Shown: piece by piece, positions 1-64,000 of the stretch
Position numbering within the stretch: position 1 is the stretch's first letter
Layout: every line of letters starts with the position of its first letter
From: Scenedesmus sp. ARA3
Lineage: Eukaryota > Chlorophyta > Chlorophyceae > Sphaeropleales > Scenedesmaceae
Length of the DNA: 64,000 nucleotides
NCBI GenBank assembly: GCA_004335835.1
Contig: RWJK01001752.1
Location: 33,400-97,399, forward strand
Direction: 5' to 3'
Program-made: the position numbers and the translations under genes
The notes under the pieces: generated by a model
What the model saw: the letters and a program-made list of their open reading frames with translations, nothing else
Told to the model about the DNA's origin: nothing
The model's database searches: none

Positions 1-10680
<10,680 letters not shown>

Positions 10681-12716
10681 TCAGACTCTTATTGGTGGCT
10701 GTCGGCTACTGGTGTCCTGTCCTGTGAGGTACGAACATCACATTGGGTTGACGCAGGGGTCACTCAGTGCAGTGGATGCAAGCTGACGAATGTTGTTGGA
10801 CATTTGGCGTGAGTCGGTACTGCTACACAGGTTGATTGTCGCCATGGTGTACAGATTCAAAAGGACCCCATGCCGTGATCTTTGATGGCTTGCAATCGTG
10901 ACCTGATAAGGTCACCACAGCTGGCATGTAACAAGCAAAGGTGCTGCTGTGCAATCAACAATCACTATTTGACGGTCAAGGCTGGTTGCAGGCAGGGCTG
11001 CCACAAATGTGACATCTGCTAAGCACTATTCGTGGCAAATTAGGGAGTCGGTGACTCCGTATCCCGAACGATAGTCTCCTTGCTTATGTGCGAGGCGCAT
11101 GGCTTGACATGGCTACAGTCGTCTGGGGTGGCAGATGAAGCCCTCCGGCCACCACCCAACCCTCCCACCATCTTCGAAGCGCACTATTTCTTTTGCTCAC
11201 ATCTACATTTGCTGTTTCTGACTTCCTAGATTAAAAAACCAGCGCGCAACCTCTGGCAAAGTCAAAACCCAAGCACACAAACACCAGAGGCCATTGAACG
11301 TGTCGACAAAGCAGAACCAGGGGTCGTGATTATTGCACTTGTTTTGGAACAACAATGTGAGAGATTCAAGGCAGATTTGCTGGCCTGCTTCGACGTATCC
11401 AGCGACTGTTACTGCCCTTCTACACTCTGCAATGCCAGCGCCTCGCGCAACAGCAATTCCGCTATAATAACCGTGTTTTTGTCTTCATGGATTTGCGCAT
11501 ACGAAATTTGTCTCAGGCTTAGACATGCGAGCGCAATTGTCGATGACACGTCAGCTGTAACAAAAAAAGTAACCCTGCCGGAAGGCCACAGTCTCCGTCC
11601 TCATTCTCATTCGTCCGGGTAAACGAGCGCTGATAACTTGAGCTACAACTGTTCCTGCAGTCTCCTCACCGCTGTGCGTCACATCAACACTGACAACAGT
11701 TGCTGACAACGTACTGTCACTGTCGCCCAAAGAACCCTAGGCAGCAGTGACACTGCTTTTGATGGACAAAACCTCGTAGAAGCAGCTCGACACGGATATG
11801 ATTGTAATGTATGTTGTGGTCGTCGACGATCTATGCTCCAGGAGCCTTTGGGACTAAGGCAAAGTTGTCGGCGACTACTTGTTCACTGAGCAGGTGAGAG
11901 TGCACTGCCATCCCGAGCAATAAAGTGTTCATCACGAAAATCAACTTTGATCGGCGGTGTGTGCTTGATCGAGGGCGCTACGACCGGAAGTGCGTGGAAG
12001 CCTGCCTGCACAGCGACAGCACTGCCTGCAGGCGGCATGCGGCATTTGTCAGGGTGTATATAGCACTCAACAATCACCGATAACGACTTTTGACACCAAG
12101 AACGTGCTGATCAACTCACCCCGCGATTGTTCACAGCGTGAAGTAAGCAGCGCAGCCAACTCAGCACGCCTCCTTAGCCGCGATCACTTAAGTTGACACC
12201 AATGTGTGTTCTTCCTGCGGTGCTGCGGTGATGCAATGCAGTGCAGCTCAGCTGGCGATTGGTGAGTCAGCTGCTGCTCTGCTGCTGGGGCAGGCTGATT
12301 GGACGTTTGAGTGATGTGCTGCGCAGCACCATCAGGGCAGAATGCCAAGGATAAAAATGCAGCTGTGCCAGTTCAAAAGCACCTGCCGATGACTGTGATT
12401 CTGCTTGTATGGTGATTGGCAAACATAGCACAGCAGAGGTATTGCTGGACTGCAGTGGTGCTCAGTGAGGCGTGGCAGGTCACTCAACCAATGCAGCAGT
12501 AGTGCGCAGGTCGCCACTTTAGGTGTTGCACACCTTGCGGCTGAGTGAGATCTGGTTAGCTAGCAACAGTAAGCGAATGGAGCAGAGCTGTGGTGCAGCG
12601 CTGCTCGTCAACGCAGCATGCTGCACATCAGCCACGCCGTCACATGCCACCCTGCTGCTGTACCGCCTCTTTGCAGAGGCCACCTCCCAAACCACGTAAC
12701 GCTGACCAAACAAGAT
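10681..12716. other. Intergenic, 2.0 kb, no supported gene
   Basis: This stretch lies between the stop of the first gene and the start of the BNR gene, both on +. It is clearly poorer in CAG/CTG triplets and G+C than the flanks. Short open frames of under 100 codons occur on both strands, but none shows splice support or recognisable sequence. The right part should hold the promoter of the BNR gene; I see no convincing TATA box. Confidence 0.6.
10927..10931 (+). other. Candidate polyadenylation signal TGTAA
   Basis: TGTAA, the usual chlorophycean polyadenylation signal, lies about 250 bases after the TAG of the first gene, a normal 3' UTR length for such algae. It is a five-base match only. 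Confidence 0.35.
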
Positions 12717-13781
12717 ATGCTGCTGGGCTGCAAGGCACCACGCCCCTGCCGCAAGCTGCGGCTCTGTGCGCTGCTGCTGCTTCTGCTGTCAGAGCTGGCG
12801 CTGCAGCATGCTGCTGCTAGGCAGGAGGAAGAGGGGGAGGGTGAAAAGTGAGCTGTTGCACTGGCAGCACAGTGCATAGGTGAAGGCACCACGCAGTAGG
12901 TTTGTGTGCAGCTGCACTGCTTGCAGCTTGCCTGGCTGAAATTGCCATAGCAGAGGCCGTGTGCTGCTCTCCTGTCAGCCGTGCCTGCTGCCTGGCACTG
13001 CATGCTTGACACGTGCCATGCCCAATGCTGCTGCTGCTGCTGCTAAACGCCCTGCCACCACACTACATGCCGTCCCCTGCTGCCACATGCACAGGCCCAA
13101 ACCTGAGGTTAATGGCTCCTACATGACAGACAGCTACAAGAAGAACATCCTTGAGTATGCAGCCAGCTTGGGCAGCAACAGGGCTGAGCGCAGGCGGGCT
13201 GCAGCACCTGGGCAGGCCTTTGAGCCTGGGTGGCTGCAGATTGGCCCGGATGCGGCGCGCTGGCAGGCGCAGGGTAACACGCACCAAAACGCAGGCAGGG
13301 TGAAGAAGATTCTGCAGGTGTGTGTTCGCCTCATTGTGTCATTGTGCATGTTGATGAGCAGCTCCTGAGCACTGCATCTGTACAACTGGCTGCATGTGCA
13401 GCAGCAATGCGGCTGGGTGGTGCTACTGCTTGTTGGACATGGTCTGCAGCAGCAGCAACGGCAGTGCTGCACTGTATGCTGTCTTGCTGCAGATTTTCCA
13501 CATGCTTCAAAAGCACGGGCAGTGAGGTAGCAGGCAGCCACAGGGTCGGACCACAGGCCGTTGCGCAGCAGCCAGCAGCAGCCTTGACAAATGCAGCCGG
13601 CTGTTTACACACAGATCTTGCAGATTGGCCCTTGCATGAGCATGTGTGCACATGTGAGCTGACAGCTGCAGCAACTGGTTGCGTGTGTTGCCCTCTTACT
13701 GCCACACAGAAGGAGCAAGGACATGCCTAAAGGCATCCCGACATGCATGCTGCACAGGGTGGCCCTCACACAGTTTGTTGC

Positions 13782-13822
<41 letters not shown>

Positions 13823-15978
13823 AGGATCCCAACAACCTGAACAGGGTAAGCATTGACTTGGACGGCAGTAGAACTGGTATCACCCCGCTACATGCATCGA
13901 GTGGTAACCGCACTGGCAGACTTGCACACTTGGCGGCTGTTTGCATCGTTCTGACGGTATGCCTTGGTTAGAAAGCGAGCCTGTCACGTCTCAGGCTTGC
14001 AGTTGGCATTATTGTAGACCCGGGCCACATTAAGCCCTTTGGTAAAGCACATCATTATTGCGTCACATGTTGCCTCGAGTGTCACCAGCTGTCACTTACA
14101 CAAACCCCAGATGCCTCCACAGGCACTCACCCACGCCAACCCCATGCCTGCCACCTGTACCACTGCAGGTGTATGTGGCATTTTCTGCGGGCGGCGTGTG
14201 GCGCAGCGACAACTTCTTCTCTCAGGCGCCCACCTGGCGCGCCCTCACTGACAGCGCATTCGTGTCTGTGCCCACCACCTCGGTTGGCGCCATGGCTCTG
14301 GGCGCTGCTGACTCAAAGATGATCTACCTTGGTCTGGGTGAGGCTGCTTGCCATAGTTGGCTTATAAACCTGCATCTCTGAAGTTGCACTAGGACTAGTA
14401 CTGCTGATGTGTGGTGTTACGCGCTGAGTGGCATGCTATGGGCTTTCAAATCATGATTGGTTGGCGCCATGGCCCTGGGCGCTGCCGATTCAAAGATGAT
14501 CTACCTGGGCCTGGGTGAGGCTGCATGATGTGCTTGGCTTTTGAACCTGCATCTCCAAAGCCGTTCGTACTGCTGATGTGTGGCGTTACACGTTGAGTGG
14601 CGTGCTATGGGCTTTCGAATCATCAATGGTTGGCGCCATGGCCCTGGGCGCTGCTGACTCAAAGATGATCTACTTAGGCTTTGGTGAGGCTGCCTGACAC
14701 AGTTCCTTTTTGTTTGTAACAGATTGTAAGTTTTAGCGTTGCTTGCTGCTGTGTGTGCTGTTGCATGTTGAGTAGCGCGTTTCATGCTCTTAAACCATCA
14801 ATGGACTGCACCCCATGGCCCTGCCCAACCTGGGCGCTGCTGACTTAAATATGATCTACCTGGGCCTGAGTGAGGCTGCATGCCACGTTTTGTTGCAGCA
14901 GATTGTAAGCGCCTCGCCTGCTGCTTGTGTGTGCTGTTGCATGTTGACCAGCGCACTTCAGGAGCTTGTGTCGTCAGAGCCCGGCGCCATGGCCGTGGCA
15001 GCTGCTAATCGGAACATGATGTACTTGGACCTGGGTGAAGCCGGGCACAGGAGCGTGCAGTAGGGCACATGTTGTGTGTTGTCACCAGCTTGAGATCACA
15101 CACTCTTGTTGTACTGCAGCGACACCAGCCAGCTGTGCGCTGCCATGCACTGTGCATTTGCCGCTGCAGGTGACTTTTATGATGTGCGGCCCACACTGGG
15201 AGGCGTGGTGTGCACCTCCCTAGACGCCACCGCCACTCAGGGCGTTGTGTTCACTGCAGATGAGTGCAAGGCGCTGCCTGGGCAGACGGCAATCAGGTGC
15301 GCGCTTGCATGCAAGCGAAACAGTATCTGTGCAATAGTGAGAGGATATTTACATGTGGGTCCTGGCACCATCTGTTTTGAATCTGTGCGATAAATTATGC
15401 ACCCGCTTTCAGCAATCGGCCGGAAGGTTCCACTAAAGGTTGAACTAATGGTGCACCTTCACTGGTTACAGATTTGTCCCTCTGCCCAGGGACATAACTG
15501 TTTCGAAGGGTGCTGGCGTCAACAGGCAGGACCAGGCCAGTGTGGCAGCCATCTCCTGCTGCCTCTTCATGACAAGTCGACCCTAAACTGCCTTCTTGTC
15601 CAATGTGCAGGGACATCAAGGTGGCGCCGGGTGCTGGGCTCAACAGGCAGGACCAGGTCATTGTGGCGGCCAGTGCAGGCAGCTGGCAGGATGGTGACGA
15701 GGCGCAGGGGGGGATGTGGGTTAGCCGTGATGCAGGACAGACGTACCAGGCGGTGAGCACTCTGGTGCACCTACACAGTTCTTCATGCTGTGCATGTTCA
15801 ACAGCAGGATGGGAGTGGCAGAGTGCAAGTGCAAGGCCTACAGCAGCGCTTTGCTTCATGACGTATTGCTGATGCCGCATTGCATAACAAATCACAACAG
15901 CGGAGATAACGTTGCCTCCACTGCTGCACGCAACATGCTGCACCTGCTGCTGCACCGCTGCCTCCAACGCTTGCCGCC

Positions 15979-16010
<32 letters not shown>

Positions 16011-19000
16011 GGCCACCGTCATCACCACTGCTGCATCCAACAACAGGCAAAGCTCGGCGCCAACTGCTGGAGCATCGCACAGACCATCATAGCTGGCAGC
16101 GTTGGCTGGCTGGCGGCGTGCACAATCGATGGACGATCTGAGATCTGGCGCAGCAGCAACCAAGGGCTCACATTCACACGCATTGCTGCAACCCCCTTTG
16201 GCCCAGATGCTGGCAGGGCTACACTGGCAGTGCTCAGTCCAGGCAGCAACATTGTGTATGCTTTGGTGGCGAAGAAAGGCGACAGCGGACTCTACCTTGA
16301 CATTTTCAGGTGAGCTGTCAATTACTGATGCTGCAGCATTTGGGAGTTGTGTTGTTCAGCAATAACCTCACATGCGCTGCCGGGTGGCCTGTCTGTTGTC
16401 TATCAAATGCAGCACTAGTAACGTCAATTCAACCTCACTTGCATGCTACACTGTGTGAACCTGTTGTGCTGCTGTGCCTGCTGCTGCTGCAGGTCCAACG
16501 GGGGTGGTGCGCCTAACACCTGGACTGCGCTCAAATTCCTGAGCAAGCGAGTCATCAACCCACCTCCACGGAATGAGTGGAATAATTGGACCGCCACCAC
16601 AGTCGGGGGAACCTTCTGGGGCAATGGTGACCCCATTGCACAGGTAGGACACGGCAGCGGCAGCAGCAGCAGCAGCGGCGCTGTGGCGCTGAGAGCATGG
16701 CGGAGCGGAAACAGGTTTGCTGGCTATGCAAGAGAGTAGTTGCACATTGTATGTGGCCCAGTGCTATGTATGGAGGGACGAGGCGAAGCAACTCTGCAGG
16801 TTGCAGACTATGTGTATCAGCTATAAGCTGCTGGCTACTAGACGGGCAGCGTTTCGGCTGCCAATTGCTGCTGCATGCGGACTGCATTACGTGCAATTTG
16901 GCTTTGTGTGGAGAGATGGGAGGCCTACATCGTATGATGCACACGTTTATGACCTCAAGCTAGTCGACACACGCATGTCCTTTGCTGCTGCAGGCGTCAT
17001 TCAACCAGATGTTGTTGGTGGACCCTGCTGATAGGTGAGCGGGGGCTGCGTACTTCTGCCAAGTTATGCATGACACCCAGTTATGCGCAGCTGCTGTACA
17101 TGTGCGCCACAAGGCCTTTATAGTGTGCCAGCTGCATGTTGCGTCAGCACAGCACAATTTACTCGATGCAGTGCAACCACTTTATGTGTGCTCCTGCGCC
17201 TGCAAAATTGACAACACATTTTACTTCATGTGTGCTACTGCGGTTGCAGAACTGGCAACACATTCTTTTTTGGCGCCAATCTCATGAGCGCCAAGACAAC
17301 AGATGGTGGCAGGACCTTCAGTGTAGTCAGCTACTGGCTTGACACCTTGGGTGGGTGGGCAGCCGAGTAGATTTGTGAATCACATTTTGAGTTTTGTATT
17401 GTCATAATCTTAAAGCATATGGTTGGGACGGTTGGCAGCTGCCGCAATACTGAAGGGAACAGTCTTAGCTTTTGCAGCAGCGGTTACAGCTCGCCGACCT
17501 ACTGCTGCTGCTTCTGCTGGGTCAGCCTGTGCCTCTTCCTCTACAATCTACTGCTGCTTCTGCCCGCATTCAACTGCTGCAGAGCAATACCGCATCCCCT
17601 ACAACCACGCTGACCACCACACCGCAGCATACATTCTCCTGCCTTTCACTGCTGCTGCTGTGTCCATTCGCATCCACTTGCTGCAGAGCAATACGGCATC
17701 CCCTACAACCACGCCGACCACCACACAGCTGCATACCTGCTGAAGCCTCCCGCTGCGCTGCAAGCTCCAGGCAGCAGGCCAGCCAGCATGCAGGACATTG
17801 GCTTGCCAGCCACTGGCTCAGGATATGGAGGAGGATTCAGCGGCATACATCAGGACGCAGATGCTGCTGCTGCTGCTGCTGTTGCGGCAGCTGAGACAGA
17901 GGGTGTAGCACAGGCGGCAGCTAATGTGCAAGCTGCTGATGGTAATGTGGAGGCGGCTGATGCTGCCCAGGTGCAGCAGGCTGGCGCCAGGGTGGTTGTC
18001 TTTGGCACTGATGGCGGCATCTTTGTCAGGTGAGGGGTAGTTGGAAAGTATGATGGAATGAGACTGACTGACTGCTGGACAACACCAGGCCTGTCCATGT
18101 CCTGTCGTTACTCATGCAATGCCAGGTTTGTGTGCAGCAGCGATATGGCTGAGCAGGCGCCGTGTTACGCAAAAACACAGCTGTGTCAAAAACATGTGCC
18201 GTATGACATTCTTGTGTGCGTAATCCATGGGTGAATGCTGCAGCGATGACGGCCGTGGAGGCGCCATGGATAAGGGCGAAAAGAATATCGGCATATCCAC
18301 CATGCTGGTGGACCTGATTGCAGCAACGCCGCTGTTTCCTGACCTAGTGGCAGTTGGCTTACAGGTGCGGCTTGCCACCTCAAAATGCAAACCCCCAAAA
18401 CACATAGCCCACAAAGCCCACAAAGCCGCACCGCATTCAGCCAGCTGCAGCTTGACCTGGTTGCAGCGGGGCCAGTGCTGCCTACAGGCAGGGGTTGCTG
18501 TGGTGGCTTGTGTGGCTGCTGCTGCTGCTGCTGCAGCAGCAAAAGCGCTGTTGCAAGAACAGAGCAACGCAACACACTGACCGCATCTCTTCTCTCATTG
18601 CTGTACACATGTGTTTGTTGCTGCAGGACAATGCTGTCCGGTCACGCGTCGGGAAGACTTCAGACTGGAATGCGGTGAGGCAGATTATAGTGCAATTTGT
18701 ATGCTGCTGCTGCTGCTACTGCTGCTCGGCACCAGCCTAGCAGCCTGCACAGAGCATGCTGCAATGCTGCTGCGCTACTGTTGCTGCTGCTGTGGTGCCA
18801 GCAGGGCCCAGATTGAAGAAGGGTGACAGATTCTCTTGCAACTCTTCTTGCTGCACATGTTGCAGGTGTCCAATGGTGATGGCACAGGCATTGCAATGAG
18901 TCAGGCTGGCAACCCGTTGCGCGGTGAGCTGCTGCCGGTGGATTTATGCTGCTGCTGCAACTTGTTGCTTATCAGTGCTGCTGCAGCTGCTGCAGCTTGC

Positions 19001-21701
19001 GTCATGTAGCTGCTGGGGCAGCTGCTGCAACCTGTTTGTTGAAGCTGCTGGGGCCAGCTGCAGATTTAGTTCAGCCGCCAACTCACTTACGTGTGTCTTC
19101 GCGTGTGTTTGCTTGCAGCGTGTGCTCTGGGCCAGACCAATTGGGCAGGTGGGTGTTGCTACCACAGCAGCTTTAGCGTGTCTGTGTGCATCTGTGTGCA
19201 GCTGATGTGCAGCTGTTGTGCAGCTGTTGTGCATCTGTGTGCCTCTGTACGCAGCCGTGCATGCAGCTGCATCTGGCTGCCCTGCAGCGCACCATGGAGA
19301 GGCCCAAGTTGGGTTTTAACACAGGATTGAACCCTGAACTGCAAAGCCCTCTTTGCCAGCTGCACCCATGGCGATGCCTTGTGCGGGAGGTAAGGAGAAC
19401 AACCATGCTTTGCCTCCAATCAACATGCTGCTCAGGCAGCAGAATCAGACAGTCGTTTGCCACAGTCATATTCACTTTTGTAGGTCTTAGGCTTCAGGTT
19501 CAGAAGTAACAAGTGACTGTACCGCTCCACCTGCTGCCCTTGATCTTTTGCCTCAGGCTGCCCCTGGCGCTACAACCTGTCTGTTCTGGCCAGCAACACA
19601 AATGAGATCCTTGACACCCTCATTGAAAATAACGGTGCTGTGTGTGGCACTGGCACGCTGAGAATTATCCCTGAGGACAGCATTCCGAACAGGGCAGCTG
19701 GGTTTGTGGTACCACCTCCAGCACTGGACAGAACGGGCCAGGTAAGCAGCAAGTTACAAGTTGCACGTCCTGTTACTTTACGGATCAGAAGCAGGCGAGC
19801 CCGCTTTACCCTAAGCTCGTCCGGGTGTACTGTAAGGTGGTTGATGGGGACAACAATATGCCTGGTGTGGGCATTACTGGGCAGCAGCACAAACCAGCAC
19901 ACCCGCTGCTGTAGGGAGTGCATGGCTGTACTGCATGTGTAGCTTCTGCCGGCCTGCACAACGTGCTTTTTGTGGTAAAGAGAGAGGGGTTGAGAGTGGT
20001 TGGTCGATCAGCGTTGCGCATTGCTGGGGCAGAACAAGTGGGAAGAGGTGTGGTGACTTCCCACCCTTGCTAGATTCAAGTACTCTGATGCCCCCTGATG
20101 CAGCGCACATAGCTTCCAGATCACTCCATGCTGCACCGGCCTGAAGCCTGTGCTTGTTTGTGCTTGCTCCTGTAGACTTTCTACATGAAGTTTGCGCGCA
20201 ACATCTTCAGAACAAAGGTGCGAAGTCCTGCTGCCGCCAGCCCAGCTTGTGTCCTAAGACAATACATGCGGATATGTAGAGGGCGTGGAGCCCAGGGGCG
20301 CCGCCCTACAAACACCCTCTCCAGCCTCAACTTACCTAGAAGCTGCACAGCGGCCTAAATAGCTACTCACTCATCTACTCAATCAATCTTTCACTACTGT
20401 CCTGCAAGGCGCCCCAAAGGGCCTATTATGCTGTCAAGTAGGCTAGGGAGCAGCTGTGTTGTGCTGCAACCAGCTGAGTTTCTCCGCAGGGTGTTATATG
20501 TTGGCAGCAGGAGCGGCTGCTGAGCGCTGTCACAGCAAAGTTATGTCACTGGCGCTCCTGCAAACTCACCTGAGTTGTGGTGGTTGCTGTATTACTGGCG
20601 ACAGCGTACGCCCGCTGCTGTGCAAATGCACGTCACAACGTATTTGTGCTTCTGCTGCTTGCTGCTGCTGCTGCTGCTGAACCGCGGCATCTGCATCTGC
20701 CTGCGGCTGCGCACTAATGCACGCCACAGCTTCCACACACTGATGGGGTGTGCCTGCTGCTGCAGAACTGCGGCAACGAGTGGAGCATTTGGGCTGGTGT
20801 GTTGCGGGGCACCGGCCTGCCTGCACCCGTAGTGCAAATCACAGGCGATGATGACCCCTGCTTGGATGCCGGCTGTGAGTGCGCATTCGGCAAACACATG
20901 CTTGGGGTTTACAGCTCCTATGACGTGTGCTTAGGGTTCAGGGTTTTTGGTTTTGAGGATTAGCGTGCCTATCACAAACCCTGCCTGGATGCCGGCTGTG
21001 AGTGCATGTGCACTGCTGCCTTTGCTATGCAGATGCTGAACGTTTGTTATGTTCATGACAAAATAATGGCGGCTTGGCGTGTGTCACTTTTGGAGGGTTA
21101 AGGCTCTTTTGACGACCCCTGCTTGGATGCCGGCTGTAAGTGAATGTGCACTGCTGCATGTGGCTAACAGATGCTTGGGGTTTACAGCTCGCGTGGCATG
21201 TGCAAGAGGTGTAGGTTTAGGAGCGTTTGAGGACGTGGTGTACTTGATGATGTTGCTGCTGCTGCTGCTTTGGCTTGTGGTGTGCAGGTGACAACACAGG
21301 CTCTGCACTGTGGGGCGGCTGGGGTGACTCAACAGGTGGGGCAGCCAGCCAGCTGTTACAAGCAGCCAGTCCTGTTACTTTTGCAAAGCGTCTGCTTTGA
21401 GCAAGCCTGCTGCAGCCTGTGCCCCCTGCTGCGCGTGAAGTGTACATGAAGTAGAAAGAGATGAGCACGAGCCTGGTGCGGGCTTGTGAGTACTATCGTC
21501 GTGATTCATGCCTATCCTTCTACCAGCCAGATGTCCCTGGCTTTGTCAGCCCAGGTGCTGCCATGCACTGGCCTGCAACTTGTCAACAACCACAGATTTG
21601 CTGTCAAAGGAATGGAATGTTGACCCCCCTTGAGGCACACTTGCATGCTGTAGAATTGTTATGCACAATCCACTGCTGCGCGGGCTCTGCTCAACTGTCG
21701 C

Positions 21702-21735
<34 letters not shown>

Positions 21736-22538
21736 GCAGGCAGCATCACGCTGGGCCTGCACCCCCGCAACATCCTCAGGGCCGCCTCGCTGCTCTTTGT
21801 GAGCCACACGAAAGATGACCCGGCCACTCCCGCCATTGCCATCACTGCGAATGATGGAGCCAGCTGGATCACGCAGAGCTTCAATGTGAGGCGGTGCAGC
21901 AGCAACAGCAGCAGCAGCGCAGCTAGCTACAGTAACAGAGTGTACAGCGATTACGACAGCATCTTGAACAGGCATGGACAACAAACAATGCCTTGACAGC
22001 ATCAGCTGCAGCGACCAGACCGGCAGATCCCACTTACCATTGTGGTCTGCGCACGCCACTGCTGCTGCTGCTACCGCTGCTGCTGCTGCTGCTGCTGCTG
22101 CAGGTCCCAAACTGGTTCCCCCGTTCCACCACCTCCCCTACCTTCTCATCAGATGGCAGGCGCCTCTTTGTAGCATACACATCCCCAGGGACAGGCGCAC
22201 CGGCTCGCATCCTGGCCAACAACAACCCTTTTGCAGCCGGCGCAGCTGGCGCAGTGTGGCGGCCGCTGCCTGCTGCTGGCCTGCCGCGAGATGTGCCTGT
22301 GCTGCGCATTCTTGCGCACCCGACCATTGCCAGGACGCTGTTTGTGGCTAACTGGCTGGGTGTGTATGTTACATTTGATGGTGGGCTGACCTTTTCAAGG
22401 GCGGGTGATGATACAGATGAGCCACTGCCGCTGGTGCAGGTTTCAGATCTGGCGATCATTCCGCGCGCAGCAGGGGGCTTTGTGTTGCGTGCTGGCACCC
22501 GCGGCAGGTCCGTGTTTGAGTATGACAAGGTGCTGTGA
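12717..22538 (+). CDS. Secreted Asp-box (BNR) beta-propeller protein
   Basis: Exons: 12717-12847, 13095-13317, 13825-13845, 14169-14337, 15170-15296, 15611-15752, 16047-16309, 16493-16643, 16994-17034, 17250-17350, 17687-18029, 18244-18364, 18627-18674, 18866-18937, 19119-19148, 19288-19312, 19557-19741, 20176-20217, 20766-20874, 21288-21335, 21740-21885, 22104-22538. Phases close to 990 residues; exons 14-16 are the least certain. The start at 12717 gives an Arg/Lys-rich n-region, a six-Leu core and a likely cleavage near residue 34. At least five Asp-box motifs (S/T-x-D-x-G-x-x-W/F/Y) are seen: SRDAGQTY, SSNQGLTF, TTDGGRTF, TANDGASW and TFDGGLTF. The phrases NRVYVAFSAGGVWRSDN and HADHH are typical of multi-bladed sortilin/GH74/BNR propellers. 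It is probably an extracellular or wall-associated carbohydrate- or protein-binding propeller. No catalytic assignment is possible. Confidence 0.85.
13786..13824 (+). repeat. CTG tract abutting a 3' splice site
   Basis: A run of about twelve CTG units ends in CTGCAG and directly precedes the 21-base micro-exon 13825-13845, standing where a polypyrimidine tract is expected. The same arrangement occurs at 21702-21739 and 22062-22103 in this gene, and at several acceptors elsewhere in the window. Confidence 0.85.
14278..15050 (+). repeat. Five tandem copies of a BNR exon end
   Basis: The last roughly 60 bases of exon 4, coding VGAMALGAADSKMIYLGLG and including the GTGAGG donor, recur in the following intron. 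Copies begin near 14281 (the used one), 14463, 14634, 14814 and 14983, at spacings of about 170-180 bases. Identity to the first falls from copy to copy. Copies 2-4 have no acceptor just upstream, so they offer alternative donors rather than whole exons. The intervening intron text is also repeated. Confidence 0.85.
17198..17660 (+). repeat. Echoes of two BNR exon starts
   Basis: The acceptor and start of the exon at 17250 (AACTGGCAACACATTC) have a diverged copy at about 17200-17225. The start of the exon at 17687 (AGCAATACGGCATCCCCTAC) has a close copy at 17582-17640, also after CTGCTGCAG. The second echo keeps about 50 bases of near identity, including the acceptor, and could be spliced. 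Confidence 0.75.
20277..20390 (-). mobile_element. Dispersed ~110-bp repeat, copy 1
   Basis: This intronic segment of the BNR gene matches, in reverse complement, bases 38415-38526 in an intron of the DEMETER gene. Shared blocks include GTGGAGCCCAGGGGCGC, ACCCTCT, AACTTACC, AGCTGCA, GAGCGGCC/CAGCGGCC and ACTCACTCA. Both copies contain an imperfect GC-rich hairpin. No coding capacity or terminal repeat pair is obvious, so a SINE- or MITE-like element is the best guess. Confidence 0.6.
20855..21180 (+). repeat. Three copies of the exon 19 donor region
   Basis: The block CCCTGCTTGGATGCCGGCTG with its following GTGAGT donor (used copy 20854-20880) is repeated in the next intron near 20980-21010 and 21115-21145. 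The intron sequence that follows (GCTTGGGGTTTACAGCTC) is duplicated as well, giving a tandem unit of about 130 bases. Confidence 0.8.
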
Positions 22539-22765
22539 GGCCTTGGAAATGTTTGAATGTTTGAGTTTGGCAACGTCCTGTCAGGTCTTTTTGAATCTGC
22601 CAAGACCCTGTGGGGCCTGCGATTGAGTAAGGCAGGGTCCTGTGAGGCCTTGAGAATGTTTGAATGTACACGAACGTCTAATATTGGCAAGGTGCTGTGA
22701 GGCCTGTGTGAATTTGGCACGGTTCCGGTGGGCCTGTGTTTGCGTAAGACAGGGTGCTGTGCGCC
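22525..22765 (+). repeat. Tandem array seeded by the BNR stop codon region
   Basis: The last codons plus stop of the BNR gene (ACAAGGTGCTGTGAGGCC) recur about six times in the 3' flank, with units of about 35-45 bases, a CTGTG[A/G]GGCCT core and a GAATTTG/GAATGTTTG spacer. The repeats lie in the presumed 3' UTR. Confidence 0.75.
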
Positions 22766-24340
22766 AAGAGCGCATGTGATTTTACACGCCACACAGCACT
22801 GGCAGCGGCAGCACTGGCTCTTGCACGCTGCTTCAATTCTGTGCAGACGTGTTGGCCCTGGCAGGCTCAAGGTGCAGCAGTTTCTGGAATGTGGCATGTG
22901 GTTGCCAGCGACTGCTGTTGCAACGACGGCTGGTTTGACGCGGGCATCAGTGACAGTTGTTGGGCACATGGAATGCATACAGCCTCAGCAAACAGTAGCA
23001 GCAGGCAGCTCCGCCCTGCGCTCTGCTAGGCTGTGGTGCTGGGACATATGTGACTCCGGTGTGCTGACTCGCAACCTTCAAGATCTAGTTGTTGAAGTTC
23101 TCCTGGTCTGGCATGCATCTTCTGGGCGGGAACACAGCCTGGTGTTACAGTGCATGCCACACACCGTATGTTGCTGTCTAATATTGATGAGTGCTTGAAG
23201 CACGCGGCAAGGTAGACGCAACGCAACATGCTGCGCTGGTCAACTGAAACAAAAGAGCATCCGGAGCTGCCGTCTGGATGCAACTGATTTGGGTGCTTTC
23301 CAATGTATGCAGTAATGCTACAGTTTGCTATGGTCCTACACACAATCATGGGGCTTGGATGCTGTGAGCTGGCACAATGTTGCACAGTTCTTTGCCTTTC
23401 ATTGTGCCAGCAATGAGTGCTGTTTGTGGCAGCGCACGTATGAATGCAGTTCAGCTCGCAAGGTTGGTGGTTGCGCATGCGCTCCATGCAGGGCGTGGTG
23501 CATAACTGCGCAGCAGAATTACTCTTACACCCCACATGCCCTGCCTACACATGTTGAGTTGGTGGCAATGCGTGACAGAACAAGTTTGCTTGATGTGAAA
23601 CAATCACATGGTTGATTGCTGACACGAACTGGTGCACGTGTATGGGAGCTGCAGTGTCAACAGCAGGACCGATTTGAGCAAGTGTTGGTGATGCGTTCAG
23701 CTTGAGATGCATTCAGCAGCATTACACATCAACCCATTATCCGCCACTCGCGCTGCAGGTGTTTTACATAATCAACGGGGAGGGCTTGCTGGTTACATAT
23801 AAATAGCTCAAAAAGGCCATCAAAGTGTCTGCGGACCACAATGCATGGTTGATGGCTGGGCGGGTTGCATAAGCCCTGGCGCTGTGCAAGGTTTGCGGGT
23901 GGTTGTGGGGGCAGGGCGCGATATCTCCCGCCATCTGCATGGCTGTGTCGATTGCCGCCACAATGAGGAGGTGTGGGCCGACGTATTTTCAGCTCTAGCA
24001 CGTGCAGTGTGATACGAACAGCAACGCCTGTGAGCATCATTGACGCTTGATATGGGTGCAGGCTCGCTGCTGCTAATCATCCATATCAGTTATGGTGTGA
24101 AGTTTGCCACTTGTCCATCTGCGCAAGTCAGGCAACATGTTGAGCTTCCAACAGCAGTGCAACATGCAGGTAACAGTGTACCGCAGCTGCCTGTGTTTTC
24201 CGCAGCATGCCATAAGCTGTTGTGCGTGCAGCACGTGGTTGTGAGAGTTGCATCACAGCGAGGGTGCAGCACCAGCTAACGTTCCAACGATACCACAAAT
24301 GTTACAACAATCGACTGCACACCGAAAACACTAATAAGGG
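22766..24340. other. Intergenic between convergent genes
   Basis: About 1.6 kb lies between the 3' ends of the BNR gene (+) and the kinase-IFT57 gene (-). It has lower triplet-repeat density than the genes. I see no supported coding region. A TTACA at 24302-24306 reads TGTAA on the minus strand, 35 bases past the IFT57 stop, and is a weak polyadenylation candidate. Confidence 0.55.
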
Positions 24341-27300
24341 TCAACCCACAGCAGCTGCCCGAATCTTGGACTGCTGATCGCGCTGCCGCTGCCTGTCTGC
24401 CTGCTGCTGCTTGCACTTCACCAGCTGATGCGACAGCAGCCCAAGCCGCAGCTCCATCTGCTGCAGCTCATCCCGCAAGCTGCCAACAGCAGAGCGCTGC
24501 CGCTGCAGCAGCACAGAGCCCTGCAGCTGGTCGGTGCGCTCGGCTATCTGCTGCTGCACGTCCTCCATGCGGCTGCTGATCTGGTGCAGCTGCTGCTGCG
24601 CTGCCTGCACTGCATCCTCTAGGCCTTGTCGCTGCTGCACCACTGCCTCCAGCTGCTGCCGCGCCTGGCTGAATTGTCCTGCAATAGCACGCGACACAGT
24701 AAAGGGCATCTCACATACGACATGCAGGTGCACTGCAGTCAGGCAAGCCTGCCCTTGGCCTGCAACATGGCCTGTTTCATGATGAATTGTGCAGTGAAAG
24801 CTTGACACGCTGCAGCCTGCAGCCTCTCACCATATAAAAATACCTCAAAAGGCATGATAATCCTGGTGACTGTACAGTGCAGCAGTCCACTTCAAACTTC
24901 ATCCCGCTCACCTAGCGGCTCATCCATCTCCTGGTTTATGCGCTGCTCCACCTGCACCAGCCGCTGCATGTCTGCTGCAACGCGCTGCTGCACCCCAGGC
25001 AGAGCTGCGCCGCCCTGCAGCTGCTGCACCAGCGTGGCCAGCTGCTGCTGCAGCTGCCGCGTTGCCTGCCAGCGTGCTAGCCACTCCTGGTCCAGGCCTG
25101 CTGCTGCTGCTGCTGCCTGGCCAGGTGGTAAGTAAATGCGTGCTAGCTGCGGGGCAAGGCGCTCCGCCTCAGCCTTCCAGGCTAGTGGGTCCACCTGCCA
25201 CAGGTTCATATGGGCCATACACAGCATGACACATGTAACACATGCAAGCTGGTCAAGCTGCGGGGCATCTACAAGATAAAGGGTGCTTCCTTGCTACTGC
25301 ATGGTGACCAGCTGTGCGCATGGTCTCACCGGCTGCTACCGCTGCAGTTCTGGCTGTTGTTGGATGCACAGCGCTGCACAAACACATGCAAACAGCATTG
25401 ATGTGCACTGCATAGCGCAGATGGCAGGTCGTACCTGTGTTTTGATAACAGCAGTGTGGCCAGCAGCTGCTGGCTGTGCCTGCCTGCCTGGGCTGCCGTG
25501 CGGCCTCTCTTGCAGCTGGCCACCAATCATCCCTGCAAACCCAGCTTCATCCAAATCCTGCGAGCTGTCTGCTGCCGCAGCTGCAAGAGCTGCTGCTGTG
25601 GCTGCTATGTCTGCCTCATCCTCTGCATCATCCTGCTGCAGCTCCTCCTTACAAGGCGCTTCTTCCTGTGCTGTTCTGCTGCCAGGTTGCTTGCAGGCTA
25701 GCTGCAGCTGCCCCCACACAATGTCCGCCATGCCCTGCAGCAGCCAGCACACTGCCCTGCCGTGGCCCTGTGCAAGCTGCGCTGCTGGCACTGCATCCAC
25801 TCCTTGCAGCCCTGTGCTCTGTGCTGCTCTGCGGGCCACCTCAGCAGCAAGCATGCAGTCTTTACACAGCGGCAAGCGCCTCAGGCTGCTGCTGCTGCTG
25901 CTGTTGCCATCTGCACTGCGTGGGGCTTTCAGCTCAGCTTCAAGCAACTGAGCAGCATCCAGCTTGTTGGCCAGCCTGGCTAGCCATGCACACACCTGGC
26001 AACAAGGGCGAAGCGCACAACATCCCAAGCATTGTTAGGTGTGAGCATGCGACATAGGCTTGTGCTGCATGTGCTGCTTGCTTGGGCGCCCCACACACGC
26101 GCACCCTCCAGCAGGCTGCCTCAAATGCTGTGCTTTTGCACTTGACAGTAATATTCTGCCAATGCAACCTACATGCTCAGGTACTCACCGCTACTGCGAC
26201 ACCCATCTGCTGCTGCTGTGCCCGCTCCTCTTGCAGCACTCCTGGCAGCGCCGCACTGCCTTTGCTGCTGCCAAACGCCGCCAGAGGCTGGGCAAAGAAC
26301 AATGGGTGCAGCTGCTTGAGCAGAGCTGCTGCGCCATTTGCCGCGCTGCTGCCACTGCCAGATCGTTTTCTGCTGGGGCTTTTGCTGAGGCTGCTGCTGC
26401 TGCTTCTGCTGCCGGTGCTGCTGGCTAGCACTTGCAGTGAGTGCAGCAGCTGCTCTGACAGTAGGCAAGCATCCTCTGCAGCCGCGTCCTGCACATGCAG
26501 CCGCAAATTTTGTGAGGCACGATATGGCAGCAACAAGAGCTGGCATGCCTAGTTTGCACGGGATGCATGCGAGCAACCCATCACCCAGCGAGAAAAGCTT
26601 CTGTAGAACAACACCTGATGCCCGCCTTGTCCCCAAGCTCACCTGCTTCTGCCTGGCAGACCCACTCTGCTGCAGCTGCCGCGGTGGCTGCCCTGCTTGC
26701 TGCTGTGGCTGAGCCAGCTGCCCCGGCACAGCTGCCAGCTGCTGCAGCTGCTGCTGCACCAGCAGCACCTGCTGGTAGCACTGCTCGGCACTGGGCCGTG
26801 TGTTGGGGTCCTGTGCCAGCAGCTGCTGCACTGCCCCGCGCATTGCAGGGCTGAACCTGTCTGCTGGTAGTGGCTGGAAGTCGCCGCGCCCAATCTTCTG
26901 GAACACATCGAATAAGTTTGCGCCCTCCATCTGCACAGCGGCAAGCAGCAGTACAGCAGCATGTGCGACAAGATGCTGGCACAGCGCGTGGCTTGATCTG
27001 CAGCTGGACATGTGCTACGTGTCACCAATTGCATGCACCCCTCAGAATAGGTCCGAGGACGCGAGGCACACGCGCCCTGTGCTGTTATCTAGCAATTGTG
27101 TCACCAGGTGTGACCTGGCCTGCAGCCCTGACCTCGAAGGGCGACTTGAGCATGGCCAGCTCGTACAACAGGCAGCCCATGCTCCACATGTCACTCTTGA
27201 AGTCGTACTTGACACCCTTGACCACCTCGGGGCTGCAAAGGAAGATTGCCGCAACATCAACACCATCATCAGAGCAGCAATGCCTCACATCAGGGATAGC

Positions 27301-28877
27301 AAGCTCATCAAGTGCCCCTGCTTCATGCTCATGGTGGCATCTGGCGCTGGTGCTGCTCTGCTGTAAGTGTGCTGCCGCTACTGATGCCTCCTGCCAGCTG
27401 CGCTGCCGTTAAACTAGCGGCGCATCTCACCTGCAGTAGTAGGGCGTGCCAACCTGCAAACACCAAGAAAGACAAGCGTCAGCCAACGTGTTAAACAACA
27501 ACCGTGCATAGTGGCTGGCTGCACACAGCACACGAAAAGACATGCACAGCAACAATAACACCATCGAAGCACATCTGCAGCATCCACCTGCAGCTTACCT
27601 TGCTGGCCACATCAACTGTCTGTGGCCCCATCTTCCTGCCTAAGCCCAGGTCACCCAGCTTCAGCACGCCCGCAGCACACACCTGCAGCCCCATGAAGCA
27701 CGTCGTTGCCACCAGCCTGTTGGATAAAGCACGGCGTACATGCACATGCAAAAAGAGCCTGTTGAACGCATGCTGTGCGCTGGTCGTGCAGTTCAGTTGG
27801 CTGCTGCTGCTACCGCTGCTGGTGCTGCTGCTTAGGCTAGGCTGAAGCAGTTGCAGCAGAACCTCGTGTCATCAGTGCTGCTCAGCCCCTGCTCACCAGC
27901 ACGTTTGCTGGCTTGATGTCCCTGTGCAGGATGCGCGAGGCGTGCATGCCGCGCAGGCCGTCCAGGATCTGGCTGAAATAGAGCCATATCTCAGGCTCAT
28001 CGAAGCTGCGGCCCGCCTCGCCCATGCGCCTGATCAGGCGCTTGAGGTCTCCTGCAAGATACAGCCGGCAATGCGTATGCGCACGCTATCGGCACAGCTG
28101 CGTTGCTGCGGGATGCCGACCAGCTTTGCATGGAGGCATCTGGTGGTCGCACTACTTCTGACCATGTGCTGCTGCTCCTGCTTCTTGTACCAGCACAAGC
28201 AGCTATGCCCCTTGACATACTCGCTGCTGGTACAAATTGGTGCAGAACGCTGCTGCTGCTGTCCACAACCCCAGCGTGCACGCACCGCCTGGGGCCCACT
28301 CCGTGATGATGACCAGCTGGTCGCCATCCACAAAAGCATCAAACATGGTGATGATGTTTGGGTGGCTGAGCTGCTGCAGCAGGTGCACTTCCTTGATGCA
28401 GCGCTCCCGCTTCTTGGGCGGCATGTCTGCAATCTCAACGCTGCATACACACCGTTTGCAGCAGCATCAAGCAGGCAGGCAGACCACTGCAATTGCGGGC
28501 TGGGCGTACCACGGTGGTGATGTAGTGCATCAGAGTAGTGTGTGTATATGTTCTGGCGCTATACACATGTGATACGCATGACTGACCCAGGCAGCACGCT
28601 AGGCTACGCCACTTGCAGGAACACAGCTCTACAAGGCTGATTTCAACCACTCGTCACACGCCATGTACATATGCTAGTAGCAAGCAACGGCTCACCGTTT
28701 GATGGCCACCACTTGCCCATCAGACTTCCTGCGTCCTTTATAGACAACAGCATAGCCGCCCTTGCCTATTGCCTGCTCAACATCATAGTCAGCAAGGCCG
28801 CCAGTGACTATTGGGACTGTGCCATCCTTTCTGCTAGCCTGCTGCTGGTTAGACTGATGTTCTGATTCGTGAGCCAT
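24341..28877 (-). CDS. NEK-family protein kinase fused in frame to IFT57
   Basis: Exons (minus): 28877-28696, 28440-28286, 28051-27897, 27682-27599, 27453-27431, 27232-27133, 26930-26643, 26488-26189, 25995-25435, 25194-24912, 24678-24341; 822 residues, phases exact. Residues 33-~285 form a kinase closest to NEK6/7: Gly loop GKGGYAVV (38-45), Lys60, Glu78, HRDIKPANV (155-163), DLGLG (175-179) and VGTPYYCSPE (193-202), so all catalytic residues are present. A Gln-rich linker follows. Residues 330-822 match IFT57, the peripheral IFT-B subunit: an N-terminal CH-like part in exons 8-9 (VCAWLARL..., ...GHGRAVCWLL), the DPLAWKAEAERLAPQL motif after residue 617 and a coiled coil ending with the conserved RLGLLSHQL-type segment. 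Exon 7 ends in phase 0 at CAG, and exon 8 opens in phase 0 after a TGTGCAG acceptor. IFT57 has no in-frame ATG at its head. The product would place a NEK kinase on IFT trains. Two separate transcripts remain possible. Confidence 0.85.
27431..27453 (-). other. 23-nt micro-exon for the kinase activation-loop end
   Basis: This exon, flanked by TTTGCAG and GTGAGA, encodes VGTPYYC plus two bases of the Ser in the SPE motif. It is needed to join DLGLGRK...ASK to SPEVVKG in phase. Skipping it would remove the activation-loop Thr and break the frame, giving an on/off switch for the whole fusion protein. Confidence 0.85.
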
Positions 28878-29449
28878 GCTGCTTTTTGACAATCAGCAGC
28901 TGCCACTGTGCGCTCACAGCGCTCATGCAGCTGCCAGCACTGCACAAAGCAGCAGGACACCAAGCTGCACTGTGTTGCAGACCATCCGAGGCAGTCTGTG
29001 CTATCAACCTATTAGAAAAGGGGAGCAAACGGTATGACAGCCCACAGCCAAGTTCTCTCGTGTTCTGGGAGCTGGGTGGAGAACCCTGCAGAGATGGAGG
29101 GAAGAGACCTTGGCGTGGTGATGTGGCACGACTGGCTGGTGCTCAGTCTTGCAGGATATAAAAGGAATACAGTGAACATAAACCGTTCGGCCCGACATCT
29201 GCAACCTCTGCCTCGGCTGTCATCGTAGTTTCAAGTTCATCGCAGGGGTTAGTCATGGTGCGTCTTCTTATGCAGGGACGTCGAAAGTCGCCCATGTATT
29301 GTTATTTGGTATAAGCGTTGGGTTGTAGCGAAGCAACTGGTGGTGAAGAAGCCTGGCGCTCCGAGTTTAAGGAAGCAAAGCAGTGAAAGGACGACCTGCT
29401 ATTCTGTGATTGTAATATAATTACAGCAGTTTTGTACACGTGTTCAGCC
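28878..29449. promoter_or_regulatory. Divergent promoter region, kinase-IFT57 / pheophytinase
   Basis: About 570 bases separate the two start codons, which face away from each other. The stretch must hold both promoters and 5' leaders. The segment is relatively A/T-rich near 29260-29440. No clear TATA box or known element is evident. Confidence 0.5.
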
Positions 29450-30225
29450 ATGATCTTGCGGGGTCGGCCTGGACTTGCAGCACAGCAGCACCGTGGGTGG
29501 GTTGGTGTGGCTGTGCTGTTTCACCTGCCTTGAGAGCCATGCAGCTTCTCAATGTGCTTGCATTGAGAAAACATGCTGTTATGTCTCATATGTGCAGCTT
29601 GTATGGCGGATTCATGATGTTAATCACCTGACTTTGCTGCTGCTGCAGCAGGTGCTCACATGACAAGCCAGCTGTGCTTGTTGGCCAGCCAGCAACAGCA
29701 AGGAGGCAAAGAATAGTTGCTCGTTCGAACACAGCGTCTGAGCCTACCAGCACACAGCAGCCTGTACAACCCAGCAGCAGTGAAAGGATCAACCCTGGAG
29801 TAACCACGTTTGATGATGACCTGCAGCACCAGCTGGAGTTTTGTGAGTTATGCTTGCGCCAAGCGTTTGTTACACCACAAGCAGAATTTGCCACAGGTAG
29901 CATAGCACACAGCAGCGGCGCGTGCTGCCTCATGCAATGCAGTCCTTAGCTTTGCAGCCCACGCCAAGCAGTCAGCATGCAGTACAGATCCGAGTGTTGC
30001 CGGTGCACTTGAGTATTTGTTTTTCTCCGCAATTGCACTGCACGCACGCAGCCCATCACTCACAGCTTGCTGCCTGCCTTGCAGATGACTGGAAATGGGG
30101 CAGCAAAATCAGCTACGTCCGCGCTGGCCGCACAGGGCCGCCGCTGCTGCTGGTGCATGGCTTTGGTGTGGGGGCCTACCACTTTGACAGAAACATACCA
30201 GAGCTAGCACGCAACCACAAGGTGC

Positions 30226-30257
<32 letters not shown>

Positions 30258-31530
30258 GATGCAGTGATGGCAGTGCCTGACAGCAATGGTGTAGCCCAGC
30301 TGTGCTACGGCAGTTATGCAGGAAGGGACGGCGCCCTGCAGAAGTCTAGTGCATGCACGCTGCAGCTGCATAAAACCGGTGCCCTGCATGTGCTTCTTGT
30401 CCGCACTAGCAGCAGCCGCCTTTATACCTGAAATCATCATTCATTCAAAGCTTGCCCATGAGAGCAGCAGCTGTGGGCTTGGTTTACAGCTACTTCACAT
30501 CTTCACAAACCAACATCGTTTCTGAGGGCCTAGTGTTGCTCAGAACATGCTATGCCATTGTCATCCTTATCGCATGATGTGCCACCCTGTCTTTAGAGGT
30601 GTATGGCGCTTGCCAACATGCCGCTGCTGCTACTGCTGCTGCTGCCTGCTGCTGTTTGGGCAGGTGTACGCCATAGACCTGTTGGGGCAGGGCCAGAGCT
30701 GGCCCACGCAGGTGCAGTGCCAGGCCAGCGGCCCGCTCTGCTACAGCGCTGACACCTGGACGGAGCAGCTCTTCCACTTCATAGAGGAGAAGATCGGGCA
30801 GCCGGTGTACATTGCCGGCAACAGCCTAGGTGAGGCTCCTCTTTCTGTGTTTTCATGCACATCAGTCTGGCAGCAGCAGCAGTTAGACAGCACATCAGCT
30901 CACATAGCAACGGCCAGCACAGAAGCTCCTTCATCTATGTCAAATACTCGTCACCTCACATGCTGCCACAGACCGCAGACAAGCCAACCCCCCACGCTGT
31001 GTGCTGACATGACACTGTTGCTGCTGGCGGCATTGCTCTTGCCATGATGCAGGCGGCTTTCTTGCGTGCAACCTTGCAGCCAAGCACCCCGATGCAGTCA
31101 AGGGCCTGGTGCTGCTGAATGCGACACCTTTTTGGAGCAGCAGGCCGCCAGCAGGGCAGGAGGGGCTGCTGTGGAATCTGCTGCCCTCAACAGTGCCGGT
31201 GCCCAAGGTGCGGTGCGGTCATGTGTCAGCTTAGGCTAGCTAGCTGCAAGGTTCGGTGTCTGAGGCGTCTCCTGGCAGGTTAGGTGCTGCTGGCGGTGGG
31301 TTGGGTGGAAGCTGCGGCCATCGACAGTACCAGTGCCCAAGGTGTGGTGCGGCGCTGCTTCTAGCTCAAGTTCAGCCAAGCTGTCAGGCGCAAGCATACT
31401 GCTACAACTTCTGTAGTACCAATGCTATTGGGTGGTGCGACTGGCGGATTGTCCTGTGCCTGTCGTTGCAGACAGCGAGCGTGGACGCCTGCTCTTGTTG
31501 GTTGGAGTAACGGCCTGCTGCCGTGGTTGA

Positions 31531-31565
<35 letters not shown>

Positions 31566-33917
31566 GTGCAGGTGGTGAAGGCCACCATTGAGCGCTACTG
31601 GTGGGACAAGATCCGCAACCCTGAGACCATCCGGGGTCTGCTGCAGCTGGTGTATGCACGGCCCAGCACCATTGATGACTCATTGCTGGAGCGTATTGTG
31701 CAGGTGGGCAGGTTATTACGGCAGCAACAGCAGCCGCCGCAGCAGCAGCATGTGTGCAGCTGCTTAGGCAGCGACAGCAGCACGAGCACTTGTGGTGAAT
31801 GACTCCCTGCTGGAGCGCATCGTGCAGTTGGGGGTGTCGTGGCAGCAGCGGCGGCGGCGGCATGGCTGCAGCTGCTTTGGCAGCTAGAGGACAGGACCCT
31901 GCCCATGAGCAACTGCATGGTGCAGCCTGCGTCTCAGTGGATCGCAGCACGTGATGGTAGCTTGAAAACACTGGCCAACTGTTGTGTGCCCAAGGACCAT
32001 TCACGCACCCTCATGAACAAGTGTCTGCGCCTGTTGCGAACATACTGCGCTGCAGGCCACGCAGCACCCCGAGGCGCTGGACGCGTTCACCAGCATTGTG
32101 CTGGCGCCAAAGACGCAGCTCAGCTTCGACGAGATGCTGGCGGCTGTCAGCTGCCCCGTGTGCCTCGCCTACGGTGCGTGCGGCTTGCTATTTACATGTG
32201 TATCTGCAGAAATCATAGGGAGTGTTCACTGAGGTGTGGTGGCAGTACCGCTGTGGGTGATGCTGGCGGTAGTCAGCTGCCCCGCGTGCCTGGCCTACGG
32301 TGCGTGTGGCATGGCACACAGCGCACTGATGGACAGCAACATCTAGGTGTTAGTGCAGTACCTGGCTCGTTCTTGTGGCTGCTATGCCTGCATGCCAACC
32401 AGCAGTACCAGCATCCGCCTGATGCAGAGCCACATGCCTGCCCATTCCACCACAGCCAACCATCGCAACAACAGTTGCTGCCCCCGCAGGCCGTGGCGAC
32501 CCCTGGGTGGTGCTTCTGCACTTGCTGCTGCGCCACCTCACCTGCTCGTGCGCCACTTGCTGCCGCTGCTGCATCGCTGCACTTGCCCGCTGACTGAGCA
32601 CTTGCTGCTGCGCTGCTGCTGCCCTGCAGGCCGCGATGACCCCTGGGTGGTGCCGCTGTGGGGCCAGCGCCTGAAGCGCACACTGCCCCAGGCGCAGTAC
32701 CTGGAGCTGGCACCTGCAGGGCACTGCCCACACCATGAGGCACCCACAGGTAGGCCAGTAGAGCTGCAGAGGCAGAATGAATTGCGTTAGCAGCAGCGGC
32801 ATAGCACCTGGAGCTGGCACCTGCAGAGCGCTGCCTTGGATCACGAGGCGGCCACAGGCAGGGCGGAGGGGCTGCAGAGGCAGTCTGAGTGGGGTTAGTA
32901 CCAGCAGCGCAGCAGCAGCATAGTACTTGGAGCTGGCGCCTGCAGGGCACTGCCCACACCACGAGGCACCCACAGGTAGGCAGTACGGCTGTAGTAGGCA
33001 CACTGTTGTAGGCAGCAGCTGCTGCAGCAGTAGCCATTCATCATTGGACGTCACTGAACAACGGCGTCAATGCTTTCGTGCTGTGGGTTGGTGAGACACT
33101 GCGTGCTTGTTATGCTGTCATCGAGTTCTCTCAGCTGACAAGTGCTGCTGCTGCTGCTGCTGCGTGGCGTCTGCTGCTGCAGCCATCAACAGCATCATCG
33201 GCAGCTGGGTGTCAGCAGTGGAGGCAGGCCGCCACCAGGAGCTGGAGCTGACACAGGTGCGGCGACAAGCTGCTGTTGCTGCTGCACCCTGCTGGAAGCG
33301 ATGTGCCAGGCTGCTGCCAGCTGGCGTTTCTCAGGACATGCCACTGCTTGCTTTACACGCCATGCTATGTAAAAGGTATTCTGCCGAACTCCCATGTGTC
33401 AAGCAAGATTGTGAGCGCTTGGCTACTGCTTGAGGCCAACACCATGCTGTTGTTTGTTCACTTCTTCCATTGCAGCTGCCGCAGGTTGGTGCCAGCACCA
33501 GCATCCGTTTCCGTGCCTGCTGCTGCCGGAGGCCATGCTGCTGTTTATTCCACTTTGTTTCATTTGTGTCCCACAGGTTGGCGCCGCCACAAGCTTTGAG
33601 AAGGCTGCCGGCCGGCTATTTATTTCTGGGTGCTGCTCGACGCCATAGCATGCTGTGTGTGTGCTGCGTGTACCGCTGCAAAAAAAACAGTTGTGCAGTT
33701 GAACTGCGTGTGTATTTCTATATGTGTTCCGCAGGTTGGCGCCGCCACAAGCTATGAAGAGGCTGACGGTCAGGTGGTGACTGTGTCCTGCCTTGAGGGG
33801 GCCCCCCGCAACGTGTTTGAGAAGTGGGACAACGCAAAGTGGCAGCTCAACAAGGCCTGGCAGCAGGCGCTGCAGCGGGCAGCTGGCACACGCAGCAGCG
33901 GAGCGACGAGTGCATAA
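29450..33917 (+). CDS. PPH: Pheophytinase-like chloroplast alpha/beta hydrolase
   Basis: Exons: 29450-29496, 29652-29896 (or from 29649), 30085-30221, 30664-30829, 31053-31207, 31572-31703, 32056-32173, 32630-32749, 33183-33256, 33735-33917; phases close to 458 residues. The first exon is inferred from phase only. The fold is alpha/beta hydrolase: LLLVHGFGVG (oxyanion), AIDLLGQG, the nucleophile elbow VYIAGNSLGG with Ser197, NATPFW, the acid loop YGRDDPWV and PAGHCPHHEAP with the catalytic His. These follow land-plant pheophytinase closely; PPH removes phytol from pheophytin during chlorophyll breakdown in plastids. The N-terminal ~95 residues are Arg/Ser/Gln-rich, as expected of a transit peptide. 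After the hydrolase there is an extra ~85-residue C-terminal part rich in Trp/Lys/Gln, absent from the plant enzyme as I know it. The relative CLD1 is less likely because of the PFW and GHCPH motifs. Confidence 0.88.
31285..31830 (+). repeat. PPH: Echoes of pheophytinase exons 5 and 6
   Basis: The end of exon 5 (TCAACAGTGCCGGTGCCCAAGGTGCGG, 31189-31213) reappears diverged near 31319-31348, again with a GTGTGG donor-like end. The end of exon 6 (GACTCATTGCTGGAGCGTAT, 31677-31703) reappears at 31800-31830. Both echoes are intronic. Confidence 0.7.
32240..33010 (+). repeat. PPH: Echoes of pheophytinase exons 7 and 8
   Basis: The end of exon 7 (GTCAGCTGCCCCGTGTGCCT, 32148-32176) is repeated at 32272-32305 with its donor. 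The acceptor and start of exon 8 (GCAGGCCG..GACCCCTGGGTGGTGC) has an advance copy at 32488-32520. The end of exon 8, coding LELAPAGHCPHHEAPT, is repeated twice downstream, at about 32806-32862 and 32926-32980. The last copy is nearly identical and keeps a GTAGG donor. Confidence 0.85.
33472..33775 (+). repeat. PPH: Three candidate acceptors for the last pheophytinase exon
   Basis: The start of exon 10, GCAGGTTGGCGCCGCCACAA (33731-33750), is preceded by copies at 33477-33500 (diverged) and 33573-33600 (ACAGGTTGGCGCCGCCACAA). The middle copy keeps the acceptor and about seven codons. Splicing to it would give a different, shorter C-terminus. Confidence 0.8.
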
Positions 33918-35446
33918 GGCGAGAGACACTACTTCTGGTTTGTTGCTGGGGTAGTAGGAGGGTCGGGGCGTGTAGGACAGAATGCACGTGGTTGGTGGGG
34001 TACTACTATTAGTAGCATGGTTGCGCTGCATGAGATGATGTGTCCGGTGGATGCAGCAATGTCAGCTGGTCGGAGTGTGCAGTGTGCAGCGTTGTTTTGT
34101 CGAGTTCATGATGGCATGCCACGCATGCCTGTCAATGTGATCTAAGTCGTGGTGACGGTGTGATGCAGCAGCACTACAGCAGCTGCGGTGGAAGGTTTGT
34201 GTAGGGTGTTAAGGCTTGGTGTTGATGCACGGGCTGCGCATGTGGCTCTTTGGAGAGAAAAGGAGCAAGTGTTTTCCGTGCTCTGAAGCGCTAGGGTTTT
34301 GGCGTGGTTGCAAGGAGCAGGTGCTTGCCTGCTCTGGAGTATGGTGCATGCCAGAATGGAGCGCTTTTGAGTGCGCTCTGCCAACAGCAGTTCGTTGGTG
34401 TTGCGGCTGTTTGGATGTTTGCCATGCTGTGTTGCTTCCCAGGTGTTGCAGACCCGCTGACAGTTGCATGTTGCTGATAGTGACTGTCGTCAGTGGTACA
34501 TGCAGATGTTGTGCATGCAGTGCAACAGTATCAAGCATGATGGTGCTGAGCATGCATGTCATGCATGCTGCTTGCACGTTGTACCAGTCGAACATCATAC
34601 ATGCTGCTTGGCGAGGAGATGCATGTACCACACGTGTCTGCATTTTTACTTTATCTTCTGAGTGTAGCGTTGGTGTGGTCCGCTGAGTTTTTGAGTGTTC
34701 ATTGTGGAGATGATGGGCCTGTTGGCGTAGTGGAGTTCCATGACAGCACGCATGGCATGGCGAGCATCCTCCAGATTGGGCCAGGCTGGGCACCAGCAGT
34801 ACAACCGTGGGCATAACAGCGAGGAAGGACCAGCAACGATGACCGGCAAGCCTCAGTCGGTTAATTCTTGAGTTATTTGTTTTCATATGTGTGAATGTGG
34901 CACACCGGCTCCTCATATGGATTGAGGCGTCTCAGGAGTGACAGGCCTGCTGGCGATTATTGCGTTTTCCGCCAGCGGGTGATATGTCTGCTACTTACTT
35001 TCACGTGCTTGCAATGCGTATTAAGTCACCAATGGCATTGTGGAATGCATACGTTCTGTGATATGCGTGGCATCTTGAGGCTGTGTTTCGTGGTGTGGTG
35101 TGGTGTGGTGCACGCGCTGCAATCTCACAAATACGTTGCTAAGTGTTACAACGTAATCATGTCGTGACACGGACACCTCTGCAGTACCTGACAGCCGTGA
35201 TCCGGTGGGAGAAGGCAGCTGACCACGCCATTTGGCTTGTTCGCGACCCGATCATCGCACTAAGGCCCTAAAATTGTTTTGTTACTAAACATAGTTCAGT
35301 GGTGAGCTGATCACAGGGTTCGTAATAAGCAGCCTGTTGATCAAGCTGCTGCAGCAAATCCGGGACAAACCGGCAAATCCTCCGAAAGTGTCGCACCGCG
35401 CACGCCAACTGACCCTGCACTGTGCTTTGCAGGCTGACACTCACCA
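33918..35446. other. Intergenic, 1.5 kb, no supported gene
   Basis: This region holds the 3' flank of the pheophytinase gene and the upstream region of the DEMETER gene. GT-rich and GCATG-rich stretches occur (34490-34640). The open frames are short and show no splice support or similarity that I can recognise. Confidence 0.55.
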
Positions 35447-36116
35447 ATGGACGACACACTCGCAAGCGATCCTTCCGACGAGCAGCAGCAGCATGTGCGC
35501 CAGCCACGGAGGTGTTGATATCCTGCCAGGGCCTAGAGGCTCTGCTGTTTTTGGACCCAACTTTCCCCAGGGGCCTGGCCAAGCCCAACTGGCTGGTGCG
35601 CTGCCTGTGCCCAGCCTGCCAGCAGGAGGCAGGGCCAGACGGGTGAGTGCGTGCTGCCGCTGCAACAATTAGGGTTTGTGTACATCTTGAGCAAAGGGTG
35701 GCGCTGCTGGAGCGGAGCACGGTTGTACTGTAGCAGTCCTGGGGTGGCCACACAGCCATCCAACAGCTGAAGACTCATTCCAGCCATTTGCCAGTGCCAC
35801 TCGGATGAGCAGCATGCCGCGCAAGCCAACTGGCTGGTGCGCTGCCTGTGCTCAGCCTGCCAGCAGGAGGCAGGGCCAGACGGGTGAGTGAGCGCCGCGC
35901 AAGCTTGCTGCCGCTGCAGAAGTACTTAAGGGTTTGGGTGCATTGTGGCCCTTGCAACTTTTCGTCGCCATGCCACAGATCCGGCAGTACATAGACGCGC
36001 GCTGCACTACGCTGCTTTACAGCAGCGACTGAATTCTTGCCTGCACATGTCTAGTTGTAGTCATTGTCGGCTTTCTGCTGTCAAGCCGTCTTGACACCTG
36101 CTTGCTCCATCTGTAC

Positions 36117-36150
<34 letters not shown>

Positions 36151-37567
36151 TTATGCCCCCCCCCCCCTGCAGGTGTGTGATGGGCCCCAGCCCCTTTGAG
36201 CGCCACGCAGGCGCAGGCAGCAGCAAGAAGTGGAAGGCCAGCTGCAGGTGATAACAGGACAAGTAATAGAGCAGGCAGCAGCGCATCTAAACGTCCTGGG
36301 TTCAAGCAGCCATGGTGGGGGTGCCCCTTCTAGACATGTGAGTACGCATTACGTGTTCAGGTATAGCAAAGTAGTTCTTTTTGTGCATCTTTTCATTGCA
36401 GGGTGGCTGAGCCAGGCAGCCAGCAGTTTGGGCGCACTGTGGTTGCCTGGCTGGTTGAGCAAGGATATGAACAGGCGTCAGACGATAAAGCAGCAGCAGC
36501 AGCAGAAGGAGGGCCAACTGCAGTGCTTGCTGCGGCGGCGGCAGCGCTAGGAGTGGATGTAGAATCGGGTGTGACTGCTGGCGGCGGCAGCAACAAAGCA
36601 GACAGCAGGCAGCAGGCTTGGGTGCAGCAGCGGCAGCAGCAGCTGCGGCAGCTGCGGCTGCTGCTGGCTGGCATGCCGCTGCTGCAGCTGGCCAGCAGCA
36701 GCAACGCTGCAGGCACTGCTGCTGCTGCTGCTCCTGCTGCTGCTATCGAGGGCACTTCTCCTGACAGTGCAGCACCAGCTGCAGCCGCGGCAAGCGACCT
36801 AGCGGCAGCAGACTTGCCAGTATCACTGCCATCCGGCCGCTTTAATGCATGCTGGCAGCTTCCCAGCAGCACATACCCCAACCTGCCTGCTATAGAAGCC
36901 GCCCTCAAAGGCAGCAGCAGCAGCAGCAGCAGCCTAGGGACCACTCCCAAAGCAGCACAGCACAAAGCAGCTGGTGCAGGCGCAGCAGGCAGCAGAGTGC
37001 ATGGCAGCGCAGCGGCAGGAGGGGCAGTGTGGCCGCAGCAGGATGGCTTGCCGGCAATGCGCGCCAAGCGTGCGAGGATACTGAAGGATGGGTCGCTGAC
37101 GCTGATTCCGTATGGCCACGATGAGAGCATGCTGTGGCTGCAGCGCGTGCACTCCTTCATTGGCGCTGTCAGGTGCGGCTGTCGCATGCCAATTGCTGTT
37201 GGCTGCTGAAGTACGTGTGGTGGTTTCAGTGGCTGGGATCGGGTGCTTGTTGTGCATCACATGCTGCTGTGGCTGCAGCGCCTGCACTCCTTCATCGGCG
37301 CTGTCAGGTGGGGGTGTGGCATGTCGACTGCTGTTTGCTGCCCAAGTGTGTGTGGCGGTTTCAGTCGTTGGGACTGGGTGCCTGTAGTTGTGTTTTGATG
37401 TGTCTGCAGGCACTGCCCTTTTGCTCAACACCGCCTCCAGATCCTCTGCTGCTGCTGCTCGTGCGCTTGCTCTCCAGGTCTGTACTGGGCGGCCGGCCTT
37501 GTAGCGTGCACTGGGGCGGCAGTGTGCTGGACAGCTTGGTGGGAGCATTCCTCACACAAGCTGCTGC

Positions 37568-37622
<55 letters not shown>

Positions 37623-37768
37623 NNNNNNNNNNNNNNNNNNNNNNNNNNNNNNNNNNNNNNNNNNNNNNNNNNNNNNNNNNNNNNNNNNNNNNNNNNNNNN
37701 NNNNNNNNNNNNNNNNNNNNNNNNNNNNNNNNNNNNNNNNNNNNNNNNNNNNNNNNNNNNNNNNNNNN

Positions 37769-37828
<60 letters not shown>

Positions 37829-40680
37829 ACTCTTGCTCTCCAGGTCTGTGCTGGGCGGCCGTCCCTGCAGCGTGCACTGGGGTGGCAGCGTGCTAGACAG
37901 CGTGGTGGGAGCATTCCTCACACAAGCCGTCAGTGACGTGCAGTCTAGCACTGCCTTCATGAACCTGGCAGCAACGTGGCCTGCACATCAGAGGCAACCT
38001 GCATCAGCTTCAGCAGCAGCAGGAGCAGCAGCAGCAGCAGTGATGCCAGGCATCAGCAGGGCAGCAGGCTGTGGCGATGATGTGGCAGCAGGCAGAGCTG
38101 ATGGTGGGGAAGGGAGAGTGATTGGTGATGATGGTCAGGAAAAAGGTGCCACATATGCAGCAGGTGGTGGTGGTGGCAGTGCGCCTGCCTGGTACCAGCT
38201 GGGAGCAGTAGGTGAGGCTTCAGCAGTGGCAGGCTGTAACAAATCTATTTGAGGTGTGTCGAGGCCTCCTTTGATTACTGAAGAAGAGCTGCAGGCGTGC
38301 AGTAGGCGAGGCTCCAGCAGTGCCAGGCGCCCTGTTGGCTGCTGGGAGAGAGAGGTGCCAGCTGCTGCCGAGCTTGCGTCTGCGTGCAACCAATGGCATA
38401 CATTGCAGCTGTGCTTGCCAGAGTGAGTGAGTGACTACCCAGGCCGCTCTGCAGCTCCTGGGTAAGTTAAGGCTAAGAGGGTGTGTGTGGCCAGGGGCAG
38501 CGCCCCTGGGCTCCACACCCTCTACCTGTCCACTTGCGCCCTAGGGCACATGTGCTTGCCAGCAGGGAATGACTAATAATATGATTATGCGCTACATCTT
38601 ATAGGGCTTGAGCCTACAAGCTGCCAGAGCCTATGGTGTGCAGCGTGACGCTGTCTGTGGTTGGTGCCTGCGCTCACATTTAGATCATGCTGTGTGTGTG
38701 TGCCACTTTCAGCTTGTGCCTGCCTGTGGACTTGCAAGGACATGGTTGACTAAGTGGCTGTGCCTGCACCCACCTGTACATCAGACTGTTTACTGTTAGA
38801 GTACCTCAGTTTGTGTCTGCCTGTGGCCTTGCAGGTGTGGGTGAGGACATGATCGACTACGTGGCTGTCATGAATGCACCGCAGCAGCAGCTGGAGGAGG
38901 CGCTGCACGGCAGGTGAGGGGGTGGGTTGGCTGGCACAGCAGGCAGGCAGCTTGTCTTGCCTGCAGCAACCCACTCGGTTGCTGTCTGGTACATTCAACA
39001 GGCCTTGCTCACTGTTCGTCATGAAAAATAATGTTCCATCACCGTCATTTTGGTTGTGCTTTCTGCTGACTGCGTAAACGTTCTGCCAGTGGCCTGCAAG
39101 GACTCCTAACACGCCGCAATCAAGGTTCTTGATTGTGCTTTGTGTTGCCATGCTTGGAAATTTGTATACCCATTGCTGCCGCCAGGTGCCTGCAGGGACT
39201 GCTGGTGACCAGGCCCTGGGTGCCTGCACTATGAGCAGCCCTTGCACACTGTCCGCTGATAAATGTTCCACTTCAAGCGCATCTTATTGATGGTGATTTG
39301 TGCCAATAGAAGATGTGTGCCGCCGCGCTTAATTGTTCTGCTGCTCATTGCTGCCGCCAGGGGCCTGCAGGGGCTGCTGGCTCGCCGCATCCAGGCCTTC
39401 CTGAGGCAGCTGGCTGCTGACCCACGCTGCGTCATACAGCAGCACGGCCGCAGCAGCAGCGGCAGCGGCGGCAGCGGCAATGGCTGCGATGTTGGCGCTG
39501 ACCTGGAGCCAATGCAGCAGCAGCAGCAGCAGCAGGAGGAGGAGGTAGCACCAGACCGGCAGCAGCAGCACCAGCAGCAGCAGCAGCAGCAGGAGGGGGA
39601 GGTGTTGGTGGTGCCAGATGCACAGCAACCGCAGGCGGACGCTCTGCAGCATGCGGCGAGCTTGCTGTCATCCACGCAACAGCTTGGCGCTGCACCTGCT
39701 GCGACGCCTGCTGCTGTGGAGGCTGTTGCTGCTGTCACAGGCAGTGTCCCGCCAGGCACCCTGGCCCCTACAGCACCACTGCCAGCTGTATTGCCAGGTG
39801 TACTGCCAGGTGTACTGCCAGCTGTACTGCCAGATGGATTGCCAGGTGTATTGAGTCCAGCAGCGTCACTTGTAGGTGCCTCAGTTGCGGCAGCAGTGGG
39901 AGATGCTACAGCTGCAGCAGCCAACAGCACTGGCGCAAGGGCAGGCAGCCCTGGCAGTAGCAGCTGTCCTGTTGGTGGCGCCAGCAGCAGCACACCCGAC
40001 AAAGTGATGACTGCGCCGGGTGCAGATGAAGCTGCACGCCCTGCTGTGGCTGGCAACAGAAGCAGTGCACAGCTGAGCAGTGCCCCACCAGCAGCAGCAG
40101 CACCACCAGCAAGCACCGCCACTGCTGAAGCTGCCGCTGCTGCAGACGCAGCAGCAGTAGCGGTGGGACCGTTCACACCCCCAGCTACCCCAGTTGCTGC
40201 AGGCAGGAAGCGCAAGGCGAATGCTTTGCTTAGCCAGCAGCAGCATGAGACAGCTTCATCTGCAGCAGCAGAGGTTGCCAACCCAGCAATGCAAGCTGCT
40301 GGTCAGGTGCCTGCACCCGCTGCAGTGGGGGCCAGCCGGCAGCTGCAGCTGCAGCAGGATGCAGCTGCTGACACATGGTGCGACAGCATCAGCGGCAGCG
40401 GCAGCGGCAGCGTTGCACCTTACCGGCTGGTGCCGCCTGCAAGGCAGCACCAGCCTGCAGCAGTACAGGAGCTGAGCCAGCAGCAGCAGCAGCAGTGTGA
40501 GTCCGATGATCTGCTGTCAGAAGAAGAACATGCAGGAGACGAGGAAATTGAGGAGCTTGGTTGTGTGCCAGACAGCAGCTGCTTGCAGTCCATGCAGCTG
40601 GATCCCTCCAGCCTAAGGGTGGCTCTGGGTGGTTCACCAGCAGCAGCAGCAACCACTGCTCATGGTGGTTCAGACAAAGC

Positions 40681-40715
<35 letters not shown>

Positions 40716-42968
40716 CTGTCCCTGTTGCTGGTGTTGATGTTGGTGAGGCGGTGTCACCTGCTGCCGATTTCCCGCCCTGCAGCCCTGCTGGACCCTGCAC
40801 ACCAGCAGCAGCAAGGAAGCGGCTCGCCAGCAGCACCACCAGCAACAGCGGCATCAGCTGCATTACAAACGCCCACACTGCCGCAGCAGCAGCAGCAGCA
40901 GCAAAGTCTGAGCCAGTATCAGCAAAGGACGGTGCCACACATGGGCATGGCCGGCAGTCTGCAGGGCAGCCACTGAAAACGGCGACTGCCCAGCCACAGG
41001 AAGCAGCAGCAGCAGGGGCAAAAAAGCCGCTTACACAGCAAAGTGCAGCAGCAGGCCCCACCTCACCCAAGACACCCAAGCCACAGCTGCCGCGCGCGGC
41101 TGCTGCTGCTGCTGCTGGATGTGGAGAGGCCAGCTGGCATGGGCCGCCAGCAGCCAAGCGCAGCTGCACTCGAGCAGTCAGCCGGCAGCTGGGCCTGCAG
41201 CCGCAGCAGCTGGCATACATACAGCTGGGAGGCAGCGCTGCTGCTGCTGCTGATGATGATGATTATGTTGTCGGTGACAGCAGCAGAGGTGGCAGGAGCA
41301 TCGGCGGCAGGAGCAATCGCGTCAGGAGCAGCAGTGGCAGCGCTGATGTTTGTGAAGGTGAGGCGGGCGACGGTGGCAAGGAGGTTGCCGTTGCTGCTGC
41401 TGCTGCTGCTGCTGATGGGCTGAGCGATAAGCAAGGCAGTCGCGGCAGCAGGGGTGCGAGCAGCAGGAGCAGCATTGGTATGGTGGGCAGGAGTGCGCGC
41501 ATAGGCAGCAGCACTGCTGCCGGGCGCCACAGAGGTACCAGAAAACCTCAACAGCAGCAGCAGCAGCAGCAGCACAGACGCAAGCTGGAGGTGGCAGTAA
41601 AAGAAGAAGACACAGAGGAGCCAACAAAGGGTAAAGAAGAAGCAAAAGGTGAAGCCGCTGCTGGTGACCTGCAGAAGGTGCCTGCAGCTGCGGCTCAGTA
41701 CCTCAAAGGTGATGCACTGGCGAGCGGTGGCCGCGACAGCAGCAGCAGCGCCAGCCTTCCAGGTGCTGCCAGCAGCCAGGCAGCAGGCAGCAGCAGCTGC
41801 CATGCCACTCGCAGCTCTACCCGCAAGGCGCACAGCAGCGCAGCAGCGACAGCGATCACTGCTGCATTCGCAGCTGCAGTGCAGCAGGGCGAGGCAAATG
41901 CATTGCGCAAGCTGACACCCTGCAGAAAGCAGCAGCTGGCTGGTGGCAAGCTGATGGCAAGCCCCAGCAGCCTCAGCCAGGCAGCTGCAAAACAGGTAGC
42001 GGCACGCAGCAGCGGCAACAAGGCTGGAGATAGCAGCAGCAAACACGCTGCGAGCACGCCACAGCAGCAGCTGCAGAATCACAGGCCAGCTGGCAGAGCT
42101 GCTAGCCTGCTGCAGCAAGTGATGGCGCCTGCTGGGATCAGCAAGAAGCACAAGCGCCCACCAGCCGCTGCTGCTGCTGCTGCTGCCAAGTCTGGCACAA
42201 AGCATGCAGGAGCTAGCAGCGCTAGTGACAAGGCCATCACAGGTGCTAAACCTGAGGTTGCGGCAGTTGGCAGGGCTGCTGCTGCTGCTAGACAGGGCAG
42301 CAGCAGCCAGCAGCGCAGCAGTAGCAGCAAGAAGAAGCAAGCAGGACAAGCTGCAGAGCCGCAGCCGCAACCGATACCGCAGGAGGTGCGGAAGTCCAGC
42401 AGGCAGCGTATTCTCAAAGCTGTCGCCCACAGAGACACACAATTTGAATACGAAGCAGCAGGCAGCGGCGATGAGGGTGCAGCACAACCTGCTGGCCCCA
42501 GCAGCAGCAGCAGTGGCAGTAGTGACAGTGATGCATACTGCAGCAGTGACTGCAGCAGCAGCACCGACAGTGGTGAGGATAGCGGGCTGGACTCGGGTGC
42601 AGAGGAAGAGGCAGGGGTTGGTGGTGTGGCAGCAGAAGGTGTTGCTGGAGCTGTGAGGCGCAGGAGGGCTGCTGCTGTTGAGGGGGCAAGGTTGTTGAGA
42701 GTGGGAGGCAGTGCTATCAGCCGATGGCTGTCTGCTAGGAAAATGGTAGCAGGAGTACGGCCGGCAGCAGCAGCAGCAGCAGCAGCAGATGTTTCCAGTG
42801 TCAGTGCAGCAAGCAAGCAAGAAATGCCACTGATAGAGCGTACAGCAGCAGCACTGCCAGGCAAAGCAGCAGCAGATGGTGGCTCAGCTGAGTCAGCTGT
42901 GCAAGAGGCCACAGCACAACAGACAGCTGTGCTGCTGGGGCAAGGGGCTGCAGGGGGTGGCACAGCAG

Positions 42969-43038
<70 letters not shown>

Positions 43039-43386
43039 GCACACAGTAAGTGAGGAGGCAGGCAACAGTGGACTTCTGGCATCGTACTGCCCTGTTATCG
43101 GTTGTGAGGGCACAGTGTCAGGTGACACTCAAGCACCTGACAGTGCAGCAGCAGCACCGGCAGCAGCAGCAGCAGCACCGACGGCAGCGGAAGCAGCAGC
43201 CGGCATCGTGATGTTGTCTCCAGCAGCATCTTTAGCTCAAGCACCTGAGAGCTTGGTTGTACTGCTGTGGCAGCAACAGCAGCAGCAGCAGCAGCAGCTG
43301 GCTGATCAGCTGCACTACCAGCAGGCAGCAAGCATTGCTCTGCCCGCAGATGCTGCTGCCTTTGCTGCCGCCTACACTGCCAGATA

Positions 43387-43424
<38 letters not shown>

Positions 43425-44979
43425 GGCTGCCTGTTGCGCCTCCACCCCGGCGGCTGTTCAGCAAGGCAGCAGGCAAGCCAAAGTACAACAGCCAGCTGAG
43501 CAGCACCAAAAAAAGCAGCAGCAGCAGCACCAGTGCGGACGTCATACACATCACAGTCCCAAACATCACCGTCAGGACAGGCACTGCAGTGACAACCGGC
43601 AGCAGCAGCACGCCATCTGCCTCTTTTCCTGCTGCAGCTGCCAGTGGTGTTTCCGCATCTGCCTCACGTTCAACGGGTAGCACAAGCGGCAGCAGCAGCA
43701 GCAGCAGTAATAACATACGGCTGAGCCTTGAGTGGCTGCGTGGCAAGCCTGTGTCCGAGGTTCGCTCCTTCCTGAGCAGTGTGTATGGCCTGGGCCGCAA
43801 GAGCATCGGCTGCGTGTCGCTGCTCAGCCTGGGGCTGAGGGACTTTCCGGTGGATGTGAACGTGGGCCGCATCTGCGCACGCCTGGGTTGGATCCCGCTA
43901 CAGGTGGGTGTGGGTCATCTACGTGTAAAGCATGTCATATGTTCATGGGCCTGTTTGAGCAGGTCTGGGCTGGAACGGGTGCAAACCCTTCTCTTCCAAT
44001 ACTGCAGGCTGCTGCCTTGTTGGAAGCCCTTCAAGCCTAACCCGAGGCGCTGCTATATATATACTTGTAGAGACCTTAAGTGCTGCCTGTGGTGCAAACA
44101 TGTTTTGACATGCTGCTGCTGCTGCTGCCGCTGCTGCTGCTGCTGCTGGTGCTGCTTCACCAGGCTGCCGCTGCGCTTGAAGCCCTTGAGGCGTACCCCC
44201 AGGAGCCCGAGGTGCACGCGTACCTGCTGGACCGGCTCACTCGTGTGGCTGGGCTGGAGGCGCTGTACGAGCTGCACTACCTGGCCATCACGCTGGGCAA
44301 GGTGCGGCTAGCTTCACTGCTTGTCATACCCAATTTTCTTTGGTTTGGTCGGCTATCATCGTCCATTTGCACTGTGACTGGCGCTTTCTTGATGGGCCAG
44401 GGCGCTGTACGAGCTGCACTACCTGGCCATCACGCTGGGCAAGGTGCGGCTAGCTTCACTGCTTGTCATACCCAATTTTCTTTGGTTTGGTCGGCTATCA
44501 TCGTCCATTTGCACTGTGACTGGCGCTTTCTTGATGGAATACCAGGGTGCTGTACGAGCTGCACTACCTGCCATCACGCCGGGCAAGGTGCGCAGCTGTG
44601 GAAAAGTTCATCTGGAGCTGGTGTCAAGCTGCAGCTTAATCAGTGGGTTTGTGGTTGGTGTCGTGGCTGTGTGTGTGGTGGTGGTCTGTGAAGGGATGCT
44701 GCTAGGCGCTAATTTTCTGTAGCAAGTTTGCATATCTGCCCTGTCAGTACTGGAGCAGCTGCACCCCAAAGAGCCGAGACAGCTCCTTGCCAACATGCTG
44801 TTGCACCGTCCTGCTGCCCCAAACACCGCAGGTGCTGTGCACCAAGCAGCTGCCCAACTGCTCAGCTTGCCCACTGCAGCAGGCCTGCGAGTACGCACTG
44901 GCAGGAGGGCCCCGCCTTGAGGAGGGAGGCCCGCGCCGCAGGAAGATGATCCGAAACATTCCACCCACCTATGCAACAA

Positions 44980-45013
<34 letters not shown>

Positions 45014-45605
45014 TGCGGCTAGCTATAGTGCAGCAGGCAGGGCGGCAGCAGCTGCAGCAGGTTTCAGCTCGAAGAAAAGCAGCAGGAGCAGCAGCGGCAG
45101 CCGCCGCAGCAGAGGCAGTAGGAACAGCTGGTCGCGCTGGTATGACGATGATGATGATGATGATAATGGTTATGCTGATGAGGCTTGGGGGGTAAATGAT
45201 GTGGAGGATCTGGACATCCTGTTTGCTGCTGCTCCTAGGCAGCGGCGTGGCGCGCGGCGCAGCAGCAGCAAACGGCCAGCTGGCATTGCTGCTGCTGCTG
45301 CTGCTGCTGCTGGTGATGAAGTAATGCATACTGACTGTGAAGAGCAGCAGCAGCAGCAGCAACAGGATGGGTCTGCTAGTCATCAGTCCAGCTGGGCTCG
45401 CCTGTTTGATGCTCTACTGGCAAATGACTGCAGCAGGGCAGCTGAACAGCAACAGCAGCAGCAGCAGCAGGATGGCTGCCGTGCCGAAGTTCAGCAGCCA
45501 GAGCTGCACCTGAACATGCCAGAGGAGGCAGGTGGCAGCATTGCTGAGCCAGCAGCTGCTGCATCCTCTGCTGGTCTGACAGACCCTCACGACAAAACTT
45601 CCAGC

Positions 45606-45650
<45 letters not shown>

Positions 45651-46114
45651 GCATTCATGGATCGGGACCTAGCTGGTACGCAAAGGGCAATGCATTGTGC
45701 TGCTGCTGGTGACGCGGCTGATGCGGTGCAAGCAGCAGCAGCAGCAGCAGCAGGGGTGGCGGCCGCTGAGGCACCGGCAGCCGCTGCTGCTGCCGCTGCT
45801 GCCGTGCAATCTGAGACACAGCTGCTACAGGAGCAGCAGCTGTTACGGCTGCAGACTGTGCATGTCCCGGCACACTGTGGTGCTGATGCAGCACACAGCA
45901 ACAGGGCATGCCACACAGCTCGTGGCCAACCAGCAGCAACAACAGCGGCAGCTCATGGCTACGCACAACCAGCAGCAGCAACAACAGCAGCAGCACGTGA
46001 GACAGCTACAGCAGCAGGTGAGACAGCGACAGCAGCAGCAGCAGCCAGTGGTCAGAGCCACCACTGCAGCGCCACTGCTCTGGCATGGTGCTATGACGTG
46101 CTGGAGCTGGAAAT

Positions 46115-46205
<91 letters not shown>

Positions 46206-46292
46206 GCAGCTGATCCCAGTGATGTGGATGCTGCAACGCCAGCTGTGGTCCAGGCAGCAGCAGATGATGGTGATCAAGACACACATCCTCAA

Positions 46293-46324
<32 letters not shown>

Positions 46325-48538
46325 GCAACACCCAGCAGATGCTGCACTGCTGCTGCCTCGTGAGGTTGATGTCAGGTCTGCCTACCGGCGCCTGGCAGTG
46401 CTGCTGCACCCAGACAAGTGCGGCCTTCCGGGTGCTGCTGCTGCCTTTGCACTGGTGAGGCGAGCGCATACCTGCCTCATGCAGGCCCTGGCAGCGCAGC
46501 GTGCTGCTGCTGCAGCAAGCCTTGAGCAAGTAACCAGGCGAGATCAGGCACCTGGAGAAGCAGAAGAACAAGCGTCTGCCGATATGCAGCAGGCTGCAGA
46601 GGATGAAAATGCACAGCGGTCGGCTGCTGCAGCGCCAAGCAACAGGAACAGGCGGGCAGTGGTAGGGCTGCAGCTGACGCCGCCGCTGCTGCAGCTGCTG
46701 CGGCTGCCAGCTGGCTGGCTGCAGCCTGCTGTGGCTGGCGACAGCCAGCTGCCGCTGCTGCTGCTGGTCAAGGTGAAGCCAGGTGCGGCTATACTGTAAC
46801 TTGATGGAATTGATTTCATCAGTGTTGGAGTGGTTCCTTTGTCGGCATGCATGCTGCTGCTGCGACAAAGCGTATGTCCTGTGCTAATTGATGCCCAGCA
46901 TTTGTTTGTATGCTGCTGTGTTGTCTACGAGGAAAAGAGATAGCCTTGAACCCGAGCGCCTGGACAGGCTAGCACGGCTGTGGCTGTCATTGTAGCTGAC
47001 TTGACAGCTTTGCTGCATCAAGTAAAGCCCTTACCTTACTGGCATTGCATGATGGCACCTCTCTGCTGCGTCTGTGTCTGCAGGTAGTGTGGAGCGCGCA
47101 GCGGCAGACAGGCAGCGTGCAAAGCAGGAGAGGGCTCTGCAGCTGCTGCTGCTGCTGCCGGTGATTGTGATGAGCATGGTGCAGCAGGCAGTAGCCCAGT
47201 ATGTAGCTTGGAAGCCAGCATGCAGCAGCATCCTGGGCCGGCTGTACAGCTGGCAGCTGGGCAGTGTGCTGCAGCTGCAGCACTAGATACAGCGGAAATG
47301 AGCCGGCTCAACGGCATGCACACGGAAAGTAGCGCAGCTACAGCCTTTGTAGGCTCAGGTGCAGCTGTATCGGCAGCTGGCAGTGTTGGAGAGGCAGTGG
47401 CCGCGCCAGCAGCAGCAGAGGTTGATGCCATCGCTGCTGCCAATGCTGCTGCAGCAGCAGCCACTGCAGCATTCCAAGCTGCGCCGATGGATTGGGATGC
47501 TGCAGCAGCTGCTGTTGCAGTGAGCAACACAGCAGCGGAAAGTGCAGAGGCCGCATTGATGGCAGCATCAGCATATGTAACTGCTGCTGGTGCTGCTGCT
47601 GTGCCGGGGGAGGAGCAGCAGCAGCTTGACTACCAGCAGCAGCAGCAGCAGCAGCAGTGGGATGCTGCTTATCTGGAGCAACAGCAGCAGTGGTACGCGT
47701 GGCAGCAGTGGCAGGCCATGCAGCAGCCCAGCAGCAGCGACAGTGCTGGCAGTTTGACCTGGGAGCAGCAGCAGCAGCAGCAGCAGCAGCAATCGGCTGG
47801 CCAGGGTTACTATAAGTATGGCTGGTGGGTGCCTGGTGGGTGGACAGACAGCAGCACAACTTGGATGGCTGATGAGTATGGCAGCAGCAGCGGCAGCGGT
47901 GGGTTTGCAGCCTTGACTAATCATGGCAGCAGCAGCAGCGGCAAAGGAGGCAAGAAAGACAAGCACAAGCAGCAGAAGAGGCTCATGCTGCCACCTAAAC
48001 CTCGCAAGAGTGCGGCAGCAGCAGCAGCAGCAGCAGCAGCGGCGGCGGCAGCGGCAGCCAGTGTTGGCATGCATCCCCTGCCGCTACCAGGTGCAGCAGC
48101 AGCAGCAGGGGCAGCAGCAGCAGCTAGCCCTAGTGTTCTGCTGGGAGCGCATGCTGGCATGCGCTCTCAAGCAAGAGCTCAGCTGAGGTCTCTTGCATTG
48201 CCAAACTGCCAGCCCATCAGCACACAAGGCCAGCTGGCAGCAGCACTGACTTCTGTACCATACAACAGGCTTGATGGGATCGGCTCTGCAGGATCAGCAG
48301 CAGCAGCAGCAGCAGCAGCAGGATCACATGGTGAGGAGGTGCGGGGGCTGCTGCTGGTGCCAGTGCTGGGTGCAATGCGTGGCGGCTTCCCTCTGAATGG
48401 CACCTACTTCCAAAGCAGCAATGAGGCCTTCCTGGACCAGCGCAGCCTGATGCAGCCGCTGCAGCTGCCGCAGGAGCTGCTGCAGCTGCTGCACCAGCAG
48501 CTGAACGACAGCAGTTTTTTGCAGCAATGTGGTGAAAC

Positions 48539-48589
<51 letters not shown>

Positions 48590-48688
48590 TGGGCAGGATG
48601 AAGATCATGCTCAGCTGCAACAGCAGAAGCAGCCAGAAGCGTTTGGTGGGGAGGCTTGTGCTGCAGTACTACCTGCAGATTGTGCGGA

Positions 48689-48725
<37 letters not shown>

Positions 48726-48923
48726 CCTGCCTTGCTGTGGCGTGACGTGTACTTTGGCTCCAGTGTGGCCTCCATCTGCAGCGGCATGAGCCAGCAGCAG
48801 CTGAAGGCTTTCTTCAGCCCCCGGGGCTGCATGTGCATCCGCAGCTACGATCCGCTCACTGGAGGGGCTTCATTGAAGCTGCCTGCGTACTTGGCGCCAG
48901 CAGCAGCAGGGGGCGTTGACTGA
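35447..48923 (+). CDS. DME: DEMETER-family 5-methylcytosine DNA glycosylase with J domain
   Basis: Clear exons: (start unresolved)-35642, 36173-36247, 36402-37172, 37844-38211, 38835-38913, 39361-43903, 44164-44301, 44832-46772, 47088-48923; phases agree and give >3,200 residues. In order: a Cys-containing SAND/TDBD-like module (CLCPACQQ, FERHAGAGSSKKWKAS); the first glycosylase helices (GGSVLDSVVGAFLTQAVSD); a ~1,430-residue low-complexity insert; the helix-hairpin-helix (GLGRKSIGC, catalytic Lys codon 43799) with DVNVGR (Asp codon 43853); the 4Fe-4S motif C-x6-C-x2-C-x5-C from 44838; a J domain with helix I (CYDVLELE) and HPD at 46407-46415, split by 30 Gln; and an RRM_DME end (NGTYFQ, DVYFGSSVASICSGMS). 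It excises 5-methylcytosine from nuclear DNA in active demethylation. The ATG at 35447 is well placed but reads out of frame with the first exon. Confidence 0.85.
35580..35890 (+). repeat. Tandem echo of the first DEMETER exon end
   Basis: The exon end coding NWLVRCLCPACQQEAGPDG with its GTGAGT donor (about 35585-35650) is repeated almost exactly at about 35825-35892, again with a GTGAGT donor. Only the first fits the upstream exon. The unit is about 240 bases. Confidence 0.85.
37130..37312 (+). repeat. Echo of the exon end coding LWLQRVHSFIGAVR
   Basis: Bases 37127-37180 (exon end plus GTGCGG donor) are repeated at 37261-37315 with a GTGGGG donor. The two differ at only a few positions, consistent with recent duplication of a unit of about 135 bases. 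Confidence 0.85.
37477..37561 (+). pseudogene. Truncated copy of the first DEMETER glycosylase exon
   Basis: After a CTCTCCAG acceptor this copy encodes RSVLGG...HWGGSVLDSLVGAFLTQA, almost identical to the exon that starts at 37844. It then runs straight into a CTG tract and loses the following VSDVQSS part and the donor. Its phase is compatible with the upstream exon. The copy at 37844 is therefore the working one, and this one is a dead or mutually exclusive alternative. Confidence 0.8.
37623..37768. other. Assembly gap (146 N) inside a CTG tract
   Basis: The run of N is flanked on both sides by uninterrupted CTG repeats (about 37568-37622 and 37769-37826). The true length of the triplet array between the two exon copies is therefore unknown and could be long. 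Confidence 0.98.
38415..38526 (+). mobile_element. Dispersed ~110-bp repeat, copy 2
   Basis: This is the reverse-complement counterpart of 20277-20390, here in the intron 38212-38834. It includes a GC-rich imperfect hairpin around CCAGGGGCAGCGCCCCTGG. Two copies in unrelated introns and opposite orientation argue for a small mobile repeat family. Confidence 0.6.
38700..39360 (+). repeat. Echoes of DEMETER exons 38835 and 39361
   Basis: A decayed copy of the acceptor and start of exon 38835 (GCCTGCCTGTGGACTTGCA, then GACATGGTTGACTAAGTGGCTGT) lies at 38711-38765 and holds a stop. Two copies of the acceptor and start of exon 39361 (GGCCTGCA.GG.CT.CT) precede it near 39088-39118 and 39178-39212, with shared intron text (CTTGC.CACTGT.CG) between them. 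Confidence 0.75.
39430..43715 (+). other. DME: Giant low-complexity insertion within the glycosylase fold
   Basis: A single open exon segment of about 4.3 kb is dominated by Ala, Gln and Ser with scattered basic patches. It lies between the helix ARRIQAFLRQLAADPR and the helix LEWLRGKPVSEVRSFLSSVYGLG, which are nearly adjacent in land-plant DEMETER. It includes a 21-Ala run at 42974-43036 and several Gln runs. It carries no recognised domain and is probably disordered. Confidence 0.8.
44005..44600 (+). repeat. Near-identical tandem duplication around exon 44164
   Basis: A ~133-base block starting GGCGCTGTACGAGCTGCACTA (exon end coding ALYELHYLAITLGK, donor and intron) occurs at about 44262-44395 and again at 44400-44536 with no difference that I can see. 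A third, shorter copy starts near 44549. Upstream, the exon start (CAGGCTGC.GC..TTG.AAGCCCTT) has a diverged echo at 44006-44050. Confidence 0.9.
46116..46205 (+). repeat. DME: (CAG)29CAA polyglutamine inside the J domain
   Basis: Thirty Gln codons, nearly all CAG, lie between J-domain helix I (codons 46089-46112) and helix II, whose HPD loop is at 46407-46415. A second Gln-rich stretch lies at 46292-46330. Together they insert about 80 residues into a domain that is normally about 70 residues long. Confidence 0.9.
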
Positions 48924-49120
48924 AGTTTGACCAGGCGTGGGTATCTGCAGCTGCGCATAGCTCACATCAACCCCTGACTAAAGGGGCTTCATTGAAGCTG
49001 CCTGCTTACCTGGCGCCAGCAGCAGCAGGGGGCGTTGACTGATATTTGACTGGTGAGGGGAGCTGCCTGTGCAGCTGGCGACTGCAGCAGCAGGGGGCGT
49101 TGACTGAGGTTTGACTGGCG
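48870..49120 (+). repeat. Three copies of the DEMETER stop-codon region
   Basis: The final codons GGCGCCAGCAGCAGCAGGGGGCG and TTGACTGA (48892-48923) recur at 49014-49041 and, more diverged, at 49084-49112. Each is followed by a TTTGAC-like motif. An ACTAAAGGGGCTTCATTGAAG block is also doubled. The pattern resembles the array after the BNR gene. Confidence 0.8.
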
Positions 49121-49124
49121 GCTG

Positions 49125-49633
49125 TGGTACAGGATTCCACCAGAGTTGGATGGTTCACGAGGAGATAGTTTTGGCGCATGGATGTCTGTTGCTGTCATTG
49201 GCGGAGGTTTTGCGTTGTGCAGCTGCGTAGCTTAGTACTGCTCCCTCAGGGTGAAGTTCACTGCCCGTGTGCAGGCCGCCTGACCCTGAATTGCCACAAC
49301 AGCCAGCAGCCTTGCCAACGGCCTGATAAAAACCGAAATGGTACATATTGAGTTTTGTTGTCCTGTTAGTGGACATCACTGGTGCTTGATGCAGAAACAA
49401 CTGCAGCTCATGAGACTCCTGTTTGAACAGGCTGTCGCCAATTGGTTCGCACACGAATGTGAAGTTGCAACAGATTTTCACCGTTCTAACCAGCGCAAGC
49501 CACGACGCCCCATGATTAGCAACGCCGGTGACATACACGTGTACTAAATAATCTCCTGCGAGTGCATCAAATGCTGCAGTGTGACTTGAACCGTCGCCTT
49601 ATCTAATAGCCGTGGTCACCCGGTGCCCCGGGT
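49125..49633. other. Intergenic before the GPI-anchored protein gene
   Basis: About 0.5 kb with low triplet content. It holds a short open frame at 49338-49547 without support. The right end carries the putative promoter of the next gene. Confidence 0.5.
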
Positions 49634-49640
49634 TATATAG
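49634..49640 (+). promoter_or_regulatory. Candidate TATA box (TATATAG)
   Basis: TATATAG lies 80 bases before the ATG at 49720, just after a GC-rich CCCGGTGCCCCGGG segment. Position and sequence suit a core promoter for the small secreted protein gene. Confidence 0.5.
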
Positions 49641-49719
49641 CACCGCGATCGCTGAGATTCCGCATAGAGTTTTCTATATCATCTAACTGTTCTATTGACC
49701 ACCCGCTCACATCGTTAAA

Positions 49720-50807
49720 ATGGCGAAACTCCTGGTATGCACCTGCCTGCTTGCCGTCCTTACAGGTGAGTGCCGTTGCTGCAGCTGTTTTCAATCAATA
49801 AAGCACTTAAACTAATGATTGCTACCCTGCTTTGTGTCAGATCACTGCCTGTCACTGCTGACCAACATGAAGGAACTCCGACACTGCTTGCAGGGCACGC
49901 TTTGGCTGCACAGCCTGCTGCTGGTACTCAGCTGGTCGAGGTAGGTGCTGTAGGTGCTTGCCTAATCCACTGCAGCGGGCGTGCACATGGATCGACTGCA
50001 ACTGCTGCTGCTGCTACTGCCGCGCCCTGGCAGATCAACAGCTGATCAGCTGCCCACCTTGCTGGTTCCAGCAACGCTCTATGGGTTCTGAATTGAAAGT
50101 CGCTGTGTTGTACTTGGGAGTGTGGCTCCACCTCAAGCACCTGCAACCTGCACTGCGCTGCAATCGCACACAACCACCTGCTTTGCACATGTATGAAGAA
50201 GAATTGCAGTGCTGACTCACCACTGCGCTGCTGCCTGGCCAATTTCTGCAGGTGCGCGTCGCATCGGATGATGACCCGAAGCAGGTCACACCACGCATGA
50301 ACGCCATCAAAGAGTGAGTGGTTACCCTCTGGTTGCTGACTCTGCAGCATCATCACTGCAGCAGCGGCCCTCTCGCACTAGGGCTACAGGCTAGCACTAT
50401 GCTGCAGCTGCAGGATCCTGCAGCATGTTATAACATGATCAGGGTATGGTGAGCAAGTGCCCGTCCCTCACTGGCCCCAAGCACAGCAGCAGGCACTGCG
50501 AGTGCTGTGCATCGACACCGCAACACACGCGAAACATCACATGCCGTATCGTGTTGACGACTGTTGGTGTGCTGCTGTGTCCTTTCCTGCAGGGCCATCG
50601 CCACCAACCTGTGTGCTGTGCCTGTGGCTGACGTGCACATCAGCTCGGTGAGCAAGCAGCCGGAGCGCAGCGACAACACTTTAATTTCGCATGTGCACAC
50701 TGCAAAGCATGCACTGCGGCGTTTATGCTCCTGCATGTCACAGTCTTGCCGGCAATATGACGCACCGGCCCTCACCAGCGGTACTGCTCTCACTGCATCC
50801 ATCGGTC

Positions 50808-50841
<34 letters not shown>

Positions 50842-50973
50842 GTGGCACAGGTTGAGCCCGAGGTGGACAGGGACGGCCAGGTGGATGGCAGCAGGGTGGT
50901 GGCCACATGCACGCCGGCAGCGGGGCAGCTGAAGGCCGTGAAGGACGCATGCATCGCAGGGGTGAGCCCACAC

Positions 50974-51011
<38 letters not shown>

Positions 51012-51571
51012 GATGGCTGGTGCTGTTCATGAGGGGTTGTGCACTGACGGGATGTCTGTGTTGAACATGAGTGTGGAAGCAGCGCAGCGGCATTGGCTGG
51101 ACTGCTCCACGCATCAGTGCAACAGGCTCAATCTCGCCCATGACCTTGCAACTGCTGCTGCTGCTGTTGCTGCTGCTGCCGCCGCTTGTGCAACAGGCTC
51201 GTCAGACTCGCTCAGCAGTCTGGGCTGACGACTTGAACATCCAGAATGTCAACTGCGGGGAGGCTGTTGCAGGCGCAGCAGCAGCAACCAAGGGTGCCAC
51301 TGCTGCCACAGCCGCCGGCAGCACAACCATGCCAGCAGCTGCAGCCACAACTGAGGCCCTGCCAGCAGCTGGCAACAGCGCAGCCGCTACTACTGCTGCT
51401 GCCGGCACCACCACTCCAGCAGACGCCAGCGCTGCGGCAACGACCGCCACCGCAACAACAGCCGCAGCAGCACCTGCTGCAGCAACGGCCCCCAAGTCTG
51501 GCGCAGGCGCTGCTGCTGCATCCACTGTGGTCATGGCCCTGGCAGGCGCTGCAGCGCTGATGCTGGTGTAA
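49720..51571 (+). CDS. Small secreted, probably GPI-anchored Ala/Thr-rich protein
   Basis: Exons: 49720-49765, 49894-49940, 50252-50313, 50593-50647, 50851-50961, 51197-51571; phases close to 231 residues. The protein starts MAKLLVCTCLLAVLTGHALA, a typical signal peptide with an Ala-x-Ala cleavage site. The mature part of about 110 residues has four Cys (NLC, ATC, DAC, VNC), probably two disulfides. The rest is an Ala/Thr/Pro-rich stalk suited to O-glycosylation, ending in a hydrophobic tail (ASTVVMALAGAAALMLV) after small residues, as in a GPI signal. I do not recognise the Cys domain. By analogy it may be a cell-surface or wall protein. Three introns end in CTG-rich tracts at or near their acceptors. 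Confidence 0.8.
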
Positions 51572-52867
51572 CCTGGCAGGTGCACTGTTGGCAAGGTTAC
51601 AGTTCCAAGACACGCATTTGTGTCAGGCTTGGCTGGACAGGGAAGCGCATTACATTGTCAGCGCAGCGATCGCGTGTGGCAAATTCGTGCAAGGCTAAGA
51701 GACTGCCATTTGTCGTGGCGTTGATGTTGGCTGTTGTACGGTGTTGCTGTGTTGGTTGTCTTCACAAATGAGTTGTACACGAACTGTGTACGGCAGTGCT
51801 GGTCTGTGGCCGTTGAGTACCTCTGTGACTGGTGGTGCCCGCATGACCAAAAACCTGGTGATTGAAGATGGAATTGCACCTCTTGTGGTGTTTCAGAGCA
51901 ATGCACTTCAACATAGCATGGCGCTTAATTGTTGCCAGTTCTGGCTCAGCTTGCAGAGGCATGGCCATGGCCATGGCATTACCTTGCATGTTAGAAAGAC
52001 AGCTGCCAATCGTGATCATTTTGGCTGTCCTGCGGCTGCTCTGCAAAATTCCTCCATGGCTACACTTGATGGCTACATGATATCTACTGACAGACCAGTG
52101 TCTGTTGCATTTGTAGCAGCAAGGTGGTGGTGTTGTTCGCCGTTTTGGCGTGCTGTGGCAAGTGGACATGTCTGATGTTGATCACAGTAATCTGCACATC
52201 TGCACTTTGCCTGGCATTCTTGCTGGCTATGCAGAGTGTTGCAATCTCATGCGTCACGAATAAATGCTTTCGATGGACTAAGGCGCCCTTTATTTTCATA
52301 CTAGATGGGGGGACGCATGCTGTAAATCTGTGCTTCAACACTGTGACACTTCCAGTCTGTCACACACCAACTTGAAGTTATAGAGGAGCCAAGTGGAGGA
52401 GCGCACGCGTGCCGTCACCAAGTACAGGCCTTGCAAGCTGGGTTACATATGTCTATGCATAGACACCACAGCACATGCCGGAAATGCAAAGCAAGAACCT
52501 GTGCAGACCCTGGATACGTAAGGTATACCCAGCCTGAACATGCATGCTCAACAATATAATTGCCATTCAGCGGCGGCGACTGTTGCAGCAGCTGGTGGCC
52601 AGCCTGAGCCCGCATCTCACCCAACGACACATCATAAGTTTGCGAAGTTGCGAACGTCATTGATCAGCATTACTTGTTCATCAAACTGGCCACCGTCAGG
52701 CTGCACTACTCCGCCAGCAGCGCGCACTTGAGTGCGCTCGAAGCTTCGCAGCCACTGCGCTGCAGCTGCAGCCGCCACCATAAGCAGCAGCGCCCGCCCC
52801 TTGCTGCACGCGCACATTTTGTGCGTCACACGACGGGAACAAGCCCATTTTCGAGCCAATGACAGGC
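51572..52867. other. Intergenic, 1.3 kb, no supported gene
   Basis: This is the 3' flank of the GPI-protein gene (+) facing the 3' end of the Ala-rich gene (-). It is low in triplet repeats and has several short open frames without support. A small GGCCAT repeat lies at 51961-51976. Confidence 0.55.
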
Positions 52868-53099
52868 TCATTGGGCAACCACTGCATCAGCCATTTGACT
52901 GAATTTGGCCAGTGACGCTAGCGCACTGGCAAGCTGCACTATGGCAAGCAGCCGCTGTTCATGACTACTTGCGTCCTGCAGCGCATCAGCTCGAGTAACC
53001 ACACTCTTCAACGCCTCACCAGCTCTGCTTACAAGCGCTACTGCCTGCTGCACCACGCCAGCAGACTGGCTGCTGATGGTGGCTGCCGATGGTGCAGCT
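52863..53099 (-). pseudogene. Tandem echo of the Ala-rich gene's 3' end
   Basis: Just past the TGA, in another frame, the minus strand encodes GVVQQAVALVSRAGEALKSV and onward. This is clearly related to GLVQQAAELVGRAGEALQGV in the main frame and ends ...ADAVVAQ at about 52868. It could be an alternative C-terminal exon, but no convincing splice pair joins it, so it is more likely a decayed duplicate. Confidence 0.6.
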
Positions 53100-54551
53100 T
53101 CAGCCCTCCACCAAGCTAGCCACAATCGCGCAGCACAGCTCCGCTAGCAACGCACACTCCACAGCCACAGCACTGCAGCTGCAGCCATCACTGTCACCAC
53201 CGCCTGCCGCTTGCTCCACATGTCGAGCACTCCCATTCTGCCCTGCAGCAGCTTGAGTAACAACACCCTGCAGTGCTTCACCAGCTCTGCCCACAAGCTC
53301 TGCTGCCTGCTGCACCAAGCCAGTAGGCAATTGGCTGCTGCCATCTGCTGCTGCATCGGCCATAGCGCTGTCCCCACCGCCGCCAACCAGCTGCAGCACA
53401 TGACCCAGCTGCTCGTCTGGCAGCAGCAGCACCCGCAGCACCTGCGCCACTGCCGCTGCCAGCTGCAGCAGCAGCTCGCGTGCCGGCTGGTGCTGCAGGC
53501 GGGCTAGGCCTGCTGCCAGCACTGCTGACAACGCTGGAGCCAGCTCACCCACTGCCTGCTGCCTCTCAAGGCCCTGACAGTTGCCCTGCTGCTGCTCCTG
53601 CTGCTGCTGCTGTTGCCCTGCTGGCTGTTGGTACGCCCGTGGAAGCGCTGTGTCCCTGAGCTGTCTCAGCTGCAGCTGCGACTGCACAGACAGCACATCA
53701 AGCAGCGCAGCCAGCACTATGTGTGTGCCCTCAGCCTCACCAGCAGCAGCAGCTTCATATGCAGACGCTGCAGCCGCACTGCATGCAGCACTGCTGAGCA
53801 CTGCCTGCAGCGCACTCGCAGGAGCAGCCTGAAGCAGTGGCAGCAGCTGCCGCAGTGTGAGCAGCAGCACAGGCTGCACCAGGTCTTGACAAGCGAAAGC
53901 AGCAACCCCAGACCCATCCCGCTGCTGCTGCTGCTGCTGCTGGAGCAGCAGGTAGATCAGCTGGTCCCATACTGCTGCTGGCAGTGCTGTGCCATGCAGC
54001 TGCTGCAGCGCAGCCTTACACTCCCTCAGCAGCGCATCACTGCTGCTGGGATCGCGCACTGCTGCTGCTTCCGCAGCAACAGCCATCACTGCAATGTGAG
54101 CACAGGAGCTAGGAAGACCCTGTGTGGCAGCCTGGTTGCTGAGGTGCAGCATCTCGCATACTAGCCCTTGTGCTGCCTCCCGTCTGCTGGTGGTGGGGGT
54201 GCCACCAGTGGCGCTGCTGCTGCTACCCCTGGCTGCACCAGGTGATGGAGCTGCACTGCACACGCTGTGGTGGTATGCTGCCTTCAAAGCGGCACAGCAG
54301 GACTGCTCTAGCGCTTGCTGGGCATTCACATCTGCCTCACCACCACCAGCAGCAGCAGCAGCGGCCCGGCTGCTGCCATGCAGCACCATCTGCAGCAGCA
54401 GGCCAGGCACGCCACGTGCCTTCAGGCCTGCCCAGTCCCACCCTGCTGGCCCCTGCTGCACTGCCCTGCCGCAGCTGACACTGCTGCTGCCAGCCTCACC
54501 CTCTCCAGCAACATTCCCTCCCTGCACTGTTGAACCTGCTGCTGCTGCCAG

Positions 54552-54583
<32 letters not shown>

Positions 54584-54720
54584 GGTTAGTTGACTCAGCG
54601 CAGATCCAGAAGTCCATTAGGCGGCCAGCTGCCTGCAGCTGCAGTGCTGCTGTGCCAGGGTCCTGCCCTGCCTGCTGCAGCAGCAGCTGCCTCAGCTCAG
54701 GGCAGGCGGCAGCATGAGAT
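53100..54720 (-). CDS. Ala/Gln/Leu-rich alpha-helical protein, unknown family
   Basis: An uninterrupted frame runs from about 54717 to the TGA at 53100-53102. The first in-frame ATG is at 54617 (MDFWICAES), but the open frame and helical character extend about 33 codons upstream (PELRQLLLQQAGQDPG...), so this may be the last exon of a longer gene cut by the inversion next to it. From 54617 it codes 505 residues of amphipathic, Leu/Ala/Gln-rich helices (for example QLIYLLLQQ, LLLTLRQLLPLLQ, AQVLRVLLLPDEQL), suggesting a HEAT/ARM-like solenoid. I cannot name the family. An inverted paralogue lies at 54862-55999, and a tandem echo of its C-terminus follows the stop. Confidence 0.6.
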
Positions 54721-54861
54721 TAGAGACCTCAGTAGCCCACACCGTCAACGATGAGTGCTTTACATATATTTTTCTGTGAACGTCAAGTGTAGAAGCACTC
54801 TGCCTGGGGAGTACCGTCGCAAGGCAGAAACTCAAAAGAATTGACTGCTAGAGAGAACAAT

Positions 54862-55999
54862 GGTGGAACAGCACGTGCAGTGCAGCTCAGTCAGATGGGA
54901 CAGCCGGCTGCAGCAGCAGCAGCAGCAGTAGCACCACCACCAGCAGACGGGGGCTGGTATACGAGATGCTGCACCTCAGCAGCCGGGTTGCTGCACAGGG
55001 TCATTATAGCTCCTGTGCTCACATTGCAGTGATGGCTGTTGCTGCGGCAGCAGCAGCAGTGCGGGATCCCAGCAGCAGTGGTGCACTGCTGCAGGAGTGC
55101 ACAGTAGCGCTGCAGCAGCTGAGCAGCACAGACCTGCCAGCAGCAGTATGGGACGAGCTGATCTACCTGCTGCTACAGCAGCAGCAGCAGCAGCAGCAGC
55201 GGGATGGGCCGGGGGTGGACGTCGCTTCCATTTCTCACGACCTGGTGCATCCTGTGCTGCTGCTTGCACTGCGGCAGCTGTTGGCCCTGCTGCATGCTGC
55301 TCCTGCAAGTGTGCTGCAGGCAGTGATAAGCAGCGCTGCTGCTTGCGATGCGGCTGCAGCTGCTGCTGTAAACACTGAGGGCACACACACAGCGCTTGCT
55401 GCGCTGGTTGATGTGCTGTCTGTGCAGTCGCAGCTACAGCTGAGACAGCTCAGCCACACAGAGCTTCCACATGCATATATCCACCCGGCAGAGCAGCAGC
55501 AGCAGCAGCAGCAGGAGCAGCAGCAGGGCAACTGGCAGGACCTTGAGAGGCAGCAGGCAGTGGGTGAGCTGTCGCCAGCGCTAGCAGCAGTGCTGGCAGC
55601 TGGCCTAGCATGCCTGCAGCACCAGCCGGCACGCGAGCTGCTGCTGCAGCTGGCAGCGGCAGTGGCGCAGGTGCTGCGGGTGCTGCTGCTGCCAGACGAG
55701 CAGCTGTGTTATGTGCTGCAGCTGGTTTGCGGCAGTGGGGACAGCGCTGTGGCTGATGCAGCAGCAGACAGCAGCAGCAGCCAGCTGCTTGGCTTGGTGC
55801 AGCAGGCAGCAGAGCTTGTCGGCAGAGCTGGGAAAGCACTGCAGGGTGTTGCTACTCAAGCTGCTGCAGGGCAGGATGGGGGTGCCTCACAAGTTGAGCA
55901 AGGGGCAGGCGGTGGTGACAGTGATGGCTGCAGCTGCAGCGCTGTGGCTGTGGAGTGTGCGCTGCTGGCGGAGCTGTGCAGCGCGATTGTGGCTAGTTA
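54862..55999 (+). pseudogene. Inverted, 5'-truncated copy of the Ala-rich gene
   Basis: The plus strand from about 54862 to the TAA at 55998-56000 encodes EMLHLSSRVAAQG... through ELCSAIVAS, matching the minus gene's EMLHLSNQAATQG... through ELCCAIVAS along its length. The copy lacks the N-terminal ~120 residues, has no ATG in a matching position and starts within a frame interrupted upstream. Arms of about 1.1 kb thus form a diverged palindrome centred near 54,570. The coding frame is nonetheless largely intact. Confidence 0.75.
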
Positions 56000-56000
56000 A

Positions 56001-56995
56001 CTAGCGAAAAAAATCGTTTGGTAGAGGGCTGACTGCATCATGCATGATACGTTGACATGCGGGGTGGATGCAGGCTGCAGGCTCGCCACCAGCAACTGCT
56101 GCCGCTGCTGCATCATGCGAACAAGCATCCATATACCTGCAGGCACGCTTCTACCTGGATCCAATCTAGGATATAACCAGATCCGTGTGTCTGTTTGCTG
56201 GAACATGAGCCATCTACGTGCTGCGTGACGTGGCACGGCTGGGCCACCCATATGATATGGCAAGCACGTGTGGGACCGGCTCTCATGGCTATCGTTCAGT
56301 TCAAAGTATGCCCACATATCTCGCACATGTTGTTACATTGGCATTGCTGTCAATGGCCATCGTGGCCACATGCCTGGTTTGCAGTGCATGGTGTCAACCG
56401 CTATGTTTGGGCGTTTCGAGTCAACATACTGTCAGACGATTAGAGCTTAGTAACCCCGCACCAACAGCATTGCTGCAAGCCCATCTCTAGCCAGCAAGCC
56501 CACATCATCTTACATGCACAAATGCAGTCTGTCTGTCGACATCAGCGCAAGCGTCAGCGCATTTAACCAGCTGCTGCTCAACGCCTGGCACTTTCACCCG
56601 ATCAATCCACACTGCTATCCACACCACATCGCGGCTGCTGCAGGCCTAATCTCCGGCATTCTCCTGCAGGGCAACCCCCAGCTGCTCATCTGGCAGCGAC
56701 ATGTTTGACAGCACCAAGAGCAATGCTGCTGGTCAGATGCACCAGCAGCTACAGCTCATGTGTTGCGCCATTATTCCTGCAGGCTACCGCAGCTGCCACT
56801 GCTGCGTCATTTGTAAATACATAATCCATTGCATTCGGCGCCCCAGGGTCTGCGAGCTCTGGCACTGTTGCTGCAGCTGCTGCTGTCCTCGATATCCATG
56901 TATAACATTTGTTGATTGATGTAATGGATCAAAGCCGTAAAAAGCTCTGCCCCTAGCCATCACCACTCCCTGCTTAGACAGCACCACAGCACCAC
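56001..56995. other. Intergenic, 1.0 kb
   Basis: This lies between the inverted copy and the 3' end of the MYND gene. It has GCATG- and CACAT-rich sequence and only short, unsupported open frames. Confidence 0.5.
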
Positions 56996-57556
56996 TCATG
57001 AAACTGCCATGCGCGCTGCTGCTGCTGTCGCCATAGTTGCCTCTAGCTGATTCTTGGTTGCTTGTTGAGACGCAACAGGCATGCCACCTGCGTCTACTGA
57101 TGCTGCTGCTGCTTTCAGGGCCGGGCATTCCTTGGAATGGCCTTTGGTCCAGTCGGTTCGCTGCAGGCAGTCACAACACACGCATGTCAGCCTGAGGAGT
57201 GCCGCTACTAGCAGTGGCACTGCTGCATGCGATAGCATGTACCTGCTGTCAGGGGCATTTGAAGCAATGACCTACACAGCAATAACCAAGGATGCTGCAT
57301 GGGCACTTTAGGCACACACAAAGCTCACCTGGCAGTGAGCACTGCAGTAGAAGCGTTGCCTGCAGCTGCCACAGCGTTTGAATGCTGCCACGCCTACACC
57401 TTCAACTGCCAGGCACGTGGAGTTGCTGCAGCGTCGGCCCCTGGCTGCTGTGTCTGATTCTAGCACGACTGCTGCTCCAAACCTTGCTACACCGCTGTCT
57501 TCTCCCATTTGCTGCTGCTGCTGCTTTCTGCACAGCACCTCTTCTGTAGCTGCCAT
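56996..57556 (-). CDS. Small MYND-type zinc-finger protein
   Basis: Exons (minus): 57556-57329 and 57160-56996, joined in phase 0 across GTGAGC...CTGCAG, give 130 residues. Residues 43-88 form a MYND finger: C43-x4-C48, C62-x2-C65, C71-x3-C75, H84-x3-C88, with the usual W80 in RTDWTKGH. The intron splits the finger between C75 and the Trp. Outside it there is only a short Gln-rich N-terminus and an Ala/Ser-rich tail; no SET or other catalytic domain is present. MYND fingers bind proline-rich peptides in partner proteins, so an adaptor role is likely. Upstream exons cannot be excluded, but the ATG at 57556 is well placed. Confidence 0.8.
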
Positions 57557-57779
57557 GGCTGTACCAGCCTGCTATGATAACGTTCTGCTTGCCAGTGTGA
57601 TACCGTTCAGGTAAGTTGCGAAAAAGCAGCCAACTGTACGTGTCTGTGAAGTAAGTGATTGCTTTGGCGGGAACGTGCTGACGAGGAGCCTGAAGCAGTT
57701 ACTTGGTCGATGCCGACGCTGATCTTGCATATATATGCGTGACGACAATTTCGATGTATCTTCAAAGCAATTGACGGTC

Positions 57780-57848
57780 ACGGCAAGTGACAGCTGAGCT
57801 GTCACTTGCCGTTGTTATGTCAGGAGCTGTCACAGCTCCTGACATAAC
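57780..57848. repeat. Two adjacent perfect hairpins with 1-nt spacers
   Basis: Arm 57780-57795 pairs exactly with 57797-57812 (16 bp, spacer one G). Arm 57814-57830 pairs exactly with 57832-57848 (17 bp, spacer one C). Only one base separates the two palindromes, and they share the core AGCTGTCA. They lie between the MYND gene start and the transporter stop. Confidence 0.9.
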
Positions 57849-57961
57849 ACCTCCAGCTGAAGGCTTCAGCCTGAAGCCACTGTTCTCCAGCTCGTTTGCA
57901 CTTGGATCGCACCAGAACGATGACAGCCACTATACACCACCTTTCTGTGAACCTCAATATG

Positions 57962-57966
57962 TTACA
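57962..57966 (-). other. Candidate polyadenylation signal TGTAA (minus)
   Basis: TTACA on the plus strand reads TGTAA on the minus strand, about 140 bases past the stop of the EamA gene. It is a short match only. Confidence 0.35.
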
Positions 57967-58103
57967 CGGTGATGGGATTGTACCCAAGAGGTGCATGTAC
58001 ACCGCCTGCCATGCCACCCATACCACGATGCATGCAGCAGGCGCTGCATCACACACAGTGCAAGCAACGGCAGCCCAACTTCAAATGAATCAAACACCCA
58101 GCA

Positions 58104-60431
58104 TCAATCCTTCTTGGCAGCAGCCTCGCGAGGCTTGTGGCTTGCAGGAGTGTTAATCATGAAGACAGCGGCCAAGGTGATGGCAGCGCCGATCAGCTGC
58201 ACAGGCGTGAGCGTCTCGCCAAGGAACATGTAGCCAGCGCCCGCAGCAAACATGGGCGTCAGGAATGTCAAGCTGCTAATGGCTGTGAGGCTGCCATGCG
58301 TTGCCTCGTAAAAGAATATGCTGCAGCAGTGGGAAGGACAGTACAAGAGGAGAGCAGGCAGCACCAGCAACAGCAGCAGCAACAGCAGCGACAGCAGGGG
58401 CATGTGAGCAGAGCGACAGGGAGCAACCGGCAGGGCGCTGTGCATGCAACCAGGCTCTGCTGTCCTGTCTTTAGCAAACTGCTGGGGAGCAGACACTGAG
58501 CATGAACGTAGCTGCTATGTGTTTTTGACCAAGGTAGAAGAGTATCACAAACACATGCAACAGCAAGCCATACACATGTGCCAGGCAAGTGCTCTCACCC
58601 GTAGCTTGCTGCGCCACCAAGCAATGAAACATACGCCATCGCAAGCGCGTCGCTGCTGCTGAACTGCGCCAGGCGCCCGGCCAGGTCCCCGCTGCTGCCG
58701 TCTGCTGCCACTGCTGCTCCTGCAAGCATGACCCCTCCCAGCACCATGTGCCAGGCTGTGGCAGCAACTGGGTCGCTGTGCTTGGTCACCCATCTGCAAA
58801 CACACAATATTATCAGCAGCAGCAGCAGCAGATCCGCACCATACTGAGCAACAGCATCATGCTCAGAGATATGTCGAAATTGTGCCTCCACTCACCTGCA
58901 ATAGAGCAGTTGATTGCAGCTACTCCCTTGCTTCCTTTGTCTAGAGTATGTGCACAAGCAGGACTCGGCCGCCATCCCTGTCAGTCTGCAGAACATCACG
59001 CAGTGCCCAGCAAACGGAATTCCTGCTGCTGAAACTTTCAGCAAAGCACCGGCGCCGCTGCTGCAACCATGTCAGTTCACAGGCACCAGCTGCCCTGTTG
59101 CAAACATTATCAATTCAAAGCCGCTCCCGCCACGCACCTGACCATGACAGTGCCCACCGCCATCGACTGCGCAGCCAGCAGCATGTAGAACTCCCCGCTC
59201 TCCAGCAGCGACCAACTGCCGCTGCTGCCAGCTGCCGCTGCAGCCGCCAAGCCCCGCTCCACTCCTGCCTCAACCCCAGCCACTAAACCACCAAGCGACG
59301 CCGTAGAACCCTGGAATAACAACTCCTGCGGCACCTCCAGCAGCAGCAGACCTGCCACACCAATAAACAGCCCTGCCACGCCAAGGCCTGAGAGTGCTTC
59401 GCCAAACAGCAGCGCTGCTAGTACTGCTACACTGAGGGGCTGGCTGTCAATGATGACAGAGCCCAGGCCTGCACTGGTGCGCTGCAGGCCTTCGGCCAAA
59501 AAGCCCTGCGGCACAGCAGCAGCAACAGCAGGCAGTGCACATCAGATCAGAGCCCATGCTGCTTTTCATTCAATGGGCGGCATCTTGTACAAGCCAAAGC
59601 ACCACAGTTTGTCACAGTGACACAGCTGATGCAGATGCATGGCACACCTGCCAAGCCGCACAGGCTGCTGCCCCGCCACAGAGAAGCCGCTCGCGCACCT
59701 GGAACGCTGCGCCGTCCACGAGAGCGAAAGCTGCAATCCACGCCCACGCGACTGCTGTCTTTGGCACGACCTGCTGCCTGCCTGTTGCTGCTGCCCAGCC
59801 CAGCAGGGCCAGGCCAGCAGGCAGCAGCCGCATGGCACCCAGCATCAGTGGGGTGGTGTGTGCTGTCACAGGCTGCAGCACAGCAAGCATGAGCACGGAC
59901 ATAACATGTTACATGTTGCAGATTGTGGTACAAGCCAGCAATGCATGCGGGGCCAGTGTGTAGATGCCATAGTGGTGGGATACTGGCAACGCTGCTGCCT
60001 CTGCTTGAACTGGTGGAGCAGAATTGTGCATTACGGCCCCTGTGATGCATCCAGACCTGCCACAACGCTGCTCGAGCTATTGACAGGGCTGCCAGAATGT
60101 GAAAAGTGTTGTGGATAACAGTGCATTGTGCAGCGTGCCTGCTGTTGTTGCAGCTGCCGCGTTCTGCAACCACTGCAGTTCTAGACAGTAAGACACCCTC
60201 TGCACTGCTGTCAGCACAGCTGCTGCATTTGTCAACATGCTGTCAGGCTGAGACTGCTTCTAGCTTTTGATAAGGCTGCTGTCACAGGTGCTGCTTTCCT
60301 GTGCTGCTGCCTCACCTTCATAGCTACCATGCTAGTCCCCCAGAAGAAGAATGGTGATATCAGCAGCGCCACACCAAGCAGCTGCTGCAGCAGCCCGCTG
60401 CTGCCTGACGCTGCTGCAGCTGCTGTCATTG

Positions 60432-60463
<32 letters not shown>

Positions 60464-60924
60464 GCAGGTGGTGGTGTTTGTGTCATGCTGCTAGGCTCAT
60501 CGTCTGCTATGAAGCAAGACACCCCAAAGCCTGTCTCTACACATTCTACATGCTGCCCCTGGTGCACATCTTCATCTGTGAAGCCATATGTTTTGCCCTC
60601 TGCTGTGCTGCTGCTGCTGGCGAGGCTGCTGTTCTTCTGTGCTTCATCATCGTCTGAGATGTAGCACTGCACGTCCATTCCAGTGCCAACGCAGTCAATG
60701 TGAGGGCCATCTGTCCCTTGTGCATCAGCGCTGTTGCTGGCAGTGGTGCCGGTTCTGCTGCTAGAGGCAGTTGCTGATGCCTCTACGTCTCTGCTGCTTG
60801 CTACAGGCCAGATGGCTCGCTGCCTGGCTGGTCTCCATGAACTAGCTGTTGCTGGCAGCAGCTTGTGTGTGGTGAAGGACCGCCTGGTGCCCATGCGCTG
60901 GGCATGCCGCTGCAGCAGCACCAT
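58104..60924 (-). CDS. Chloroplast WAT1-related EamA (DMT) transporter
   Basis: Exons (minus): 60924-60316, 59872-59699, 59505-59138, 58793-58599, 58320-58104; phases close to 520 residues. Residues from about 190 match Arabidopsis At3g02690 (WAT1-related, chloroplastic): PFFFWGTSMVAMK, AMRLLPAGL, QGFLAEGLQRTSAGLGSVII, AAQSMAVGTVMVRWV, SSLTFLTPMFAAG. They form about ten membrane helices in two EamA repeats. The N-terminal ~50 residues are Arg/Ser/Thr-rich and lack acids, a good transit peptide. Between them lies a soluble acidic region with two copies of a C-V-x-T-G-x(4)-C-[YF]-I-x-D-D motif, followed by polyglutamine. The substrate is unknown; the family exports small metabolites across membranes, here probably the plastid envelope. 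It lies head-to-head with CCDC174. Confidence 0.9.
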
Positions 60925-61306
60925 GGTCCGTGATCCGACGCTGTGGACAACGTTACAGCAGCGACAAAGTCTTGCAACGCTGCCTTGCGTCAGAAGCAAC
61001 GAAGTGAAGCCAGAGCTTCAAGCGACAGAGGTGCGTAAATCCCGATGAATTGTGCTAGAAAACGTATGACAAGGAGATCGGCAGCGAGCCATGTGAAATG
61101 TGCGTTGTTCGAGAGCCAGGGTTGTGCAGGAAGGACAGACAGGTGGTTCATATGCTAGGCGTAGCTGCGCCCTTTTGGATCGCTCACTAACAGTTTATTG
61201 GTGTCTGTAAGAAGTATTTGTGCTGACAGAACGATATGAGAATGAAATGCTGCAGTAGACAGTAGCAACAGCAGCACTGCCAGCTCCTGCACCACTTACT
61301 CCACAA
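60925..61306. promoter_or_regulatory. Divergent promoter, EamA transporter / CCDC174
   Basis: Only 382 bases separate the two start codons, which point outward, so the genes probably share a bidirectional promoter. No TATA box is clear. The transporter frame is open for about 25 codons upstream of its ATG, but without another ATG. Confidence 0.5.
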
Positions 61307-63367
61307 ATGGCTTCCAAGAAGAAGCACAGGGAAGAGTCCCCGGAGCGTGAAAACCTTGGGTGGCGTGCCAGCAGTGCAGCTCCAGCCAAGAAGCACAAGC
61401 CAATAGAAGGTGAGTGCACATGCACTGCGAGTGGAGTGCATGCCGCATGCCTGCAGGAGTACCTGTCAGTGCTGCTGTGCTTGCAAGCAACAGTGCAGAC
61501 GGTGCATACCCCAAGCACCAGCTGCACACAATTCACACCTTAACCCTCATGCCTCAGTGCTCCTGCAGGAGTCAGCGGCAAAGGAGTGGTGGAGCTGCAG
61601 GCGCAGCTGTACCGCACTCAGGAACATGCCAGGTTAAGAGCAGAGGGCGTGGTCGATATCAAAGACAAGCACGTGCGCAGAAAGGCAGGTGAGGATGTGA
61701 GGCTATTGAGCTCAGCTATATAGGCGCCAAGCACAAGCATGAATGCGTGTCAGGGATGCAGCTGCAGCTGAGTGCTGACAGTGGGGCTCTGATGGATGGA
61801 GTAGCAGCTCGCGTAGCGCTGACTGTCTGCCTGTGCTAGCGCTGACACAATCGCACTCAGCAACACCATGTTGTATGTGGGGCGTGTTTCAAGCCACATG
61901 ACAGCTGGTGACGCACTGCGCAATCACTGTCTGCTTGCAGGCATTGACGTAGCCAGCATCAAGAACCCTGGCGTAGAAGCGCGCGAGGCGCGCGACAAGC
62001 AGCTGCAGCTGAAGAGCACAGGCAGCGGGGCGGAGCGCCTGGCGGAGAGCAGCGCCGCGCTGCAGCGCAAGGCGCAGCTGTATGAGCGGCTAGCACGCGG
62101 GGACGAGGACGATGAGCATGAGCGATATGAGGTGAGCTTGGTTCAATGTCAGAGCAGCGCTGCAAGCTAGTCGCCGGTGAAGGGATGTATGCTGCAGGTA
62201 TGTGTGTATGACACCCGCTGCGCACGGCAAGAGCCTGTGGCATGTGGTTACTTCTGCGCCAGATACACAAATGCCATCACCACAGCAGCACCGCCGATGC
62301 ATTGGGCCCACGCTCTTTACCAGGTATATCGACCCTGTGGCGTGCATCTCAGTTACTCGATTACTGTATGGCTGCAGGTTGAGTTCTGGCGCAAGGGGGC
62401 ATCACACCAGCAGGAGGAGCAGGAGCAGGACTGGCTGCAGCATGGCAGGCGGGAGCATGTGGACACCTCAGCAGCAGCTGTTGCTGGTTCAGGCGGCATG
62501 ATGAGTGAAGACATGGCCAGGTGCGCAGGCAGCGCGGCAGAGGCGGATGCAAGCTAGAAGGTGCCGTATGGCTGTATGGGCAGCTGGAGGCTGTGCTTGA
62601 ATGTTGAACTGGACGCTCGTTTGTTGTTGAAGCAGAACATGAGCAACCCGCAACTGTGCACGCTGCGTAGCTGTGGCAGAAGCTGGCTTGGTCTGTCGTG
62701 TGCACGTTGCCATTTCATAGCTCAGCTGCTGCTGCTGCACGTGGTGTAGGCATCAGCAAATGGTATCATGATTTTAATAGCCGCTGACTCTCCGCCTGTC
62801 CTTGGTATGCCGGGTGTTGTTCAGGGAGCTGCAGCGAAGAGAATGGGAGGAGCGGGAAGCAGCGCTGATGCAGCAGCAGGAGGAGGAGCAGCAGCGGAGG
62901 ACCGCCCGCAGGAATGCAGTGAAGGAGCTCAGTGGGCTCACTGAGGTGGGTGGCGCTGTCGCTGCACTGTGGTCTGAGGGATGTATTTCAAAAACATGTG
63001 CAAACGCCGTTCTTAACCAGATGTCGATGGGCAACCCAGTTTGCTTACTCGTGCATGCATCGCTTTCATCATCACCTGCAAATGCAGTAACGCATCGAAG
63101 CGCATAGTTTGAAGGGCCGTTTGTGTCAGGAGTGCTGACAGCCGCCTTTGCCCTGATTGCGCATCGTGCCTGATTGTGTTGCTGTCGCTGCTGCAGGCTG
63201 GGCGCGAGGCAGCAGCAGTTGCCAAGGCGCAGCGGGAAGAGCAGCTGGCAGCAAAGCGTGCACGTTTGAAAGCAGCCTTCATCCAGCAGCAGATGAAGGC
63301 TGTCATGGATGCAAAGAAGAAAGGCAAGAAGGGTGCTGAGGCCAGCAGCGGCAGCGGCAAGCAGTGA
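61307..63367 (+). CDS. CCDC174: CCDC174-like coiled-coil nuclear protein
   Basis: Exons: 61307-61409, 61569-61688, 61941-62131, 62378-62520, 62825-62945, 63197-63367; phases close to 282 residues. It matches the conserved blocks of animal CCDC174: VVELQAQLYRTQE (human DLKAELFRKQEE), a block ending QRKAQLYERLARGD before VEFWRKG (human EKAKLYEKMTKGD...VDFTQK), and LSEDM-like MMSEDMARELQRREWEEREAAL. The C-terminal third is a charged coiled coil ending in a Lys-rich patch. The animal protein is nuclear and linked to the spliceosome/exon-junction complex, so a role in RNA processing is inferred. This version is much shorter than the human one, missing mainly the C-terminal proline-rich part. The N-terminus is basic (KKKHREE), in keeping with nuclear import. 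Confidence 0.85.
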
Positions 63368-64000
63368 TGCAGGGCTGCAGGCTGCTGCGCACTGTTGGGC
63401 GCTGGCTGTTGCTGCAGGGCACGCCTGCAGCAGCGTGCGCTTCAACAATATGCCCTACGCAAATAATTGCGGCCCTTTTTTTGAGCCCAGCAGCAACAGG
63501 CCGGACAGTTGCGGGCTGTGTCTTTGAGCACTTGCACATGAATGCTGCCAACAGCAGCCATTTGTTGCTGTGAAGCTGCGCCGTGTAATCGCCTGTGTGT
63601 GCTTCACTTCTTACCGTGTCATACACAGCTTTTGAACAGCATGTTCATGCTTTCAAGCATGGCGTGGGGAGCGGAGGTGTGTGATTTTCTGGCAGCAGCA
63701 GTCCAGTTGCTCAGCATGCGGCATGTTGCTGTGCACAGTCGGTTGCCAGCATAGTGCGAAATTGAGGGATGTACATGCAGCACATGGCAGCCGACTGCAC
63801 CTGGAATGCGCGGATGGCAAGTGCACAGGCAGTACTACCCTCATGGGCTCTGTCACTTGGGTGTGTTAGTGCAGTGCAAGGTCCCTGAACCAGCGACAGC
63901 AGCAAGCAGAGAACAGGCGCAGCTAGCTGTGTTGAAGATCGTTTGAATCCACTAGTTGAAAGCAGCGTAGGGGCTGCTGCCTTTTGCAACGATGCTGAAC
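63368..64000 (+). other. 3' flank of CCDC174 to window edge
   Basis: No further gene is supported. A TGTAA at 63584-63588, about 220 bases past the stop, is a reasonable polyadenylation signal for this gene. Confidence 0.5.

Follow-up and report, generated by a model that had tools for sequence, protein, structure and literature searches.

NEK kinases are associated with cilia across a wide range of organisms, but are not known to be physically coupled to the transport machinery in any clear way. The closest described relatives of the protein considered here, which is encoded in a 64,000-nucleotide stretch of DNA (the window) from Tetradesmus obliquus or a very near relative of it, are the animal kinases NEK6 and NEK7 for its N-terminal part and the intraflagellar transport subunit IFT57 for its tail. 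NEK7 is the closest solved kinase; the animal proteins and the window kinase share an activation-loop serine ahead of VGTP and fall in the same rooted subfamily clade. The 11 animal NEK6/NEK7 members that were checked are only 290–352 residues in whole length, whereas the window protein, with its IFT57 tail, has 822 and thus departs from the short animal form, in which little lies beyond the kinase. A further difference is that the tyrosine of the animal HPN(V/I)IxY motif aligns with methionine in the window protein. Like IFT57, the tail has a CH-like part, a VDPxxW motif and a coiled coil; unlike IFT57 it is attached to a kinase, leaves the first 78 positions of the family profile unmatched, and groups in the best tree with the tails of the other fused proteins.

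The same kinase and IFT57 content, as precomputed by Pfam, is found in deposited proteins whose names cover the kinase alone or nothing: "NimA-related protein kinase 6" of Scenedesmus NREL 46B-D3, "hypothetical protein OEZ85_010915" of T. obliquus, "Serine/threonine-protein kinase Nek6" of Phytophthora ramorum and "Nek7" of Aphanomyces cochlioides. Rescanning of P0003 and P0122 against Pfam upheld this content. In the accessible text of the literature on IFT57 or IFT with NEK or kinase, on flagella and on NEK evolution, no kinase with IFT57 is described, and the accessible parts of PMC3019232, PMC2031824, PMC3471859, PMC8449880, PMC8175508 and PMC3499766 yielded no mention of IFT57 on a kinase. 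The tailed NEK6/7 is apparently an old and undescribed kinase design; the animal versions examined here lack the tail.

The gene occupies positions 28877 to 24341 of the minus strand. Its 11 exons, joined across ten introns that are all GT-AG, close in a 2469-nt frame of 822 codons and a stop, in agreement with the first-pass annotation. With exon 4 starting at 27682, translation gives a stretch of 25 residues (not shown). The sequence following the stop codon contains TGTAA, which we take to be the green-algal poly(A) signal; two more copies occur in exon 9 and none in intron 7.

Features of the fused kinase gene in the window
Feature	Content	Coordinates	Strand	Remark
Exon 1	Start codon, kinase N-lobe, VAIK lysine	28696..28877	-	N-terminus common to P0001 and P0002
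Exon 2	Kinase	28286..28440	-	
Exon 3	Kinase, HRDIKPANV catalytic loop	27897..28051	-	
Exon 4	Kinase, DLG, activation loop	27599..27682	-	Ser aligned with NEK7 activation-loop serine
Exon 5	VGTPYY	27431..27453	-	23 nt
Exon 6	Kinase C-lobe, SPE	27133..27232	-	
Exon 7	Kinase end, Gln-rich linker	26643..26930	-	
Intron 7	Kinase/IFT57 join	26489..26642	-	154 nt
Exon 8	Linker, first part of CH-like domain (LHPLFFA)	26189..26488	-	
Exon 9	Remaining CH-like domain, acidic linker	25435..25995	-	
Exon 10	VDPLAWKAE motif, start of coiled coil	24912..25194	-	
Exon 11	Coiled coil, stop codon	24341..24678	-	
TGTAA	Candidate poly(A) signal	24302..24306	-	35 nt after stop

The kinase and the tail meet at the exon 7/8 junction (26643/26488), phase 0 to phase 0 across the 154-nt intron, as had been claimed. 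The only N run of the window lies far from the gene, at 37623–37768, and an assembly gap at the join can be rejected. It might be supposed that two adjoining genes have been read as one: the join is read here from genomic sequence, and the deposited T. obliquus models splice it differently, P0001 lacking 109 residues of the window protein at this point. Such a tandem arrangement is nevertheless very improbable and was rejected. If exon 7 is left unspliced, the kinase frame runs without a stop through the rest of that exon and intron 7, as far as 26171, and intron 7 is devoid of TGTAA. The IFT57 part has no start of its own: from the upstream stop at 26551 as far as exon 8 there is no ATG in frame, and the earliest methionine in exon 8 is codon 95. 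Fused transcripts occur in other species, and the position of intron 7 is apparently common to P0004, where 54 extra residues at the site resemble, by eye and at the protein level, a read-through intron.

That the N-terminal part is a NEK6/7-type kinase, with an IFT57-type tail following in one gene, was borne out by Pfam, by PDB matches and by a rooted tree. The Pfam Pkinase family matches residues 31–287 (E 2.6e-65). Sequence matches to the PDB score about 250 bits for NEK7 against 162–164 for NEK1 and NEK2, and in both Foldseek searches all 50 listed rows are kinases, NEK7 structures taking rows 1–18 in one and 1–19 in the other. When two further NEK-like genes from this genome serve as the root of the tree, the window kinase falls within the NEK6/7 clade. 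The catalytic residues of the VAIK, HRD, DLG and GTPxYxSPE motifs are all intact.

The window protein extends 535 residues past the Pfam kinase match. Within this stretch Pfam places IFT57 at residues 486–796 (E 1.4e-38, 133 bits against a cut-off of 40), and the tail matches IFT57 chains in the PDB with E values of 2.4e-17 and 5.8e-17. The first-pass description of the tail as a complete IFT57 overstates the case: the score clears the Pfam cut-off, but the match covers only positions 79–360 of the 360-position profile, and it takes a profile derived from the remaining fused tails to reach the opening half of the CH-like part. The tail is also biased in its composition.

The tail is not the alga's only IFT57. 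A separate, ordinary IFT57 gene, 99% identical to T. obliquus P0005, lies on another contig (C1148), and P0005 groups with canonical IFT57 in the tail tree. Because of this second gene, the proposal that the fused gene serves as the alga's IFT57, or its sole IFT57, was rejected: rather than the orthologue, the fused protein represents a divergent paralogue, and there is no need for a kinase on the core IFT-B subunit. The genome also retains IFT38, IFT46 and radial-spoke genes, which runs against the suggestion that flagella are lost or rare in this lineage. A search for IFT20, the presumed partner of the coil, gave no signal in the genome and none in the controls either.

The fusion is widely distributed. 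As the first-pass annotation had proposed, the same join was sought in related genomes, and it was found in two other T. obliquus assemblies, in Scenedesmus NREL 46B-D3 and in one JGI record. The two domains are combined in proteins of Scenedesmus, of a streptophyte alga and of oomycetes, as well as in those of a cryptophyte and of a haptophyte. A precomputed IFT57 domain is present in 32 of the best 120 kinase relatives (of 5562 matches), among them proteins of oomycetes, Hanusia phi, Chrysochromulina and a record coded Chlat1. The idea of a novelty of this lineage, or of the window alga in particular, must therefore be abandoned. IFT57 matched at E < 1e-3 in all ten other fused proteins scanned with Pfam and exceeded the cut-off in nine. 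A profile of canonical IFT57, applied at an E threshold of 1e-3 for a set of 162 sequences, matched 38 of 123 kinase-bearing proteins, the weakest three (P0084, P0108 and P0092) at 15–22 bits; P0084 is missed by the fused-tail profile. Five of the 38 have transcript-derived names or sources (P0049, P0078, P0093, P0096 and P0098). The catalytic-loop and DLG patterns are present in 37, the exception, P0004, being a fragment; the stricter VAIK-type and Ser-x-VGTP..PE patterns are found in 25 and 34, with truncated or Thr-bearing proteins among the misses. A further 20 of the 123 have at least 420 residues and no IFT57 match, and six of these match the fused-tail profile weakly (E 5.5e-7 to 7e-4). 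The protein searches scored roughly 8,000 candidates sharing the most words and of certain lengths only, and would overlook fused proteins of greater length, such as any in Chlamydomonas.

The fusion looks old because the joined gene is also found in water moulds, cryptophytes, haptophytes and other green algae. An earlier kinase tree comprised 119 rows. In the rooted kinase tree (26 fused, 9 animal/fungal, 14 other and 2 outgroup rows, with long branches meeting at the outgroup), tailed members occur in five of six deep NEK6/7 clades, the animal/fungal clade being without them. An approximately unbiased (AU) test nominally rejects a single clade of all fused kinases (p 1.5e-63), but is uninformative here, since the "other" rows include fragments that may or may not carry a tail. 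The tail tree, which sampled 26 of 38 fused and 28 of 39 canonical proteins, contains one branch that parts the two groups, with a support of 40. When a further six fused proteins (short or long-branched, Chlorokybus and Saprolegnia among them) and seven canonical ones were dropped, the branch between the remaining 20 fused and 21 canonical tails had a support of 67/99, and the window tail stayed with the fused group.

The kinase and a duplicate of IFT57 could instead have been joined repeatedly, with an independent event in green algae, although we regard this as distinctly unlikely. AU tests on the tail tree do not reject a clade of green fused and green canonical proteins (p 0.395), or one of green fused proteins and Sphaeropleales-type canonicals only (p 0.294). 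Moreover, when profiles from which sequences grouping with green algae had been left out were set in competition, the window tail and P0045 preferred the canonical profile (112 vs 87 and 78 vs 68 bits). The other three of the five green tails prefer the fused profile, however; the corresponding oomycete arrangement, with the fused proteins joined to the single Phytophthora canonical row, is rejected (p 0.008); the best trees place every fused tail of the set on one side; and partners, order and NEK subfamily are identical in what we take to be four supergroups. One fusion before the divergence of green algae, stramenopiles, cryptophytes and haptophytes is, on these sequence comparisons, the simplest reading, likely but not proven. 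Tail-less NEK6/7 proteins of 296 and 334 residues in Cymbomonas and in a record labelled "Pyrami..." group with animals, which raises the possibility that tailed and tail-less forms arose by an old duplication.

The divergence of the tail and the bias in its composition might suggest a functionless, decaying duplicate, but this is scarcely credible for a gene with intact catalytic motifs, a frame open over 11 exons, a kinase 94% identical to that of Scenedesmus (217/231 residues) and an architecture that recurs across eukaryotes. A more serious alternative, if still a somewhat unlikely one, is that the tail is merely a dimerisation device of a cytoplasmic or mitotic NEK6/7 and that its link to IFT has been lost. 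The tail does evolve fast, with 117/163 identities to Scenedesmus in the coil against 217/231 in the kinase, and its CH part is divergent; animal NEK6/7, in the accessible literature, are studied chiefly in relation to the cell cycle; and the separate IFT57 could do the IFT job. The CH-like part, beyond the coil, has nonetheless been kept in several lineages, the Pfam match beginning at profile position 1 in P0122, P0098 and P0103, and a motif of the D-x-x-x-W type precedes the coil in seven of the ten fused proteins looked at. According to PMC3019232, P. infestans has six NEKs and the non-flagellate downy mildew three, the tailed ones not being singled out there.

Gene structure, domains, an intact catalytic core, a separate IFT57 and a wide distribution of the architecture are demonstrated at the level of sequence. 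The explanation that we consider reasonably probable is that of a single NEK6/7-subfamily kinase gene with an IFT57-derived C-terminal tail, a CH-like part and a long coiled coil, likely the product of one early fusion, in which the tail would serve for dimerisation and docking. The coiled coil may dimerise the fused protein, either as a homodimer or together with an IFT20-like partner. By analogy with the NEK9-driven dimerisation of NEK7, this would favour phosphorylation of the activation loop. Through the CH-like part and coil the kinase would be brought to the basal body or to IFT-B; there, IFT or axonemal proteins would be its possible substrates while flagella are being assembled or disassembled.

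The first reading of this locus is thus corrected: the alga's IFT57 has not been replaced, and a second, divergent copy belongs to the kinase. At the level of sequence, a conserved kinase of the NEK6/7 type that ends in an IFT57-derived tail is just such a link between NEKs and the transport machinery. It leads to predictions that can be tested, concerning the location of the kinase, the agent of its dimerisation and whether it is retained only alongside flagella. It also suggests a possible origin for the short animal NEK6 and NEK7. We suggest, quite tentatively, that the ancestral NEK6/7 may have been a ciliary kinase with an IFT57-derived tail, and that the animal proteins may be its stripped descendants, or a tail-less sister copy, for which NEK9 now supplies in trans the dimerisation and targeting once given in cis.

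A single gene, kinase first and IFT57 part second, had been proposed in the first-pass annotation, and that proposal is borne out both by the absence of a stop, start or TGTAA break at the join and by relatives annotated as single proteins. By Pfam, the N-terminal half of the window protein is a protein kinase and the C-terminal half matches IFT57. There is no stop in the kinase frame across exon 7 and intron 7; unspliced, exon 7 first reads into a stop at 26171, out of the IFT57 frame. No start codon was found for the IFT57 part: upstream of exon 8 its frame meets a stop at 26551, the interval holds no ATG, and within exon 8 a methionine first appears at codon 95. TGTAA lies at 24306, 35 nt past the stop codon, and twice inside exon 9, and is absent from intron 7.

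Coordinates of the fused gene and of other features in the window
Feature	Position	Strand	Description
Fused gene	28877 to 24341	-	Eleven exons, ten GT-AG introns, 822 codons plus stop
Exon 2, holding HPNxIxY	28440-28286	-	Kinase N-lobe, Met instead of the conserved Tyr
CYQQ to PLAAFG splice	26768-26288	-	Junction used in P0001 and P0002
Open frames with LLLVHGFGVGAYHFDRNIPELA stretch	29901-31047	+	Upstream of the fused gene, divergent; stretch presumably alpha/beta-hydrolase-like, from its motif
N run	37623-37768		146 bases, the sole run in the window

The fusion is also annotated as one protein in a further pair of T. obliquus assemblies (P0001 and P0002) and in Scenedesmus NREL 46B-D3 (P0003). 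Residues 400–822 of the window protein are 98% identical to T. obliquus, and the window accordingly comes from T. obliquus or from a very near relation. The JGI record P0004, which matches 44% of the query at 65% identity, carries 54 and 67 additional residues precisely at the positions of introns 7 and 8. On visual inspection of the protein, these resemble introns that were translated in frame, and the join thus apparently occupies the same position in a second lineage.

The splice in P0001 and P0002 removes 109 residues comprising the linker and the start of the CH-like part. The stretch missing from P0001 (window-protein residues 288–396) includes the LHPLFFA segment, which is kept in P0003 (as LHPLLFA), in P0004 (LHPLFFA), in the green fused protein P0045 and in the transcript-derived fused protein P0049. 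Because relatives keep these residues, both annotations look wrong, and the gene model drawn from the window is better than that of P0001.

In a search against solved structures, the tail matches IFT57 chains 8ruy_M and 8bd7_M (E 2.4e-17 and 5.8e-17 over 300 residues), followed by two weak prefoldin coil matches. A W-centred motif precedes the coil in seven of the ten fused proteins looked at, as VDPLAWKAE in the window protein, VDAGEWAAE in P0049 and IDPDAWRAE in P0122. Predicted models of P0001 and P0049 (mean pLDDT 77.2 and 80.8) have a confident kinase and long helices for the coil; in P0049, a helical block (residues 311–400, pLDDT 87–96) lies at the CH-like part. Foldseek places NEK7 structures in rows 1–19 for P0001 and 1–18 for P0049, and those listed include a solved NEK7 S195D mutant.

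NEK7 is also the nearest solved structure to the kinase in sequence, at about 250 bits, whereas NEK1 and NEK2 are clearly less similar (164 and 162 bits); 6npy_B heads the list, and its label mixes PKR with another Ser/Thr kinase. The lysine, HRD, DLG and GTPYYCSPE segment are retained, and the serine of ASKVGTP aligns with the activation-loop serine of NEK7, S195. The tyrosine of HPNxIxY is present in all 11 animal NEK6/7 proteins checked, but is Met (window protein, P0003, P0049, P0131) or Cys (P0045) in the green fused proteins. Over 38 fused proteins the position is Tyr in 21, Met in 7 (the window protein included), Cys in 2 and Leu in 2; it was not found in 6. Should this residue be the autoinhibitory Tyr97 of NEK7, that brake may be missing from the green kinases.

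The fused protein is not the alga's IFT57. A whole-genome search for the family gave eight matches at two places, the fused gene and about 49.4–51.9 kb of contig C1148, where an ordinary IFT57 gene is 99% identical to T. obliquus P0005. None of the 85 NEK-part matches listed lies on C1148, and no second, tail-less NEK6/7 gene was seen among them, those off the window contig being at most 57% identical; the others inspected were a frame that is presumably MAP3K-like (L013) and two NEK-like genes (L019, L020) at about 40% identity. Tailed kinase and ordinary IFT57 are both present in Scenedesmus NREL 46B-D3 and in the genus Phytophthora. P0045 and P0008 may represent both forms in one alga, the organism being matched by name style only.

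The two Pfam families occur together in 32 of 120 kinase relatives (the best 120 of 5562 matches), among them Phytophthora, Nothophytophthora, Saprolegnia, Aphanomyces, Hanusia phi, Chrysochromulina tobinii and a record coded Chlat1, presumably Chlorokybus. In a set of 162 sequences, a canonical-IFT57 profile matches 38 of 123 kinase-bearing proteins, the window's included (E < 1e-3); P0084, P0108 and P0092 match weakly, at 15–22 bits, and for five of the 38 the name or source points to a transcript. A Pfam rescan of ten fused proteins found IFT57 in every one, nine over the curated cut-off and Chrysochromulina below it (36.9 bits vs 40). Of the 85 proteins with no match, 65 are shorter than 420 aa, and many are fragments from metagenomes, so little weight attaches to the lack of a match in them. 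Judged from these sequences, the kinase–IFT57 fusion is old. Six long kinases that sit close to the Ectocarpus and Heterosigma rows (P0055, P0060, P0065, P0067, P0068, P0077) match fused tails weakly, in the CH part (E 5.5e-7 to 7e-4), and possibly carry diverged tails.

The branch separating fused from canonical tails is weak. In a wide set it divides all 26 fused from all 28 canonical tails (support 40), and in a cleaned set all 20 from all 21 (bootstrap 67, aLRT 99). Independent kinase–IFT57 fusions are possible. On the tail tree, forcing green fused and canonical sequences together costs only 2.8 log units (p 0.395), whereas the same constraint on oomycete sequences is rejected (p 0.008). 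With profiles made without green-type sequences, the five green fused tails split three to two, whereas each of the six green canonical IFT57s scores higher with the canonical one.

The kinase tree takes as its root a pair of other NEK-like genes from the same genome, whose outgroup branches are long. It has six deep NEK6/7 clades, presumptively labelled after their named members: cryptophyte, P0062 group, haptophyte, green (support 90/99), stramenopile (90/86) and animal/fungal (100/99). Tailed proteins occur in all except the animal/fungal clade, where whole lengths are 290–352 aa for 11 animal NEK6/7 proteins and 327 aa for the fungal P0115. That clade also includes Cymbomonas (P0157, 296 aa) and a Pyrami... 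record (P0146, 334 aa). These two look like prasinophyte green algae; tail-less, they group with animal NEK6/7, away from the tailed green kinases, a hint of an old tailed/tail-less duplication. The simplest account is either a single ancient fusion followed by loss or an early divergence of tailed and tail-less NEK6/7.

Each component was known before, and both domains are already annotated on such proteins in databases. Literature searches that combined IFT57 or IFT with terms for NEK or kinases, as far as their text was accessible, turned up no description of a NEK with an IFT57 tail, and IFT57 does not figure among the accessory domains of the P. infestans kinome table (PMC3019232). According to the same paper, NEKs are more numerous in P. 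infestans than in its non-flagellate relative, which NEKs being unstated. The genome examined here contains IFT38, IFT46 and radial-spoke genes. These two observations support a flagellar link of the tailed kinase only indirectly. The CH-like part and W-centred motif suggest that a docking surface of IFT57 is retained. NEK9-induced dimerisation activates NEK7, according to the title of 5de2; in the fused protein, dimerisation and activation could come from the long coil in cis, with no need for NEK9.
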